Position numbers and translations under genes: made by a program
Assembly: GCA_020630065.1 (NCBI GenBank)
Contig: JAHDCC010000002.1
Span: 51,646 to 115,645 of the forward strand
Origin: Acidimicrobiales bacterium
GTDB lineage: Bacteria; Actinomycetota; Acidimicrobiia; Acidimicrobiales; SZUA-35
Direction: 5' to 3'
Length of the DNA: 64,000 bases
In this document: piece after piece, positions 1 to 64,000 of the stretch
How positions within the stretch are numbered: the stretch's first letter is position 1
How the letters are laid out: each line of letters begins with the position of its first letter
The notes under the pieces: generated by a model
What the model was told of the DNA's origin: nothing
What the model saw: the letters and a program-made list of their open reading frames with translations, nothing else
Database searches by the model: none

Positions 1-1301
1 GGTGCTTTTTTCGCTACCTTCTTGGTGGCTTTCTTAGCAGGTGCCTTCTTGGCGATTGCCTTCTTGGCCCGCTTAGAAGAGGTAGCTTTAGCAACTGTCT
101 TACCAGAAGCTTTCTTGGCTACCTTCTTTGTCGCCTTCTTAGCTTTTTTCTTCGCTGTCTTTTTTGTAGCCACAATATTACTCCTTGTGAGATTCGGCTC
201 TCGAGAGGGTCCGTCGGTCAGGACATGTCTCTGTTGAGCCCTTGTCTTACTTTTTTTTGATTGCGAAACGTTTTCTTGGCGATTCGGAACTTTTGATTGC
301 GAGGTATCTGGTCGACGGCCGACGCTTTCCAGCGCAACGTTTATTCCTCGTCGGCTAGGATCATACGACTCAATTTTGACTCGTAGTTCTTGGCCGACAC
401 TTACAACATCTCGAGCTTTAGCAGGGGGTGGATCTCCCATAGACCGAGACGGCAAGTAGCATATCGCCGAACCAGTCTTTACGTAACATCCATGAGATGC
501 AAACCGTTCAACAACACATGTAGCAGTGTCGCCGATTGAGAACGCCGTAACGAACTCTAAGAACGAACGGGCGTCATTAGACTTCTCGACGTTAGTCGTA
601 GCGGACTGGGATTTGTTAGGCCGTGTCTTCTTCTTTGAACTCTTCGGCAACGACTTTTTTTGTTCGGCAGGGGTTGAGTCCTTCCGATTCTTTTTCTTGC
701 GACCGGACGGGCCTTTTCCTCTGGGCTTCTTATTCGTATTAGAGGCAGAGGTCTTCTTGCCCGACGTTATGTCGTCAATGATGTCCTTTGCCGGTCCTGG
801 TCTTGATGTAGCTTTCGGTTTCGAACGGCGGGACTTACCTCGACGCGATTGCGAAGCCGACTGTCTGCTCTTAGGCCCTCGCACCGGGATGCGCTTGATG
901 AAGATCCATCCGATTCCCGAAACAGGTTTGCCGCCCAACAAGCGGTCAGGGTCGAAGAGCCAAGGATAGTCGCCATGAAATTCTTGAAATGAGTCATTGG
1001 AAAATACCGTCGCCTCAGCCCGCTCAGCGACCTGAAGAATAAACGCGTCTCCCCGGCCGACAGTGCCGGCCGGGGGAGCGATGAGTTCTCCAGCTTCAAG
1101 CGCTTCCTCATATTGTTGACGTTCGGAAGCGTCGATGCGGTGAGCAAAAGTGGCGTCTACGACAACGGTCAACGACTCGATTGTGTATTCAGCCAACAAC
1201 GCCGTAACGGCATCATCTAACTGAGCCAAACTGGGCAGATTGCGCCCTTCGGTGGCGATGTTAGATCCGTCGACAACGAAATTTGGGCGTGCGCCATTCA
1301 T
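1..1301 (-). CDS. PIN/NYN (Zc3h12a-like) ribonuclease with S1 domain and histone-H1-like tail, partial
   Basis: An open frame from ATG 1301 leaves the left edge without a stop (433 codons visible). Residues about 6-135 look like a Zc3h12a/NYN-type PIN nuclease: VVDGSN near residue 9, VVVDA near 48, and GRGDAFILQVAE followed by FSNDSFQEF, which supply the usual acidic metal-binding residues. A basic Ser/Lys/Arg linker follows (about 145-245). An S1-like OB domain comes next (about 250-325, from SIGDTATCVVERF to INVALES). After residue 376 the protein becomes almost only Lys, Ala, Thr and Val in AKKA/TKKV repeats, like a histone H1 C-terminus. The likely role is RNA binding and cleavage, with the tail adding nucleic-acid affinity. 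The ribosome-binding site at 1301 is weak. An in-frame GTG at 173 has a good AAGGAG seven bases upstream, so a separate short H1-like product is possible. The C-terminus lies outside the window. Confidence 0.75.
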   Translation of the reverse strand, partial: MNGARPNFVVDGSNIATEGRNLPSLAQLDDAVTALLAEYTIESLTVVVDATFAHRIDASERQQYEEALEAGELIAPPAGTVGRGDAFILQVAERAEATVFSNDSFQEFHGDYPWLFDPDRLLGGKPVSGIGWIFIKRIPVRGPKSRQSASQSRRGKSRRSKPKATSRPGPAKDIIDDITSGKKTSASNTNKKPRGKGPSGRKKKNRKDSTPAEQKKSLPKSSKKKTRPNKSQSATTNVEKSNDARSFLEFVTAFSIGDTATCVVERFASHGCYVKTGSAICYLPSRSMGDPPPAKARDVVSVGQELRVKIESYDPSRRGINVALESVGRRPDTSQSKVPNRQENVSQSKKSKTRAQQRHVLTDGPSREPNLTRSNIVATKKTAKKKAKKATKKVAKKASGKTVAKATSSKRAKKAIAKKAPAKKATKKVAKKA

Positions 1302-1376
1302 CGTTGACTCGTGGCAAGCGTTGAGGGCTTCGCCAGATTACGGCGTTGAACTAAATAATTCACTGACCTGGTTAAT

Positions 1377-4300
1377 CTAGTTGGTTACTCCACCAAATGC
1401 ACGCTCTAGCAATTCAGCTTGTTCTTGATGATGGATTCCATTAGACCCAGTTGCGGGTGAACCAGACTCGGTTCGACTCGTTCGACGGATCGAATGGGTC
1501 TCGCCGTGTCGTTCATACAAGCGTCCTTTGACGGCGTTCCAAGCACCCATATTTTCGGGTTCTTCTTGAAGCCAGACGATCTCGCTCGCGTTCGGATAAC
1601 GTTCGAGTGCAGCCGCTACACCATCGAATGGCCAAGGGTACAACTGCTCAACTCGTACAACCGCATGTGTGGTCAACTCGTTGGAATCTCGGTACGCCAA
1701 CGCTTCGTTTGCAACTTTGCCTGAAGCGAAGATAACCCTAGTGACCGCACCAGTGTCGGCGACGTTAGGGTCATCCAACACTTCTTCAAACGATCCGGTA
1801 AGAAGGTCCTCGACCTTAGAGCGTGTGTTCTTTGCCCGCAAACCAGACTTCGGTGTGAACACAACTAAAGGACGGCTGAGTTGGCGAACAACCTGGCGAC
1901 GAAGGAGGTGGAAGAACTGAGCAGCCGTGGTCACATTCGCAACTTGGATGTTGTCTTCAGCGCATAACAGAAGGAAACGTTCGAGACGGCCGGAAGAGTG
2001 CTCGGGTCCTTGACCCTCATACCCGTGAGGGAGAAGCATCGTGAGACGAGTCGTGTCGTTCCATTTGTCTTCGGCTGCTACCAAGAACTGGTCGATGATG
2101 ATCTGAGCGCCGTTAACGAAGTCGCCGAACTGTGCTTCCCACATGACCATCGCTTCGGGATTACCGATTGCGTAACCGTATTCGAAACCTAGGGCCGCAT
2201 ACTCAGACAGAGTGGAGTCATAGATCCAAAGGTCGGTTGAATCGTCTTTCGCTGCGTTCTTCAGCGGCGTGTACTCTTCACCGGTTTCATAGTTATGGAG
2301 GGTGGCGTGACGGTGAGCGAATGTTCCTCGCCGTGAGTCTTGCCCCGCTAGGCGTAGGGAGCGCCCTTCAGCCAAAATCGATCCCATGGCGAACGCTTCG
2401 CCTAGAGCCCAGTCAACTTCGCCTGCCGCCCACATCTCGTCACGCGCATCGAACTGCTTCTGCAGCTTCGGATGTACGACGAAACCATCAGGCCGGGTGA
2501 GTAATGCTTCATAGATACGATCGAGGGTTTCTCGATCTACGCCTGTGCTGACGTGAGGGAGCACACCTTGAGGAGGCGGCGCAGGCTCGGCTTTAACATT
2601 CTTATCAGATGTGTCCTGGCGGGTGACATCGAGCGCCGCCTGGAACCTGCTGCTGTAGGAATCCCGAACACTGTCGGCGTCGGCTTGTTCGATGCTTCCT
2701 TCCTGAATCAGCGAGTCGACATATAGAGATAGCGCAGATGGCCGTTCCGAAATCTTGCGGTACATCATCGGCTGGGTGTAGCTTGGATCGTCGCCCTCAT
2801 TGTGGCCGTGGCGACGATAGCCAATCATGTCGATAACGACGTCTTTGTTAAATCGTTGACGATACTCGAATGCCAGCTTGGCAATATGAACACAGGCTTC
2901 TGGGTCATCGGCGTTGACGTGGAAAATTGGAGCCTGCACCATCTTGGCTACGTCGGTCGAATAGTCGCTTGAGCGTGACTGGTGAGGAGCCGTCGTGTAG
3001 CCGAGCTGGTTGTTGATAATGAGATGAACGGTGCCGCCGACTTTGTAGCCGTGAACCTGAGACAGGTTCAACGATTCGGTTACAACGCCTTGACCCGCGA
3101 ACGCAGCGTCGCCGTGAATCAACACTGGCAAGATCGGATAGTTGCCAGAGGTTGTGCCGTCCATGTGGGCGCGAGCCATACCAAGAACGACTGGGTCTAC
3201 GGCTTCAAGGTGAGATGGGTTAGCCGCCAACTCGATAGCCACCTTGTTGCCGTTTGAGCTTTCGTGCTCACCGATCAGTCCGAGGTGGTATTTAACGTCG
3301 CCGGTGCCTTGGACGGCACCTTCTTTGACGCCTCCTTCGAATTCAGCGAAAAGTTTTTCTGGGTCCTTGCCCATGATGTTTACTAGAACGTTCAACCGTC
3401 CACGGTGAGCCATACCGATAATGGCTCGTTCCATATCCGAATCGGCAGCGGCCGAAAGGACCGCGTCCAAGATAGGGACTGCGCTTTCAGCGCCTTCGAT
3501 ACCAAACCGCTTCTGGCCGACATATCGAGCCGCCAAAAACTTCTCGAGACCTTCTGCTGCAGTTAAACGGTCGAGGATGTGGGCTTTCTCATCGGCGTCA
3601 AATTCGACGCCGTGGCCTTCGAGGCGCTCCTGCATCCATCGCTTTTCTTCAGGGTCTGCGATGTGCATGTACTCGACGCCGTGGCTACGGCAGTACGCGT
3701 CACGCAGAACGCCTAAGATCTTGCTGAGCTTCATATACTTCGGCTCTCCGCCGATCGAAGCGTAAATACCTTCGGTCGAACCGGTCAAGAACTCCCGGTC
3801 CAAGTCCCAGATCGTCAGACCATAGGTTGCAGGATCCAACTCGGGGTGAGTTTTAGTAGCCGACTCGCGAAGTGGATTGACGTTACTGATCAGGTGTCCA
3901 CGGACGCGGTACTGGTTGATCAGCGTGTTGACGGCCATTTGTTTAAACGAAGCGTTGGCTTCATCATCTTCGGAGGCACCCTTATCGGTGTTCCAATCGA
4001 CCGCCTCGTATGGCACATCCATCGAGTCGAAGATGTCGTCATAGAAGTCATCTTCGCCTAGGAGTAGTTCGTGCACCTTCTTAAGGAAGAAACCGGATTC
4101 GGCGCCCTGAATGATTCGGTGATCATAGGTTGAGGTAACCGCTATCGTCTTTGAGATACCGAGCTGGGCAAGAACCTTTGGATCGGCAGCCGCGAACCCG
4201 GTAGGGAAACCAAGACGGCCAATTCCAATAATTGCGCCCTGTCCTGGCATCAGCCGAGGAACGGATTGAACCGTGCCGATCGTGCCCGGGTTGGTGAGGG

Positions 4301-5102
4301 TAATGTTGGCGCCGGTCATATCGTCTACAGAGATCTTGTTATCTCGAACCTTCGAGATGAGGTTGTCGTAGGCCTCCAAGAACTCTGCGAAGTTCATCGT
4401 CTGGGCCTTCTTGATCACCACGACAAGCAGCGAACGAGTCCCGTCAGGTTTTGGCATATCAACAGCCAAACCGAGATTCACATCTTCGTTCTTGATGATA
4501 CGTGGCTTACCGTCGCTGCCTTCAGCGTATACGTTGGCCAACGCAGGGACCGTTTCGTTAATCGCCCGAACGATGGCGTAGCCGATGAGGTGGGTGAAGC
4601 TCACCTTGCCGCCGCGGGTGCGGCGCAAATGGTTGTTCAAAACCGTTCGGTTTACTTCGAGTAGCTTGGCTGGGACTTCCCGGAAACTGGTAGCGGTTGG
4701 TACACCCAAACTAGCTTCCATGTTTGACGCGATAAGCGCCCCAACGCCACGGATAGGTTCGCCAGGTTCTTCTACCTTGGTCTCAGGTTTCGAAGCGGGC
4801 TTCTCGACAGCCGGAGCCTCCGATGCTGTCGGCGCAGCTGGTGCCGGCGCGGCAGGAGCGGGAGCTGGCTGGGCCGGGGCGGGAGCCGTTGGTGTAGGCG
4901 GACTTGTCGATTCGGTCGGTGTCAACGTTGACAGCGATGCCTGTGGAGGAGTGCCTGGTTGACGCGGGTCGTATCCTGCATCAAATTGGAGGCGCCATTC
5001 CTCAGGAACAGCCTTCGGATTTTCCCGATAGGTCTGGTATAACTCTTCGATAAACCAAGAGTTCTGTCCGTCGGTCGGGTTGGAATTCAGCTCGAAAGTC
5101 AC
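1377..5102 (-). CDS. kgd: multifunctional 2-oxoglutarate dehydrogenase/decarboxylase (E2o-E1o fusion)
   Basis: TCA-cycle enzyme that oxidatively decarboxylates 2-oxoglutarate with thiamine diphosphate; the fused acyltransferase domain belongs to the same complex. From the proposed start the protein is 1241 residues, usual for actinobacterial Kgd (about 1200-1270). Order: short helical N-terminus (NSWFIEELYQTYRENP), a Pro/Ala-rich linker (about 50-105), the E2o-like catalytic domain ending in TYDHRIIQGAESG, then E1o with MAHRGRLNVL, the GDAAFAGQGVV and NNQLGYTT thiamine-diphosphate region, and the C-terminal transketolase-like part. There is no lipoyl domain, as in mycobacterial Kgd. The frame is open up to 5228, but the extra N-terminal residues do not resemble the family. 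GTG 5102 lies 7 nt after a TACACT hexamer, which suggests a leaderless start. It is divergent from the exonuclease III gene. Confidence 0.95.
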   Translation of the reverse strand: MTFELNSNPTDGQNSWFIEELYQTYRENPKAVPEEWRLQFDAGYDPRQPGTPPQASLSTLTPTESTSPPTPTAPAPAQPAPAPAAPAPAAPTASEAPAVEKPASKPETKVEEPGEPIRGVGALIASNMEASLGVPTATSFREVPAKLLEVNRTVLNNHLRRTRGGKVSFTHLIGYAIVRAINETVPALANVYAEGSDGKPRIIKNEDVNLGLAVDMPKPDGTRSLLVVVIKKAQTMNFAEFLEAYDNLISKVRDNKISVDDMTGANITLTNPGTIGTVQSVPRLMPGQGAIIGIGRLGFPTGFAAADPKVLAQLGISKTIAVTSTYDHRIIQGAESGFFLKKVHELLLGEDDFYDDIFDSMDVPYEAVDWNTDKGASEDDEANASFKQMAVNTLINQYRVRGHLISNVNPLRESATKTHPELDPATYGLTIWDLDREFLTGSTEGIYASIGGEPKYMKLSKILGVLRDAYCRSHGVEYMHIADPEEKRWMQERLEGHGVEFDADEKAHILDRLTAAEGLEKFLAARYVGQKRFGIEGAESAVPILDAVLSAAADSDMERAIIGMAHRGRLNVLVNIMGKDPEKLFAEFEGGVKEGAVQGTGDVKYHLGLIGEHESSNGNKVAIELAANPSHLEAVDPVVLGMARAHMDGTTSGNYPILPVLIHGDAAFAGQGVVTESLNLSQVHGYKVGGTVHLIINNQLGYTTAPHQSRSSDYSTDVAKMVQAPIFHVNADDPEACVHIAKLAFEYRQRFNKDVVIDMIGYRRHGHNEGDDPSYTQPMMYRKISERPSALSLYVDSLIQEGSIEQADADSVRDSYSSRFQAALDVTRQDTSDKNVKAEPAPPPQGVLPHVSTGVDRETLDRIYEALLTRPDGFVVHPKLQKQFDARDEMWAAGEVDWALGEAFAMGSILAEGRSLRLAGQDSRRGTFAHRHATLHNYETGEEYTPLKNAAKDDSTDLWIYDSTLSEYAALGFEYGYAIGNPEAMVMWEAQFGDFVNGAQIIIDQFLVAAEDKWNDTTRLTMLLPHGYEGQGPEHSSGRLERFLLLCAEDNIQVANVTTAAQFFHLLRRQVVRQLSRPLVVFTPKSGLRAKNTRSKVEDLLTGSFEEVLDDPNVADTGAVTRVIFASGKVANEALAYRDSNELTTHAVVRVEQLYPWPFDGVAAALERYPNASEIVWLQEEPENMGAWNAVKGRLYERHGETHSIRRTSRTESGSPATGSNGIHHQEQAELLERAFGGVTN

Positions 5103-5109
5103 GCCCGCG

Positions 5110-5115
5110 AGTGTA
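5110..5115 (-). promoter_or_regulatory. -10 hexamer TACACT of kgd (leaderless)
   Basis: On the minus strand TACACT is followed by 7 nt and then GTG at 5102. This is the spacing expected if transcription starts at the start codon itself. No Shine-Dalgarno sequence is visible. Confidence 0.5.
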
Positions 5116-5203
5116 GTCGTTTCGCTTTGAGTAATCCCATTCAAAGCAGCGTTGTTTACATGTTGTATTCGAAGAGCTGCTATTGCGACACTACTAATAC
5201 GGA

Positions 5204-5209
5204 TAGGAT
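5204..5209 (+). promoter_or_regulatory. -10 hexamer TAGGAT of xth (leaderless)
   Basis: TAGGAT is followed by 6 nt and then ATG 5216, the family-typical start of exonuclease III (MLVATWNVNSL). A TTGCGA at 5183-5188 could serve as a -35, with a short 15-nt spacer. Confidence 0.55.
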
Positions 5210-5215
5210 GTGCCC

Positions 5216-5989
5216 ATGTTGGTCGCAACGTGGAACGTTAACTCGCTAAAAGCCCGGATGCCCAGGGTTGAAGAATGGCTCGCCGATGTTTCACCCGACA
5301 TCGTTTGTTTGCAAGAAACAAAGATGTCGGATGACAATTTTCCCGCTCTAACTTTTGCTTCTATGGGTTACGAGTCCGTTCATAACGGGCAAGGCCAGTG
5401 GAATGGGGTGGCGATTCTGTCGAAGGTTGGACTGTCTAACCCCACCTACGGATTTGCGCCCGGGATTGAACCCGATCCGGATTCTCGGCTCGTGTCTGCG
5501 ACGTGTGGGTCGATGCGAGTTCATAGTGTGTATGTTCCGAACGGGCGTGCACTCGACCATGAACATTATCGCTATAAGTTGTCTTGGCTCGAACGTCTGG
5601 TCGATCACCTGTCAGAGACAACAGACCCGAGCGAAGAGGTCATCGTCGCTGGGGACTGGAATGTAGCCCCGACCGATATAGATGTGTGGGACACCGCAAT
5701 GTTCGAGGGCGGCACGCACGTTTCTGCCGCCGAACGAGCGGCTCTCAAAAAGGTGCTCGACTGGGGCCTCGTAGATACGTTTCGAGAACGCTACCCAGAA
5801 CAACCGAAACTCTACAGCTACTTCGACTACCAGGCCGGTCGGTTCCACAAACGCCAAGGTATCCGTATCGACTTCGTGTTATCGAGTCAGACCGTCGCCA
5901 AAACGTCGACCATCGACCTCTTTGATCGAAACGCTCGAAAAGGTACGAAACCGAGTGATCACGTTCCCGTCTTGGCCGGTTTCTCGTAA
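5216..5989 (+). CDS. xth: exodeoxyribonuclease III (AP endonuclease)
   Basis: DNA base-excision-repair enzyme of the EEP (ExoIII/Ape1) family: 3'-5' exonuclease and AP endonuclease. The 257-residue protein starts MLVATWNVNSLKAR and carries DIVCLQETK (metal-binding Glu), the VYVPNGR segment, AGDWNVAPTDIDVWD (catalytic Asp and Asn), RIDFVLSS and the C-terminal KPSDHVPVLA (catalytic Asp-His). Length is typical (about 255-270). An upstream in-frame GTG at 5210 would add two residues. ATG 5216 is preferred because it lies 6 nt after TAGGAT. The gene is divergent from kgd, and nothing suggests a functional link between them. Confidence 0.95.
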   Translation: MLVATWNVNSLKARMPRVEEWLADVSPDIVCLQETKMSDDNFPALTFASMGYESVHNGQGQWNGVAILSKVGLSNPTYGFAPGIEPDPDSRLVSATCGSMRVHSVYVPNGRALDHEHYRYKLSWLERLVDHLSETTDPSEEVIVAGDWNVAPTDIDVWDTAMFEGGTHVSAAERAALKKVLDWGLVDTFRERYPEQPKLYSYFDYQAGRFHKRQGIRIDFVLSSQTVAKTSTIDLFDRNARKGTKPSDHVPVLAGFS

Positions 5990-6175
5990 CGAACACCATT
6001 AATTGGGCTAGGATAAAGCAGATCTAGAATCTTTAAAGCTTGTAGCCAACGGTGGCGTGGCTAGAGCGAAACCCCGGTGCTGCCCATACATAGACGCAGA
6101 ATACGTTTATTCTCGCAAGATTGGGTTTGTAGGTATCGGTTGGGTATTAGTGTTTCTTCTATAGTCGAATATGGC

Positions 6176-8416
6176 ATGTCGGGTGGTCTGATTGTCGCGA
6201 CAGGGTCTGGTTCGTCGGAAGTTTCAGCCGGTGAACTGATAAACCTCGACCATCACGAACTGCTGGTCTTTTGGGTTCAGCTGCTCGTCATTGTAGGAGT
6301 GGCCCGGATTTTGGGGGGATTCGCAAAACGAATTGGACTCCCGTCGGTGGTGGGAGAGCTCTCAGCTGGTTTGATTCTCGGACCAACGGTGTACGGCTTG
6401 GTAAAGGAAGTAAGCATTCTTGGTTATGACCTGCCTATCGGTTTCGACGATTTTCTGCCTGCAGGCCCCGTCCAATCCTCGATGCTGTTGGCGGTCAGCT
6501 GGTTCTCAGCTGCGTTCCTGTTAGTAGTTGCCGGATACGAAACTGATCTTGGCCTAATCCGAAGATTAGGTAAAGCCGCAGTCTTTGTCACGTTGGGGAG
6601 CATCACGTTGCCCTTCATAGGTGGGCTTATTGTCGGCTCTCAGATGCCGCTCGACAAGTTCGCTCCAGAGGGTTCAGAGAGTGGCAGCCTTGTTTTCTCT
6701 CTCTTTATCGCCACCGCTGTTGGAGTGTCGGCGCTAGCTGTCGTCGCGAAAATTCTTGGCGACCTTGGCTTGATGCGACGCGACGTCGGCCAGATCACAA
6801 TCGCTGCGGGTATGGCCAATGACCTCATTGGTTGGGTCATCCTCGGCGTCATCGCAGGTTTGGCCGGTACGGGTGAACTTTCTGTGTCAGGAATTTCAAT
6901 CACCATCGTAGCTCTAATTCTGTTCCTCGTCGGAGCTCTCACACTTGGCCAGCGGTATGTCGACGTCGCCCTACGGGCTGTCCGCCGAAATGGTCCGAAC
7001 CTCAACGGAGCGTTAACCGTCACCATTGGCACAATGCTTATTTTTGGAGTTATCACCCAAGGCATCGGGGTAGAAGCGGTGTTGGGGACGTATGTCGCCG
7101 GTGTAGTTCTCGCACGGTCTCGCTACCAGCAGAAAGAATCAGAACACGTCATCGAAAGTATGACGACCGTCCTGTTCGCCCCTCTGTTCTTTGCCACTGC
7201 CGGGCTCCGACTTGATCTTGCACTTCTGTTTAACGACGGTGCGTGGGTTTGGGCGTTAACACTGCTTGCGGTAGCGATCGGCCTAAAGTTCGCAGGTTCG
7301 TACTTCGGAGCGGTGTTGGCCGGACTCACGAAACGAGAAGGCGTCGTACTTGGTGCAGGTCTAAACGCTCGTGGCGCACTAGAAATTATCATCGCAACAA
7401 TCGGGCTTTCGCTTGGCGTGTTCAACGAAACGGCGTTCACCGCGATCGTTGTTATTCCACTGGTCGCATCACTCTTCGCTTCTGTAACCGTCCGTGCATT
7501 CGGATCTGATATGGAAGGCTCCGTCGTCGAACGAGAGCGGCTGGCACGTGAGGAAGCGCTCGACAAAAATGTTCTGGTCAAAAACTATCGCATCCTCCTA
7601 CCTCAAGCCGACCAGGCCAACAGTATCGTCGCTGCCCAGCTAGTTCAGTTCGCGTGGCCAGAAGAAATCGCTGCGACCGTTATGGCGACAACCCACAAAG
7701 ATGGAACGGAAGCCGACCTCGATCCGATTAAAAACGTTTTGTTTGGTCGACCGGTCGAATTTAACCGTGCCGACGCCGCGACGATCACTGAACGGACCAT
7801 CGCTCAGTCCAAACTAGGCTATGGCGTGATCGCAGTTGGAGCACTTCGAGAACCGGGGCATGGAACGTATGTTTCGCCGCTCGTGAGGGAACTGTTGATC
7901 AACGCAGATGTTCCTGTTGTGATAGTTCGTAAAGCCAAGAACCTTCCCGGTCGCCTTCCCGGAATATTCGCTCAGGCTCTAGTTCCCGTCGTGGCTAGTT
8001 TGTCATCGCGGGCCGCTCAAGAACTTGCAGCCAATTTATCATCGCAACTCGGTACACAGTTGACGTTGAGCCATATTGTTAGAGCGCCGGAGGACGATTC
8101 CAATAGCTTCCTTGACTTGGTGAAAGCTACAACGTCTTCGGGGGAAAACGAAGTGGGAGAACGAGTCCTCGCCCAGGCCCACGCTCACGCCTTAGAGGTT
8201 CGGGCCTACGCAGACACCGCCATTAGATTTGCGGCGTCGCCGTCGGAAGACATCGTGGACCACGCCAATGAAATCGAAGCAGACCTTATTGTGGTAGGTG
8301 CACAGCTTCGTGTCCTCGACGGGCGTCCAAGTCTTGGAACCAATGTCGAACATGTGTTGGAACACGCTCCTCAGACCGTGGTAGCTGTGGTGATGCCTGA
8401 CGAACGTCCGGGTTAA
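6176..8416 (+). CDS. cation:proton antiporter (CPA2 type) with two C-terminal Usp domains
   Basis: Predicted sodium or potassium/proton exchanger in the cytoplasmic membrane. The first about 430 residues hold some 12 hydrophobic helices with the Na_H_Exchanger signatures: GELSAGLILGPTVYG early on, MANDLIGWVILG in the core (a conserved Asp in the transport helix), and LGAGLNARGALEIIIA. The last about 250 residues form two universal-stress-protein-like domains (KNYRILLP to VVIVRKA, and ALVPVVASLSSRAAQELA to VVAVVMPDE), probably a cytosolic nucleotide-binding regulator. The frame is open from 6077, but the extra 33 residues are not family-like. ATG 6176 gives 746 residues and a sensible N-terminus. 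A TATAGT lies just upstream. Ion specificity cannot be read from sequence. Confidence 0.85.
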   Translation: MSGGLIVATGSGSSEVSAGELINLDHHELLVFWVQLLVIVGVARILGGFAKRIGLPSVVGELSAGLILGPTVYGLVKEVSILGYDLPIGFDDFLPAGPVQSSMLLAVSWFSAAFLLVVAGYETDLGLIRRLGKAAVFVTLGSITLPFIGGLIVGSQMPLDKFAPEGSESGSLVFSLFIATAVGVSALAVVAKILGDLGLMRRDVGQITIAAGMANDLIGWVILGVIAGLAGTGELSVSGISITIVALILFLVGALTLGQRYVDVALRAVRRNGPNLNGALTVTIGTMLIFGVITQGIGVEAVLGTYVAGVVLARSRYQQKESEHVIESMTTVLFAPLFFATAGLRLDLALLFNDGAWVWALTLLAVAIGLKFAGSYFGAVLAGLTKREGVVLGAGLNARGALEIIIATIGLSLGVFNETAFTAIVVIPLVASLFASVTVRAFGSDMEGSVVERERLAREEALDKNVLVKNYRILLPQADQANSIVAAQLVQFAWPEEIAATVMATTHKDGTEADLDPIKNVLFGRPVEFNRADAATITERTIAQSKLGYGVIAVGALREPGHGTYVSPLVRELLINADVPVVIVRKAKNLPGRLPGIFAQALVPVVASLSSRAAQELAANLSSQLGTQLTLSHIVRAPEDDSNSFLDLVKATTSSGENEVGERVLAQAHAHALEVRAYADTAIRFAASPSEDIVDHANEIEADLIVVGAQLRVLDGRPSLGTNVEHVLEHAPQTVVAVVMPDERPG

Positions 8417-8470
8417 TACGAGTACGGCTGTCGATGTTTTTTACAGGGTGTTGTCCGGGCTTTGGCTGAA

Positions 8471-8476
8471 TATGCT
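8471..8476 (+). promoter_or_regulatory. -10 hexamer TATGCT of methyltransferase gene (leaderless)
   Basis: TATGCT is followed by 6 nt and GTG 8483, the same arrangement as in front of xth and kgd. Confidence 0.45.
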
Positions 8477-8482
8477 TTGACG

Positions 8483-9124
8483 GTGAGCATCGAAGAACTT
8501 CCTAACGTGGAACCAGTAGTCGAGACTCCTGATCGCGGTGGTCCAGCTCACCGGATGCGGACCGTGACCAACGAAGTAGCCTCGGGCTCTGGTTGGGATA
8601 GCGATCGAGCACGCGAAGTCGGTTCGTTCTTCGACTCGTTAGCGCCCGAATGGACCGCGAAAAGACAAGATCAACAACGAAACCTGCCGGTGGTTGATGC
8701 CCTCAGTCGTGGCGGGGTTGAACTTGAAACCAACTGGCTTGAACTAGGATGCGGAACCGGTTCGGCAACAACGATACTAAAGCCACAAGTCAACAATTTA
8801 GTAGCCGTTGATTTGTCCGCCGGGATGCTGGCCCAAACCCCGCCAGAGCTAGGGCCGTTTGTACAGGCCGATGCAAGCTCGCTGCCGTTTCAGGACAAAC
8901 AGTTCGGTGGCGTAATGCTAATGAACATGTTTCTATTTCCCGCCGAGATTGACCGCATCCTCGACGACATTGGCTGGCTGGTGTGGGTAAACAGCCGAGC
9001 AGAACAAACCCCGATCCACCTATCGCCGTCAGCGTTGGTCGAAGCGTTACCCGGAGAATGGTTTGGATATAGCTCACGGGCAGGCACAGGCCTATGGGTT
9101 ACCTTGACCCGCAAACGACCCTAA
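8483..9124 (+). CDS. class I SAM-dependent methyltransferase
   Basis: A 213-residue protein of the Methyltransf_11 type. The SAM-binding motif I is WLELGCGTGSATTIL. The acidic end of strand 2 is LVAVDLSAGMLAQ, then VQADASSLPFQDKQFGGVMLMNMF, typical of UbiE/Methyltransf_11 enzymes acting on small molecules. The usual distal part is short, so the substrate cannot be predicted. A TTG at 8462 in the same frame is the alternative start; GTG 8483 is preferred for its position 6 nt after TATGCT. The stop overlaps the stop of the convergent helicase gene by two bases. Confidence 0.75.
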   Translation: MSIEELPNVEPVVETPDRGGPAHRMRTVTNEVASGSGWDSDRAREVGSFFDSLAPEWTAKRQDQQRNLPVVDALSRGGVELETNWLELGCGTGSATTILKPQVNNLVAVDLSAGMLAQTPPELGPFVQADASSLPFQDKQFGGVMLMNMFLFPAEIDRILDDIGWLVWVNSRAEQTPIHLSPSALVEALPGEWFGYSSRAGTGLWVTLTRKRP

Positions 9125-11235
9125 CTTGGACGGGCCGAACCGGTAATAAGCACGTTCAACAGCTCGGCTTCGTAAAGCCTTCTCTTGATTGGGCTAAGCC
9201 CCGGTATCCCGTCAAGAAATTCGCCGTCGGTGGTAATCGAACTAGACATCGCCAAAGCGACAGCCTGGTTAGCGAGAGCGTCGAGAACTGAATCTTCCAG
9301 AATCGCTCCCGGTAAGACACCAACAAATCGGGCCTTGTCGCTTCGCCAAGTTGCTAACGCATCACGACGTTGCTTGGCGACAAGCGCAGCCGTTTTAGTA
9401 TCCAGGTCTTCTTCAGAGAGCGTCTCCTCGGCCGAGTCGGTTGTTCCATTAGTATCTTCGGTGAGAAGATCTCGGCTGTCGGCCAGCCGGGTGCGCCAAT
9501 CTGGGCGCTGTTTCTGATCGCTAAAACACTGTTCAATCGCCGCCTCTAACGGATCTACAAACGGTGAAAGTTTCCGCCGAGAGACTCTGCCCTTGAACTC
9601 TCGTTTAGCCGCCCAGGTCAAATGCAGATTATCTTCCGCCCGAGTCAGCGCAACATACAAAAGGCGTTTCTCTTCGCTTCGCTGTTCACCCGTTTCGGCG
9701 TAGGCGATTGGAACGAACCCGTCTTCCAACCCGGCGACATGAACAATAGGCCATTCCAGGCCTTTGCAGCCGTGGAACGTCAGCAAATCTACGGAGTCCT
9801 CATCCGAGGTGACGTCGTCTGGGTTTAGCACCCCGACCCAGCTTTTCAACCCCGGGCCCGACGGTGCCGGGTCCGTGTTGAGGTATTCATCGACTAGACG
9901 AACAAAACCTGCCAAATCGGAACGTTCAGTGCGAACATTAGCCGGAAGCCCATCTCGTGGTTCGGCCAACAGCGCCTGAGTTTCTTCCATCCACGCCACA
10001 AGATCAGTGCCAGGTTTAGAGATCGCTTGCAGCTCGGTTCTAATCGCCGGGTTCCGTAACGGTCCGTCGCCAGTGCGTCGACGGGCCGGTATGCCAGCGT
10101 CGGCCAAAGCATCGGAGATTAGCTGCAGCTGAGAGTTCGTTCGAGTCAGAACCGCTTGGTCAGCCCATTTATCTCCGACGCTGTGAACCTTCCGCACCGT
10201 TTCCGCTATGTACCGGGCTTCGGCCTTGTCGTCATCGAGTTCGGTGAGTGTAGGTATCAACCCATCTGTGCGGTTTGTTATCGGAGCACTCTCAACCTTA
10301 GTAATTGCCGTTCTCGCCAACTTTAGAACATGGGGCGACGATCGGTAATTCTCCGTTAGATGAATAACGGTGGCCTCGGGCTCGCGTTCGGTAAACCGGT
10401 TGAGTAGCTGAGGGTCAGCGCCATTCCATCCGTAGATAGCTTGGTTTGGGTCGCCGACCACAAACAAGTCGTTGTTGTCTTTTCGCCACTCTTCCAAAAG
10501 CTCAAACTGTAGTGGGTTAATGTCTTGGAACTCATCAACATACAGGTGGTTGTATTTCCACCGAACAGCCGCCGCATACGTTGGGTCCTGTCGCATCGAT
10601 GAGATGGCCATCACCAGCAGGTCATCGAAGTCGACTACGCGTCGGCGTCGCTTCTCACGCTGATAGCCCTCCATCAGCGCCACCATTTTCTCGGCATCAA
10701 TTGGCGGGGTCCGCATTGCAAGTTGAGCAGCATTCGGGTAATCGACCGCTGAGACCAGCCTCGCTTGAGCCCAATCAATTTCAGCCACAACGTCGCTTGG
10801 CCGATGAAACGGCGAGGTCGAACCGTTGGAAGAGTTCGTCGTCGACTTTTTTGCGATCCCTAATTCTTTTGCGACCTGGTTTATGACACGGGCCTTGTTG
10901 TCCAGGATTTTCGGAGCCGTCTTGTTTTGTTCGGCCCACCGCTGACGAAGCTGCGTTAACGCTATCCCATGGAACGTTCCGGCGAGCACCCGGTCTCGTT
11001 GCCCCAACTTAAGTTGGCGGCGTCGTAGTTCCTCTGCGGCGCGTCGAGTAAAAGTGAGTGCCACAACCCGGTTAGGGTTCATGTCGCCTCGGGCGATGCG
11101 GTAGGCGATACGGCGAGTCAAAACGCGGGTCTTTCCCGAACCGGCGGCCGCCAGTACCACGATCGGGCCTTCTGTTGCGGTTACCGCATCGTATTGAGCT
11201 TGATTGAGTCCGTCCAAGAGGTAGTCGCCATCCAC
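9121..11235 (-). CDS. UvrD/PcrA-family DNA helicase, UvrD2-like
   Basis: Superfamily 1A 3'-5' DNA helicase of 704 residues. Motifs in order: LNQAQYDAV Q-motif, AAAGSGKTRVLTRRIAY (Walker A), VALTFTRRAAEEL, DDLLVMA, YVDEFQDINPLQF (Walker B, DEFQD), VVGDPNQAIYGWNGA, TENYRSS, LLTFHGCKGLEWPIVHVAG, and RLLYVALTRAEDNLHLTW. The C-terminus (from about residue 610) is helical and HRDC-like, as in mycobacterial UvrD2. The probable role is DNA repair or replication-conflict processing. The GTG start at 11235 lies 7 nt after TAGGGT and has no Shine-Dalgarno. Confidence 0.9.
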   Translation of the reverse strand: MDGDYLLDGLNQAQYDAVTATEGPIVVLAAAGSGKTRVLTRRIAYRIARGDMNPNRVVALTFTRRAAEELRRRQLKLGQRDRVLAGTFHGIALTQLRQRWAEQNKTAPKILDNKARVINQVAKELGIAKKSTTNSSNGSTSPFHRPSDVVAEIDWAQARLVSAVDYPNAAQLAMRTPPIDAEKMVALMEGYQREKRRRRVVDFDDLLVMAISSMRQDPTYAAAVRWKYNHLYVDEFQDINPLQFELLEEWRKDNNDLFVVGDPNQAIYGWNGADPQLLNRFTEREPEATVIHLTENYRSSPHVLKLARTAITKVESAPITNRTDGLIPTLTELDDDKAEARYIAETVRKVHSVGDKWADQAVLTRTNSQLQLISDALADAGIPARRRTGDGPLRNPAIRTELQAISKPGTDLVAWMEETQALLAEPRDGLPANVRTERSDLAGFVRLVDEYLNTDPAPSGPGLKSWVGVLNPDDVTSDEDSVDLLTFHGCKGLEWPIVHVAGLEDGFVPIAYAETGEQRSEEKRLLYVALTRAEDNLHLTWAAKREFKGRVSRRKLSPFVDPLEAAIEQCFSDQKQRPDWRTRLADSRDLLTEDTNGTTDSAEETLSEEDLDTKTAALVAKQRRDALATWRSDKARFVGVLPGAILEDSVLDALANQAVALAMSSSITTDGEFLDGIPGLSPIKRRLYEAELLNVLITGSARPS

Positions 11236-11242
11236 TAATTTG

Positions 11243-11248
11243 ACCCTA
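11243..11248 (-). promoter_or_regulatory. -10 hexamer TAGGGT of uvrD2-like gene (leaderless)
   Basis: On the minus strand TAGGGT is followed by 7 nt (CAAATTA) and then the GTG start at 11235. Confidence 0.45.
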
Positions 11249-11351
11249 GCCGCTCATGCTCTAGATGTGGTTCCTCTATCAAAATGAGCCATAAGAGGGT
11301 GACCTTAGGTCGCCGAAAGGTAGGCGAGTGGTTATGGTCCAGCGGTCACAC

Positions 11352-11357
11352 TAGGCT
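11352..11357 (+). promoter_or_regulatory. -10 hexamer TAGGCT of bPH2 gene (leaderless)
   Basis: TAGGCT is followed by 7 nt and GTG 11365. This argues against the longer frame that opens at 11284. Confidence 0.45.
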
Positions 11358-11364
11358 TGTGTAC

Positions 11365-11985
11365 GTGTTCTCAGTCGCTCCCGAACTTAACCCCAACGAA
11401 CAGGTCGTCATGAATGTACGGCCACACTGGTGGTTTTTTTCCCAACAGATAGTGGCTCTTGTAGTTGCGTCTCTCGTCGGCGTGCTGGTTCTTTGGTTCG
11501 GGCTAGGCCAGATTCCTCTAATACTGGCAGGTGCGCTGTTAGTGATTTCGCTGGTGTGGTTTGGGTTTCGATACGTTGTGTGGGGCACAACTCATTTCCT
11601 CGTAACCACCGACCGACTCATCACCCGCAACGGGGTGTTCAACCGATCCGGAATAGAGATCCCGTTAGAACGAGTAAATACAGTATTTTTTCGTCAAACG
11701 TTGTTCGAACGGTTGTTAGGCTCCGGCGACCTGGTGGTCGAGTCAGCCAGCGAGCAGGGCGCACAAAATTTCACGAACGTGCGCAAACCACTAGCGGTTC
11801 AAAACGAGATCTACCTCCAGATGGAAGAGAACGAGAACCGTAAGTTTGATCGGGTTGGCTCGGGAAGATCAGCCAGCCCAACCATTCCAGATCAGATAGC
11901 CCAGCTTGATGAGCTACGTAAACAGGGCGTACTCAGCGAAGCCGAATTTCAACAAAAAAAGTCGGAACTTCTCGACCGGATGTGA
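11365..11985 (+). CDS. bacterial PH domain (bPH2, YdbS-like) membrane protein with SHOCT domain
   Basis: A 206-residue membrane protein. The N-terminus ELNPNEQVVMNVRPHWWFF is typical of YdbS/YdbT-like bPH2 proteins. Two transmembrane helices follow (about residues 23-65), then the PH-like domain (TDRLITRNGVFNR, IPLERVNTVFFRQTLFERLLGSGDLVVESA). The last about 30 residues, IAQLDELRKQGVLSEAEFQQ onward, are a SHOCT domain, a short C-terminal oligomerisation-type motif. The function of the family is poorly known; it sits at the membrane facing the cytoplasm. Start chosen from the leaderless promoter and from where the family homology begins. Convergent with the next gene, with a 5-nt gap. Confidence 0.8.
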   Translation: MFSVAPELNPNEQVVMNVRPHWWFFSQQIVALVVASLVGVLVLWFGLGQIPLILAGALLVISLVWFGFRYVVWGTTHFLVTTDRLITRNGVFNRSGIEIPLERVNTVFFRQTLFERLLGSGDLVVESASEQGAQNFTNVRKPLAVQNEIYLQMEENENRKFDRVGSGRSASPTIPDQIAQLDELRKQGVLSEAEFQQKKSELLDRM

Positions 11986-11986
11986 T

Positions 11987-11999
11987 CCAACTAGGTTGG
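11987..11999. terminator. short stem between convergent genes
   Basis: CCAAC-tag-GTTGG forms a 5-bp stem in the 5-nt gap between two convergent genes and runs into the end of the second. It is small and lacks a U-tract, so it is a weak terminator candidate only. Confidence 0.25.
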
Positions 12000-12584
12000 G
12001 TTACTCCATAGGAACAGCTGGCTGATCACCTGTTCATGTATGCCGATGAGGGTAGCGAACGCCATTGCGATCAGACTGAGCGCCCCCAGATATGCCAGCG
12101 GACGCTCTATCCGCTCTTGAATGTGGTCAGGTAGAAGATAGAACCCGGCTCCCAACATAAACAAAGGAGCTAATAGACCGACCGTGTAGATAAGAAGTCG
12201 AACGATTCCGCTTGTTCCTAAACCTGGTAGTTCATTCAACAGTTGCCCGAAATGTTCGCCAGTGCAGGGCTGCCAAAGGTCGGCAGCGCTGACGCCGATC
12301 AGGGTGCCTGCCAGAATGCTGGTCAGCTCCAGCCGTTCAGTGATTGGCCGAAGAAAAAGAAGTCCGGCTCCGAGCATCAAGATGGCGACCGCTACATCTG
12401 GCAGACCTCCGCTACGGCCTGAGAACCTGAACCAGGCTGCGACAACTACACCGATTGTGAACCCAAAGATAGCTAACGACGAGTAGTACCGTGAAGCGAA
12501 CGTCACCGCTATTCCGGGTACAAGAAGCACAAGTGTGCAGGGGAAGAACGCCGATTCAAGTCCTTCTCCAAATAATGAAAGCAC
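11991..12584 (-). CDS. CcdA/DsbD-like transmembrane thiol-redox protein
   Basis: A 197-residue, five- or six-helix membrane protein. One cysteine sits in each of two conserved spots: Cys16 in FFPCTLVLLVP and Cys107 in DLWQPCTGEHF. This matches the CcdA/DsbD membrane domain, in which a pair of cysteines passes electrons from cytosolic thioredoxin across the membrane. The next gene upstream encodes a secreted thioredoxin-like protein, a natural partner. The GTG start at 12584 has AGGAG five bases upstream. Family assignment rests on the paired PCT motifs and topology. Confidence 0.65.
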   Translation of the reverse strand: MLSLFGEGLESAFFPCTLVLLVPGIAVTFASRYYSSLAIFGFTIGVVVAAWFRFSGRSGGLPDVAVAILMLGAGLLFLRPITERLELTSILAGTLIGVSAADLWQPCTGEHFGQLLNELPGLGTSGIVRLLIYTVGLLAPLFMLGAGFYLLPDHIQERIERPLAYLGALSLIAMAFATLIGIHEQVISQLFLWSNPT

Positions 12585-12764
12585 GTGTACTCCTAAAAGG
12601 GCTAAAGGTCCTAGCTAATTCTACTAAGAGTCGTCTACGGAGAACGTAGCGCCCTTAACTTACGGGCCTAGCCGGTAGAACCAATTTAACCGACTTCGGC
12701 CCCTAACTATCATGGGTCGGTGGGCCTGTCGGCGCACCTCCCTAATTCGCCAACCGTGTAGTGA

Positions 12765-13418
12765 CTACGGACCGTTCTCGATCAGGTAGGCGACTGTCTG
12801 CTCCAGCTCGTCATATTTGCCTTCGCCGATATGGTCGTAGCGAATGTTGCCAACTTGATCAACGACGTAGGTCCGAGGCCAGAACCGGCGCTCTTTCTGC
12901 CAGGCCCGAAAGTTGGTTTTGTCGGTGTCGAGAGCGATAGGCCACGTGACACCAAGTTCTTCAGCCGCGTTCGAGATAGCCGCCGGATCTTTTTCGAAAT
13001 CGAACTCAGGGGTATGAACACCAATGATTTCTAGACCATTCGGCTGATGGGTGGCATAAATGTCTTGGAGGAAAGGAATGGTTGCCGTGCAGTTATGGCA
13101 GCTAAAAGTCCAGAATTGGACGATTCGAACTTGACCGTCGAAAGCTTCCAATGAATCTTTGTCGGTTTGTAGCCATCCGTCGAGATCGGTGAAAGATTCC
13201 GCTGGGCGAATGACAGGAGGGGCCTCAGAAAGCCCTTCATCGACCTCTGTCGTTGGGGTTTCTTCCGCCGTCGTCTCTGGGCTTGTTTGATCTGAAGAAA
13301 CGACGCCACTTTCGGGCGCTGCGCTTTCGATTGAGGTTGAAGGCCCGTACCGAACGAGAAGAAGACCGCCGCCTAGAAGAGCGATAATTAGTAAGGCAAT
13401 AAATTGTGACCGGCCCAT
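12765..13418 (-). CDS. membrane-anchored TlpA/DipZ-like thioredoxin
   Basis: Extracytoplasmic thiol-disulfide protein of 217 residues. An N-terminal signal anchor (about residues 6-22) is followed by a Ser/Thr/Glu-rich linker (about 30-70), then a thioredoxin fold with the redox motif Cys107-His-Asn-Cys110 in FWTFSCHNCTATIPF. Further family features are IIGVHTPEFDFE, the WPIALD strand and cis-Pro region FWPRTYVVDQVG. The sequence around the active site resembles the thioredoxin part of DipZ proteins. A strong AAAGGAGG lies 4 nt before ATG 13418. It probably pairs with the CcdA-like membrane protein encoded downstream. The 180-nt gap between them holds a TAGAAT hexamer on the minus strand, so the second gene may also have its own promoter. 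Confidence 0.8.
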   Translation of the reverse strand: MGRSQFIALLIIALLGGGLLLVRYGPSTSIESAAPESGVVSSDQTSPETTAEETPTTEVDEGLSEAPPVIRPAESFTDLDGWLQTDKDSLEAFDGQVRIVQFWTFSCHNCTATIPFLQDIYATHQPNGLEIIGVHTPEFDFEKDPAAISNAAEELGVTWPIALDTDKTNFRAWQKERRFWPRTYVVDQVGNIRYDHIGEGKYDELEQTVAYLIENGP

Positions 13419-13537
13419 TGGACCTCCTTTGCAGAACCAAACAGTGAATACTGGCTTGTATCGACCAGTTTAGATCTTCGCCCTGACAATGCTAGATCAA
13501 CCGAACCGAGTTCTGTGTTTGTTAAGAAGTCGCTTGT

Positions 13538-14683
13538 CTAGCGGAGTTGCGTAGGGTCTGTTGCCCAAAATGAGTTGTACGACTCTTGTTCATGTGGAAT
13601 GTTCTGTTGACGATGAGAGCGTTGAGGGTCCTCGGAGTCATACCAGTGGTCGTAACCAGGCTCATCGTATTCTTGGGCGTGGTTGTCGTTGTGGGTGTGG
13701 TTGTCGTCGTTTGCGTTGATCCAACCGGAGTGGTGAGGGTCAGAGATCAGTTGGTGCTGAGGTTCGGCTCCGTAGACGTCGCGGGCTATGTGGCCAGTGT
13801 CGTCAGCGAAACGTCTAACAGGGGTCAAGTGGAGCGTGTCTTCATCCCAGTAGTCAGGTTCTACCGCGTCGGTGAAGGTGTCCCAATCTTCTTCGTCTTC
13901 CTCGATGTCGTCGACCCAATCGAGATCGGCCTGATTTGCTCGCTGTTCGTCGTAGCGGATTTGGGAACCTAACGCGAGGGCTGCCCCGACGAGCACCAAA
14001 TTTTTGACGATGTATTGGCCTTCAAGGGTTAGTCCATACGGAAAAGTATGCCAGACGACAGATGGCAGCAGAAAGACGGGGAGGATGGTTCCCGGTAATT
14101 GCAGAAATAACATTAAGAGAAAGGTTCGACGATACCGGTTAAGTAACAGACCAACGCCGATCGCCACCTCCCAGAATGCCAGCAAGAATAAGATCTGTCC
14201 ACTTGGCATCGATTCGAAACCGAATAGGCTTCCGACCTCGATGACAGTGTCTTCGACGAGGCCTTGAGCTGGGCTCATCCCATCAAAAAACTTGAGCGCC
14301 CCAAACCAGAAAAAGATGATGGCGAGCCCAATTCGGGCCACCGGCAACGTGAGCTTGCCCATCAGGCCAATCACGAACTCATCTAGACGATCAGCAAGTT
14401 TAGGTAACGGTCGAGGCTCTGAACGGGCAGGTTCGACGAAGTCTTCATCTGCTGCGCCGTCATAATAGTCGTGCAGATCTTCGAACTCGTAAATGGTTCC
14501 ATCGTCGAAGTAGTCGGGTTCGAAGTTGGTAGACGTTCCGGTATCACCAGCGTCTGGATACTCCGACTCCCAATGAATGAGCTGCTGCTCAATACTGGAC
14601 TCAGTCCAGTGTGACGCAGACCGGTCAAGCTCGACGGTGTCAGGTTGAATCAAATTGTGGTTGGTTTGTCTGGAAACCGTCAA
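13538..14683 (-). CDS. DoxX-family membrane protein with acidic N-terminus and His-rich C-terminal tail
   Basis: The central about 150 residues carry four transmembrane helices typical of DoxX/MauE-like proteins (PVARIGLAIIFFWFGALKFF, then LAFWEVAIGVGLLLNRYRR and YIVKNLVLVGAALALG). The segment before them is rich in Asp, Glu and Tyr. The last about 100 residues are hydrophilic and rich in His, Asp and Asn (HNDNHAQEYDEPGYDHWYDS and similar), which could bind metal. DoxX proteins are linked to thiol or oxidant handling, and the TlpA-like gene follows on the same strand. The start is uncertain. The frame is open to 14935, but that would overlap the divergent deacetylase gene. TTG 14683 is the first reasonable choice, though a hydrophobic stretch just upstream could belong to the protein. 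Confidence 0.65.
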   Translation of the reverse strand: MTVSRQTNHNLIQPDTVELDRSASHWTESSIEQQLIHWESEYPDAGDTGTSTNFEPDYFDDGTIYEFEDLHDYYDGAADEDFVEPARSEPRPLPKLADRLDEFVIGLMGKLTLPVARIGLAIIFFWFGALKFFDGMSPAQGLVEDTVIEVGSLFGFESMPSGQILFLLAFWEVAIGVGLLLNRYRRTFLLMLFLQLPGTILPVFLLPSVVWHTFPYGLTLEGQYIVKNLVLVGAALALGSQIRYDEQRANQADLDWVDDIEEDEEDWDTFTDAVEPDYWDEDTLHLTPVRRFADDTGHIARDVYGAEPQHQLISDPHHSGWINANDDNHTHNDNHAQEYDEPGYDHWYDSEDPQRSHRQQNIPHEQESYNSFWATDPTQLR

Positions 14684-14830
14684 CGCGCCGCCTAGAACAA
14701 GAACTATTGATATGTTGGCGCCTGCCCAGGTTATCGTACCAAAACGCTGGAAGTAATAAACACAAGATTTGGCACAATTTGTTGAAGTTGTGCGCACCCA
14801 CGACACTTCGTTTCCGTATCTGATTCCCGG

Positions 14831-14836
14831 TACGCT
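14831..14836 (+). promoter_or_regulatory. -10 hexamer TACGCT of PIG-L deacetylase gene (leaderless)
   Basis: TACGCT is followed by 7 nt and ATG 14844, which begins the family-typical MATLVCFHAHPDDE. Confidence 0.55.
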
Positions 14837-14843
14837 ACGAGCG

Positions 14844-15662
14844 ATGGCTACGTTAGTTTGTTTCCACGCCCACCCCGACGATGAAGCTATTACCACCGGT
14901 GGTTTGATGCGGAAAGCGTCAGACGCTGGGCACAACGTGGTTTTAGTTGTAGCGACTAGCGGAGAACAAGGTGAAGTTCAGCCAGATAGTTTGTCTCCTG
15001 GCGAAGAGCTGTGGCAGCGACGGGTAACCGAAGTTGCAGAGTCAGCCGAAATTTTGGGGGCGAAACCTCCGCTGTTTTTGGGATACGAAGATTCCGGCAT
15101 GATGGGAGAAAGCAGTAACGACAACCCATCCTGTTTTTGGAAAGCAGACGTCCAAGAGGCAGCGACGAAGCTTGCGGCAATACTGTCCGATGTCGAAGCC
15201 GACGTTCTTACCATTTACGATGAGCACGGACTATATGGTCATCCCGACCATATCCAGGTCCATCATGTCGGTCTGCAAGCAGCTCGGCTCGCTGGTCTCG
15301 AAGCCGTGTTTGAGGCCACCTCAAACCGTACCGAAGCGATCACCAACATTGAAGCTCTGAGAACTCGAATCGAAGCCAACAATGGTGACGTTTCCGAATT
15401 GCCAGATCCTTCGGAGTTTGAAGATTTCGGTGTGGCTGAACAAGACTTAGCTTATGTGATTGACGTTTCTGAACAAATCGAACACAAGCGGGCTTCTCTA
15501 CGAGCGCACAAGACACAAGTATCAGAACAGAGCTTTTTCTTAGATACAACTGATGCGGAGTTCGCTGACCTGTTTGGCCGGGAATGGTTCGCTATCCCAG
15601 GCCAACGCGGAACCGGCGGCCCAGCCAAGGTCGAGTTTCTGCCTGGTTTAGAAACAGCGTAG
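14844..15662 (+). CDS. PIG-L family deacetylase (MshB/Mca-like)
   Basis: A 272-residue zinc-dependent N-acetylglucosamine-type deacetylase or amidase. The metal-binding motif AHPDDE lies at residues 8-13, with the third ligand in GLYGHPDHIQVHH. VVATSGEQGEV is the usual strand after motif 1. In actinobacteria this family includes MshB (mycothiol synthesis) and Mca (mycothiol S-conjugate amidase); either is possible and the sequence alone does not decide. A longer frame opens at 14769 but the family begins at ATG 14844, which also sits 7 nt after TACGCT. The small membrane-protein gene follows 12 nt downstream. Confidence 0.8.
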   Translation: MATLVCFHAHPDDEAITTGGLMRKASDAGHNVVLVVATSGEQGEVQPDSLSPGEELWQRRVTEVAESAEILGAKPPLFLGYEDSGMMGESSNDNPSCFWKADVQEAATKLAAILSDVEADVLTIYDEHGLYGHPDHIQVHHVGLQAARLAGLEAVFEATSNRTEAITNIEALRTRIEANNGDVSELPDPSEFEDFGVAEQDLAYVIDVSEQIEHKRASLRAHKTQVSEQSFFLDTTDAEFADLFGREWFAIPGQRGTGGPAKVEFLPGLETA

Positions 15663-15674
15663 GCGTCAAGGGCT

Positions 15675-16034
15675 GTGTCTTTCTTGGAACTTCATCGCCA
15701 GTTCTCATGGGTGGTTGTCGCCGTTAACGGGTTAGCCGGCCTCTGGGTTTTGGTTGCTCATTGGCAGCATCGTGCCCGTCATCGAACAATGTGGCCGTTT
15801 GTGGTCGCTGCCCAAGCGACAATCGCAGTCCAAGTCATTCTTGGGGTGCTAGTGCGCCAGGTCGACGGGATCGAGGCAACCGGACTGCACATGTTCTACG
15901 GTTTCATCGCCTTTGCGACTGTCGGCATCATGTACAGCTACCGTCAACAGGTTGAACAACATCGCTTTCTTCTCTACGGTTTCGGTGGCCTATTTCTGAT
16001 GGGGTTGGCGTTGAGATCAATGACGTTGATCTAG
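15675..16034 (+). CDS. small four-helix membrane protein, unknown function
   Basis: A 119-residue protein with four predicted transmembrane helices (about residues 10-28, 41-60, 72-88, 97-114). A histidine near the start (ELHRQF) and another in TGLHMFYGF lie at helix ends, vaguely like heme-binding four-helix proteins, but I cannot assign a family. The GTG start at 15675 follows AAGGG closely, and the gene is 12 nt downstream of the deacetylase gene, so they are probably co-transcribed. A terminator-like hairpin follows. Confidence 0.6.
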   Translation: MSFLELHRQFSWVVVAVNGLAGLWVLVAHWQHRARHRTMWPFVVAAQATIAVQVILGVLVRQVDGIEATGLHMFYGFIAFATVGIMYSYRQQVEQHRFLLYGFGGLFLMGLALRSMTLI

Positions 16035-16045
16035 ACACCAGTAAA

Positions 16046-16093
16046 CTTAGGGGGCGGGCAGCGTTGGCTCCGAGCTGTCATCCACCCCCTAAG
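16046..16093. terminator. bidirectional hairpin between convergent genes
   Basis: CTTAGGGGG at 16046-16054 pairs with CCCCCTAAG at 16085-16093, a perfect 9-bp stem with a 30-nt loop. It lies between the convergent four-helix and DoxX genes and could end transcription from both sides. There is no clear U-tract. Confidence 0.5.
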
Positions 16094-16115
16094 AGGAAGC
16101 TGTGTGAGCTGCCGG

Positions 16116-16550
16116 TTAGGCCGCTACAAGATTGGTGCTGGTGTCGGTTTTGATTGCTTCGTCGACCGATAGCTTGCCGGGGCCAAGAAGAGCGACGCCG
16201 AGGAGTCCAGCGATGTACGCCAGGTCAAGTTCAGCGCTACCAAGAATGCCGCCGTCGGCTTTGACGAAGACGATAGCGCCAGCAATTACAACGGTGAGGA
16301 CGAGTGCTGACACACGAGTGAAGAAACCGGCGATGAGGGTAGCGCCAAGAACGATTTCCAAGACAGCTGTTAGGGGAGCGGACAGGCCGGCAGCAGGCAC
16401 GCCGTTTTCGGCGAAGAAACCTTCGACTCCGCTGATGCCACCACTGAACTTATCTATTCCGTGGAGAACAAACAGAGCGCCAATGATGACACGGATAACG
16501 GTTGGGCCGTATGGCGCAAAGTTTGCGAGTGATTTATTTAAAGAATTCAT
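16116..16550 (-). CDS. DoxX-family small membrane protein
   Basis: A 144-residue protein with four transmembrane helices and the DoxX pattern VIRVIIGALFVLHGIDKF, followed by GFFAENGVPAAGLSAPLTAV and LGATLIAGFFTRVSALVL. Proteins of this family sit in the cytoplasmic membrane and have been linked to redox stress or terminal-oxidase accessory roles. ATG 16550 is chosen because AAGGAAG lies 6 nt upstream; the frame extends to 16601 but the extra residues are basic and unrelated. Confidence 0.8.
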   Translation of the reverse strand: MNSLNKSLANFAPYGPTVIRVIIGALFVLHGIDKFSGGISGVEGFFAENGVPAAGLSAPLTAVLEIVLGATLIAGFFTRVSALVLTVVIAGAIVFVKADGGILGSAELDLAYIAGLLGVALLGPGKLSVDEAIKTDTSTNLVAA

Positions 16551-16697
16551 ACGTAACTTCCTTTCTCGGGATCGGCGGAAATCGCCAACAGCCACTACCA
16601 ACCAAGGCGGGGCGTGGGATAGTTCCTTTTTCCCAAATCTGGATGAAAGTTAAGAAGTATGAACGGGTGATGTACGAACAGGGAGTGTGTGGCGAGA

Positions 16698-18002
16698 CTA
16701 TTCGTCGTCTAACACGTCGCTGACCAAGGCGGCTATTCTGGATCGTTCACTCTTGGCTAGTGTGACGTGCCCAAAAAGGTCGTGACCGCGCAACGTTGCG
16801 ATAACTGAAGCTATGCCGTCGCGGCGGCCAACACGGAGATTGTCCCGCTGCGCCACGTCGTGGGTAATCACGACTCTTGAACCGGTTCCAAGCCGACTCA
16901 GGGCGGTAAGTAGGACACTTCGTTCGAGGTTTTGGGCTTCGTCTAGGATCACGAAAACGTCACTAAGGGTTCGACCCCGGATATAGGTGAGTGGGAGAAC
17001 TTCTACCAGCTCTTGTCGTTCGATCTCTTCCTGAACGTGGTCGCTAGCGATCACCTGAAGTGCGTCCCCGACAGCGTCGGTCCACGGCCTCATCTTCTCG
17101 TCTTCTGTGCCTGGCAGAAATCCGAGTTCTTGTCCACCTACGGCATACATCGGACGAAAGATCATCACCTTGCGGTGGCTGCGGCGCTCAAGTACCGCGT
17201 CAAGGCCAGCGGCTAGCGCCAACACAGACTTACCTGTTCCGGCGGGGCCACCCAAGCTGATAATGCCGACCGATTCGTCGGTCAACAAGTCGAGGGCGAT
17301 GCGCTGCTCGGCATTACGACCCTTGATGCCGAACAGGTGGCGGTCCGAAACTAGGCGAGTTGACTTGTCTGCATGGACCCGACCCAAAGCTGACTGATTG
17401 CTGCTGGTAAGAATCACACCTGAGTTAACGGGTATTGACTCGTCGAGGTCGGTAGTGCCATCGGTGTAAAAACGGTTGATGGCGTCGGCGGTGGTTGCAA
17501 CCTCTGCAATGCCACGCCAATCAAGGTCAGCGTCGATGTTATGTATGAACTCTTCTGCCTCTAACCCGACCAGGCCGGCTCGTAGACGAAGCGGCAGATC
17601 TTGGGTTACCAGAACCACGTCTTCGCCATCATTTGAGAGATTGAGTGCTACCAACAGAATGCGGTGATCGTTGGTATTTTCTCCCCGAAGGGCTTCGGGT
17701 AGCAACGCCTCAGATTTGTGATTGACCTCGACCCGAATGGTGGAGCCGAGGTCTTTGTTTAGCGGCAGCTCTTCAGTTAACGACCCGTGTTGTTCCCGAA
17801 TCTTTTCGAGACGTCGTAAGACAGTCCGGGCAGCCCAACCGAGTTCCGGGTGATGCCGTTTTGCTTCTAGCTCGGTTAGCACAACGATTGGAAGCACCAC
17901 ATCATTGTTGCCAAAAGCGTCGAGTGAAGCGGGGGAGTTCAACAATACTGATGTATCGAGAACGTACGTCGTGCGTGAAAGTCGTGCCACCGTATTAACC
18001 AT
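16698..18002 (-). CDS. PIN-PhoH fusion protein (PhoH2-like RNase/ATPase)
   Basis: A 434-residue fusion. Residues about 10-140 are a PIN ribonuclease domain (TYVLDTSVLLNS, IVVLTELEAKRHH, NDHRILLVALNL, VVLVTQDLPLRLRA with the conserved acidic residues). Residues about 220-430 are the PhoH ATPase domain: LGGPAGTGKSVLALAAGL (Walker A), RPMYAVGGQELGFLPGTEDEKM, FVILDEAQNLE (Walker B) and GTGSRVVITHDVAQRDN. In mycobacteria such PhoH2 proteins unwind and cleave RNA. No antitoxin-like small gene is evident directly upstream in the 118-nt gap. Start at ATG 18002. Confidence 0.9.
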   Translation of the reverse strand: MVNTVARLSRTTYVLDTSVLLNSPASLDAFGNNDVVLPIVVLTELEAKRHHPELGWAARTVLRRLEKIREQHGSLTEELPLNKDLGSTIRVEVNHKSEALLPEALRGENTNDHRILLVALNLSNDGEDVVLVTQDLPLRLRAGLVGLEAEEFIHNIDADLDWRGIAEVATTADAINRFYTDGTTDLDESIPVNSGVILTSSNQSALGRVHADKSTRLVSDRHLFGIKGRNAEQRIALDLLTDESVGIISLGGPAGTGKSVLALAAGLDAVLERRSHRKVMIFRPMYAVGGQELGFLPGTEDEKMRPWTDAVGDALQVIASDHVQEEIERQELVEVLPLTYIRGRTLSDVFVILDEAQNLERSVLLTALSRLGTGSRVVITHDVAQRDNLRVGRRDGIASVIATLRGHDLFGHVTLAKSERSRIAALVSDVLDDE

Positions 18003-18120
18003 CGGCTTTCTTTAGACCGTCCTTTACATCCGAATCGAACGGTCTTGCACGCCGAACCGGTTGTATGAAACGTAGCACGCCCGGGTGACAGTGTAAAAGT
18101 CGCCTACTGCGATGGTAGAT

Positions 18121-19890
18121 CTAGTGAAATTCAGCCTTGTAGTTGTAGTTATAGTTGGCTTCATTAGTGCCGGAGAGGACGAATCCGAGGATTCGTGGGG
18201 CGTTAGATTCGATCAAGCGCCGATGGGTGTCCTCGAGAGCGCGTTTGCGGGTTTTCTTCCCAAAAGCGCACAGGATGATTCCATCAGCGGATTCAGCCAG
18301 TTCCAATGCATCCACCACAGGAAGTACAGGTGGAGCGTCGATAATAATATGATCACAGTGATCTCGTAGTTTGTCGATCGTGACTAGTAGATCATGCGAA
18401 CGAAGAATCTCGGCCGGGTTACGCTGTCCACGATTGGTGCCAGCTGGAAGAATGGCGAGCGTGGGCTGTATCGAATGAAGACAGCTGTCGAGGGTTGCGT
18501 TTCCGGTCAAGTAGTCGGAAAGTCCTGGACCCGACGCAGTTCGATAGAGCGACGACAAACTAGGGCGTCTCAGGTCGCCGCCTACAACGATGACGTAGCG
18601 ACCCTCGTTAGCCAAGGCAAGCGCTAGTCGGGCCGACGTCGTAGATTTGCCTTCACCCTTCTCAGGGCTCGTAACCAGCAACACTTTGTTGTTTGCCCCA
18701 GCTGAACGCGCAAAGTCGATCGAAGAAATGAGACGCTGGTACGCTTCGGCCGCCGGAGAGCCCTCGACCAGAGCGATCGGATTGGAACCTCGGTCGTTCG
18801 TGGGGAGAATCGCGAGAGGTCCGACCCCTATCGTCTCTTCGATATCGTCAGCTGACCGCACCTTGTCGTCGAACGATGCCGCCCCCAGAACTGCAGCGAC
18901 TGCCACTAACGCACCGGCAACGACGCCTAGAGCAAGGTTTTGTGGTATCGAAGGAGAGGTTGGGCTGGCCGGCACTTCGGCGAATCGATTGACTCGGGCT
19001 GATACGTTTGGATCTTCCAAGAATTCCGACAACAGGCGCTGCTCGGCCAGCTCGGTATTGATCTCGCTCAGTTGGGCTTCGACCGGTTGGAGCTGAGGCG
19101 CCAATTGCTGGAGCAGAGTGATTCGCTCGGTTGAAAGCCGCGTGATGGTATCTGGGTCCTCGGTTTCAGATAGCTGCTCGCTCAGGGTGTCGAGCGGACT
19201 CAGAATGCGTTGGCGTTCGGCTTCCAACGTCTTGGCCGAGTTCTCTAACGTAGTTATCGATTTTTCTGTTTCGGATACGTCAGCCTGATGGCGCAGTCCA
19301 ATGTAGGTTTCGGCCCATGACTCAGCTGTTTCCGCTGCCCGTTCAGGAGACGATGATGTGGCGACGAACGTTATAAGTGAAGGAGTGATTCTGGCGGACA
19401 GATCCCCAACCTCAATGTCGACCGGATCGTTGTTTCCTGCCTGTGTTTGAGCGGAATCTTCAAAGCTTGTCGATTGAAGAAAGTCGCTTTCGGCCGACAT
19501 GATTCGAGTGATCCGCTCGTTGGAAGATAGCGGGAAAAGCTGGACCGATGATTCTGTGCGGATAATGATGCTAGCTTCAGACTTGTACAGTTTCGGCTGG
19601 TTCAGAGTCCAAAGTATCGAAGCGAGGACAATGACGGAAAAGACGCCCAACGCCAGCCATTTCCACCGACGCAGTAACTGAAGGTAGTCGGCTATAGATA
19701 GGCCCTCGTCGGCATAATGATGTGACGGCTCAGAGAACGACGGTCGAGACGCAAACACTGGATTGGTCTCGACGATGTCCACCGAAGTAGACGGAGTTGG
19801 CAAAGCATTCAAGATTCGTACATCTTTCGGCGGAATATACGGAGACAGAAACGTTTCGCGGTTGGCGCGGACAATACGGGGCCCGTACAC
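18121..19890 (-). CDS. Wzz-type polysaccharide co-polymerase fused to a tyrosine autokinase
   Basis: A 589-residue membrane protein of the BY-kinase type. A proline-rich N-terminus leads to TM1 (about 77-97, WKWLALGVFSVIVLASILW), an extracytoplasmic coiled-coil region (about 170-295), TM2 (about 318-340), then the cytosolic ATPase: VTSPEKGEGKSTTSARLALAL (Walker A), VVGGDLRRPSLSSLY (Walker A'), and IIIDAPPVLPVVDALEL (Walker B). It ends NYNYNYKAEFH, a tyrosine cluster suited to autophosphorylation. The family controls chain length and export of surface polysaccharide. No other polysaccharide genes lie next to it. GTG 19890 is used; the start is uncertain. Confidence 0.85.
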   Translation of the reverse strand: MYGPRIVRANRETFLSPYIPPKDVRILNALPTPSTSVDIVETNPVFASRPSFSEPSHHYADEGLSIADYLQLLRRWKWLALGVFSVIVLASILWTLNQPKLYKSEASIIIRTESSVQLFPLSSNERITRIMSAESDFLQSTSFEDSAQTQAGNNDPVDIEVGDLSARITPSLITFVATSSSPERAAETAESWAETYIGLRHQADVSETEKSITTLENSAKTLEAERQRILSPLDTLSEQLSETEDPDTITRLSTERITLLQQLAPQLQPVEAQLSEINTELAEQRLLSEFLEDPNVSARVNRFAEVPASPTSPSIPQNLALGVVAGALVAVAAVLGAASFDDKVRSADDIEETIGVGPLAILPTNDRGSNPIALVEGSPAAEAYQRLISSIDFARSAGANNKVLLVTSPEKGEGKSTTSARLALALANEGRYVIVVGGDLRRPSLSSLYRTASGPGLSDYLTGNATLDSCLHSIQPTLAILPAGTNRGQRNPAEILRSHDLLVTIDKLRDHCDHIIIDAPPVLPVVDALELAESADGIILCAFGKKTRKRALEDTHRRLIESNAPRILGFVLSGTNEANYNYNYKAEFH

Positions 19891-20017
19891 AAAGCGCGAT
19901 ACCTTTGTTTAGCATCACTGGAGACCCCGCGCCACGACAGTGGCAAAACAACTCGGGTGTCAGTATATTGTGCCGCTATCGGCAGAAACCGTTTTTCTAG
20001 TTGAATGCCAGGTCAGG

Positions 20018-20248
20018 CTACTCTTCGACCCATTCGGGGGTGCCCATGTCAACTTCGGAACCCAAACGGACTGCAGCAGCACGAGACTCGTCATCGAGGT
20101 CAAAAACTACTCGCTGACCCGGCCGAAGCATTCTGAAGACGGAACCTTCGAGCGCCTGAGGAGCGATTTCGTATTCGGCTAGCGTTGTATCAACCAAGAT
20201 GACCCCATCTCGGGTCACGGGGTCGTACGACTTGACTACACCTTGCAT
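20018..20248 (-). CDS. cold-shock-domain-like small protein with degenerate RNA-binding motifs
   Basis: A 76-residue protein whose start MQGVVKSYDPVTRDGVILVD and later RPGQRVVFDLDDE follow the layout of CspA (MxGxVKWFNxxKGFGFI ... GQKVxFxxE). The RNP1 and RNP2 aromatic residues are replaced: GFGFI by DGVIL and VFVHF by EYEIA. It therefore probably keeps the OB fold but may not bind single-stranded nucleic acid in the same way. GAGAAG lies just before ATG 20248. A TAGGTT hexamer lies about 30 nt upstream. Confidence 0.6.
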   Translation of the reverse strand: MQGVVKSYDPVTRDGVILVDTTLAEYEIAPQALEGSVFRMLRPGQRVVFDLDDESRAAAVRLGSEVDMGTPEWVEE

Positions 20249-20298
20249 ATCTTCTCGCTTTTCGAAGTTGAACCTACTCTACGATATCGACGGTATGG

Positions 20299-21339
20299 CT
20301 AGAACCAGCCACGATATGCAGTGATAGCGTAAAGAGACTCGCCAGGCAGAACTTGTTCCCGGTGAGAAACGCCTAATTCACAGGATGCTAGGAGCTGGTC
20401 GAGTTCTCGCAACGACGGCAGTCTGCCCCCATTTTTTTGGGATCGGAGTGAGAAGTCTATTGAGGCGGCAGCGGCGGAACTGCCTGCGATAAGTGACACA
20501 ATTACCAGGAAGCCACCTGGTTCGAGCAAGCTGACTATGTGTTTTAGGTACCGGACCCGGTCGTCGGTTGGGACTTGGCTGATCTGGTTGACCAGTGTGA
20601 TCAGGCCATACGAGCCAGATTTGATTGATTCCGGTTCGGCTAGCCGAGTCTCGACCCGGTTACCTAGCCCTCGTTTGTTTAGACGTTGTTTGGTTAAGGC
20701 CAGGAGCTCAGAATCGGTGTCGATTGCCAAACCAGTCATTGCTGGTCTAGCCCGCAAGATAGCGGCTGTGAAGTTTCCATCGTGGCACCCGACCTCTAGA
20801 AATCGGGCGTTGGGGGCCTCGGTAGCTGCTTCTTTGATGGTTGGGGCGACCGCAGCGCTGGCTAACAGAGAAGTGTAGGAGCGGGTCTGGGACCAGTTTG
20901 GACTGTGATCGGCGGCAGCCGTAAGTAGCGGCACAATGTTGTTGTACATTGGGGCTTCTAGCTGCAGTGCAGCCCGATATGAACCAACGATGTCGGTATC
21001 TTCATCTGTGATGGCTTTGAGGCGGCGTCCTCGAGCGAACAAACCGCCCTTACGTTCGCCCAGTTCTTTTAACGACAAACCCAAATCGACCCAGGCGTCG
21101 AATCGTTCGTTATGGATCACCCCGATCGAGATCGCCAAATCGCCTCTGCTTGGTTGGTTATCGAGTCGCCTGTACGCCCCAGTGTCGATCAGGCTTGCCA
21201 AATAGCAGGTTCGGGTGAACGATTTTAGGTCCGAAAGGGCGAGCGCTCTGGCACTCAAGCGGTCCTGTTTGGCCGTCGCTATTGCTCCCACGATTTTTCT
21301 TCTCAAGCTTCCACCGTTCCCGTTGTTTCGGTTTCCCAA
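20299..21339 (-). CDS. SAM-dependent methyltransferase domain protein
   Basis: A 346-residue protein. The second half is a class I methyltransferase: RFLEVGCHDGNFTAAIL (motif I), GLAIDTDSELLALTKQRL, SYGLITLVNQISQVPTDDRVRYLKHIVSLLEPGGFLVIVSL. The first about 150 residues form a helical domain not recognised. The substrate is unknown. A TTG at 21339 opens the frame; TAGTAT directly precedes it, so the start may lie a little further in. It is divergent from the isocitrate dehydrogenase gene. Confidence 0.65.
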   Translation of the reverse strand: MGNRNNGNGGSLRRKIVGAIATAKQDRLSARALALSDLKSFTRTCYLASLIDTGAYRRLDNQPSRGDLAISIGVIHNERFDAWVDLGLSLKELGERKGGLFARGRRLKAITDEDTDIVGSYRAALQLEAPMYNNIVPLLTAAADHSPNWSQTRSYTSLLASAAVAPTIKEAATEAPNARFLEVGCHDGNFTAAILRARPAMTGLAIDTDSELLALTKQRLNKRGLGNRVETRLAEPESIKSGSYGLITLVNQISQVPTDDRVRYLKHIVSLLEPGGFLVIVSLIAGSSAAAASIDFSLRSQKNGGRLPSLRELDQLLASCELGVSHREQVLPGESLYAITAYRGWF

Positions 21340-21351
21340 ATACTAGTCGGC

Positions 21352-21371
21352 GTGTGTCAGCGGGGACACAC
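21352..21371. promoter_or_regulatory. inverted repeat between methyltransferase and icd genes
   Basis: GTGTGTC-agcggg-GACACAC is a perfect 7-bp inverted repeat just upstream of the minus-strand methyltransferase gene and about 200 nt before the icd start. It could be an operator. The rest of this 229-nt gap holds a TATAAC-type -10 near 21444 that could drive icd with a leader of about 110 nt. Confidence 0.35.
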
Positions 21372-21568
21372 AGCCCCTGAGCCTCGACACAGACCAGGTT
21401 TCGTTTGGCTGCGCTGTGAATTAACTACTTTTCTGTCCTCTATATAACGCATCTTGCTAGCCTCAGAAGGTAGTTAGTCAGTCAATTTTGCCTTGTCCCT
21501 GGGTGAAATCGACGGCATCTGAGACCGGTCAATCGGTGACCGTGTGAACAAAGGATTCTAAATAAGCT

Positions 21569-23803
21569 ATGAGCGATTCAGGCAAGATTATCTATACATG
21601 GACAGACGAAGCCCCTGCCCTGGCAACTCTCTCGTTTTTGCCCATCGTCGAATCGTATACGGCTGCTGCCGGTGTCAAGGTTGAAACCGCTGATATCTCG
21701 CTCGCTGGGCGCGTATTGGCGGCGTTCTCCGATCGGCTTGAACCCAATCAACAGATTCCCGATTTTCTGGCCCAGCTTGGAGAGTTAGCGAAGACTCCTG
21801 AGGCCAACATCATCAAGTTGCCGAATATCTCAGCCTCAGTGCCTCAATTGATGGCTGTTGTTGAGGAACTGCGCGATCAAGGGTTTGACATTCCGGACTA
21901 CCCCGACGATCCAAAGACCGAAGAAGAACTTGAGATTCGGGCCCGCTTCGACAAGGTGAAAGGCTCCGCAGTCAACCCTGTGCTGCGTGAAGGGAACTCC
22001 GATCGCCGAGCGCCAGCAGCGGTTAAGAACTATGCCAAAGTGAATCCACACTCGATGGGGGCATGGGCGAAAGACTCTAAGACTCACGTTGCCACCATGG
22101 CCGCTGGCGATTTCCGGTCTAACGAGAAATCTACGACCATCGCCTCAGACGGTGAGCTGAAGGTCGAGTTGGTGGCGGCCGACGGTTCGGTCACAACACT
22201 AAAGGAGTCTGTTCCCGTTCAGGCTGGAGAAGTGGTCGATGCGTCGTTCATGAGTAAGAAGGCTCTCGTGGCCTTTCTGGCAGAACAGGTTGAGGATGCG
22301 AAGGCTCAAGGCGTTCTCTTTTCGCTTCACATGAAAGCCACCATGATGAAGGTTTCTGACCCGATCATCTTTGGTCATGCCGTCGACGTTTTCTTTGCCG
22401 AGGTTTTCGAAAAACACGGCGACGTGCTCGAAGGGCTTGGGGCGAACACAACCAACGGATTCGGTGACGTCGTCGGAGTTTTGGAAGAGCTAGACGACAC
22501 AAAGCGGGCCGAAATCGAAGCCGATATCGCTGCAGTGCTAGCAAAACAACCAGATCTGGCGATGGTCAACTCGGACAAAGGGATCACCAACCTCCACGTA
22601 CCGAGCGACATAATCATCGATGCTTCAATGCCAGCGATGATTCGCTCATCAGGGCAAATGTGGAACCCGGCCGGTGAGCTGCAAGACGCTAAGGCCGTCA
22701 TCCCCGATAGTAGCTATGCCTCTCTTTACACCGAGGCTGTGGCATTCCATATCGAAAACGGCGCGTTTGATCCAACCACGATGGGAACCAGCCCGAACGT
22801 TGGTTTGATGGCCCAAAAGGCTGAAGAGTACGGCTCGCACGATAAAACGTTCGAGGTTCCCGCCGACGGTATTGTTCGAGTCACCGACTCGAGCGGTGAT
22901 GTTCTGTTCGAACATGAAGTTGAGCAGGGAGACATTTGGCGTGGATGCCAAGTCAAAGATGCCCCGGTTCGAGATTGGGTGCAGTTAGCGGTTCGTCGGG
23001 CTCGAGCCACTGGTTGGCCAGCAGTGTTTTGGCTCGACCAAAACCGGGCTCACGATGCTCAGCTCATCACGAAGGTCGAAGCCTATTTGAAAGAAGAAGA
23101 AACCGACGGGCTCGATATCCGCATTTTGCCGGTAGGCGAGGCTACACGACTTACTCTCGAACGTATGCGGGACGGTGAAAACACGATTTCGGTAACCGGT
23201 AACGTTCTTCGAGATTACAACACCGATCTGTTTCCGATTCTTGAGTTAGGCACTAGCGCCAAAATGTTGTCGATCGTTCCGTTGATGAATGGCGGAGGTT
23301 TGTTCGAAACTGGTGCCGGTGGGTCGGCGCCGAAACACGTCCAGCAGTTCCAATCTGAGAACCATCTTCGATGGGACTCCTTAGGTGAGTTCCTGGCGTT
23401 GGCGGTTTCGTTGAACCATCTGGCTGATACCAGTGATAACCCGAAGGCCAAAGTCTTAGGTGAGACTCTAGATAAAGCCACTGAGCGTTTACTCACCTCA
23501 GGAAAGTCGCCGTCGCGTAAGGTCAACGAACTTGACACCCGCGGTAGCCATTTCTACGTAGCTCTATATTGGGCTCAAGAATTGGCTGCACAATCTGACG
23601 ATGCTGAGCTTTCGGCATCGTTTAGCTCGTTGGCTGAGTCACTCACCAATGATGAGGAACGTATCGTTTCTGAGCTGATTGACATTCAGGGGGAGCCGGT
23701 AGACATCGGCGGTTACTATGCTCCTGATATTCAGAAGGCGTCGTTGGCGATGCGTCCAAGCGCAACTCTAAACGCTGCTATTGCCAGCTTCGGTGAAGCA
23801 TAG
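21569..23803 (+). CDS. icd: monomeric NADP-dependent isocitrate dehydrogenase
   Basis: TCA-cycle enzyme that converts isocitrate to 2-oxoglutarate with NADP+. The 744-residue length and the motifs place it in the monomeric IDH family found in many actinobacteria: [22 protein letters not shown] at the start, [25 protein letters not shown] (substrate binding), [16 protein letters not shown], and [15 protein letters not shown] near residue 585. It supplies the substrate of Kgd encoded some 16 kb to the left, though the two are not linked in an operon. A terminator-like inverted repeat follows. Confidence 0.96.
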
Positions 23804-23843
23804 TTTCTGGTAAATCTCGGATCTAACTAGATGAAGCAAACAT

Positions 23844-23889
23844 GTCCTGCTGGTGATCACGTCTTTTGAGGCGAGACTGTCAGCAGGAC
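23844..23889. terminator. hairpin between convergent icd and crystallin-like genes
   Basis: GTCCTGCTG at 23844-23852 pairs with CAGCAGGAC at 23881-23889, a perfect 9-bp stem. The right arm overlaps the last codons of the minus-strand gene. It could terminate transcription from both sides. Confidence 0.5.
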
Positions 23890-25361
23890 TTGTTGATTTG
23901 AAGGCTCGATACACCAGCGACGAGGTTTGGAGCCGACCCAGTTAGGACTGTGGTGCAGGAGCCGGTAAATCCGGGGTCGGTGTATAGCGAAAAGGTGCAG
24001 TTGCCCTGAGCTGACCGGTAGGCGATGGGTAATGATGGTCGACTGGTTGAATAGGTCTGTTGAGAGCCTGAGTATTGTGAACCGGTATAGAACGTTACTG
24101 AGCATGCCGCCGGCAGTAGCGGAACTTCGTCGTTATCGTCTTGGTCATCATCATCTTGATCATCACCCTCATCGTCGGGTCCGTCTTGGTCGTTACCCTC
24201 GTCGTTGGGTGTGTCGTCATCGGCTCGGTCGTCTGCGTCTTGGTCGTCAACCTCATCGTCAGATACGTCGATATTTTGTTCGTCGTTGTCGGCAAGCCCT
24301 CGTTCTGCATCGTTGATTCCAGCCAGTGGAAGTTCTTGGCCGGAAATCGTTGACGTAGTTGAGTTAGTCGACGCATCGTCGCCTGACGAGGTGGTAGTAG
24401 GAAAGCTAACGATCTGTTGTCCCTGTTGAGCTATCGTGTTATCCCCGTCGGCGTTGTCATTGAACGAGTTCAGCAAAAGGTACAACAAAGGTAATGCTAA
24501 GAAAAGAAGCCCCACGCCGAGAAAAACCTGCCTTGAACGAGGAAGAGCTTGTTCTTCACCCGAAGATTCTGTATCGGAAGTAGTAACCGAAGACGTTGTC
24601 AACGGAGTGACACTAGGCGAAGTTGTCTCGGTGCGGAGGTTGCGGTCTTGGTCAAGCGCAGCCGTCACCGGTTTTGAAGTTTTGGTTGGTGGGTTCTGAG
24701 TTGGAGTGGTTGCGAAAGGTTTTGTTTTTGGAGTAGTCGTTGCGGGTTTTGGTGCTTTTGTGGGTGGGGTTTTTGCTGGTGTAGCTGCGAAGGGTTTTGT
24801 TTGAGGGCTCGTCGGAGTCAGGTTTGAAGAAGAGGAGAGAGAAAGGTAAGCGCTTTCCGGTGTTGTCTTCGGGACGGCAACGCCTGGTTTAGATCTCCTT
24901 GAGCTTTTCAGAACACGGCGAGAACCGTCGCTATCAGGAAGAGGCTGTATTAACCCCGCCGGAACATGCTTGTCCGCTGCATTCTGTGTCTCTGGTGTAT
25001 CGGGGATCTGGATAGTGGGAGACAGGGGTTTATCGGTACGTGATTCGTTCTCGATCAGTGTCTTGATAACCCGGCAGAGAGTCGCAACGAATTGACTTTG
25101 TGTACCGTTGAAATGGTCTGCCTTGCGAAACGCATCCAACAAAACCCGGCCAACCAGGCCTGGCGCATCCTGAGCGGAATGTTCAACGGCAAACGCCAAC
25201 AGTTCAGGAATGATCTCGGCTGTCAAAGCGTTGGTGGCCGCCTCATCACCGGAAGCGACCGCTTGTAGCGTCTCAGTAAATGAACCAGCGTTATCTGAAG
25301 ATTTCATCCGAGTGCTGCGGTCCTGATCTAGTCTGAATGGCTGCACCGCCCACCATGGCAC
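23880..25361 (-). CDS. membrane protein: sigma-like N-terminus, Asp-rich stalk, crystallin-like C-terminus
   Basis: A 493-residue protein of unusual build. Residues about 25-105 resemble region 2 of ECF sigma factors (GLVGRVLLDAFRKADHFNG followed by FVATLCRVIKTLIENE). A Pro/Thr/Lys-rich segment (about 185-250) holds two imperfect copies of a TKPFATTP...PPTK repeat. One transmembrane helix follows (about 280-300, VFLGVGLLFLALPLLYLLL), then an outer Ser/Thr-rich part, an Asp-rich stalk (about 365-420), and a C-terminal domain of about 70 residues with four cysteines and two Greek-key-like repeats (VTFYTGSQYSGS, FSLYTDPGFTGSC) ending VSSLQI, as in beta-gamma-crystallin or peptidase-inhibitor I36 proteins. 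The function is unknown. The GTG start at 25361 is about 13 nt after TAGAAT; ATG 25307 is the alternative. Confidence 0.65.
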   Translation of the reverse strand: MPWWAVQPFRLDQDRSTRMKSSDNAGSFTETLQAVASGDEAATNALTAEIIPELLAFAVEHSAQDAPGLVGRVLLDAFRKADHFNGTQSQFVATLCRVIKTLIENESRTDKPLSPTIQIPDTPETQNAADKHVPAGLIQPLPDSDGSRRVLKSSRRSKPGVAVPKTTPESAYLSLSSSSNLTPTSPQTKPFAATPAKTPPTKAPKPATTTPKTKPFATTPTQNPPTKTSKPVTAALDQDRNLRTETTSPSVTPLTTSSVTTSDTESSGEEQALPRSRQVFLGVGLLFLALPLLYLLLNSFNDNADGDNTIAQQGQQIVSFPTTTSSGDDASTNSTTSTISGQELPLAGINDAERGLADNDEQNIDVSDDEVDDQDADDRADDDTPNDEGNDQDGPDDEGDDQDDDDQDDNDEVPLLPAACSVTFYTGSQYSGSQQTYSTSRPSLPIAYRSAQGNCTFSLYTDPGFTGSCTTVLTGSAPNLVAGVSSLQINKSC

Positions 25362-25374
25362 CGCCGAGATGATG

Positions 25375-25380
25375 ATTCTA
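25375..25380 (-). promoter_or_regulatory. -10-like TAGAAT before the crystallin-like gene
   Basis: On the minus strand TAGAAT lies in the 90-nt gap after the radical SAM gene and 13 nt before GTG 25361. The downstream gene may therefore have its own promoter. Confidence 0.35.
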
Positions 25381-25451
25381 CCTATGAATCAACTCAAAGA
25401 ACAAGAAACATTCTGCTCTAGGCTCCTTCAACAAACTTTTGGTATGTGGTT

Positions 25452-26894
25452 TTACCCAGGTATCTGGCTGTCTGGTTTGGCGGTAGCCGACTTTGGACGA
25501 AGAGGTAGCAGCGTTACCAGCGACTTGTTCTCCTCCGGGTCCAACACCCCATGCTGCACACAGGCAGGAACTAGTTCATCGGAATCTGGATGCGCCATGC
25601 TATACGAACAAGCCTCAAGCCGTTCTTGCGCCTCGACAATGTCGGGCTCTGTCGCCCTCGTGCCAGCCTTAATATGGGCCCACGCTTCTTTGGAACGTTT
25701 GGCATCAATAAACTGATGCATCACAAACGTTGCCGGACGAGCCTTCAACCAATTTTGGGTTACGCCCCCAGATCTACGAACGAAACGGTTTGCCCATCGG
25801 GCGGCGTGTGGGAGTACCGCCGGGTTCGCGGCGACGGAACGAAAAATACGAACCGACCCTTGCATTCGACTTTGTAAAACCATAGAGCCAGGAAACGTTC
25901 TGATCATCTCCTCTGCTGCAGCCATATCGTCGGCTGACGTGTCGTCGACAACGGGTACGTAACGGTCCTTAAGATAGACACCCCACGTCACACGATTACA
26001 TCGCAAATCTCCAAACCGAAGCCCCTCATAGGGCAGTCGACCATTAGGCAAAACGCTGCCCGCCCCAGACTCAACCTCCGACCAAACGGTATCCGACGTT
26101 AAATCCCGAAACCGTCCCTTCCATCTGGTTGGGTCACCGATGTAGGCCGCTGGTTGAAAGGAGAAGAGTCTCCAACCCTGAGCCCTGCTTTGTTCCACCA
26201 CCGACGCGACCTGATCAAGATTCTCTGGCGTGACAGTCATATTGTGAGCCAAATAAGAAGTGATACCAAATTCGCTACGAAGCCGATCAAACATGGCGCA
26301 AAACTCGCCCCTCATATCAACCAACTCGGCTTCGCTTTTCGGTTTCTTTGCCCCACTGCGTCCGACCATAGTGCTATCGAAATGGGCCGCAAACGAGAGA
26401 TGGGAGAAACGTCGTCGACCTCTACGGTCAACGGCAACCGACCTGAGGTAGTCGTAGTCGAAATCGCCGTGAGTAAAGCTCATCGGCATACGCCCAAGCC
26501 GACGCATGATGCTCAAACAAGCCGCATGATCCTCTGGGTCGAGCAGCGAAACCTCACCCCCGATTAGCTGAGCGAACTGGCCGAATCCGCGCTGCGAATT
26601 CATGTAACTCATTTGGCGAGTAACTTCAGCGATGGTGTGCGGACCGTCGACGCGAACCTTATTGGCGTCGGCTGAGTGGTAGCAAGGCTTACAAGAAAAG
26701 TTGCATTTAGGAAAAACCCCATGGGTAGCTTCACAACCGGTACTACGTTTGCCTAACAGCTGCCCCGGAGACTTCGCCGAAGCGGGAAGATCATGCCACC
26801 TTTTGGCAAGCGCCTGTTCCTCTTTAGGGCTGACCGGTCGCGTCGCAAGTTCGAACGCCTGTGCCTTCTGCAGTATCCGAGAAACAGTGGTCAT
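25452..26894 (-). CDS. radical SAM domain protein, function unknown
   Basis: A 480-residue protein. The [4Fe-4S]-binding signature is FPKCNFSCKPCYHSADANK (Cys-x3-Cys-x2-Cys) at about residues 63-70, with the SAM-contacting GGEVSLLDPEDH (GGE motif) about 50 residues on. MSFTHGDFDYDYL and SYLAHNMTVTPEN belong to the barrel. The C-terminal half contains a few more cysteines (CVQHG near 463) but no clear SPASM signature. The family does not tell the substrate. ATG 26894 follows GAAGGG at 6 nt. It lies 90 nt upstream of the sigma/crystallin membrane protein gene on the same strand. Confidence 0.75.
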   Translation of the reverse strand: MTTVSRILQKAQAFELATRPVSPKEEQALAKRWHDLPASAKSPGQLLGKRSTGCEATHGVFPKCNFSCKPCYHSADANKVRVDGPHTIAEVTRQMSYMNSQRGFGQFAQLIGGEVSLLDPEDHAACLSIMRRLGRMPMSFTHGDFDYDYLRSVAVDRRGRRRFSHLSFAAHFDSTMVGRSGAKKPKSEAELVDMRGEFCAMFDRLRSEFGITSYLAHNMTVTPENLDQVASVVEQSRAQGWRLFSFQPAAYIGDPTRWKGRFRDLTSDTVWSEVESGAGSVLPNGRLPYEGLRFGDLRCNRVTWGVYLKDRYVPVVDDTSADDMAAAEEMIRTFPGSMVLQSRMQGSVRIFRSVAANPAVLPHAARWANRFVRRSGGVTQNWLKARPATFVMHQFIDAKRSKEAWAHIKAGTRATEPDIVEAQERLEACSYSMAHPDSDELVPACVQHGVLDPEENKSLVTLLPLRPKSATAKPDSQIPG

Positions 26895-27028
26895 GAAGTG
26901 CCCTTCAGCAGGATGAAGTCGGTCGCCGACGACTCAAGAACAAGTGACGCCCCCGAACGTATTCCTTCGACCCGGGTTTGATGCCTCGAGATAGTAGCCG
27001 AGATTGTCGCCTAGGGGTAAGAATCGAG

Positions 27029-27034
27029 TACCGT
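27029..27034 (+). promoter_or_regulatory. -10 hexamer TACCGT of recG (leaderless)
   Basis: TACCGT is followed by 8 nt and GTG 27043 (another GTG lies 2 nt after it). This suits a leaderless start. Confidence 0.4.
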
Positions 27035-27042
27035 CAGTGAAT

Positions 27043-29223
27043 GTGAGCACTGATGAGATGACCTATCAGGACCTCGAACGCCTGGACGTTTCGCGGCTTA
27101 AAGGAGTCGGCCCAAAAAAGGCGGCGTCACTGGCCGAGCTTGAGATCCGAAACCTGTTCGATCTCTTAACCCACTATCCCCGTCGATATATCGACCGCAC
27201 CAATCAAGCCACGATCGCTGAACTAGTCGAAGGCAAAGAGGCCAGTGTTCTGGTGACGATCAAAAGGACGACCTCCCGTCGGATCAAAGGCGGGAAAGTG
27301 CTCATCAACTCGACCGCGTTTGATGACAGCGGCCAAATCCGGATCACGTTCTTCAACCAACGGTGGAGAGAACGTCAACTAGAAGCCGGCCGTCAAGCCG
27401 TGATCTACGGAAAAGTCGACATGTACCGTGGGCAGCGCCAAATGACTAACCCCATAGTCGACCTAGTCGGGGACAAGACCGGCCGAATAGTGCCCGTTTA
27501 TCCTCAGTCAGAAAAAGCGGGTCTTCATTCGTGGGATATCGCCGAATGGGTAGCGGAAACGCTCCGTCGTTCGTTACCACCCGCTGGACGAGGCATCGTG
27601 GACCCGCTGCCTGAATACTTGCTGGACCGTCACGACTTCATACGGCGCGATGCTGCTATTGCGGGCATTCACAGTCCAGAATCTATGGCCGAGGTCGGAA
27701 GTTCCCGGCGCAGGCTGGTCTTTGATGAACTGCTTCGTTTACAGCTTGCTCTTGTCTTACGTAAACGGGCGATTGAACGTACAGCAAAAGGTGTTGCTCA
27801 TGCCATCGACGGACCCTTAGTCGAGCAGTTCGTCGCCGGGTTGCCTTTCGATTTAACCGGCGCCCAACAACGCTCGATCGACGAGATCAATCAAGATTTA
27901 GCGCGACCCATTCCGATGCATCGACTGTTGCAAGGTGACGTAGGGGCAGGAAAAACTCTGGTAGCGGTCGCCGCTATGCTCGCCGCGGTCGACGGGGGGC
28001 ATCAAGCGGCCATGATGGCGCCAACCGAAGTCTTGGCAGAACAACACTACGCCGGTATAAGTAAACTCTTGGCCGACTTGACGGTGAGCGACGACTCAAA
28101 TTTGTTTGCCGAACGCCCCCTCAAAGTGGAGTTGCTGACGAACCGACTAGGTGCAGCGGATCGAAAACGAATACTGTCAGAACTCCTTCTAGGCACGATC
28201 GATATCGCGATCGGCACCCACTCGCTGATCCAAGAAAGCGTAATGTTCGGGTCACTAGGGGTAGTAGTGATTGATGAACAGCACCGGTTTGGAGTTGAAC
28301 AGCGAGCAGCCCTCAAAGAACAGAGCTACACCGAAGAAACACCGGACGTCTTAGTGATGACGGCTACTCCGATTCCCAGAACCGCCGCCATGACGGTATA
28401 CGGCGACCTGGACGTTTCTGTCCTGAATGAACTCCCACCAGGGAGGACGCCAATCACTACCCACTGGGTGCAAGCCCCCGGGATGTTAGACGAAGCTCCA
28501 ACCGAACTCGAAGCTTCCGCTGCGTTGGAACAGATGTGGGACGAAGTCCGATCAGAAATTTCTTCAGGTCGACAGGTCTATGTGGTCTGCCCACTGATCG
28601 ATGAATCAGAGAAACTACAAGTCGCGTCAGCCGACGCGATCTTCGAACGACTAGGTTCTGTCGAACTTTCCGACTTCAACGTCGGGCTGTTACACGGCCG
28701 AGTATCGGCCGCAGAAAAAGACCAGACAATGGATCTTTTTCGTGAAGGGCATCTGGACGTCTTAGTGGCAACTACAGTCATCGAAGTTGGTGTCGATGTT
28801 CCGAACGCGACCGTAATGATAATTCTAGATGCCAACCGTTTCGGGATAGCCCAGCTTCATCAGCTCAGAGGTCGAGTGGGGCGAGGCGCCCACATGTCGA
28901 GCTGTTGGTTGGTGGGTGAAGCGACCACCGAATCAGGCGAAGCCCGGCTTCAAGCGTTGGTTGACTCAACCGACGGTTTTGCGTTGGCCGAAGTTGACCT
29001 CGACCTACGAGGCGAAGGCACAATATTGGGTGAACGGCAGAAAGGTCGAAATGACCTCAAGTTGGCGTCTCTCCGTCGAGACAAAGAAGCGATCCAACAT
29101 GCCCGTGAAGCAGCGATTGAATTAGTGGACGCTGACCCCATGCTGGCAAAGAACACAGAACTAGCCCAAGAGTTAGAACTATTCCTCGATGAGGAAAGTG
29201 CAGAGTTTCTACTCAAAGGCTAG
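27043..29223 (+). CDS. recG: ATP-dependent DNA helicase RecG
   Basis: Branched-DNA translocase for replication-fork rescue and recombination, about 726 residues. Order: helix-hairpin-helix start (LKGVGPKKAASLAELEI), YPRRYIDRT, wedge OB domain (VLVTIKRTTSRRIKGGK, ITFFNQRW, YGKVDMYRGQRQMTNP), helicase domain with QGDVGAGKTLVAVAAM (Walker A), MAPTEVLAEQH, IAIGTHSLIQE, VVIDEQHRFGVEQR (DEQH box), VMTATPIPRT, then LLHGRVSAAEKDQTM, ATTVIEVGVDVPNA and QLRGRVGRG. All catalytic motifs are present. The frame opens at TTG 27004, but GTG 27043 fits the promoter and the family start better. Confidence 0.95.
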   Translation: MSTDEMTYQDLERLDVSRLKGVGPKKAASLAELEIRNLFDLLTHYPRRYIDRTNQATIAELVEGKEASVLVTIKRTTSRRIKGGKVLINSTAFDDSGQIRITFFNQRWRERQLEAGRQAVIYGKVDMYRGQRQMTNPIVDLVGDKTGRIVPVYPQSEKAGLHSWDIAEWVAETLRRSLPPAGRGIVDPLPEYLLDRHDFIRRDAAIAGIHSPESMAEVGSSRRRLVFDELLRLQLALVLRKRAIERTAKGVAHAIDGPLVEQFVAGLPFDLTGAQQRSIDEINQDLARPIPMHRLLQGDVGAGKTLVAVAAMLAAVDGGHQAAMMAPTEVLAEQHYAGISKLLADLTVSDDSNLFAERPLKVELLTNRLGAADRKRILSELLLGTIDIAIGTHSLIQESVMFGSLGVVVIDEQHRFGVEQRAALKEQSYTEETPDVLVMTATPIPRTAAMTVYGDLDVSVLNELPPGRTPITTHWVQAPGMLDEAPTELEASAALEQMWDEVRSEISSGRQVYVVCPLIDESEKLQVASADAIFERLGSVELSDFNVGLLHGRVSAAEKDQTMDLFREGHLDVLVATTVIEVGVDVPNATVMIILDANRFGIAQLHQLRGRVGRGAHMSSCWLVGEATTESGEARLQALVDSTDGFALAEVDLDLRGEGTILGERQKGRNDLKLASLRRDKEAIQHAREAAIELVDADPMLAKNTELAQELELFLDEESAEFLLKG

Positions 29224-29227
29224 TTAC

Positions 29228-30229
29228 CTAGCTGATGAGTACGACGTCTGTTTCTACCGCCGCGTGGTCGCTACCTTGTAGCTCACGGACATCCACCGAC
29301 AGAGTCTCAAAATGGTCGGTGACTAGAACATGATCTAACCGCAGAAAAGGAATGGTTCGTTGTGCCGACTGTTGCCGTCGCGCCGTTGGCCACGTGTTAT
29401 CCAAACCACAGCCCTTATCATCGTGCACGTCACGCCAGCCGTTATCTAGCAGTTCCCGGAACGGCTTGTGATCTTCGGTGGCGTTGAAATCTCCGGCTAG
29501 CACTGTCGGAACATCGAGGGGAACGGTTCGTAATTCCTCGAACTGGGTACGCCATCTCATGGCCGTATACGAGTCGATTGGTGCCTGAGTATGAACCCCC
29601 ACAACTCGGAAAGGTCCGTAGGGGGAATCAACGGTCGCTCCCAATGTCGGAACACCTGAAACCGGAAAGTTCTCGACATCTGACAGCGGCCAGCGACTAA
29701 AAATCGCTGACCCGTTAGTTTCGGGCACCAGACGGTGTGATTGGAACGGGTACTGTTCGTCCAGAAGCGGGTCCAAGTCCTCGAGAAACCAAAACGCGGC
29801 TTCGGATAAGACCAAAACATCGGCATTGGTTTCTAACGCAAAGGCCGCCACGTCCGTCGAGGTCGCCCCATCGCCCAACACATTGCTGGCAACCACTTTA
29901 ATGGCGTCATCATGGTGAGTAGGCCCACAGCCGATGATCGCGTCATGGGGAGCCACCGTCGCCAAGTACACAGCTGTGAGTGCTGCCACGGCTGCCCGCA
30001 ATACGGTGCTTTTACTAGCAGCCGACATCAGCCCTCCCATAACTATGGGGACTGCTAGTAGAGGTGTGAGGCCTGCGATCAAAATCGGTATCGGGCGTGT
30101 AATCGATGCATACCGAGTGAACAACACCCCGATGATACCGACGACTAGCAGCCATCCGGCCACGGCCGAAATCCAGCGTACTGGTCGTCGAGGTATCTGA
30201 CGAGGAGAGTGAGCGTGGTTCTCAGCCAA
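29228..30229 (-). CDS. membrane-anchored endonuclease/exonuclease/phosphatase (EEP) family protein
   Basis: A 333-residue protein. The first about 95 residues carry three transmembrane helices (about 20-40, 45-65, 77-92), and the rest is an EEP catalytic domain on the outer face: VVASNVLGDGA, VLVLSEAAF (metal-binding Glu), FRVVGVHTQAP, VLAGDFNATEDH (catalytic Asp and Asn), DHVLVTDHF and GSDHAAVETDV (Asp-His). Such proteins act on phosphodiesters such as nucleic acids or phospholipids; the substrate is not known. TTG 30229 starts 14 nt after the stop of the large secreted protein, so they probably form one transcript. Confidence 0.8.
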   Translation of the reverse strand: MAENHAHSPRQIPRRPVRWISAVAGWLLVVGIIGVLFTRYASITRPIPILIAGLTPLLAVPIVMGGLMSAASKSTVLRAAVAALTAVYLATVAPHDAIIGCGPTHHDDAIKVVASNVLGDGATSTDVAAFALETNADVLVLSEAAFWFLEDLDPLLDEQYPFQSHRLVPETNGSAIFSRWPLSDVENFPVSGVPTLGATVDSPYGPFRVVGVHTQAPIDSYTAMRWRTQFEELRTVPLDVPTVLAGDFNATEDHKPFRELLDNGWRDVHDDKGCGLDNTWPTARRQQSAQRTIPFLRLDHVLVTDHFETLSVDVRELQGSDHAAVETDVVLIS

Positions 30230-30243
30230 ATTTAGCGGAACCC

Positions 30244-33006
30244 TTACTGGTTGGTGTTAACAACAATGGGTTCGCTCCATGAATCAGATCCGGCGAATCG
30301 TATTCTGATCGTGTAGGCCGTTGCAGGGTCGAGATCTCGAAGCGTGTACCACCGGCGATCGTGTTGAGCGACGATTTGTCCATTGACTTCGATATCGACG
30401 TCACCGACCGATTGCCAGTTCAAAACTATTCTAGACCGGTCTGTAAACGTAGACCGCAAACCTTCAGGTAGCACCTCGGTCTCTTCGGTTGTGACGTCGC
30501 ATTCGAGGGTGGCGACTACCGTGTTGCCGTTGCGGGCTTCGATGAAGTATTGGATAGTTCCGGTTCGGTCGGTGTCGGTGAAGATGCGGTCGGTGCCGGT
30601 TGGGGCCGACCGCCAGTAGTTGGTTCCGCCGTTGATGCTTCGTCGGATCACGAATTTGTCTGGGTCGGTATTTGTTTCCCAGCTGATCTCCACAGTTTGG
30701 CCGTCACGAACCGCCGAACAAGCCAGAAACGAAATTTCTTCTTCGATGGTTGGAATGTTGCCAGAGTCGAGCCCGCCTGCGTCGTATGCAACGATGGTAA
30801 ATTCAGAAGCTTTGCGGTCGGAGCCTTCAAGTAGAAAAGTCGAATCGATAGTACGTCCGACTAGTTCGCCAGTGGCCCGTTCATACACTTCATAGCGCAC
30901 GACTCCACGATTATCGGTTGCCCCGCCCCACCGCAAAATCGTCGAATTTTCTTGTGGTTGAACCGATTTCCATTGCGGACCTGTCGGGGCTTCGGTATCG
31001 CTCGGCGGTGTAGCCGGCGTGGGTGAAGCCGGGGTGGCGTATACGCGGATTTCGGAGAGGGACATACGGCCAGTTCTGAGAAGGCGAACGTATTGTGCTT
31101 CGGCTGCCAAATCTGCCCGTTCGATACGTGGCTCGTCTAATAGCCTAGGGCCTGTCCAAACGCGTAAGCCTTCTAAGCCAGCTTCCACACGGTTGGTGGC
31201 TAAAATCGGTTCAGAGGACCGATACACGCGAACTCGATTGTTGAGCTCCCCGAAATTTTCGCTCGGATGGATCTCGATGTAGTCGATGTTGTACGGTTGG
31301 CCGAGGTCTAAATTAAACCAGCTTTCCCCACTATCTGTTCGGGCTACTGAACCGTTGGCAAAAAGAGGATCAGTGTTGCCATCGATAGCGTTGGAGGCTG
31401 AACTGTTTTCGTCGGCGACGGACGATGAAGTAGCGGTAGCGTTTAGTGCGACGTTTACTGGAGCGGCAATCTCGATTGCCGATGACGCGTTGGAAGTCAG
31501 TGAGACGTTCCCAGCCATATCGTAAGCGGCGACTTGCCAGTTGTGTATGCCCGGTTCGACAAATAGATCTTGGTACGAGGTGCCGGATGTGCGGGCGACC
31601 ACCACACCGTCTCGCATGATGACAAACCCGACCTGCGATTCGTTTGAGTTCCAAGCAAGTTCGACGCTGGAGCCATATGCGGCAACCGTCAGATTAGTTG
31701 GAGCATTGGGGGGAGTCTTATCAGTGCTCGTAGCTGGTGTTCGAACTGACTGAGCGGAGCCAACGCCGACTGGGCAGAATCGCAGCAGGTTCCAAGCAGG
31801 TTGCTGCACGCCACCGACATACGAGCTTGAGAATTGTCCGCCGCCCCACAAACAGCCACGTGGGTCTTCGGCCGACGCCCAACCCCCTGCGCCGCCTTTG
31901 GAGTTAACGGTTGGGCTTTCTACCTCGGTGAGAGCATTAGGGTCGATGACCCTCAGGTACCGGTCGATCACGCCGGGAAACTCATCAGAATTACTATGGG
32001 AACAATGGCATCCGACAACGATCATGCCGTCGATTACCTCCACTGTTTGCCCGTCGTTACTGATTTCTTTTGCAGCAAGTGATTCGCCGTCAGATGTTGC
32101 GTGGGCTGTCCAGAAGTGTTTTGCTCCAGCCGTAAACACTTTGTCGCCGTAGACGGCTAGGTCGTTGACGGCTCCGCAATTTATCGACCAGGTGGCGGCA
32201 CAGCGAGGCCCAGGGAATCCGTGATTCCAACCGGCGACCAACGATCCATCCCCATTCAGAGCAGCGAAGGTTTCGGTGTCTGGGGTAGCGTTGATCGACG
32301 AGAAGTATCCTCCAGCAAAAACTCGACCGTTAGAGTCCACATCGATACCCCAAACGCCAGAACCTTCTACGGACGGAGCAAATGATGCGTCGAGCTTCAT
32401 GGTGGTTAGGTCTATCCGAGCTAGGCCAGTCAAAGGCGCTTGAACGCCTCCAACATTAATTGAGGTGAACGACCCTCCCACATATAGAGAGTTGCCGCTC
32501 TTAGCTGCGGTGCGAATCACTCCGCTATTGTTCAGGTCGATCTCTAAAGAAGTGTCAACTAATCCGGTTGCGGGATCAACCAACGCCAAACCGTGTGTGT
32601 TAGGCACCGAATTTACACTGCTGAACTCTCCTATCAGCAGGGCTTGGCCATCAATGTCGACGATGTCGTAGACGGTTCCGTTCGGTTGCGCCAAAAAATC
32701 GGGAACGTATTCCCCGCTGCTGGGATCGAACGCAGCAAGATACGGTCTAGGGATCGTGGCGAAGCTTGAACGATCCCGCACGTTGAGGAAGGCGCCGCCG
32801 ACGAGCATATTGTCGCCAACGTTTTGAATAGCCCAGACCCGGGCATTGATGGTGGTGCTCCGGTTGACGTCCACCCCGTCGACACCATCGGTGAGTGTTG
32901 CCTCTTCAGAATATGTTTGGGCAGCCACTATCGTCTGTGCACCAAACACAAACCCGAACACAGCTGATATAAAAACAAGTACCCGAATTGCACTTTTGCT
33001 GAACAT
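30244..33006 (-). CDS. large secreted protein: beta-propeller, FN3 and discoidin-like domains
   Basis: A 920-residue exported protein with an N-terminal signal peptide (MFSKSAIRVLVFISAVFGFVFG...VAAQ). Residues about 35-400 have repeats of the kind LYVGGSFTSINVGG and VFAGGYFSSINATP, as in delta-60/propeller proteins. Residues about 430-515 are a fibronectin type III domain (APTNLTVAAYGSSVELAWN). Residues about 515-655 are an F5/8 type C (discoidin) domain (NVALNATATSSSVADENSSA, YIEIHPSENF, RLLRTGRMSLSEIRVYA). Further FN3-like domains follow to the end. It likely binds carbohydrate or surfaces outside the cell. AGGAAG lies 7 nt before ATG 33006. No sorting signal is seen. Confidence 0.8.
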   Translation of the reverse strand: MFSKSAIRVLVFISAVFGFVFGAQTIVAAQTYSEEATLTDGVDGVDVNRSTTINARVWAIQNVGDNMLVGGAFLNVRDRSSFATIPRPYLAAFDPSSGEYVPDFLAQPNGTVYDIVDIDGQALLIGEFSSVNSVPNTHGLALVDPATGLVDTSLEIDLNNSGVIRTAAKSGNSLYVGGSFTSINVGGVQAPLTGLARIDLTTMKLDASFAPSVEGSGVWGIDVDSNGRVFAGGYFSSINATPDTETFAALNGDGSLVAGWNHGFPGPRCAATWSINCGAVNDLAVYGDKVFTAGAKHFWTAHATSDGESLAAKEISNDGQTVEVIDGMIVVGCHCSHSNSDEFPGVIDRYLRVIDPNALTEVESPTVNSKGGAGGWASAEDPRGCLWGGGQFSSSYVGGVQQPAWNLLRFCPVGVGSAQSVRTPATSTDKTPPNAPTNLTVAAYGSSVELAWNSNESQVGFVIMRDGVVVARTSGTSYQDLFVEPGIHNWQVAAYDMAGNVSLTSNASSAIEIAAPVNVALNATATSSSVADENSSASNAIDGNTDPLFANGSVARTDSGESWFNLDLGQPYNIDYIEIHPSENFGELNNRVRVYRSSEPILATNRVEAGLEGLRVWTGPRLLDEPRIERADLAAEAQYVRLLRTGRMSLSEIRVYATPASPTPATPPSDTEAPTGPQWKSVQPQENSTILRWGGATDNRGVVRYEVYERATGELVGRTIDSTFLLEGSDRKASEFTIVAYDAGGLDSGNIPTIEEEISFLACSAVRDGQTVEISWETNTDPDKFVIRRSINGGTNYWRSAPTGTDRIFTDTDRTGTIQYFIEARNGNTVVATLECDVTTEETEVLPEGLRSTFTDRSRIVLNWQSVGDVDIEVNGQIVAQHDRRWYTLRDLDPATAYTIRIRFAGSDSWSEPIVVNTNQ

Positions 33007-33123
33007 GTCGCCGCTTCCTATGCCTGGGTTGAACTAAGGCTAAACTCTAATGCACTTTGTCTGTATGAGGTTCAGATTGGGTGGTTTGACTAGTTGGCTA
33101 TTGGGGCAAATCGGCCGGCTCTC

Positions 33124-33144
33124 GTCAACCCCTCTAGGGTTGAC
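33124..33144. terminator. hairpin in the gap after the transglutaminase operon
   Basis: GTCAACCC-ctcta-GGGTTGAC is a perfect 8-bp inverted repeat. It lies just downstream of the minus-strand transglutaminase gene that ends the four-gene operon, and before the secreted-protein gene. A second small one, TTACCT-agcg-AGGTAA, sits at 33155-33170. No U-tract, so terminator function is likely but not certain. Confidence 0.45.
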
Positions 33145-33197
33145 TATAGTGAAATTACCTAGCGAGGTAAGCAGTCTATGATTCGACAGTTGGGGGG

Positions 33198-34097
33198 CTA
33201 TGAAACCGATTCGGGCATGGGGATTACGTCGACCGAGACCAGCATTTCGGTTTCGGTAGCATTGGTAAACACGATGCCTTTTAAGGGTGTGATATCGCTG
33301 TAGTCCCGGCCCCTGGCCGTGGTGACGTATCGCTTTGAGATGAGCTGATCGTTGGTAGGGTCCACCCCCATCCAGAGGTTTCCGCCAAGGTATACGTCGA
33401 CCCAGGCATGTGACTGGTCAGCTCCAGCCAACTTTGGCTGGCCCGGTGGCGGCTGGGTTTCGAGATAGCCCGACACGTATCTGGCTGCGACACCAATGGA
33501 ACGCAACGCTCCAATCATCAAGTGGGCAAAATCTTGGCAAACGCCTGCCCGTTTTTCTAGAACCTCGTCGATTGGGGTTGAGACGTCAGTAGCTTCCGGG
33601 GAAAATTCGAACTCGCTGAAGATAACGTGGGCCAACCGAGTAGTCACATCCAACAAAGAACTTTTGGGCGGCAGACAGTCTTGCGCGAACTCTTGGAGTC
33701 TGTCACTGGCCGCAACCCGTGGAGAGTCAAGCCGGAACTGGGATGCGGAAACGTCGTCAGGGTGATCCGACGATGCTAAGGCGTCTAATGTGGTTTGCCA
33801 ATCCTGGCTTGCGGCGACGGTGTGACCGAAATCGGTGATGCGTTGACTGGTATCAACCAAACTTTCGCTCAGTACATCGAGCTCATGATGATTCTGATGA
33901 ATCGAATAAAAAAATACTTGGTTGCCGAAAAAATCGGTTCGTTCTCGAACCTGGTCTGGCTGAGGGGAAACACTCACCGACCGTTGTAGACAGGACTGGC
34001 CTTCTCCATCGATAGGGAACTGATGTACCTGGCCGTAGCTCGATTCCACTGGACGGTCATAGGTGTAATTCGTTCGGTGTGTGACCTGATATCTCAT
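33198..34097 (-). CDS. transglutaminase-like protein (Bact_transglu_N plus core)
   Basis: A 299-residue cytosolic protein, last gene of the four-gene operon. The N-terminal domain begins MRYQVTHRTNYTYDRPV as in bacterial transglutaminase-like proteins of this cluster. The core has a full Cys-His-Asp triad: Cys in KRAGVCQDFAHL (about 187), His in QSHAWVDVYL (about 232) and Asp in MGVDPTNDQ (about 246). In this context such proteins are predicted to act as peptidases or amide-forming enzymes, not necessarily as cross-linkers. The start ATG overlaps the stop of the preceding ATP-grasp gene (ATGA), so the two are translationally coupled. Confidence 0.88.
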   Translation of the reverse strand: MRYQVTHRTNYTYDRPVESSYGQVHQFPIDGEGQSCLQRSVSVSPQPDQVRERTDFFGNQVFFYSIHQNHHELDVLSESLVDTSQRITDFGHTVAASQDWQTTLDALASSDHPDDVSASQFRLDSPRVAASDRLQEFAQDCLPPKSSLLDVTTRLAHVIFSEFEFSPEATDVSTPIDEVLEKRAGVCQDFAHLMIGALRSIGVAARYVSGYLETQPPPGQPKLAGADQSHAWVDVYLGGNLWMGVDPTNDQLISKRYVTTARGRDYSDITPLKGIVFTNATETEMLVSVDVIPMPESVS

Positions 34098-36655
34098 AGC
34101 AGGTTCGGGATAGTGATCGACTGTTGAAGGGTTATGTGCGGGAAGTCTTCGTCGCTTAGGCCACTCGAAAGCTCCGCCAGTGTGCTGATCATTTGGGTAG
34201 TGAACTGCTGAAGGTCTGTTCGGGCGGTAACTGTTTCGTCTACCCGAGTTAGGGTTTCGACGTCGACGGCCAGAAGAAGTCCGAGAGCCTTCTCATAGGC
34301 TTTCAGAGTCCTGACCCGTGGTTTGTCGAGCGGAGTGAGTTCAGCCAGCAAATCAAGATCTTCGGCCAGGCGGTCTAGTTGGAACACCACAGACCGGGGG
34401 TTGTCTTTAGCAAAAATTAGCAAATTGATAGCCGAGGATGCGTGCGCGCCAGAGCGATATCTACGTCGATATGTGATGCTGCTTTCCGACGCCGACAACA
34501 ATGAAAGCACAATCAGTTTCTCTGTTTGTTGGCTATAGCTTTGCTCTAAACAAGACTGTAGTAGACGCAAAGTTTGGGTGGCCCGTTCGATGCGTCGCCC
34601 GATGTCGAGATAACACCACGCCGGGTCCCGAACAAGTGACTCTGCCCCGATGCCGGACAGTGCTAGCAGCTCACTGAGGATCCGCCCCAACGACCGTTGT
34701 ATCGCCTCTTCTCGGTCGTTGAACTGGGCGTGGCCAAACTCAATAAGATGTTGTTGGAGGGAGCCAGCAACCAGCCAGTTATCGCGAGACATCTGTTCAC
34801 GGACTACCTCAGAACCAGAAAGAAGACGGTCGATGCTATGGCGAATCGACCCCGACCGTTCCGGGTCAACGATAAGGCTAAAAAGTTCTTCGACAGGATT
34901 GGTAGTAGCACCGTTGTCGGTAAACCCTGGATAGGTGGCTGTGACATGGGTGATCGCTCGAAGTGACACGTCAAGCGATTCCAGCCCTGGTCCCGGACGG
35001 CTGTCTTGGAAATCGAGGCGTCTCCGATTGACCGAACGGATAATACGGGCCGCGGCTTCAGCCCGTTCCGCGTATCGGCCTAGCCAAAACAAGTTCTCGG
35101 CAGCACGAGAGGACAAACTTTCGGCCGCGTCACTGTCAAGCCGAGTGTTCAGGTTAAGGTCAACAAAATCGTTGGCCCCTGCGGTAGCCTGCGTACCCCG
35201 TAGCACCCACGTATCTTTAGCCGCTGCGCCGCTCCGGTTTGTCACATGTAGCGTTTCGTTTTTGTTAGCGACTCTGGTCAGCCCGCCCGGCAACACATAG
35301 TAGGTATCGGCATCAGCGACCGCGAAGGTTCGAAGAACGCTTCGACGCCGTGAAGGGTTACCCCCGATAAAGGTTGGCGTTGTCGCCGGTTCGATTCGTT
35401 CTTGACCAACCCAAAGGTGTGGTCGTTTCTTGATTCGTTCGATCAGTTCAGCAGACTCGACAGATGATAGTTCCGAACCGAAAACGGTTTCGCTTTCTAA
35501 CAATCTTGAGGTAGGTCGGATCACCATGTCGGACAAATTGGACACAACATGCGACATCGATGCAGGGTCGCCACACCACCATGACTGTGCGCTGCGAAGG
35601 AGCAGGTCTTCGCCAAAGAAATAGCGGCAAAGTTCTGGGAGATATGCATTCAACCCGTTGTTCTCACACACGCCCGAACCAATAGGGTTCACGACGCTTA
35701 CCGTGCCACGACGGCACGCTTCGTTCAATCCGGTCACCCCTAGCTGAGAGTCGCCTCGAAGTTCTAGCGGGTCACAAAACCAGCCGTCAACTCTTCGCAC
35801 GATAATATGGACCGGTTTTGGGCCCGAGATGCTTTGCATCCAGATCGACCCGTCCCTCATCGAAAGATCGCTACCCTCAACTAGCGGGATGCCAAGCTCG
35901 GCCGCCAAAAAGGCGTGCTCGAACGCAGTCTCAGATAGTACGCCAGGGGAAAGAACAACCGCCCTTGGTTTGTCAACTCCCGCCGGGGCGACAGCAGACA
36001 ACCCGGCCCGCAACTTTTCGAAGAAAGGCGAGATTCGACGAACGTTGCTCGAACGGTAAAGCCTTGGAAAGAGCTGAGAGATAACCGAACGATCTTCCAT
36101 TGTGTAACCGGCACCTGACGGTACTTGGGTTCGGTCGCTCAACACGGTCCAGGTAGAGTCAGCGCCCCGTACCAGGTCAGAACAGGTGAGGAAAAGCTGT
36201 TTCTCGCCAGGTAACCGAATTCCGTCGTTGGAGCGAAGAAACATAGGGTCGGAAAGAATCATTTCGAGGGGCAACACCCCGCTTGACAGCAGCCGACGTT
36301 CACCGTAGAGATCGGACAAGACAAGGTTTAACAGTTCAGCTCGTTGTATAAAGCCGACTTCTGTCTGATTCCATTCCTGCTCAGGAATGATGGTCGGTAA
36401 CGCGTCGAGCTGCCAACGTCTACGGCTCAGGCTGCCGTCATTGGCGCTGTTGTACGTTACGCCGTCGTGGTCAAGCGCTCCGATCGTTGCCGCCTGCCGC
36501 TGAAGTAACTCGTCGGTTCCGAGTTCGTCTAATTCAGCGACGATGTTTCCCCAATAGGGGCGTATCATCCCATTCGCATCCACGATTTCGTCGTGCGAAC
36601 TTGGGGATGGGTCAAAATTGCTTAAAAACTGTCGAGGGCTAGTCGAGGTCGTCAT
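34094..36655 (-). CDS. circularly permuted ATP-grasp (DUF404/407) fused to alpha-E domain
   Basis: An 853-residue protein. Residues about 50-480 are a circularly permuted ATP-grasp ligase domain (DALPTIIPEQEWNQTEVGF, GLTRVANK, VLSPGVLSETAFEHAFLA, NPIGSGVCENNGLNAYL). Residues about 525-840 are the helical alpha-E (DUF403) domain starting LSSRAAENLFWLGRYAERAEAAAR. Comparative genomics of this family pairing predicts peptide-bond or amide-bond formation on an unknown substrate. Some ATP-grasp loop residues seem less conserved than in its paralogue in the same operon: here the loop reads VIRPTS where the paralogue has VVKPVSGSGG. One of the two may thus be a degenerate partner. It starts 13 nt after the transglutaminase-DUF2126 gene. 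Confidence 0.88.
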   Translation of the reverse strand: MTTSTSPRQFLSNFDPSPSSHDEIVDANGMIRPYWGNIVAELDELGTDELLQRQAATIGALDHDGVTYNSANDGSLSRRRWQLDALPTIIPEQEWNQTEVGFIQRAELLNLVLSDLYGERRLLSSGVLPLEMILSDPMFLRSNDGIRLPGEKQLFLTCSDLVRGADSTWTVLSDRTQVPSGAGYTMEDRSVISQLFPRLYRSSNVRRISPFFEKLRAGLSAVAPAGVDKPRAVVLSPGVLSETAFEHAFLAAELGIPLVEGSDLSMRDGSIWMQSISGPKPVHIIVRRVDGWFCDPLELRGDSQLGVTGLNEACRRGTVSVVNPIGSGVCENNGLNAYLPELCRYFFGEDLLLRSAQSWWCGDPASMSHVVSNLSDMVIRPTSRLLESETVFGSELSSVESAELIERIKKRPHLWVGQERIEPATTPTFIGGNPSRRRSVLRTFAVADADTYYVLPGGLTRVANKNETLHVTNRSGAAAKDTWVLRGTQATAGANDFVDLNLNTRLDSDAAESLSSRAAENLFWLGRYAERAEAAARIIRSVNRRRLDFQDSRPGPGLESLDVSLRAITHVTATYPGFTDNGATTNPVEELFSLIVDPERSGSIRHSIDRLLSGSEVVREQMSRDNWLVAGSLQQHLIEFGHAQFNDREEAIQRSLGRILSELLALSGIGAESLVRDPAWCYLDIGRRIERATQTLRLLQSCLEQSYSQQTEKLIVLSLLSASESSITYRRRYRSGAHASSAINLLIFAKDNPRSVVFQLDRLAEDLDLLAELTPLDKPRVRTLKAYEKALGLLLAVDVETLTRVDETVTARTDLQQFTTQMISTLAELSSGLSDEDFPHITLQQSITIPNLL

Positions 36656-36668
36656 CTAGTTCAACGCC

Positions 36669-39600
36669 TTAGCTCTTGTGGAGGTAAAGATCCGCCGGGT
36701 AGCAGCTGCGAAGGTCGAGCGTACCCCAATTTGGGTCGGCGCGCATAGTTAACTTGGCCACCATTTTCTCGACGTTGTAGGTGGCCGAACTGCGCCCAAG
36801 TGAGCTAAATCGACTAACTCGTCTCGCTTCAGCTTCGCTGGCGTTAACGGGAAATGTGTCGTAGCTGCGTCCGCCAGGGTGGGTGCTATGGTACGTAAAC
36901 CCACCTACGGAGCGTCCGGTTGTTCGGTCGATGAGGTCGAACCGTAGCGGAGACTGTGAACCGATGGTTGGGTGTAGAGATGACGGTGGCGCCCACGCTT
37001 TGAATCGGATGCCAGCGACCGAACGGTCTAGCTCGGTGTTCAGCATCGGTACTGGATGACCGTTTACAGTCAAAATATGTCGGTTCGGGTCGTAGCCGGT
37101 CGCGAGAACTTCGACTCGTTCGATTGAGGAATCAACGTATCGGGCTGACCCGTCACCAAGCTGTTCGGCAAGAACATGCCATGGTTCGATCGCTGAGCGT
37201 AACTGGAAACCAACACCGTCAACCGATGTTTCGCCGAGAATCGGAAATCGGAACTCTAGGAACGGCTCAAACCATTCGAATTTGAAATCGATTCCGTGAC
37301 TGTTCAGATCAGCAACTACGTCGGTGAGGTCGTCAGCGACATGGGTTCCGAGCATAAATTTGTTGTGCAGCTCGGTACCCCAATACGTGAACGTGTCCGT
37401 GTATGGGCTGTCCCAGAACCGGGCAACAAGAGAGCGCAACAGCAACGCTTGAACCAATGCCATTTGATGGTGGGGTGGCATTTCGAACGCACGCATCTCC
37501 AATAAGCCGAGACGACCTGTGTCGGAGTCCGGGTTGTAGAGTTTGTCGATACAGAATTCGGCTCGGTGAGTGTTGCCGGTCAGGTCGACCAACAAGTTTC
37601 TGAGTAGCCGGTCGGTTAGCCACGGTTTCGCCGCGGCGGCCTCGCCCAGCTTTTCCATATCGTCAGCATTGAGGGCTGCGGAACTTTCAACCACATCATC
37701 GTTTGTGTTGCCGCCGTGTTCAGCTAACTGTTGGAACGCGATTTCGAGTTCATACAGACTGTCATGGCGAGCTTCGTCTACCCGTGGAGCCTGCGATGTA
37801 GGGCCGATGAACTGTCCCGAAAACACATACGACAACGCGGGGTGGCGCTGCCAGAATGTCAAAAGGCTACGTAGTAGATCTGGCCGTCGCAGCATCGGGC
37901 TGTCCGCTGGTGTGGCACCTCCAAGCGTGACGTGGTTACCTCCTCCGGTTCCGGTGTGTTTGCCGTCGAGGGCGAACTTCTCGGTGCCGAGTCGGCATTT
38001 CCGGGCACGTTCATACAAATTGGTTGTGGTGTCGACCAGGTCGTTCCAAGACGAACACGGGTGGACGTTGACTTCGATCACTCCTGGGTCGGGCGTCACC
38101 GAGAGCGATTGAAGCTGTGGATGGTTAGGCAGTTGGTAGCCTTCGATCAGGATCGGCTGTCCGGTTTGTTGCGCCACTGTTTCGAGAACATGCAGCAGGT
38201 GCAGCGCGTGGTTGGCGGATTCTACCGGCGGCAAGAAGACCGAGATATGTCCGTCTCGTAGTTCAAACGTCAGTGCAGTTGGCGGAGCCTCATGAACCTC
38301 GACGACGTTAGCGGCTGGGTTGACCGCGAGCCCTGGTTCGGGCAGTTTAGCCGAGGGTTCAAACGTCGGCTGTTCATAGACGTTCGGGGTTTCAGCCCAG
38401 GTAAGCGAATCGAGAGGTAAACGTAGCCCGGCTGGGCTTTCACCGGGTAGTAGATAGACGCGGTTGCGTCGGACCGACCATGCACATGTTCCCCAGCCGG
38501 ACGCTGTGGTATGAAGGGGTAAGACGTAGCCTGTCAGTTTGGGCTGTATCTGGTCAGCATCTTTTTGGTCTGAGACATGACTAGATCGCTCTGGCGTGTA
38601 GTCAAACTCTTCGGCTGAAAGTTCGGTCGGTGGCTCACCTTCGGGTGATTTAGCTTCGGCCCACATTTCGGGAACGGGGTCTTCGAAGACAGCGAGCAGT
38701 AGATCACGGTCAATGGAGAACGCGTCGCACACCTCGGCGGCGAAACTCTTCAAGGCTTCGAGATCCGCTTTGCCGGGTTTACGCACGTCGGCGAGAAGCG
38801 TGCGCGTTGACCAGAGAGGTTTGTTGTCTTGTCGCCAGAAAACGGTCTTTCGCCAGCGGGGTAGCCGCTCGCCTGGGTACCATTTTCCCTGCCCGTACTG
38901 CACGATTCCTTTTGGCGCATACGAATTGACGAGTTCTTGAGTTAAGTCATTGGCAAGCTGTTGTTTCGTTTCGCTGTCCGCTTCGAAGTTCCACTCGGGC
39001 CCTTCCATATCGTCGATCGAGACGAAGGTGGGTTCTCCACCCATTGTTAGTCGTACATCGCTGGCGTCCAGTTTTCGATCAACGTCGTGGCCTAGATCGT
39101 TGATTTCGTTCCACTGGTCGTCGGTGTAGGGCAACGTGACCCTCGGATCTTCGCGGACACGACGGACCACGTTTTCGAACGAAAATTCGACTTCGCACTG
39201 GTCGGTTTTCCCCGTGATCGGAGCTGCCGAATTTGGGTGGGGGGTGGCCGCTAGCGGGATGTGGCCCTCTCCGGCGAATAGCCCAGACGTCGGATCTAAA
39301 CCTATCCAGCCAGCACCTGGCAAGTAGACCTCAGTCCAAGCATGTAAATCAGTGAAGTCTTTGTCGGGGCCGTTGGGTCCGTCTAACGACGGTTGGTCAC
39401 TTCGAAGCTGTACCAGGTAGCCGGAGACGAACCGAGCCGCCAGTCCTAGCTCACGAAGAAGTTGTACAAAAAGCCATGCGGTATCGCGGCACGACCCGAT
39501 GCCGCGGGTCAAGGTTTCTTCGGGAGTTTGCACGCCCGGTTCCATTCTGACATGGTAGGAAACTTCGGACGCGAGGCGTTGATTCAACCCGACCAGGAAG

Positions 39601-40040
39601 TCGACCATCGGAATTGTTCCGTCTGGTTTCGGGACGTCGTTAAGCCATTTAGCGACGAGAGGGCTCGGGTTGTCGGAACCGGTTTGAAGATATGGGGTCA
39701 GGTCGGACCGTAGCTGGCTGTCGTAGTCGAACCCGTAATGTTCTGCTTTTTCGTCAATGAAGAAATCGAACGGGTTTATTACCGTCATTTCCGCAACGAG
39801 GTTAACCTCTAACGAAAGCTCAGTCGCCGGTTCGGGAAACGCCAACCGGCCCACGAAGTTGCCGAACGGGTCTTGTTGCCAGTTCAGGAAATGTTCTTGT
39901 GGGGAAACGACAAGATCGTAAGCGTGAATAGGGGTTCTGGTATGGGGCGCCGGTCGGAGCCGGACACTGTGGTGGCCGATGGTTACTGCCCGGTCGAAGG
40001 TGTAGGTCGTTCGATGTTCGACTGCGACGTGAATTCCCAT
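36669..40040 (-). CDS. transglutaminase-like protein with C-terminal DUF2126
   Basis: A 1123-residue protein. The N-terminal bacterial transglutaminase domain (MGIHVAVEHRTTYTFDRAV) is followed by the core with triad Cys in GIGSCRDTAWLFVQLL (about 183), His in DLHAWTEVYLPGAGW (about 234) and Asp in GLDPTSGLF. Residues about 300-1120 are DUF2126, a large domain of unknown catalytic role with conserved patches such as LTMGGEPTFVSIDD, WYPGERLPRW, GTGGGNHVTLGGATP, and MPPHHQMALVQALLLRSLVA. This joint protein is found mainly next to circularly permuted ATP-grasp/alpha-E genes. Its start overlaps the preceding stop by one base (TGATG). Confidence 0.9.
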   Translation of the reverse strand: MGIHVAVEHRTTYTFDRAVTIGHHSVRLRPAPHTRTPIHAYDLVVSPQEHFLNWQQDPFGNFVGRLAFPEPATELSLEVNLVAEMTVINPFDFFIDEKAEHYGFDYDSQLRSDLTPYLQTGSDNPSPLVAKWLNDVPKPDGTIPMVDFLVGLNQRLASEVSYHVRMEPGVQTPEETLTRGIGSCRDTAWLFVQLLRELGLAARFVSGYLVQLRSDQPSLDGPNGPDKDFTDLHAWTEVYLPGAGWIGLDPTSGLFAGEGHIPLAATPHPNSAAPITGKTDQCEVEFSFENVVRRVREDPRVTLPYTDDQWNEINDLGHDVDRKLDASDVRLTMGGEPTFVSIDDMEGPEWNFEADSETKQQLANDLTQELVNSYAPKGIVQYGQGKWYPGERLPRWRKTVFWRQDNKPLWSTRTLLADVRKPGKADLEALKSFAAEVCDAFSIDRDLLLAVFEDPVPEMWAEAKSPEGEPPTELSAEEFDYTPERSSHVSDQKDADQIQPKLTGYVLPLHTTASGWGTCAWSVRRNRVYLLPGESPAGLRLPLDSLTWAETPNVYEQPTFEPSAKLPEPGLAVNPAANVVEVHEAPPTALTFELRDGHISVFLPPVESANHALHLLHVLETVAQQTGQPILIEGYQLPNHPQLQSLSVTPDPGVIEVNVHPCSSWNDLVDTTTNLYERARKCRLGTEKFALDGKHTGTGGGNHVTLGGATPADSPMLRRPDLLRSLLTFWQRHPALSYVFSGQFIGPTSQAPRVDEARHDSLYELEIAFQQLAEHGGNTNDDVVESSAALNADDMEKLGEAAAAKPWLTDRLLRNLLVDLTGNTHRAEFCIDKLYNPDSDTGRLGLLEMRAFEMPPHHQMALVQALLLRSLVARFWDSPYTDTFTYWGTELHNKFMLGTHVADDLTDVVADLNSHGIDFKFEWFEPFLEFRFPILGETSVDGVGFQLRSAIEPWHVLAEQLGDGSARYVDSSIERVEVLATGYDPNRHILTVNGHPVPMLNTELDRSVAGIRFKAWAPPSSLHPTIGSQSPLRFDLIDRTTGRSVGGFTYHSTHPGGRSYDTFPVNASEAEARRVSRFSSLGRSSATYNVEKMVAKLTMRADPNWGTLDLRSCYPADLYLHKS

Positions 40041-42556
40041 CAGCTTTCCTCCGCATCGAAGAACCCGTCGTACAGTTCGTCGTTGAATAGTTCAAGATCA
40101 ATCGAGAGCTGATAGACCAGCGATAGTGGGGTAGGGGTTTGCACGGAACGAAGGTCGGCGTTTTCGACTAGGGATCGAAGCTGTTTGATTCGTTGTCTTG
40201 CCGGTTCGGTTAGATCGGTTTTTCCGGAACTGTCCAATCGGGTTCCAAGATCGTCTAGGGCCTCGTCGCACTGCCTGATGCAGTATTGGATGCTTCTGGG
40301 AAACTCTCGGTTCTGAATCAAGAACATGGCGGTATGTAGGGGGTCGAGCGATGACTGAAACAGTTTTCGGTATTCTTGGATGGCGCCAGCGGATCGTAAC
40401 GCCGTTATCCAGCCGTGAAACGCCATGTCTTGATCTTCGGATTGCATGCGAGGGAGAAAGACGGCCAGCATGCGCGAGGTCAACAAAGCTCGTTCTGTTT
40501 GGCGGCCCATCTCAGTGAATCTCCAGGCATCGTTGTGGGACATGGTTTCGTCCATAACCCCTGACACCATGGCGCATTTTCTCCAGATGTCGCCGAAAAG
40601 TTCGAATGGATGGTCAGCGAGCTGGGCGGATAGGTCATCATTGTTTAGTTGGAAGTAGAGGTCGTTGAGACCCTCCCAACATTCGATGGAGACCTTCTCT
40701 TGTGCCTGACGCATATTGCGTCGGGCGGTCCCGATCGCTGAGCGGATCGAACCAGGGTTTTGGAGATCACTAACAAGGAAATGGACTACCGATTCGGAAT
40801 CGTAGGCTAGGCCGGTCTCTTCGTATTCTTTTTCTAACGCCAGCGAGTTAAGAAGGCCGCGCAGCATAACTCCGACTAGGTCGGGGTCTTCTTCAAGTAC
40901 CGAATGGTAGATGACGTCTAGGAGATGGGCAGTGTTTTTTGACCGTTCTAGATATCGGCCAATCCAGTAAAGGTCTTGTCCTGTGCTGGTCAAGATTAGG
41001 TCTTGATGGGCGTCGCCTAGCTGCGCCGGTTCGGTTGTCGCTTGCACGGTTCGTTGGTTCGGGCCGCTTGCGGTCACCCAGGTGTCTTTAGATCCTCCGC
41101 CCTGGGAGGAGTTGACTATGAGGGAACCTTCTGGCAGTGCCACTCGTGTCAGCCCGCCGGGTAGTACTTCGACACGGTCGCCGGTGACGACAAAAGGTCG
41201 AAGGTCAACGTGTCGACCGTGGAATGACGAGTCGATCAGCGTCGGGTGTTTGGAGAACGTCACGACTTCTTGGGCGATGAAGTTTCTAGGGTCGGACAGA
41301 ATGGAAAGTCGACAATCTTCTAGCTCTTTTGCTGACGCTGTCGGCCCAAAAACCAGACCGTAGCCGCCGGACCCGCTCACTGGCTTGACAACGAGCTGGT
41401 CGAGCCGTTTCAGCACGGCTTCTCGCTGTTCAGGGTCATCGAGTAGGTACGTTTTTACGTTGTTTAGGATTGGTCGTTCGCCCAGATAATATTCGATCAT
41501 GGCCGGGACGTAGGCGTAAACCGCTTTGTCGTCGGCAACCCCGTTACCTAACGCGTTGCAGATGGTTACGTTGCGTTTCCGGGCGGCGTTTACCAGGCCG
41601 GGGACGCCGAGAACCGAATCGGGTCGAAACACATCAGGGTCGAGGAAGTCATCGTCTACTCGACGATAGATTACATCGACGCGCTGTAGCCCTTTGGTGG
41701 TCCTCATATAGACGTGTTCGTCTTGGGTGACAAGGTTTGTGGCTTCGACAAGGGTTATACCCATGAGGCGGGCTAGGCACGAATGTTCGTAGTACGCAGA
41801 GTTGAATCGTCCCGGAGTTAGCAGAACGACTCGTGGTTTATCGCCACCAGACCGAGGAGACACTGACTGTAACGCCTCAAGCAACATGGTGGGGTAGTGG
41901 CTGACGGGTCGAACCATTGCTTTTTCGAAGGCTCGGGGAAGCACACGGGTCATTGCCGAGCGGTTCTCGATCACATACGAGACCCCTGATGGGCTTCGCA
42001 GGTTGTCTTCGAGAACTAGGTATTCGCCGTTGCCGTCTCTGATGAGGTCTATTCCCGAGATAAGGCATCTGGCTGCGTGCGGAGCCGGTATCCCGACTGC
42101 TTGTGGAACGTAGCCTTCGGCCGATTCCACTAGTTGTCTGGGAATTACTTTGTCTTTGAGAATGACTTGGTCACCGCCGTAAATGTCTTCCAGGAAAAGG
42201 TTGAGAGCGGAGATCCGCTGTTCGAGTCCGGATTCAAGTGGCTGCCATTCGTGACCGGGGATGATGCGCGGAAGTAGGTCGAGGGGGAAGGTGCGTTCGG
42301 TTTCTTCGGACTCGCCGTAGACGGTGAAGGTTATTCCCTGGGTGCGGAAAAGGGAGTCTTTGAGGTTCTCTCGGCGTTTGAGTTCCCGGGCGTCGAAACC
42401 TTCGAGGCGGCGGAAAATTTCTCGATAGTGTTTGCGAACTTGTCCAGCGGAGTCGAACACTTCGTCATAGTGACTTCCAGCCTCGTACCGATCGAGTAGT
42501 TCCATCAGGCCCTTCCTAGCGTATGCCACTCCCATGATCGGGTCTAAAACGCTCAA
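40040..42556 (-). CDS. circularly permuted ATP-grasp fused to alpha-E domain
   Basis: An 838-residue protein, first gene of the four-gene operon. Residues about 60-480 are the permuted ATP-grasp domain: LLPRIIPGHEWQPLESGLEQR, EDNLRSPSGVSYVIENR, VVLLTPGRFNSAYYEHSFLA-like stretch, VVKPVSGSGGYGLVFGP (nucleotide-binding loop), RPFVVTGDRVEVLPGGLTRVAL. Residues about 515-830 are the alpha-E domain (GQDLYWIGRYLERSKNTAHLL). The ATP-binding loop is intact here. TTG 42556 is preceded by GGAG at 6 nt. The enzyme is predicted, from gene-neighbourhood work on amidoligases, to join an amino group to a carboxylate using ATP; the substrate is unknown. Confidence 0.9.
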   Translation of the reverse strand: MSVLDPIMGVAYARKGLMELLDRYEAGSHYDEVFDSAGQVRKHYREIFRRLEGFDARELKRRENLKDSLFRTQGITFTVYGESEETERTFPLDLLPRIIPGHEWQPLESGLEQRISALNLFLEDIYGGDQVILKDKVIPRQLVESAEGYVPQAVGIPAPHAARCLISGIDLIRDGNGEYLVLEDNLRSPSGVSYVIENRSAMTRVLPRAFEKAMVRPVSHYPTMLLEALQSVSPRSGGDKPRVVLLTPGRFNSAYYEHSCLARLMGITLVEATNLVTQDEHVYMRTTKGLQRVDVIYRRVDDDFLDPDVFRPDSVLGVPGLVNAARKRNVTICNALGNGVADDKAVYAYVPAMIEYYLGERPILNNVKTYLLDDPEQREAVLKRLDQLVVKPVSGSGGYGLVFGPTASAKELEDCRLSILSDPRNFIAQEVVTFSKHPTLIDSSFHGRHVDLRPFVVTGDRVEVLPGGLTRVALPEGSLIVNSSQGGGSKDTWVTASGPNQRTVQATTEPAQLGDAHQDLILTSTGQDLYWIGRYLERSKNTAHLLDVIYHSVLEEDPDLVGVMLRGLLNSLALEKEYEETGLAYDSESVVHFLVSDLQNPGSIRSAIGTARRNMRQAQEKVSIECWEGLNDLYFQLNNDDLSAQLADHPFELFGDIWRKCAMVSGVMDETMSHNDAWRFTEMGRQTERALLTSRMLAVFLPRMQSEDQDMAFHGWITALRSAGAIQEYRKLFQSSLDPLHTAMFLIQNREFPRSIQYCIRQCDEALDDLGTRLDSSGKTDLTEPARQRIKQLRSLVENADLRSVQTPTPLSLVYQLSIDLELFNDELYDGFFDAEES

Positions 42557-42685
42557 TGTCCACTCCAGTACGTTTCCGCAGCGTTAACTTTCGCAGCCGT
42601 CTTGGACCAACCTTTGAGTTGCCCGGTCGGTGACTGCGTAGGTCTATCGGCGGAAAGCTACGTTTTTTGACTGGTTAGTGAGGTT

Positions 42686-42856
42686 TTATTGTGGTTCAGG
42701 TTCGCCGATGACGATGTCCCATCGATCTAGGCAATCACGGCACCTGTACGGGATGACGGTGCCATCTTCGACGGGTCCATCTTCGGGATACCAGCCGAGC
42801 GGGTAACAGTTTCCGCCGCAGTCGACACAGGTGATTTCTTGATCAGGCATAGCCAT
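42686..42856 (-). CDS. small zinc-ribbon-like protein (56 aa)
   Basis: A small protein. It starts at ATG 42856 (or the ATG two codons later) and ends at TAA. Two Cys-x2-Cys pairs, in ITCVDCGGNCY and YRCRDCLDRW, suggest a single zinc ribbon; a further Cys follows the first pair. A TAGACT hexamer lies 9 nt upstream, compatible with a leaderless or near-leaderless transcript. It is encoded on the same strand between the sucrose-phosphorylase-like gene and the ATP-grasp operon, 129 nt upstream of the latter's first gene. Function unknown; it could be a DNA-, RNA- or protein-binding adaptor. Confidence 0.6.
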   Translation of the reverse strand: MAMPDQEITCVDCGGNCYPLGWYPEDGPVEDGTVIPYRCRDCLDRWDIVIGEPEPQ

Positions 42857-42903
42857 AGAGGTTCGAGTCTATGTCTATCGAATCAAACTGATGCTCAGTG
42901 TGC

Positions 42904-44388
42904 CTACTGTGGCGCTTGGTTGAAATCATCCCATTCGGTATAGATGCGTTCGTTTCCGTCTCTGGTCGCATGGAGAGTAAACGCCATGTTGGTCAAATCG
43001 ATTTCGAGGTCTAGGTGGGCTGCTCCTGCGAACCAGCTGAGATGCAAACGGGTCGCGTTCGTTTGGTGGCAAGAGAATTCCCCCGAAAAGGCTGGATGGG
43101 AGTTACGGAAGTGAATAAGTCCAATTAGATTCTGAACAGTTGTTTCTTCGAGTTTTCGCCGAACGTCCTCTCTACTGTAGTACGACCGATTGATATCTCG
43201 GCCCGTTCCGGTGCGTTCCAAGAGGTCCATATCGTTACGACCAGCTAGAAAACCAACGTAGTAGACCTGAGGTATTCCGGGGGAGAAGAATTGGATTAGG
43301 CGCGCTAGGAGGTACTGGTGGTCGTCGCATCCGAGAGCTTCGTAGAAGGTAACGTTGACCTGGTACAAGTCGACGTTTGAGGCGGCTTCTCCGGTCGCAT
43401 GACGACTCTGTCCATTGTTCTGGTCATGGATGTTATCGACTAGGTCTTTGATTTGGGTGTTGGATAGCAGCCCTGGGCCTTGGTTGTCCGGGGCAATGTC
43501 AATTATCCCGATGCCGTCGTGGGTATCCAATACTGTTATGGCGTTTCTTGGACTCATCGAATACCAACTCTGCAATGGAGCGGAGTCTTGTTCGTACAAC
43601 GTGTGCAGGGTCAGCGGAGGAAGTGCGAAGTCGTAGACCCAATCGACCTGTTTTGCTATTTCGATTTGTGTTTGGTGGTGGGCGTGAATTTCTACCAACG
43701 TGGTCATGTTTCGTTTATTAGCTTCGATCGCCAATTCGTCGATGAATTCGAAGGTCTCTGGTGTCATGAAGCAACTCGATCCAGCCGTCTTGACTGCGTA
43801 GCCCGCAGCATCTAGACGGATCATTTTGACGTTCCCATTTTGGAGCGCATCGAGTACCGATTCGAGGTAGTCCTTGCCAGCATCGGATTTAACATTGATG
43901 TCGAGTTGTTGTGAGGTGAAGGTGGTCCAAGCGATGATTTCATCTTGTGAACCTAATTTCATTCGAGTGAGCGGCAACCCTGGTCTGGGTCTGTAGAGAG
44001 CGAGTAGATTTTCTTCTGTGGCGCCATTAGGAAACACATCATCGAAGGTGAGAAAAAGGCCTGCGTGGTCTGAGTCTCGACCGTGCCGCTGAAAATCGGT
44101 GAACTGTTGTGAAGAGGCCGATACGTGGTTCACAATCAGGTCAGCGACGATGTCGTAGGTCTCGGCTAGGTCGGCCACGTCGCCCCACGTGCCGAGTCTG
44201 TTGTCGACCGTTGTATGGTCGATCGGATCGAACCCTGCGTCCGAACCATCGATCGGATAGTAGAACGGCAGTAGGTGGACCCCTCCGAACAGGCCCTGTA
44301 ATTCAGCAGACAACAGTTGGTTCAGATCCGATAGGTTGTTCCCACCGAATCGGTCGACGTATGTGCAGAGCTGTACGTTATTTCGCAT
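42904..44388 (-). CDS. sucrose phosphorylase-like glycoside hydrolase (GH13_18)
   Basis: A 494-residue enzyme very like bifidobacterial sucrose phosphorylase: VQLCTYVDRFGGNNL, VHLLPFYYPIDGSDAGFDPI, VDNRLGTWGDVADLAE, YRPRPGLPLTRMKLG, MIRLDAAGYAVK (catalytic Asp nucleophile), LVEIHAHH (catalytic Glu) and VLDTHDGIGIIDIA (transition-state Asp). It cleaves a glucoside with phosphate to glucose 1-phosphate. Sucrose is the most likely substrate, but glucosylglycerol or glucosylglycerate phosphorylases belong to the same subfamily. AGGGA lies 7 nt before ATG 44388. The ABC ATPase gene lies directly upstream on the same strand, 74 nt away, so both probably form one transcript. Confidence 0.85.
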   Translation of the reverse strand: MRNNVQLCTYVDRFGGNNLSDLNQLLSAELQGLFGGVHLLPFYYPIDGSDAGFDPIDHTTVDNRLGTWGDVADLAETYDIVADLIVNHVSASSQQFTDFQRHGRDSDHAGLFLTFDDVFPNGATEENLLALYRPRPGLPLTRMKLGSQDEIIAWTTFTSQQLDINVKSDAGKDYLESVLDALQNGNVKMIRLDAAGYAVKTAGSSCFMTPETFEFIDELAIEANKRNMTTLVEIHAHHQTQIEIAKQVDWVYDFALPPLTLHTLYEQDSAPLQSWYSMSPRNAITVLDTHDGIGIIDIAPDNQGPGLLSNTQIKDLVDNIHDQNNGQSRHATGEAASNVDLYQVNVTFYEALGCDDHQYLLARLIQFFSPGIPQVYYVGFLAGRNDMDLLERTGTGRDINRSYYSREDVRRKLEETTVQNLIGLIHFRNSHPAFSGEFSCHQTNATRLHLSWFAGAAHLDLEIDLTNMAFTLHATRDGNERIYTEWDDFNQAPQ

Positions 44389-44462
44389 TAGAGTTTCCCT
44401 AGGAATGAAGTTGACTGATGTAGTTCAGTGAATGACGTGTTCCGAATTCGAGTGGTTGGGTG

Positions 44463-45635
44463 TTAGCGAGACTTGATTGCCTGCTGGGTTGAAGCATCGA
44501 AAAGGTGGAGTCTTGAGGTGTTGATAAAGATCTTGCCACGAGTACCTGCTGTGAGGGTTGTGCGGGAGTCAACGCGGGCTACGGCTGCACCGTTGGCCCC
44601 AACTTTTTCGACCGCATCGGGATCTCCGACATCGACAGGGGTAGCGTCGAGCGAGAAGTGGATCATCGTCTCGGCTCCGAGTTCTTCGGCGAGAAGAATG
44701 TCGGATTCGAAGTAACCTTGAGCGTTCTCGGAGGTATCGACGAAGGCTGCATCTTCTAGGTCTTCCGGCCGAAACCCAACGACGATTTTTGAATTGTGAT
44801 AAGTGTTGATGTTCGGATATATCTGTCTGGTCTGCTCAGAAAGGGTAAGTTCTGTTGTACCGAGATGGAGGACGGTCTCGTGGGTTTTTACTTCGACGGT
44901 GCCTTCGAATAGGTTCATTGACGGTGACCCGATGAATGCGCCGACGAAGGCGTTTGTCGGGGAGTTGTACAGTTCTTTCGGGGAACCGACCTGTTGGAGA
45001 TGTCCCCCTTTCATGACGGCGACGCGGTCGGCCATGGTCATGGCCTCTACTTGGTCGTGGGTGACATAGATGGTGGTGATGCCCAGACTCTTTTGGATCT
45101 TTGCTATTTCCGCACGCATCTGAACTCGTAGCTTGGCGTCTAGGTTCGAAAGTGGTTCGTCCATCAGAAATACAGAAGGCTCTCGTACAATGGCTCGCCC
45201 CATGGCGACCCGTTGGCGTTGTCCGCCAGATAGTTGGCCCGGTTTTCGGTTGAGGACGGGGGACAACTCCAGTATCTCTGCTGCGTGGTTGACCCGAGTT
45301 GTGATTTCCTTCTTTGGTACCTTGCGGAGCGAGAGAGCGAAGCCGATGTTGTCCTTCACCGACATGTGGGGATACAACGCGTAGTTCTGGAAGACCATGG
45401 CGATGTCGCGATCTTTGGGTTCGATGTCGTTCAGGGTGCGTTCTCCGATGACCAGCTTTCCATCAGTGATATCTTCGAGACCTGCGATCATTCGAAGTGC
45501 GGTCGATTTTCCGCACCCGGATGGACCGACAAGAACTAGGAATTCCCCGTCTTCTATTTCCAGGTTTAACCCTTTAACGGCGCGGTAGCCATTTGGGTAT
45601 TGTTTGGAAATTTCTCTTAGGTGTACGCTCGCCAT
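44463..45635 (-). CDS. ABC transporter ATP-binding protein, MsmK/UgpC type
   Basis: A 390-residue ATPase of the sugar-importer class. Motifs: [18 protein letters not shown] (Walker A), [17 protein letters not shown] (Q-loop), [16 protein letters not shown] (signature), [16 protein letters not shown] (Walker B) and [16 protein letters not shown] (His switch). The C-terminal about 150 residues are the TOBE/OB-type regulatory domain ([12 protein letters not shown]). It energises the permeases encoded 3-5 kb to the right on the plus strand. ATG 45635 has AAAGG at 7 nt. The C-terminal domain of such ATPases can serve several sugar importers. Confidence 0.92.
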
Positions 45636-46040
45636 TTGTTAACCTTTTCCGTTTCATCTTTAGTTGACCTGACAAGTCTTGTTGTCGAAGATCGCTTAGG
45701 TCCGAAGACTCTTTAAAAACATCAATCGCTGGGATGTATTGGTCTGGTTCTGTAGAGCTATAGCTAGACCTTCTGTATCCGTTATTTCAGGCATAAATAT
45801 CCGTCTGTTCAATGTTTCCTTTACCTCGGAGCATTAACTACGTGGAATTATTACTCGGTCGCCGGTCGTCTAGCTTGGAATACTTGACTACGAAGTCCAC
45901 GAATACTAATGTAAGCGTTTACAGCACTGCTGTCCAACCCGTGTCGCATAGAATTTCTGAACGAACGAATCGATATTCGGCTGATTGTGTTGACTCGTGA
46001 CAAGTCTTGGTCTAGCCAGTGGAACTCTCGGAGCTGTAGT
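45636..46040. other. intergenic region between ATPase and LacI genes
   Basis: This 405-nt stretch has no convincing gene. It holds the divergent promoters of the ABC ATPase gene (minus) and the LacI gene (plus), a LacI-type operator at 45910-45923, and a 10-bp palindrome AGCTATAGCT at 45756-45765. A frame from 45987 runs into the LacI gene, but the upstream codons are unlikely to be used. Confidence 0.6.
45910..45923. promoter_or_regulatory. LacI-family operator TGTAAGCGTTTACA
   Basis: A 14-bp near-palindrome with the CG centre and TGTAA/TTACA half sites typical of LacI/CcpA-type operators. It differs from the site at 47117 in only one base. It lies 118 nt before the LacI start, between that gene and the ABC ATPase gene, so it may serve both. 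Confidence 0.65.
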
Positions 46041-47048
46041 GTGAATCCTCAAAAATCAAGCACCATCGGTGACGTCGCAGCCGAGGCAAATGTCTCCGTT
46101 GCTACGGTGAGCCGAGCACTTCGGGGTTTGCCAAACGTCGCCGAGAGTACACGTCGGCGCATCGAGGAGGTAGCGGAAAGACTTCGTTATCAGCCGGACC
46201 CTTCGGCGTCGAGGTTAGCGAGCGGAAAGTCTTCAACGGTCGCGATCATCGTTCCAACGTTGGAAGGATGGTACTTCTCGACGGTTATGGCGGCATCGAC
46301 GACAGCGTTGACGAAGGGGGGGTATGAGTCTCTCATTATCGTGGACGCGGTTGACGACTCCGCCGGCCGTTTGGTCGATAGGTCGGTTCTTAAAGGTGTA
46401 GATGGCGTAATCCTAATCAACATGGCGTTGTCGGACTCGAAACGGGAAACCCTTCAGCGTTCAGCTATTCCGGTGGTTTCCATTGGGATGAAGATTGAGG
46501 GTTTCTCAGCCGTCAGTATCGATGATGTCGCTCTTGGTTTCGAGGCGACATCACATCTCGCTGGTCTCGGGCACAAGACGGTCGGGGTCATCACGGGATT
46601 GAAGTGGAATCCATTTCAGTTCGAAGTTTCAGACCGCAGGTTGGCTGGCCACATGGCGGCGCGTAGTCATTTTTCGTTGGTGAAGGACGATGATTTGGTT
46701 GTCGGGGGAGATTTCTCGATGGTCGGAGGTTACAACGCGATGCTTAAGTTAATGGAGCGCCCCGAACGCCCGTCAGCCCTACTGGCATTCTCCGATGAAA
46801 TGGCTTGTGGGGCGTGGTTGGCCGCCCGCTCGCTAGGGTTGTCCGTGCCCGAGGATATCTCGATTATTGGGGTGGACGACCACCCGATGTCGGAGCTTTG
46901 GGGGCTGACCACGATCGCTCAGAACGTGACCAGCCATGGCGGCTTAGCGGCCGAATTGCTGCTCAAATTGCTGAAGGAATCCGATGACGTCGGAGATATT
47001 GAGGTTGAAACGACCCTTATCCAACGGTCGTCAACCCGTGTGGTCTAA
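46041..47048 (+). CDS. LacI-family transcriptional regulator
   Basis: A 335-residue regulator. The N-terminal helix-turn-helix is TIGDVAAEANVSVATVSRALRG with the hinge LRYQPDPSASRLASG. The rest is a periplasmic-binding-protein-like sugar sensor (VAIIVPTLEGWYFSTVMAAS, ALLAFSDEMACGAWLAARSLG, ISIIGVDDHPMSEL, TTLIQRSSTRVV). GTG 46041 is chosen because the HTH begins shortly after and GGAG lies 7 nt upstream; the frame is open from 45987. Two matching palindromes, at 45910 and 47117, are probable binding sites. It likely represses the adjacent sugar-import and phosphorylase genes until the sugar is present. Confidence 0.9.
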   Translation: MNPQKSSTIGDVAAEANVSVATVSRALRGLPNVAESTRRRIEEVAERLRYQPDPSASRLASGKSSTVAIIVPTLEGWYFSTVMAASTTALTKGGYESLIIVDAVDDSAGRLVDRSVLKGVDGVILINMALSDSKRETLQRSAIPVVSIGMKIEGFSAVSIDDVALGFEATSHLAGLGHKTVGVITGLKWNPFQFEVSDRRLAGHMAARSHFSLVKDDDLVVGGDFSMVGGYNAMLKLMERPERPSALLAFSDEMACGAWLAARSLGLSVPEDISIIGVDDHPMSELWGLTTIAQNVTSHGGLAAELLLKLLKESDDVGDIEVETTLIQRSSTRVV

Positions 47049-47116
47049 GGTCTTAGGTAGTCGGACGTCATAGAGATGACACTTGACACTCTTGTTCGTC
47101 TATGGTTATTTAAAGA

Positions 47117-47130
47117 TGTAAGCGCTTACA
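47117..47130. promoter_or_regulatory. LacI-family operator TGTAAGCGCTTACA (perfect palindrome)
   Basis: A perfect 14-bp palindrome 25 nt before the start of the solute-binding-protein gene. It matches the site at 45910 in all but one base and fits the family consensus. Its place between promoter and gene suggests repression of the transport operon. Confidence 0.75.
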
Positions 47131-47155
47131 TACATTCAGCGCCAAAGGGAGAGAT

Positions 47156-48559
47156 ATGAGAAATAGTCAAGTAAAGAAGCCTAAAAGGCTTGCTGTAACC
47201 GCTTTAGTGTTGGCCCTAGTTGCCTCGGCCTGCAGTAGCGGGTCTACGGCGGAGGGCACGTCCGGAGGACAGACTACGGCAGCGGACTCGGGGGACGACA
47301 CCTCCGAGCTCGTCAATAGCGATATCGAGACGTGTGACGGCAAGATCGACAAAGATGTAACGATTGCCCTTGCAGCTCATAGCGGTGATGATGCCTACGC
47401 TCAGACAGTGGATGATTTCAACGCTGGTCCAGGTAAAGAACTTGGAGTAACCGTAGAACTCGTAAACCTCGGCGAAGAAAGCTACGAGGACTTCATTACC
47501 GGTGCAGCCGCCTCAAACTCACTGCCAGAAATAATAGATATGGATGGCCCATTCCTATATAACTTTGCATGGAATGGCTTCGTTCAGCCACTAGGCAATT
47601 GTGTGTCTCAGGAAAAGGTAGACGAGTTTCTACCATCGGTTATTGGACAAGGCACCTACGAGGGAGAACTCTATTCCTTAGGTTCATTCGATTCTGGCAT
47701 GGGTCTCTGGGCCAAGAAATCCGACCTTGAAAAAGTTGACGCCCGCATCCCGGAGTCGTCCGCTGACGCCTGGTCAGCCGAAGAGTTCACAACCATTCTG
47801 AAGGACCTCGAAACCTCGGGTGTCTCCGCCCCTCTTGATATTCAGTGGAGCTACGGCGCTGGCGAATTCCGCCCCTATGCGTTTGCCTCAATAGTCCAAT
47901 CAGGTGGCGGCGACCTAATTGATCGAGACGGGTACCAGACAGCTGATGGTTTCTTGAATTCACAAGGTGCAGTCGATGCACTGACCACGTTCCAAAGTTG
48001 GGTCAATGATGGCCTGGTCGACCTCGAAGCGATCGACGACAATAACTTCATCAACGAAGATGCGTCGTTCTCGTGGGTAGGGCATTGGAAATACAATGAC
48101 TACAAAGAAGCATTGGGTGAGGACCTGATACTCGTGCCTCTACCTGATTTCGGTGCGGGTTCGAAGACCGGGATGGGCTCGTGGAACTGGGCGATGTCGT
48201 CAGCCGTCGAGGACCCAGACGCAGTTTGGGCGTTCATCGACTTTGCTACACAAGCAGAACAGGTGAAATCGATCGCTGCATTTGAGGGCGCTGTACCGTC
48301 GCTGTTGTCTGTCCTCGAAGAAGACCCGTCATTCAGTCCAGGCGGGGATCGATACCTCTACGTTCGTAACCTGCAAGCGTCACCAGAGGTCGCGGTGCCA
48401 AGGCCACAAACGGCAGCCTATGGCTTTATTCGCAACGAATACTCCGATGTGTTTGCAGACATCGTTGGTGGTGCCGACGTTGAGGAAACACTCAATCAGG
48501 CGGTCGAAAACATTGACGCTGACATTGAGAGTAATGAAGGTTATAGACCAGCCGAATAA
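47156..48559 (+). CDS. sugar ABC transporter substrate-binding lipoprotein
   Basis: A 467-residue lipoprotein of the family 1 extracellular solute-binding proteins. It has a signal peptide with lipobox LVASAC (Cys26), then a Ser/Thr/Gly-rich linker. The mature part has LPEIIDMDGPFLYNFAWNGFVQPLG, YSLGSFDSGMGLWAKKSDL and SWNWAMSSAVEDPDAVWAFIDFATQAEQ. It captures the sugar outside and delivers it to the two permeases encoded next. GGGAGAG lies just before ATG 47156. The upstream operator and nearby phosphorylase point to sucrose or another glucoside as ligand. A long hairpin separates it from the permease genes. Confidence 0.9.
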   Translation: MRNSQVKKPKRLAVTALVLALVASACSSGSTAEGTSGGQTTAADSGDDTSELVNSDIETCDGKIDKDVTIALAAHSGDDAYAQTVDDFNAGPGKELGVTVELVNLGEESYEDFITGAAASNSLPEIIDMDGPFLYNFAWNGFVQPLGNCVSQEKVDEFLPSVIGQGTYEGELYSLGSFDSGMGLWAKKSDLEKVDARIPESSADAWSAEEFTTILKDLETSGVSAPLDIQWSYGAGEFRPYAFASIVQSGGGDLIDRDGYQTADGFLNSQGAVDALTTFQSWVNDGLVDLEAIDDNNFINEDASFSWVGHWKYNDYKEALGEDLILVPLPDFGAGSKTGMGSWNWAMSSAVEDPDAVWAFIDFATQAEQVKSIAAFEGAVPSLLSVLEEDPSFSPGGDRYLYVRNLQASPEVAVPRPQTAAYGFIRNEYSDVFADIVGGADVEETLNQAVENIDADIESNEGYRPAE

Positions 48560-48587
48560 GCTTCCCCTCCGAAAAATAATATAAACG

Positions 48588-48633
48588 TTAGGGGTTGGTG
48601 TCGAGGTTTTGCAGACCTTGCATCAACCCCTAA
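48588..48633 (+). terminator. intercistronic hairpin between binding protein and permeases
   Basis: TTAGGGGTTGGTG at 48588-48600 pairs with CATCAACCCCTAA at 48621-48633 (one G-U wobble). An inner AGGT/ACCT stem extends it. It sits 28 nt after the binding-protein stop. No U-tract follows, so it fits an attenuator or 3'-end stabiliser that raises binding-protein levels over permeases. Confidence 0.55.
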
Positions 48634-48656
48634 GGCATCAACCAACGGATTCTAAA

Positions 48657-49541
48657 TTGAGCACTTCAAACAACTCCGCCAATGCACGAGCAGGGTATCT
48701 ATTCTCGCTTCCGGCGATGATGTTTACAGCCGTATTTATGGTCGGCCCATTTCTTTACGCCGTCTACCTTTCATTTACTAACCGAAAGCTCCTAAGCCCG
48801 CTGCCGACTCGATGGGTGGGATTCGAGAACTACATCGATGTTCTTACAAGCTCGGATTTTTGGGCAGCACTCAAGAACAACTTCGTTTTCTCTGTCGTGA
48901 CCGTTCCGCTCCAAACCGGCTTAGCGCTGGCCCTAGCCGTTCTCGTCAATCAGAAACTACGAGGCTCCACCTTTTTCCGTACCACCTACTTCATCCCGAT
49001 CACGTTTTCATTGTCGGCGGCATCGATTATTTGGAGTGTGTTGCTCAACCCGTCTGGCTTGTTCAACACCGTGCTCGAGATAGTTACTTTTGGGCAGTTT
49101 ACGCCCGACTGGTTAAACGATCCGAGATACACGATGGCAGCGGTGATCATTGTGTCGATCTGGGCCAGCGTGGGGTTTCAAATGGTTATCTTGCTGGCGG
49201 CTCTGCAAGGTGTATCCCAAGACCTCTACCAAGCAGCCTCGGTAGACGGTGCAAATGCTTGGGAGAAGTTTCGGCATGTCACCTTGCCCGGCATCCGCCA
49301 CCAACTTTTCTTCACGCTGACCGTGACGATCGTGTTGTCATTCCGGTTATTTGACCAGGTGTATATTCTCCCGCCGAAACCAGGCGGACCTATCGATGCG
49401 ACCAACACGATAATGGTCGAAATGATTCAAGCTTCCGGTAACAATCAGATCGGGAAAGCGTCGTCGATAGCGGTTCTCTTTTTTCTGATCGTACTTTTTC
49501 TAACGATTTTCTTTCGACGCTTCGAACCCAAGGACTACTAA
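48657..49541 (+). CDS. sugar ABC transporter permease, MalF type
   Basis: A 294-residue inner-membrane protein with six transmembrane helices (AGYLFSLPAMMFTAVFMVG at the start, ALKNNFVFSVVTVPLQTGLALALAV in the middle). The EAA loop, which contacts the ATPase, is YQAASVDGANAWEKFRHVTLPG. It forms the channel together with the following permease. TTG 48657 (giving STSNNSANARAGY) is likely, although the frame is open from 48609. It is followed one nucleotide later by the second permease gene. Confidence 0.9.
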   Translation: MSTSNNSANARAGYLFSLPAMMFTAVFMVGPFLYAVYLSFTNRKLLSPLPTRWVGFENYIDVLTSSDFWAALKNNFVFSVVTVPLQTGLALALAVLVNQKLRGSTFFRTTYFIPITFSLSAASIIWSVLLNPSGLFNTVLEIVTFGQFTPDWLNDPRYTMAAVIIVSIWASVGFQMVILLAALQGVSQDLYQAASVDGANAWEKFRHVTLPGIRHQLFFTLTVTIVLSFRLFDQVYILPPKPGGPIDATNTIMVEMIQASGNNQIGKASSIAVLFFLIVLFLTIFFRRFEPKDY

Positions 49542-49542
49542 T

Positions 49543-50400
49543 ATGACCAGCATAAAAAGCGCAAAGGCTCAAGCCCGAAGAAAGTCCGTAACGGCGTACG
49601 TACTACTGGCATCGTTTGCAGCTTTTTTCTTAACACCTGTGATCATTATGGTCGTTGGTTCTTTCAAGAGCGATGAACGGGTGCTCGCCGATCAGAAGTC
49701 GCTGGAGGCCTTTTCCCCGACACCTTTCGAGGGGCTAGAAAACTATCAGCAGGCATCCGAGACAGGGAACTTCTTCACCTCGCTTCAGGTCTCGTTGATC
49801 GTTTCGTTCATGATCGTCATAGGTGGTCTGGTAGTGAACAGCTTCTGCGGCTACGCTCTCGCCCGTTTGCGGTTTCGGGGGCAGCGACTCTTGCTCGGGC
49901 TGTTCGTGGCATTGATTATCGTGCCGTTCGAAGCGTTGTTGGTTCCGCTGTTGTTAATGATGTCGGAGATCGGCTGGACCGACACGATCCGGGCACAGTT
50001 TTTGCCGTTCATCGCTCAGCCGCTCTATATATTTCTCTTCTACTCATTCTTCAAGGGTCTCCCCGGCGAGCTTGAGGAAGCAGCGATGATCGATGGTGCT
50101 GGCCCGTTCACTACCTTTAGGAAGATCATTTTCCCATTAGCGAGGCCTGCATATGCGAGTGCCGGGATATTGACGTTTCTGTACTCGTGGGGCCAGTTCT
50201 TATGGCCTGTGATGATCGCTCGGAGTGAGGAAGTGAGACCTCTGCCGCTGGGTCTTACGTTCTTTAGGGGGACGCCGCCTGTCCAATGGGCGGACCTCTT
50301 GGCGTATGCCACGGCGATGGTTTTGCCGGTCCTGATCGTGTTCGTGATCTTCCAACGCCAGTTCGTTCAAGGCGTCTCAAACGCGGGTCTGAAAGGTTGA
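49543..50400 (+). CDS. sugar ABC transporter permease, MalG type
   Basis: A 285-residue inner-membrane protein with six helices (YVLLASFAAFFLTPVIIMVVGSF at the N-terminus). The EAA loop reads EEAAMIDGAGPFTTFRKIIFPLARP. It starts one nucleotide after the MalF-type gene stop, so the pair is translationally coupled. With the lipoprotein and the ATPase encoded on the other side of the LacI gene it makes a complete importer. Confidence 0.9.
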   Translation: MTSIKSAKAQARRKSVTAYVLLASFAAFFLTPVIIMVVGSFKSDERVLADQKSLEAFSPTPFEGLENYQQASETGNFFTSLQVSLIVSFMIVIGGLVVNSFCGYALARLRFRGQRLLLGLFVALIIVPFEALLVPLLLMMSEIGWTDTIRAQFLPFIAQPLYIFLFYSFFKGLPGELEEAAMIDGAGPFTTFRKIIFPLARPAYASAGILTFLYSWGQFLWPVMIARSEEVRPLPLGLTFFRGTPPVQWADLLAYATAMVLPVLIVFVIFQRQFVQGVSNAGLKG

Positions 50401-50496
50401 AGGTCTTGAGATTACACATGGGTCGGAATTGCGAACCTGGCTGATGCCGGTTGGATTTGATGTGCCTTCGGTGGGATGCCTATTCGTGGAGTGTGA

Positions 50497-51690
50497 GTGG
50501 TGGGAAAAACGTCTGCTGGTTTGAATTCGTTGGCGAGGCCGACAAGAGGCCAGCTGCACAAAAAGTGGAAACGTATCGTGCGGTCTCTCACGGCCTGTTT
50601 GGTAGTTGTCATTGGACTAAACGTTTGGAGGTACAGCATCGTCGATTCTTCGGGAGAAGAGAGTTCGGGGCAAGGGGTCGTCGAGTACGACCGAACGTCA
50701 ATTTCTACGTTGGACGTCTTGATCGGACGGGCGGATATCGAACGAGGGGCTTGGATCGCTAGTCTCCAAGATAACTTTACGTTCACCCTCAGAGGGGTGG
50801 TCGCAACAGAGGATATTAAGCGTTCTATCGAGGTCTCTGTGCTTCAGACCTACGGAGGTTTTGGACAAAGCGAAATTGTGGTTGATCCAACGGTGGGTGG
50901 CTCTTCTTGGCAGGAGCAGGTGCCGGTGTTGATCAAGGAGGCGGCAGCGCAGCTTATCGACGGTGGTGTCGCTGTCAACGATCGGGAAACCTACATCGTT
51001 GGCTCAGTTCCCCGAGACGAGACGCTTCGTCAGTTGGCAGCGGTGCTTTCCGACCTCAGTCTTCCGGTGGAAACCTATGATCTAGATGTCGTTGACTTGG
51101 CTCCGCCTCGAGTTTCGGTTCTGTCGAAGGACGGCAAACTCACTCTCGCCGGGTATGTGCCGAGCCAAGTGCTAGTCGACTCGATAGAAGCTTCTAGCGT
51201 CGATCTTTATGGCGAAGAGAACATAACAAACAACCTCAGGGTTAGCGACAATACCTTTGCTCGGTTCGCATTCAAGCGGTGGGGAGACAATCTTGAAGCG
51301 TTTCTTCCGTTCGAGAACTTTTATCTGTCGGTCGCGAACGGACGGTTAACCAGCAACGTGTCCGGCGGGGTAGTGTTCGAGTCGAATTCGGCCGAGTTGA
51401 CGGTCGAAGGCATGGAACTTCTGAACGGTATCCCCGCTTTGGCTGAAAGGTCGAATGGTTTGTTGGATATCGTAGGCCACGCAGACGACCAGGGAAGTAC
51501 TGAGGAGAATCTCGAACTGAGTCGTCAACGGGCTGAATCGGTGAAAGGGTTTTTCGTTTCTCGAGGTGTTGAACCTGAGAGAATACGTGTCGTTCCTAAA
51601 GGTGACACGGTGCCGATTGCTAGCAATAATACGTCGGTCGGTCGGGAACTTAACCGACGGGTCCAGATAGTTATTCGGCCCCGTCGTTGA
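50497..51690 (+). CDS. membrane-anchored BON and OmpA-family protein (ArfA-like)
   Basis: A 397-residue protein. A short cytosolic basic N-terminus leads into one transmembrane helix (about 27-43, IVRSLTACLVVVIGLNVW). The outer part holds two BON-like repeats (about 60-265, e.g. TFTLRGVVATEDIKRSI, KLTLAGYVPSQVLVDSI). The C-terminal OmpA domain binds peptidoglycan: VVFESNSAELTVEGMELL, LDIVGHADDQGSTEENLELS and ELNRRVQIVI. This order is that of mycobacterial ArfA (OmpATb). The first of two adjacent GTG codons has GGAG a few bases upstream. Role: likely cell-wall attachment; it is not obviously tied to the sugar importer, which ends 96 nt upstream. Confidence 0.85.
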   Translation: MVGKTSAGLNSLARPTRGQLHKKWKRIVRSLTACLVVVIGLNVWRYSIVDSSGEESSGQGVVEYDRTSISTLDVLIGRADIERGAWIASLQDNFTFTLRGVVATEDIKRSIEVSVLQTYGGFGQSEIVVDPTVGGSSWQEQVPVLIKEAAAQLIDGGVAVNDRETYIVGSVPRDETLRQLAAVLSDLSLPVETYDLDVVDLAPPRVSVLSKDGKLTLAGYVPSQVLVDSIEASSVDLYGEENITNNLRVSDNTFARFAFKRWGDNLEAFLPFENFYLSVANGRLTSNVSGGVVFESNSAELTVEGMELLNGIPALAERSNGLLDIVGHADDQGSTEENLELSRQRAESVKGFFVSRGVEPERIRVVPKGDTVPIASNNTSVGRELNRRVQIVIRPRR

Positions 51691-51722
51691 GAGATGTCTT
51701 GGTCTCAAGTGGCAACCGGCTC

Positions 51723-52289
51723 TTAGCCTTTTGCTCCGAGTCCTTTGCAGATCCACTCAATTAGTTGCACAACTTCTTCGTGGCGCATTTCTTGTTGTTT
51801 GATCAGGATGCGTTTGATGAACGAGCCTTCAACGAATTCGGCTGCCAACTCAAAATTTTCAATTGTCGGAAGTTCACCTCGTGCGACTGCGTTTGCGAGA
51901 ATGACTTCTACCGGTTGGGTCTGGTTGGCTTCGATGCGGTTATGTAGTTCACAAAGCTCCTCGTCCATGGCGCTGGCATGGAGCAGGCTGGTGATCATTT
52001 GTCGGCTTTCGCCGTTGCTGAAACGGGGCAGCAGCATTTCTGCCAGTTCTAACAGGTCGAGTCGTAGTGCTCCGTTATCGGGAATATGTTCCGGCTCTCG
52101 GTGGGCTTCGATACTACAGATAACGAGTTCGGAGACGGAATCGAAATGTCGATAAAACGTCGTTTTTGCCACTCCGGATCGTTCTACTATCGAGGCAACG
52201 GTGACTTTGTCGACGCCTAGTTCCATAGATAGTTCGAGCGCGGCTTTGATCATCTTGGTGCGCGCTTCTTCGCTTTTGGTTCGAGGCAT
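51723..52289 (-). CDS. TetR-family transcriptional regulator
   Basis: A 188-residue repressor. The helix-turn-helix reads VASIVERSGVAKTTFYRHFDSVSEL at about residues 27-51, and the C-terminal ligand domain is helical (LELAEMLLPRFSNGESRQMI). It is divergent from an MmpL transporter gene, the common layout for a repressor that controls an exporter. The 28-bp inverted repeat at 52394-52421 is a likely operator. The ligand is unknown but is probably a hydrophobic compound or drug-like molecule. Confidence 0.9.
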   Translation of the reverse strand: MPRTKSEEARTKMIKAALELSMELGVDKVTVASIVERSGVAKTTFYRHFDSVSELVICSIEAHREPEHIPDNGALRLDLLELAEMLLPRFSNGESRQMITSLLHASAMDEELCELHNRIEANQTQPVEVILANAVARGELPTIENFELAAEFVEGSFIKRILIKQQEMRHEEVVQLIEWICKGLGAKG

Positions 52290-52317
52290 TAAACGTGTCC
52301 GAGTTTCGATGGCTTAC

Positions 52318-52368
52318 CAATAGGTTACGCCACAGGGTGCTTATTTGAAATTTGTCACCAACCTATTG
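52318..52368. promoter_or_regulatory. spaced inverted repeat near the TetR gene
   Basis: CAATAGGTT at 52318-52326 and AACCTATTG at 52360-52368 form a 9-bp inverted repeat with a 33-nt gap. Both lie close to the TetR start and could be a second, looser operator or a paired regulatory element. Confidence 0.3.
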
Positions 52369-52393
52369 TGATTGGAGCTAAAGGCATGTATAA

Positions 52394-52421
52394 CAATACG
52401 ATACCGGATCGTATCGTATTG
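52394..52421. promoter_or_regulatory. TetR-type operator (28-bp inverted repeat)
   Basis: CAATACGATAC and GTATCGTATTG are perfect 11-bp arms around CGGATC. The site lies between the divergent TetR and MmpL genes, overlapping TATAACAAT-like -10 sequence. Length and symmetry fit a TetR-family operator that represses both genes. Confidence 0.75.
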
Positions 52422-52550
52422 GTCTAGTCGGAACTTCCAACCGCAGTTCGTGGAATGGTTCCCTTAGGTGGATAATCAGGGTATTCCCTGATTGTTGCCG
52501 GCGTGACCCAAAGCGATACTTACACCACAGACGTGGATGAGGGACACAAA

Positions 52551-54854
52551 ATGTATTCAAATATCGGGCGTTGGAGTTACAGAAAGCGATGGCTTGTTCT
52601 CTTCTCCTGGATAGGACTGCTAGTCGGTGCGAACATCATCGCTGCAGCGGTCGGCCCAGCATATGACAACAGTTTCGACAACCTTGACTCAGAAAGCGAC
52701 CAAGGATTCGCCATCTTGCGTGAGTCGTTCCCCGGTGCCGGGGCACAGCTAAGCGGGTCGATTGTTTATCAAGTTGAAGGAACCGTTGCTGACCCCGAAG
52801 TTCAGGCAGCTATGGAAGAAGTGTTCGACAATGTGGCGGCGCTCGAAAACGTCAACGTTGTCAGCCCCTACACGCCAGCTGGTGCCCAACAGATAGCGCC
52901 GAGTGGTGACATCGCGTTCGCCACGGTCAACCTAAGCCAGGACTATGACCAGACCGAAGCCGGGCTGTTGGGTGGTGAAATCGAAGAAATCATCGAAGAA
53001 ACTCTCGGGGAAGATTCGGCGATTACCACCGAAGTCGGTGGGCAAGCGTTGGCTGAATTCGAACCGCCGGAAACCGAATTTATCGGGATCGCGTTCGCTG
53101 TTGTTATCTTGATCGTCGCCTTCGGTTCGGTAATGGCTATGGGCCTTCCGATCGGTGTTGCGCTCGCCGGTGTCGGAACCGGCATTGCCATGACACAGTT
53201 GATCAGTAACCTCACCACTGTTCCCGACTTCGCCAACCTGATCGGCGTAATGATCGGCCTCGGTGTCGGTATCGACTACGCCCTGTTTATTGTTACCCGC
53301 TATCGCAAGGAGATGAAAGATGGACTTGAGAGCGAAGACGCTATCGCCCTCGCTATGGACACCGCCGGTCGAGCGGTCGTATTCGCTGGTCTGACCGTAG
53401 TCTTCTCCCTTCTCGGCCTGCTTCTCATCGGCCTGTCGTTTGCTACCGGACTTGGTGTAGCCGCTGGTTCTACCGTTGCGGTCACCATGTTGGCTTCGAT
53501 TACACTCCTCCCCGCATTGCTCGGGTTTGCCCAACATCGGGTCGAAGTAACCCGTTGGCGTGGTCTGATCGCCGCCGGATTTGTCTCAGTTGCCCTGTTC
53601 GGAATAGGTATCGGTGTTCCCGCTATCTCGGGAGTCGCCGTCCTCGCTGCCGCTGTCGTCTTGCTCGCCGGGTTCGTCGTGAAACCGTTGCAGCGTTTGG
53701 TCCCTGAACGGACCGAGAAGCCACTACGTGAAACCGTGGCCTATCGCTGGAGTCGCATGATTCAGGCTCGACCGTGGGCCTTCCTGGTCATAGGCGCCGG
53801 AATGTTGATCGTTCTGTCGTTGCCGGTGGCAAACATTCGCCTTGGTTTCTCCGACGAGAGTAACCTCCCTGAAGAGACCACAACCCGTAAAGCATACGAC
53901 CTGGTGGCTGAAGGTTTCGGCCCAGGTTTCAACAGCCCGATGTTGGTCGCATCAACGGTCGAGGGGCCAGCCGATATTGCCGTGGTCGCCGAGCTGGGTG
54001 AAGCCATTGCCGCTGACCCGGGTATTGCCGCTGTTTCTCCACCATTGCCATCAAATATGGAAGCGCCGGAATCTTCCGAAGCGTTCTTGCTGCAGGTCAT
54101 TCCAAAAACGTCTGCCCAAGACGCCGAAACAGAAGACCTAGTCACGAGACTTCGAACCGACGTACTGCCATCGGTTACCGCTGGGTCTGGGGTTGACGCC
54201 AACCTCACCGGTGTGGCTCCAGCGAACATCGACTTCACCGACTATATGGCTAGTCGCTCGTTGGTCTTCTTCGCCGTCGTATTATTCGCATCGTTCCTTT
54301 TATTGATGGCAGTGTTCAGGTCCTTGTTGGTTCCGATCAAAGCGGTCATCCTGAACATGCTTTCGATCTCGGCTGCCTACGGCGTTGTGGTAGCGCTCTT
54401 CCAATGGGGCTGGTTCGGTTCGATCACGGGTATTGAACCAGCGCCGATCGAACCGTTCGTGCCGATGATGATGTTCGCTATCGTGTTCGGCCTTTCGATG
54501 GACTACGAAGTGTTCTTGCTATCACGAATTAAAGAAGAGTTTGACGCTACCGGAGATGCCGTTAACTCGGTAGCTGATGGTCTCGCTTCCACGGCCCGGG
54601 TGATAACCGCTGCTGCGGCCATCATGACCGTGGTGTTCGGCAGTTTCTTGTTGGAAGACAACCGAGTGATCAAACTATTCGGTGTCGGTTTATCTATGGC
54701 GGTTCTTCTCGACGCTTCGCTCGTGCGTATGTTGTTGGTTCCCGCAACGATGGAACTTCTCGGCAAGCGCAACTGGTGGCTACCTAGCTGGCTAGACCGG
54801 ATCGTCCCATCGATCAACGTCGAAGGTGGCGAAGAAGTAGCCGCTACCCCGTAG
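52551..54854 (+). CDS. MmpL/RND-family membrane transporter
   Basis: A 767-residue exporter with 11-12 transmembrane helices in two homologous halves. Both halves carry the acidic Asp-Tyr motif of the proton path: VGIDYALFIVTRYRKEM (first) and GLSMDYEVFLLSRIKEEF (second). A large outer loop lies between TM1 and TM2 (about residues 40-175) and a second between TM7 and TM8. The family exports lipids or hydrophobic compounds. ATG 52551 is chosen for the GAGGGA at 6 nt and the family start MYSNIGRWSYRKRWLVL; an upstream GTG at 52503 would add 16 residues. It is likely repressed by the divergent TetR protein. Confidence 0.9.
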   Translation: MYSNIGRWSYRKRWLVLFSWIGLLVGANIIAAAVGPAYDNSFDNLDSESDQGFAILRESFPGAGAQLSGSIVYQVEGTVADPEVQAAMEEVFDNVAALENVNVVSPYTPAGAQQIAPSGDIAFATVNLSQDYDQTEAGLLGGEIEEIIEETLGEDSAITTEVGGQALAEFEPPETEFIGIAFAVVILIVAFGSVMAMGLPIGVALAGVGTGIAMTQLISNLTTVPDFANLIGVMIGLGVGIDYALFIVTRYRKEMKDGLESEDAIALAMDTAGRAVVFAGLTVVFSLLGLLLIGLSFATGLGVAAGSTVAVTMLASITLLPALLGFAQHRVEVTRWRGLIAAGFVSVALFGIGIGVPAISGVAVLAAAVVLLAGFVVKPLQRLVPERTEKPLRETVAYRWSRMIQARPWAFLVIGAGMLIVLSLPVANIRLGFSDESNLPEETTTRKAYDLVAEGFGPGFNSPMLVASTVEGPADIAVVAELGEAIAADPGIAAVSPPLPSNMEAPESSEAFLLQVIPKTSAQDAETEDLVTRLRTDVLPSVTAGSGVDANLTGVAPANIDFTDYMASRSLVFFAVVLFASFLLLMAVFRSLLVPIKAVILNMLSISAAYGVVVALFQWGWFGSITGIEPAPIEPFVPMMMFAIVFGLSMDYEVFLLSRIKEEFDATGDAVNSVADGLASTARVITAAAAIMTVVFGSFLLEDNRVIKLFGVGLSMAVLLDASLVRMLLVPATMELLGKRNWWLPSWLDRIVPSINVEGGEEVAATP

Positions 54855-54874
54855 TTCTTACGCAATCCAGGTCT

Positions 54875-54914
54875 ATCGGGGGAGACGGGTTCCACCCCAC
54901 TCGTTTCCTCCGAT
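54875..54914 (+). terminator. long hairpin after mmpL
   Basis: Bases 54875-54890 pair with 54899-54914 as a 16-bp stem (three G-U wobbles in RNA) with an 8-nt loop, 20 nt after the mmpL stop. No U-tract follows, but stability suits a terminator before rsmD. Confidence 0.6.
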
Positions 54915-54993
54915 ATCAACTCGCCTCGACCCGGCCCGAATGGGCTCTCTCGAACGCTACGCTACGTTATGGGTCTATGAACGGGCGATTTCT

Positions 54994-55512
54994 ATGAGGG
55001 TCATATCAGGTACAGCAGGGGGTCGGAAACTTCAGGCCCCCGAAGGTGATCAAACCAGGCCAATTACAGACCGGGCTAAAGAAGGCATCTTCAACATGTT
55101 GTCTTGTTATCTAGACTTCGAAGAGCTCACGGTGGTCGATCTGTTCGCCGGTAGTGGCTCATTTGGAATCGAAGCCCTCAGCCGCGGCGCCAAAAGGGCT
55201 ACCTTCGTAGAACAACGTCCACAAGCCCAACAGACCATAAAGAAGAATTTGGACACGCTTGGGCTAGGCGACAACGCCACGATCCTGCGTAGCTCGGTTC
55301 AACAGGCGCTGAGCCAACTCGGTCCCGTCGACCTGGCATTCTGCGATCCGCCGTACGCGTTGAATGAATGGGCGACTCTGTTACCCAATATTCCCGCCAA
55401 CTATGTCGTCGGACACGCCTCATTCGAGATCGAATTGACCAGTGAATGGGAAGAGGTTAGACGTCGAAAATACGGACGCTCAAGGATAGTAATAGCGGCT
55501 CGAATCAGCTAG
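54994..55512 (+). CDS. rsmD: 16S rRNA (guanine-966-N2)-methyltransferase RsmD
   Basis: A 172-residue rRNA methyltransferase acting on the small subunit. It has RVISGTAGGRKLQAP at the start, TRPITDRAKEGIFNML, motif I VVDLFAGSGSFGIEALSRGA, VEQRPQAQQTIKKNL, and the catalytic LAFCDPPYAL. Length is usual (about 180). ATG 54994 is preferred: the frame is open from 54940 but the extra residues are unrelated. It leads the conserved cluster rsmD-coaD, as in mycobacteria. Confidence 0.93.
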   Translation: MRVISGTAGGRKLQAPEGDQTRPITDRAKEGIFNMLSCYLDFEELTVVDLFAGSGSFGIEALSRGAKRATFVEQRPQAQQTIKKNLDTLGLGDNATILRSSVQQALSQLGPVDLAFCDPPYALNEWATLLPNIPANYVVGHASFEIELTSEWEEVRRRKYGRSRIVIAARIS

Positions 55513-55586
55513 TTGCTCGAAGTCGTCCGGCTCAAGCAAAGTTGTGCGCTAAACTGGTGTGACTATTTGTAGCTAGAGGTGAAAAG

Positions 55587-56072
55587 ATGGGCGTGGCTTT
55601 GTATCCCGGATCGTTTGATCCGATCCACAATGGCCATATAGCAGTTATCGAGACTGTGTCAGAGATATTCGAGACGGTGGTAGTGGCGGTAGCCGACAAC
55701 TCCCGCAAAGTGGGGACTGTGCCCACAGCTGATCGCATTTCCCTAATCGAACAATCGACACAACATTTGACCAACGTTAACGTGACCATGTTTTCCGGAC
55801 TCACCATCCATGCAGCCAGAGATCTGGGTGCATCTTGTTTGGTAAAGGGAGTAAGGAACTCGTCGGATTTCAACGACGAGATGACACAGGCCGCAATGAA
55901 CGCGGCATCTGGATCAATTCGAACACTGTTTGTACCTGGGTTTGGTGCTCATGGGTTGGTTTCGTCCCGGTTCATTCGGGAAATCGCATCTAAAGGTGGC
56001 GATGTTAGTTCTTCAGTTCCGCCGCCAGTAGTTGAATATCTCAACTCTTCCAACCCCTCAAGGCAGGTCTAA
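55587..56072 (+). CDS. coaD: phosphopantetheine adenylyltransferase
   Basis: Coenzyme A pathway enzyme that joins 4'-phosphopantetheine and ATP to dephospho-CoA. The 161-residue protein has ALYPGSFDPIHNGHIAVIE with the HxGH nucleotidyltransferase motif, VKGVRNSSDFNDEMTQAAMN, and VSSRFIREIASKGGDVSSSVP in place of ISSTxVRE. Length and motifs are typical. GAGGTG lies before ATG 55587. The next gene begins one nucleotide after its stop. Confidence 0.96.
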   Translation: MGVALYPGSFDPIHNGHIAVIETVSEIFETVVVAVADNSRKVGTVPTADRISLIEQSTQHLTNVNVTMFSGLTIHAARDLGASCLVKGVRNSSDFNDEMTQAAMNAASGSIRTLFVPGFGAHGLVSSRFIREIASKGGDVSSSVPPPVVEYLNSSNPSRQV

Positions 56073-56073
56073 A

Positions 56074-56739
56074 ATGACACGTGAAGATATCCCGAACCAA
56101 TACGCAGTTCCTGAGGTAGAGAATTTACTAGAAGAGGCGATCGAGATCCTGGCCGAGGCTCGCCCTTCACCAATGTCGGCGACCGTGAAAGTCAACCGAG
56201 ACGAACTTCTTCATCTGTTGGAGCAGGCTCAAGAGCGTTTGCCGGAAGAATTACGTGCCGCTCGGTGGCTTCTGAAGGAGCGCGAAGACTTTATCGACGC
56301 TGCACGACAAGAACATCGTGATCTTATAGACCAAGGTCGGGCACAAGTATCTCGGATGGTCGAACGTCAAGAAGTGGTGAAAGCAGCGGAGGCTCGTGCA
56401 CGGCAGATTATCTTGACTGCACGTAAACAATCGAACACGACTCGACGCCAAACCGAAGAATACTGTGATAAGAAACTAGCCAACTTCGAGATGGTTCTCG
56501 GCCGAACTGCCTCAACCGTGCGGAAGGGGCGAGAACGTCTAATGTCTAGCTCCACCGATCTGGGGCCTATCGATGATGACTCTCGTCAAATTGACCTTAC
56601 GAACGGTGACGGGTTTGATGTCACAAATCACGGTCTGCAGAGCCGCTCTGCTAGCAGAGACGACCACGACGACTACGAAGATGATGACTTCGAAGAAGAC
56701 GAAGAGGACTTTGACGACTATGATGCTGAATACAATTAA
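56074..56739 (+). CDS. DivIVA-like coiled-coil protein (SepIVA-like)
   Basis: A 221-residue protein. Residues about 10-165 are mostly helical and coiled coil, rich in Glu, Arg and Gln (PEVENLLEEAIEILAEARP, LLHLLEQAQERLPEELRAAR, AEARARQIILTARKQSNTTR, DKKLANFEMVLGRTASTVRKG). The last about 40 residues are almost pure Asp, Glu and Tyr. In mycobacteria the septal protein SepIVA is encoded next to yceD-rnc-mutM-smc, so this is probably its counterpart, involved in cell division or wall growth. ATG 56074 starts one nucleotide after the coaD stop. The strongly acidic tail is unusual and may act as an interaction surface. Confidence 0.7.
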   Translation: MTREDIPNQYAVPEVENLLEEAIEILAEARPSPMSATVKVNRDELLHLLEQAQERLPEELRAARWLLKEREDFIDAARQEHRDLIDQGRAQVSRMVERQEVVKAAEARARQIILTARKQSNTTRRQTEEYCDKKLANFEMVLGRTASTVRKGRERLMSSSTDLGPIDDDSRQIDLTNGDGFDVTNHGLQSRSASRDDHDDYEDDDFEEDEEDFDDYDAEYN

Positions 56740-56741
56740 CA

Positions 56742-56762
56742 TGATGCATGGTTAGTGCATCA
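56742..56762 (+). terminator. hairpin after the SepIVA-like gene
   Basis: TGATGCA-tggttag-TGCATCA is a perfect 7-bp stem 3 nt after the stop. It could be a terminator or mRNA-stabilising stem before the yceD gene. No U-tract. Confidence 0.4.
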
Positions 56763-56941
56763 AGGTAGTTGATCAGTGGAGAGGAAATAGGGTCGAAAAG
56801 TAGTTGGCCCTACTAGCGCCTCGACACGGTCGAAACTGTCGTACCTGGTGTCTTGTTCACGTACCGCTGAGGAGTAGGTGATTTTCCACAGGTCGGCCTG
56901 CCAGTTTGACAAACCTCAGTTTTATATTCGAAGGTTGAGTA

Positions 56942-57499
56942 ATGGGCTCGAACAAACAAGCTGCTGATTCCCTGGCTGACCAGCCAAAACTGGTCACAAA
57001 ACTTCCCGTGTATGTGGGAGATCTGCGGCAAAGACTTGGAGAACAGCGGACCGAACCAGTTGACGTCGTTTTGCCGACTGCGGTTGTCGTCCAAAGTCGC
57101 ACAACCTCCGACCCCGTTGTGGGAGAGGTGCTGATCGAGTCCATCGAGCGTGGGGTGTCCGTTACCGGCGTCGTCACATTTGTTTGGGAAGCAGACTGTC
57201 GGCGTTGCCTTGAAATAGTCCAACGTACCCAAGAGGTCGAGATCGACGAAATTTTCCAAGTCGACGCTCCGGGTGACTCTGAGCTGATTGACTTTGACGG
57301 CCAGCAAATCGACCTTCTCCCTGTTGTTCGAGACGCTGTTGTTCTTTCGTTGCCGTTGGCGCCGCTTTGCGGTCCGGGTTGTGAGGGCCCTGACCCTTCG
57401 AGGTATCCAGCCGAAATTGAAGGTCAGCGTGTGTTGGTCGAAAAGGGCCCAGACCCGAGGTGGGCTGCCCTGGACGGCCTTCAGTTAGGCGACGACTGA
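56942..57499 (+). CDS. yceD: DUF177 (YceD) family protein
   Basis: A 185-residue protein of the YceD family, linked to 23S rRNA or large-subunit assembly and usually encoded before rpmF. It has the conserved VTGVVTFVWEADCRRCLEIVQ (Cys-x2-Cys) and LPLAPLCGPGCEGPDP. ATG 56942 follows GAAGG. A TATATT hexamer about 20 nt upstream is a possible promoter. Confidence 0.9.
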   Translation: MGSNKQAADSLADQPKLVTKLPVYVGDLRQRLGEQRTEPVDVVLPTAVVVQSRTTSDPVVGEVLIESIERGVSVTGVVTFVWEADCRRCLEIVQRTQEVEIDEIFQVDAPGDSELIDFDGQQIDLLPVVRDAVVLSLPLAPLCGPGCEGPDPSRYPAEIEGQRVLVEKGPDPRWAALDGLQLGDD

Positions 57500-57573
57500 G
57501 CCGGTCGAAGGCTGAGACGTCACTAAACCGCAGTTATTGCATAGTGTCAGATCACCGAGTCATGTCATCTTCG

Positions 57574-57588
57574 CCACCAGTTTGGTGA
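57574..57588. promoter_or_regulatory. CACCA/TGGTG inverted repeat before rpmF (site 1)
   Basis: CACCA-gtt-TGGTG lies 127 nt before the rpmF start in the 214-nt gap after yceD. A similar site lies 60 nt further on, and the pair may be a regulator binding site for the rpmF-plsX-acpP block. Confidence 0.35.
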
Positions 57589-57634
57589 TACGGGTTGGGT
57601 CGTGGGCACAAACGGATACTCTGAATCGGTCGTG

Positions 57635-57648
57635 CCACCATTTGGTGG
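57635..57648. promoter_or_regulatory. CCACCA/TGGTGG palindrome before rpmF (site 2)
   Basis: CCACCA-tt-TGGTGG is a perfect 14-bp palindrome 66 nt before rpmF. It shares its half sites with the repeat at 57574. Confidence 0.4.
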
Positions 57649-57713
57649 GCGGTTGTCGGTCCGCAGACGCAGGCTGGCACTTCACATAAAAGATCGAATC
57701 ACCAGGACTACGC

Positions 57714-57893
57714 ATGGCTGTCCCTAAGAAAAAGAAATCTAAATCGAAGACCCGGAGCCGTCGAGCTTCCGCTTGGTCAATTTCAGCTCCGGCTAAGACC
57801 AGCTGTTCACGATGTGGTGCAGTGAAACTGCCTCACCGTGTTTGTGGCGAGTGTGGCTGGTACGCCGGTCGCCAAGCCGTCGAAGTCGACTAA
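57714..57893 (+). CDS. rpmF: 50S ribosomal protein L32 (bL32)
   Basis: A 59-residue ribosomal protein. It starts MAVPKKKKSKSKTRSRRAS, the hallmark of bL32, and has two Cys-x2-Cys pairs (SCSRCGAVKLPHRVCGECGW), so it is the zinc-binding form. It sits, as usual, between yceD and plsX. AGGA is 6 nt before ATG 57714. The plsX gene begins 32 nt after its stop. Confidence 0.95.
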   Translation: MAVPKKKKSKSKTRSRRASAWSISAPAKTSCSRCGAVKLPHRVCGECGWYAGRQAVEVD

Positions 57894-57925
57894 ACGGCGA
57901 TCTCCATCTTGTTTGGTGGCGTTAC

Positions 57926-58933
57926 ATGACCGAACAGCTTCCAGTCGCCGTCGATGTAATGGGCGGAGACAACGCTCCCGATGCCCTTATCGAGGGCGCT
58001 CTTTTAGCGGTTGACCGTCATGACTTGTCGGTTCTGTTGGTGGGCGACCCTGAGCTGATAGCGGACCGGGTTGGTTCTCGGACAGAAAACGTGTCGATAA
58101 AACCGGCATCAGAAGTGATTGAGATGCACGCCGAACCGGCCTCCTCGGTTCGGAAGTTGCGCGACTCGTCCGTGGTGAGAACCATGGAGGCAGTGCGAGA
58201 CGGGCAGGCGTGTGCGGCGCTCAGCGCAGGTAATACTGGTGCAGCTATGGCCTCGTCGCTTCTGCGGCTTGGACGTATAAAAGGTGTATCTCGTCCCGCA
58301 ATCGCGGGACCTTTCCCCGTGTTGGGTTCAACTCCAACTACCATGCTCGATCTTGGGGCAAACGCTGACTGTCAGCCAGAATGGTTACGCCAGTTCGCTA
58401 TTCTCGGGTCGGTCTACGCTACAACCCGGTTCAAAATTGAACGACCAAGAGTCGGTGTTCTCACCATTGGAGAAGAAGCGGGTAAAGGAAACACCCTGGT
58501 CAAAGACACCGTTGAGCTGCTCAGCGAGCCCGGATGGGCTGAATCGGTAGGGGCAGAATACATCGGCAACGTTGAAGCGAGTGAGCTGATGGTTGGCGTC
58601 GCTGATGTGGTCGTTTGTGACGGCTTCACGGGAAATGTGGTTCTAAAAGCTTTGGAAGGTTTCAACGTCGGTTATGAAGCGGCGATGCGGGCCGAGCTCG
58701 GCAAAGACGACGTTGCGATGCGCTCAGCTACACCGTTGTTGAAACCGCTGTGGGACACCTACAACTCTGGCAACATCGGATCAGCCATGCTACTCGGTAC
58801 CAGGGGAGTGACAATGATCTCTCACGGCTCAGCATCAGCGGAGAATATTTCTAACGCCGTCAAAACCGCCAAACAGCTTGATTCTGAGGGAGTCGTGTTG
58901 AACCTTCGGCAAGCGATCGGCGCTAACCGGTAG
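57926..58933 (+). CDS. plsX: phosphate acyltransferase PlsX
   Basis: Membrane phospholipid synthesis: makes acyl-phosphate from acyl-ACP and phosphate. The 335-residue protein has VAVDVMGGDNAPDALIEGAL at the start, ALSAGNTGAAMASSLLRLGRIKGV, MLDLGANADCQPEWLRQFA, LTIGEEAGKGNTLVKDT and DVVVCDGFTGNVVLKALEG. Length is typical. ATG 57926 is used; the frame is open inside rpmF from 57812 but family homology begins at MTEQLPVAVDVMGGD. It is part of the rpmF-plsX-acpP-rnc run. Confidence 0.96.
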   Translation: MTEQLPVAVDVMGGDNAPDALIEGALLAVDRHDLSVLLVGDPELIADRVGSRTENVSIKPASEVIEMHAEPASSVRKLRDSSVVRTMEAVRDGQACAALSAGNTGAAMASSLLRLGRIKGVSRPAIAGPFPVLGSTPTTMLDLGANADCQPEWLRQFAILGSVYATTRFKIERPRVGVLTIGEEAGKGNTLVKDTVELLSEPGWAESVGAEYIGNVEASELMVGVADVVVCDGFTGNVVLKALEGFNVGYEAAMRAELGKDDVAMRSATPLLKPLWDTYNSGNIGSAMLLGTRGVTMISHGSASAENISNAVKTAKQLDSEGVVLNLRQAIGANR

Positions 58934-58942
58934 TTATCCACA
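58934..58942 (+). other. perfect DnaA-box-like sequence TTATCCACA
   Basis: TTATCCACA, identical to the consensus DnaA box, begins at the base after the plsX stop codon. A single box does not make an origin; it may be chance or a DnaA-regulated site. Confidence 0.3.
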
Positions 58943-59009
58943 ATTCCCGGGAACAGCAGAAAAAAGCACTAGGCTGGAACTCGCCGTATCGGACCTATCG
59001 AGGAGTAAA

Positions 59010-59309
59010 ATGCCGGCTGAAACGCATGTAGAGCAATCTCCGATGAGTCGCGGTGAAGTTGTTGACTTGGTGCGGGATCGTTTGGCGGACATTTTAGAAA
59101 TTGAGCCTGATCAGATCCGTGAGGGCGATTCTTTCGCCGATGACCTTGATGCCGACTCACTTGCGCTTATCGAGCTAGTTGAAGCGCTAGAAGAGGAGCT
59201 AGCCGACAGAACTGTCGGTTTCCGCATTGAAGATGAAGATCTACAGGATCTAAAAAGTGTACGGGATGCCGTGGACTACGTTTACGAAAAGGCAGGAGCC
59301 AACTCCTGA
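59010..59309 (+). CDS. acpP: acyl carrier protein
   Basis: A 99-residue carrier for fatty acid synthesis. The phosphopantetheine attachment Ser (about 50) is in FADDLDADSLALIELVEALEEE, the classic DSL motif, and the C-terminus reads TVGFRIEDEDLQDLKSVRDAV. It is longer than usual by about 15 N-terminal residues. GGAG lies 4 nt before ATG 59010; a TAGGCT hexamer about 35 nt upstream is a possible promoter. Its stop overlaps the probable CTG start of rnc. Confidence 0.93.
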   Translation: MPAETHVEQSPMSRGEVVDLVRDRLADILEIEPDQIREGDSFADDLDADSLALIELVEALEEELADRTVGFRIEDEDLQDLKSVRDAVDYVYEKAGANS

Positions 59310-60022
59310 CATTTACTGGAGAAACCGACGGCACGTGCATCGGGTTAGGTCACAAATTTGACGATGCGACATTACTCGAACTGGCGCTGACCCATCGAAG
59401 CTACTGCGCTGAGCATGTGGGAACCCAATCAAACGAACGATTGGAATTCCTCGGGGATTCTGTTCTTGGACTAGTCGTAACCGACTACATCTACACGAAC
59501 TACCCCGATCTAGCTGAAGGTCAGTTGGCGAAATTGCGCGCCTCGGTTGTTAACACCTCCACATTGGCTGAACTGGCCGCCAACTACGGAGTGGGTGAAC
59601 ACCTGCGCCTTGGTCGAGGTGAGAACCAGTCCGGTGGTCGACACAAAGAGTCGATTCTGGCCGACGCCTGCGAAGCCCTCCTCGGAGCCATCTACATAGA
59701 CGGCGGATTTGAGGTCGCTAGAGACATCGTCATGGGGATCGCCCTCCCAGCGATTGTTGCCGCTGCAGAACGGCCAGGACACAAAGACTACAAAACGCAG
59801 CTTCAAGAATTAACTGCCCGAGAATCTATGGGCACACCGGTCTACGAAATCGATGAGTCCGGTCCAGATCATGACAAAACATTTGTGGCCACCACCTTGG
59901 TGGATGGCACTGTGTTGGGTCAAGGCGTCGGATCGTCTAAGAAGCGAGCCGAACAGGTCGCAGCCCAAACCGCCTATGAGGCTGTCACATCACTAGCAAG
60001 CCAAGGCAAGGGGTCCCGATGA
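59306..60022 (+). CDS. rnc: ribonuclease III, with probable CTG start
   Basis: Double-strand-specific RNase for rRNA and mRNA processing. From CTG 59306 it is 238 residues, the usual length. The conserved N-terminus LGHKFDDATLLELALTHRSY lies upstream of the first canonical start (GTG 59417) in this frame, which would delete it. The catalytic motif NERLEFLGDSVLG follows, then DACEALLGAIYIDGG and the C-terminal dsRNA-binding domain (DYKTQLQELTARE, AEQVAAQTAYEAV). AGGAG sits 7 nt before CTG 59306, which overlaps the acpP TGA. No ATG, GTG or TTG lies between the acpP end and 59417 in this frame. Its stop overlaps the mutM-like start (ATGA). Confidence 0.9.
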   Translation: MTFTGETDGTCIGLGHKFDDATLLELALTHRSYCAEHVGTQSNERLEFLGDSVLGLVVTDYIYTNYPDLAEGQLAKLRASVVNTSTLAELAANYGVGEHLRLGRGENQSGGRHKESILADACEALLGAIYIDGGFEVARDIVMGIALPAIVAAAERPGHKDYKTQLQELTARESMGTPVYEIDESGPDHDKTFVATTLVDGTVLGQGVGSSKKRAEQVAAQTAYEAVTSLASQGKGSR

Positions 60023-60858
60023 TAGCGCTTGAGCTACCCGAAATAGAAACGTACAGACGAGATCTCGAACGAGACATTATTGGTCGAAAGATCAAAACGG
60101 CTGAGGCTACAGGCCTCAAATCGTTTCCCGGTCTGCGTTCCAAGAAGGCCTTTGGGGCCAACGTTGAGGGGGCGAAGGTTGCCACCGTTGAGCGCGTCGC
60201 GCTCCACATCCTCATCCGGCTAACCAACGAATACGTAATTGTCATCGAGTTAGGTGAGAACGGACGCCTTCGGCGAATGCCATCTAAGGAAGACCGAGCT
60301 TCAGAGACCGTCGGGATCTTGACGTTCACGCAGGGCGGAGATCTTCGTATTCTCGATAGTGACGGGTCAAGTACTATTCAGGTCGTTCTTGACGAAGAAC
60401 TCGACCCTGTTTTGCCTGACCCTCTGTCGACGGGTCTGGACTTGCAGAGTCGTCCGGTTTCGTGGGTCGACTTTGGGCGACTTATACGCTCCCACAAAGT
60501 GCCGTTAAAACTTCTCCTATCCGACCCGGCCCTATTTGTCGGCATCGGAGAGATCTACAGCAACGAGATCCTTTTCGACTCCGGTCTACGACATGACCGT
60601 GTGAGTAGCGAACTGTCAACTCAGGAGATTCGTCGTCTGTATCGTTCGGTCGCAGGTGTTATTCACGACGCGGTCAAACATGGTGGAACATCTCTTGAAG
60701 CTCGCCCTTTTGACACCCTCGACGGTGAACCAGGCGAGTACAGTGAATACTTGGCTGTGTACAACAAAGCAGGTGAGCTGAGCCCTCGCTCTCGCGAGCC
60801 TATTCAGAAGACAAGCTTTAAACATCACGTCGTGTTTTTCTGCAACACCCAGGTATAG
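60019..60858 (+). CDS. MutM/Nei-family protein with degenerate active site
   Basis: A 279-residue protein in the usual place of formamidopyrimidine-DNA glycosylase (fpg/mutM), between rnc and smc. The N-terminus reads MIALELPEIETYRRDLER where active enzymes have MPELPEVETIRRDL. The catalytic Pro after the initiator Met is thus replaced by Leu4 and preceded by extra residues. The beta-hairpin Lys region is altered (VERVALHILIRL), and the GxGNIY motif is GIGEIY (Asn to Glu). In the zinc finger three of four cysteines are lost (ELSPRSREP, FFCNTQV). The fold looks intact, but base excision by the usual chemistry is doubtful. Start ATG 60019 overlaps the rnc stop; no in-frame alternative restores the proline. 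Confidence 0.85.
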   Translation: MIALELPEIETYRRDLERDIIGRKIKTAEATGLKSFPGLRSKKAFGANVEGAKVATVERVALHILIRLTNEYVIVIELGENGRLRRMPSKEDRASETVGILTFTQGGDLRILDSDGSSTIQVVLDEELDPVLPDPLSTGLDLQSRPVSWVDFGRLIRSHKVPLKLLLSDPALFVGIGEIYSNEILFDSGLRHDRVSSELSTQEIRRLYRSVAGVIHDAVKHGGTSLEARPFDTLDGEPGEYSEYLAVYNKAGELSPRSREPIQKTSFKHHVVFFCNTQV

Positions 60859-60861
60859 AAC

Positions 60862-63800
60862 GTGTTTCTCAAACAACTTACACTCAAAGGCTTTAAGTCA
60901 TTTGCCGACCCAGCGAAGCTGGAGCTGGAACCAGGTATCACCGTAGTCGTCGGACCGAACGGTTCAGGTAAATCAAACGTCGTTGACGCGTTAGCTTGGG
61001 TCCTAGGTGCTCAAGCCCCGAAGATTGTCCGCTCCCAAAAAATGGACGACGTTATCTTCGCTGGAACCAGCTCAAAGAAGGCGTTAGGCCGGGCCGAAGT
61101 GTCGATTACGATCGACAACTCCGACCAGGTCCTACCTATCGAATTTACCGAAGTCACTATCACGCGAATCCTGTTCCGGACCGGTGAATCCGAATATCTG
61201 ATCAACGGCTCACCTTGCCGCCTGCTCGACGTCCAAGAACTTTTGTCCGATTCTGGTGTGGGCCGTCAGCAACACATTATTGTGTCTCAGGGTCGTATCG
61301 ACGATGTCTTAAATGCGCGCCCCGAAGACCGACGTTCGATCATCGAAGAAGCAGCCGGCGTTCTTAAGTTCCGAAAACGCAAAGAGCGGGCCGAGCGGCG
61401 TCTGGCCGCTACCGAAGAAAACATGTCGCGTATCAAAGATGTGGCCCGAGAAGTTAAGCGCCAAATTCGTCCGCTGGAAAAACAGGCTGACGCGGCTCGA
61501 CGCTACGACACTGTCGTTAGCGAGCTGACACAGCTGAAGACCCATCTGGTAGGACGAGAACTTTCAGCGTTACAAGGCAAGCTTCAGACTGACCGTCGTC
61601 AACGCATCGACCTCAAAAACTCGAGCGTCGAACTTAAAGCATCTCTCGGGTCGCTGGACGCATCGATTCTGGCCGCCGAGTCAGAACTGAGCGCGTTGGG
61701 AACGTCCGATATCGCAAACGTCATCGGTCAAGCCCGCAGTTTGACCGAACGTATCAGAGGCCAGCGAAACGTGGTGACAGAGCGCCGCCGTCGTCTCGAA
61801 GGCGAGCTGCATGTCTCCGTAGACGAAGACGTAGTTGCGAACCTTGAAGCTGAAGCGGCCCGTCTTCAACGAGAACTCGAAAAAGCTGAGGTGGAGAAAT
61901 CCGAGATAGGGCCCCAGTTCTCTGAACTGGAACGAGCCGAAGCGGCGCTAACCGACGAACAGCTTTCTTTCGATCAGGACTGGGACACCGGTGTTGTCGA
62001 AGTGTCTACTAAGGCGGCCGAAGTTCGCGTCGAACTCCAAGGGGCGCGTGCATCGTTTGATCGAACCGCCCAACAGGTCGGAACGACCAAAGAACAGATA
62101 GCGTCAAACAACGAACGGCAACAAGAGTTAACTAATCGTCGGAACCGGTTCGAATCTCAGTTCAACGAACTCACAAACGCCGTTCCGCAACTCGAATCCG
62201 ACGTTGAAACATCGGCAATCGCAGCAGAAAAAGCCGAAGAAACGTTGACACAAACAACCGACCGTCGTCGAGCCGCCGAAAAAGAGGCAAGTCGATGGAA
62301 AGCAAGAGCCGACGCCTTAACCCAAGCTTTAGATGAGGCACGAGCCCAAGCAGGCATCGACACTTTGTCGGGCGCCGACGGAGTTCTCGGCACCCTGCTT
62401 GATTTGGTTGCCATCGACGAAGGTTGGGAAGAAGCCGCGGTAGCCGCTATCGGAGAAGCGTTACAAGCCATCGTGATCGAAAGTGCTGGCGCCGCCAGAA
62501 AAGCACTGTCGTTGCTGAACGCCAACGATACCGCTGGGGCCGTTCTGGCGCTTGGTAGCGCTGCCTCTACACGGCACGAACCTGTAGTGGCCGACGGTCG
62601 GTCGTTACGGCCACATGTGAAGGCTCGACGCTCCGACGTGGAACCAATTCTAGACAGCCTCCTCGGACACGTTGTCGTCGTTGACGGTACCTGGGAATCG
62701 GCGGTTGACGCTTCACTAGAGAACCCAACAGCACTGATCGTGACCACTCATGGCGACCGTTTCAGCCCCCACGGCTGGAGGATCGGCGCCGACAGTGCAG
62801 GGGCGACCGGAGCAGCGCTAGAAGAAGCACTCATACGATCAGAAGAGACGCAGGCCGCCGTCGCCGAAGCGGTCACCGCCGCCTCGACAGCTCAGCAAGA
62901 GGTCAAACAAGGCCGTCAACGGCAACGTCAGGCAGAAGTCGAAGCGCAGAAAGCTAAAAACGCGCTTAGTTCAGCCGAAACTGGGCTGAAGTCAGCCACC
63001 TCAGAATTTGAACAACTTGTCGCCGACCATTCCGCTCTAGAAACGCAACTCTCAGAGTTGCTTGAACGTCACGAAGTTGAACGCCAGCAGGTATCAGAAC
63101 TTGCCGAGAGTCTTCCAGCGTTGGAAGAACAAGAAGCCGAGCAAAGAAGACGAGCAGAAGCGCTCTCAGCATCGCGTAGTTCTTTAGAAGAACGTTCCCG
63201 CCAAATGGCAAGTAAACGTACCGAGCTAGAGGTTCGTGTCTCTGCACTTGAGCAGCAAACTTCGGCGTTGGGGCAACGGTGGCAAGAAACCGAATCTCGT
63301 TTGGAGCGACTGGTAGAAGAACGAGAACAAGCCAGAAGTCGCCGAGTGAAAATCGAAGCGTCTTTGGCGATTGTCGCCGAACTCGACCACGATCTGGACT
63401 CGCGGCTTACTGTGGTTACCGGCTGGGTCGCCCAGTTAGCGAACGAACAGCAAACACAGTCCGAGGCTGCCCGCAAAGTGTCGACGGCGCTAGCCGCCCA
63501 GCGAGAACGACGTTTAACGACCGAACGAACGTTGGCGGAACAAACCGATAAACAGAACCGGCTAGAACTCGCTGAAACCGAAAGTAGGGTCAAGTTAGAA
63601 ACGCTAACCCAAGCGCTTCGGCAAGACTTGGACACCGAGCCGGAAACGGCGATGGCGACCGAGGCTCCGGAGATCCCGGAAGGTAAATCTCCAGAAGCTC
63701 GACTACGTGAACTCGAACGAGACTTGCGGCTGATGGGTGCGATCAATCCGCTCGCAATCCAGGAATTCGATGAACTTAAAGAACGCTACGAATTTCTTGA

Positions 63801-64000
63801 AACCCAGCTCGCTGATGTAACAAGCGCACGACGGGATCTGCACACCTTAATACGTTCGATCGACGAAGAGATTGTCAGTGTGTTCGCTTCGGCCTATGCC
63901 GACGTGGCCGAGAACTTCAAAGCCTTGTTCGTTATCTTGTTCCCAGGCGGCAAAGGTAACCTGACTCTCACCAACCCAGAAGATATTCTCAACTGCGGTA
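60862..64000 (+). CDS. smc: chromosome segregation protein SMC, partial
   Basis: Condensin ATPase, N-terminal 1046 codons of a longer protein; it runs off the right edge. The head has LKQLTLKGFKSFADPAKLEL and the Walker A GPNGSGKSNVVDALAWVLG (about residues 33-50), followed by the Q-loop region FAGTSSKKALGRAEVSI. Two long coiled-coil arms rich in Glu, Arg and Ala (about 160-500 and 655-1000) flank the hinge (about 505-650, GVLGTLLDLVAIDEGWEEAA). The C-terminal head begins near FVILFPGGKGNLTLTNPEDI, just before the edge. GTG 60862 is 3 nt after the mutM-like stop, so they are probably coupled. Confidence 0.95.
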   Translation, partial: MFLKQLTLKGFKSFADPAKLELEPGITVVVGPNGSGKSNVVDALAWVLGAQAPKIVRSQKMDDVIFAGTSSKKALGRAEVSITIDNSDQVLPIEFTEVTITRILFRTGESEYLINGSPCRLLDVQELLSDSGVGRQQHIIVSQGRIDDVLNARPEDRRSIIEEAAGVLKFRKRKERAERRLAATEENMSRIKDVAREVKRQIRPLEKQADAARRYDTVVSELTQLKTHLVGRELSALQGKLQTDRRQRIDLKNSSVELKASLGSLDASILAAESELSALGTSDIANVIGQARSLTERIRGQRNVVTERRRRLEGELHVSVDEDVVANLEAEAARLQRELEKAEVEKSEIGPQFSELERAEAALTDEQLSFDQDWDTGVVEVSTKAAEVRVELQGARASFDRTAQQVGTTKEQIASNNERQQELTNRRNRFESQFNELTNAVPQLESDVETSAIAAEKAEETLTQTTDRRRAAEKEASRWKARADALTQALDEARAQAGIDTLSGADGVLGTLLDLVAIDEGWEEAAVAAIGEALQAIVIESAGAARKALSLLNANDTAGAVLALGSAASTRHEPVVADGRSLRPHVKARRSDVEPILDSLLGHVVVVDGTWESAVDASLENPTALIVTTHGDRFSPHGWRIGADSAGATGAALEEALIRSEETQAAVAEAVTAASTAQQEVKQGRQRQRQAEVEAQKAKNALSSAETGLKSATSEFEQLVADHSALETQLSELLERHEVERQQVSELAESLPALEEQEAEQRRRAEALSASRSSLEERSRQMASKRTELEVRVSALEQQTSALGQRWQETESRLERLVEEREQARSRRVKIEASLAIVAELDHDLDSRLTVVTGWVAQLANEQQTQSEAARKVSTALAAQRERRLTTERTLAEQTDKQNRLELAETESRVKLETLTQALRQDLDTEPETAMATEAPEIPEGKSPEARLRELERDLRLMGAINPLAIQEFDELKERYEFLETQLADVTSARRDLHTLIRSIDEEIVSVFASAYADVAENFKALFVILFPGGKGNLTLTNPEDILNCG

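Follow-up and report, generated by a model that had tools for sequence, protein, structure and literature searches.

The window examined here, a 64,000-nt stretch (G000:C75:51646-115645) of a 3.7-Mb draft genome, opens within a minus-strand gene whose product combines a nuclease domain, an S1 domain and a Lys/Ala-rich tail. A sequence-only reading had proposed that one uninterrupted frame from 1301 to 3 joins the three parts, and the frame is indeed open, with an ATG at 1301 and 433 aa inside the window. Once the sequence to the left of the window was obtained, the gene could be followed to a stop at G000:C75:51504 (L002:11505), through a 100-N scaffold gap (L002:11547-11646) that abuts the left edge of the window and lies within the tail. 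Beyond the gap this frame continues as AKKAAKKATKNKK-stop, behind which come a hairpin and a T-run, and the Lys/Ala pattern on either side suggests that the frame is continuous across the gap. The neighbours are a Kgd/SucA-type gene upstream and a gene for an EttA-type ABC-F factor, EttA being a ribosome-binding member of that family, downstream; this setting was seen again around homologues. Assignment of the gene to a defence system was dropped, as PADLOC gave no defence-system match.

Table 1. Features of the locus. Positions are those of the window unless a contig is named; residues are those of the long protein.
Feature	Position	Strand	Basis or remark
NYN-S1-Lys/Ala-tail gene	3..1301 in window; whole gene G000:C75:51504-52946, ~480 aa	-	frame probably continuous across the 100-N gap
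NYN/PIN nuclease domain, Zc3h12a/Regnase type	828..1301, residues 1-158	-	PF11977, PDB profiles, AlphaFold, Foldseek
Basic disordered linker, poorly conserved, NYN to S1	582..827, residues 159-240	-	pLDDT mostly <50; conserved columns none
S1 RNA-binding domain, nearest to ribosomal protein bS1 domains	312..572, residues 244-330	-	profiles and model
Second linker, S1 to tail	174..311	-	length varies, stop-free in frame
Internal Shine-Dalgarno AAGGAG, in codons ACA AGG AGT (Thr-Arg-Ser)	181..186	-	comparison across homologues
Internal in-frame GTG, proposed start of tail-only protein	171..173	-	start-type codon conserved in homologues
Lys/Ala-rich H1-like tail, the proposed short protein, ~104 aa with nominal gap	3..173	-	composition, stand-alone counterparts
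Kgd/SucA-type 2-oxoglutarate dehydrogenase/decarboxylase E1, upstream neighbour	1377..5228	-	sequence and established family knowledge
EttA-type ABC-F factor, downstream neighbour	outside window		sequence and established family knowledge

The N-terminal domain matched PF11977 (RNase_Zc3h12a) over residues 9-110 with 23.9 bits against a cut-off of 23, and the same profile was matched by 28/28 family relatives. PDB profile searches identified KHNYN and ZC3H12A/B/C, and Foldseek with the AlphaFold model returned Regnase/ZC3H12 PIN domains at a TMt of about 0.6. Residues D11, N14, D85 and D103, which are invariant among 64 homologues, fall on conserved positions of the PDB matches, giving the PIN fold with conserved acidic active-site positions by which Zc3h12a-like NYN ribonucleases are recognised. 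While the fold and these four residues are shared with ZC3H12A/B/C and KHNYN, in those RNases a CCCH zinc finger or a KH domain takes the place of the S1 domain and Lys/Ala tail, and the first Asp of the Asp-Asp pair that precedes Phe in ZC3H12A and KHNYN is Gly in this protein.

The S1 domain scored 19.3 bits with PF00575 over residues 256-323, below the cut-off of 22, and 25 of 28 relatives matched the profile at E 0.01. A PDB profile search of the region identified ribosomal protein S1 (bS1) at E 6e-27, the domain was modelled by AlphaFold at pLDDT 94-98, and Foldseek found S1 domains, so that, despite the sub-cut-off Pfam score, profile and fold searches make the assignment unambiguous. 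The AlphaFold model as a whole (64 sequences; mean pLDDT 81) has two ordered domains, residues 1-158 and 244-330, with a disordered linker between them. In some homologues (L022, L184) this NYN-S1 linker contains tandem repeats, with ASDKR units and RRAAPAEPAVAAPAEPTK units.

Lys makes up 36% and Ala 32% of the tails. The earlier proposal of a nuclease, an S1 domain and a histone-H1-like tail fused in one protein was upheld both in its domains and in the fusion, which is conserved across Acidimicrobiia. By sequence, the short tail in the window had no match to Pfam HC2 (PF07382), the profile of the Hc2 family. HC2 was weakly matched by one of 28 long relatives, with the tail left out of the scan. 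Pfam found no HU domain in this protein, placing it outside the HupB/HupS type; the HU of this genome is a separate, tail-less 101-aa frame, and a sequence search of the genome's proteins found nothing else resembling the tail. The resemblance of the tail to H1-like proteins is one of composition only. That composition is shared with HupB/HupS/MDP1, whose H1-like tails play a part in binding DNA in mycobacteria and Streptomyces (PMC5676037, PMC5974015, PMC11229371), and which, unlike this protein, have an HU domain. Chlamydial Hc1/Hc2 and Pseudomonas AlgP are likewise small or repeat-rich Lys/Ala polypeptides, but the present tail differs from them in being encoded in frame within a nuclease gene.

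Several further features of the tails were observed. Motif KATSSARAKKAAARK is found in the tails of many family members. A motif resembling KKAAKATSSARAKKAAARK, with less repetition, recurs in the tails of L003, L004, L005, L007, L009-L011, L018, L020-L022, L024 and L025; a similar motif is present in L160, the stand-alone copy of G017. Scaffold or assembly gaps lie at like places in the tails of L016, L053/L124 and L161, and their recurrence inside Lys/Ala tails indicates that such tails break short-read assemblies. In L015 (~2700-3150) the tail changes frame within repeats (EEGLCPEGRQEGSGKE...) and extends toward the EttA start, through either a frameshift or an assembly error.

Homologues of the long protein comprised 112 distinct sequences, every one within class Acidimicrobiia, and a match was present in 28/39 genomes of the family and 141/248 of the order. 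Relatives with named records are Acidimicrobiales or Acidimicrobiia, mainly metagenome genomes. In a 296-genome sample of the phylum, matches outside Acidimicrobiia spanned the S1 region only, so the NYN-S1-tail combination seems confined to this class, and an Actinomycetota-wide family was dropped from consideration. Four sequences titled as Bifidobacterium breve group (L083, L094, L115, L116) fall with Acidimicrobiia on the protein tree, and their public names are probably wrong. The basic tail follows in the same frame in nearly all homologues and is lost in a few (L170, L184).

The sequence-only reading had also noted a GTG at 173 preceded by AAGGAG, and both are in place exactly, the GTG at 173-171 and the AAGGAG at 186-181. 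In all 28 family members AGG-AGY is followed at a short distance by a start-type codon in frame, GTG in 23 and ATG in 5, against a codon background in the same family genes in which 8% of Arg residues are encoded by AGG and 28% of Val residues by GTG. An exact Shine-Dalgarno (SD) sequence (AAGGAG or GAGGAGG) marks the tail onset in most of the first 94 distinct homologues, and an SD with an in-frame GTG, ATG or TTG exactly at tail onset was found in ~74 of the 112, a count that leaves out one of 75 scored (L173) as a chance match inside the tail and that refers to related sequences sharing ancestry, not to independent events. Before other start-type codons of the same genes, an SD occurred at 25 of 1256. 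The genome has an exact 16S 3′-end match with the canonical anti-SD, and predicted mRNA structure is weakest near the internal start.

One explanation of these observations is that the long fusion is the sole product and that the junction's SD-like and GTG codons arose by chance or encode a protein motif (TRS...VATKK). As this explanation would allow, any homologue with an intact frame could be translated as a single product, and the fusion occurs in several families that lack the signal. In other families, however, the SD is read as GAG-GAG-GCN (Glu-Glu-Ala), a different codon phase from AGG-AGY (Arg-Ser), as in Aquihabitans sp. G128 (L132), which has GAG GAG GCA CCC AGC ATG, and the residues over it interchange among RS, RR, EEA and QED while the SD persists and the start codon alternates between GTG, ATG and TTG. 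That the site is kept in both phases although the encoded amino acids differ indicates that the nucleotides are conserved rather than the protein. When codons were drawn synonymously with the protein held fixed, the site was present in a mean of 16 and a maximum of 25 of 86 sequences, whereas 70 of 86 have it, so that this null fails widely. SD and start codon are thus conserved beyond coding constraint, as expected of an internal in-frame start. On codon phase and codon choice a protein motif in place of a ribosome site was rejected, and a long protein as the only product is improbable, all the more as stand-alone tail genes, described below, occupy the same slot. The proposal of a second start at 173 for a tail-alone product is, at the level of sequence, strongly supported by the comparison of homologues.

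Approximately one third of homologues (Ilumatobacteraceae, Acidimicrobiaceae-like families and others) are without the internal signal, which means that the short form would not be universal; most of these retain the fused tail. In the flanks of L061-L140, EttA was the next gene after 9 of 17 homologues with the internal start, and exonuclease III after 10 of 13 without it. The idea of a single origin of the signal was dropped: on the tree, whose deep forks are weak, nine changes of the internal-signal label are needed, and the signal may have been gained or lost repeatedly. A search for sigma-70-like promoters on the coding strand inside the gene found none, and the short form would therefore have to arise from the long mRNA or from an unrecognised promoter.

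A second explanation is that two ordinary genes have merely lost the stop that separated them, the run-on from NYN-S1 into the tail being useless. This would fit the existence of the tail as a self-standing gene in three relatives, but it is at odds with the state of the linker between S1 and tail. Among 60 sequences this linker occurs in 32 lengths, from 20 to 157 codons, with zero in-frame stops, while the other two frames contain stops in 27 and 41 of the same sequences; the many length changes have never brought in a stop or a change of frame, and selection thus seems to maintain the fused reading. The fused tail is also retained in families that lack the internal signal. A useless run-on is, on this evidence, very unlikely. 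The S1-tail frame near 170-250, where a stop or frameshift would have undone the proposed fusion, is open in 28/28 family members; a chance ORF or a sequencing frameshift at the junction was ruled out by conservation of the frame among homologues. Taken together, the comparisons, drawn mostly from metagenome assemblies, show that the signal for internal initiation and the open frame of the fusion are conserved together.

Nor is the tail always a separate gene in homologues, an outcome that would have spoken against the fusion: it is nearly always fused, and separate in three relatives that lack NYN-S1. In these family members (G003, G016 and G017; loci L157, L160 and L161, of which L160 is the G017 copy) the NYN-S1 match is absent, and what lies between Kgd and EttA is a Lys/Ala gene standing alone, equipped with AAGGAG and a start codon. 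The sequence around its start reads AAGGAGCAAGACAC-ATG GCA GCA in G003 (56 aa), AAGGAGATAAAACTAAAA-GTG GCT GCA in G016 (with a gap inside) and AAGGAGAACATC-GTG GCA ACT in G017 (254 aa). In G016, within the stretch analysed, the tail gene has the Kgd-like gene on one side and EttA on the other, with one extra ORF between, and the 254-aa protein of G017 retains the motif AKASSSKAKKPAARKK, which resembles the one common in family tails. Since the fused form is found in outgroup families, the likeliest course is loss of the nuclease part, which left the nested tail gene free; the reverse order, with a stand-alone tail gene preceding the fusion, is less likely.

The reading favoured here is that one gene very probably yields two proteins from one frame, a long nuclease-S1-tail protein and a tail-only, H1-like form. 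Ribosomes starting at 1301 would make the long protein, an NYN/PIN-type RNase with an S1 domain to hold RNA and a polycationic tail, while ribosomes entering at the internal AAGGAG-GTG (186-171) would make the Lys/Ala tail alone, a putative histone-H1-like protein coating or condensing nucleic acid. The long form would act as an RNase that S1 keeps on RNA and the tail on nucleic acid, and the short form would be an H1-like protein that binds polyanions. With both proteins in the cell, as the conserved signals lead us to infer, the long one would cut RNA and the common tail would anchor both to nucleic acid, where the short form, as the commoner of the two, might share or compete for the sites of the long one. 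On a broader scale, much of Acidimicrobiales is likely to have an H1-like condensing protein without a gene of its own, made inside an RNase-S1 gene from an internal start, with one tail and one mRNA common to both products; some lineages would then have lost the nuclease and freed the nested gene.

The two-product gene is also compatible with another function for the tail, namely that it is not a nucleoid protein but binds other polyanions, such as polyphosphate or rRNA and ribosomes, making the long form a granule- or ribosome-bound RNase. The relation of the S1 domain to bS1 and the frequent position of EttA beside homologues with the internal start are consistent with this, and there is a precedent for polyphosphate in AlgP, which has a KPAA tail and both associates with polyphosphate granules and acts at them (PMC9239181). 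Against it, the H1-like tails of actinobacterial HU act on DNA (PMC5676037, PMC5974015). By analogy, action on DNA and action at polyphosphate are both possible, and a tail without a nucleoid role is plausible, if on the doubtful side.

Two-start in-frame genes producing a long and a short isoform include infB, clpB and cheA. The present gene resembles these and other sources of bacterial N-terminal proteoforms (PMC11005335) in having an internal SD and a same-frame start, but differs from infB, clpB and cheA in that the short isoform would be a whole H1-like protein, with a gene to itself in relatives that lack the long part. Searches of the openly accessible literature turned up no account of this protein family, nor of any H1-like protein arising from an internal start. 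If the proposal is true, the locus would provide a clear comparative case of a same-frame nested gene that has a conserved ribosome-binding site to itself, maintained in both codon phases, and that occurs free in lineages without the host gene. In Acidimicrobiia, a little-studied class, it would point to candidates for an RNase and for an H1-like nucleoid protein, and second products of Lys/Ala-tailed actinobacterial proteins may be going unnoticed in ORF annotation.
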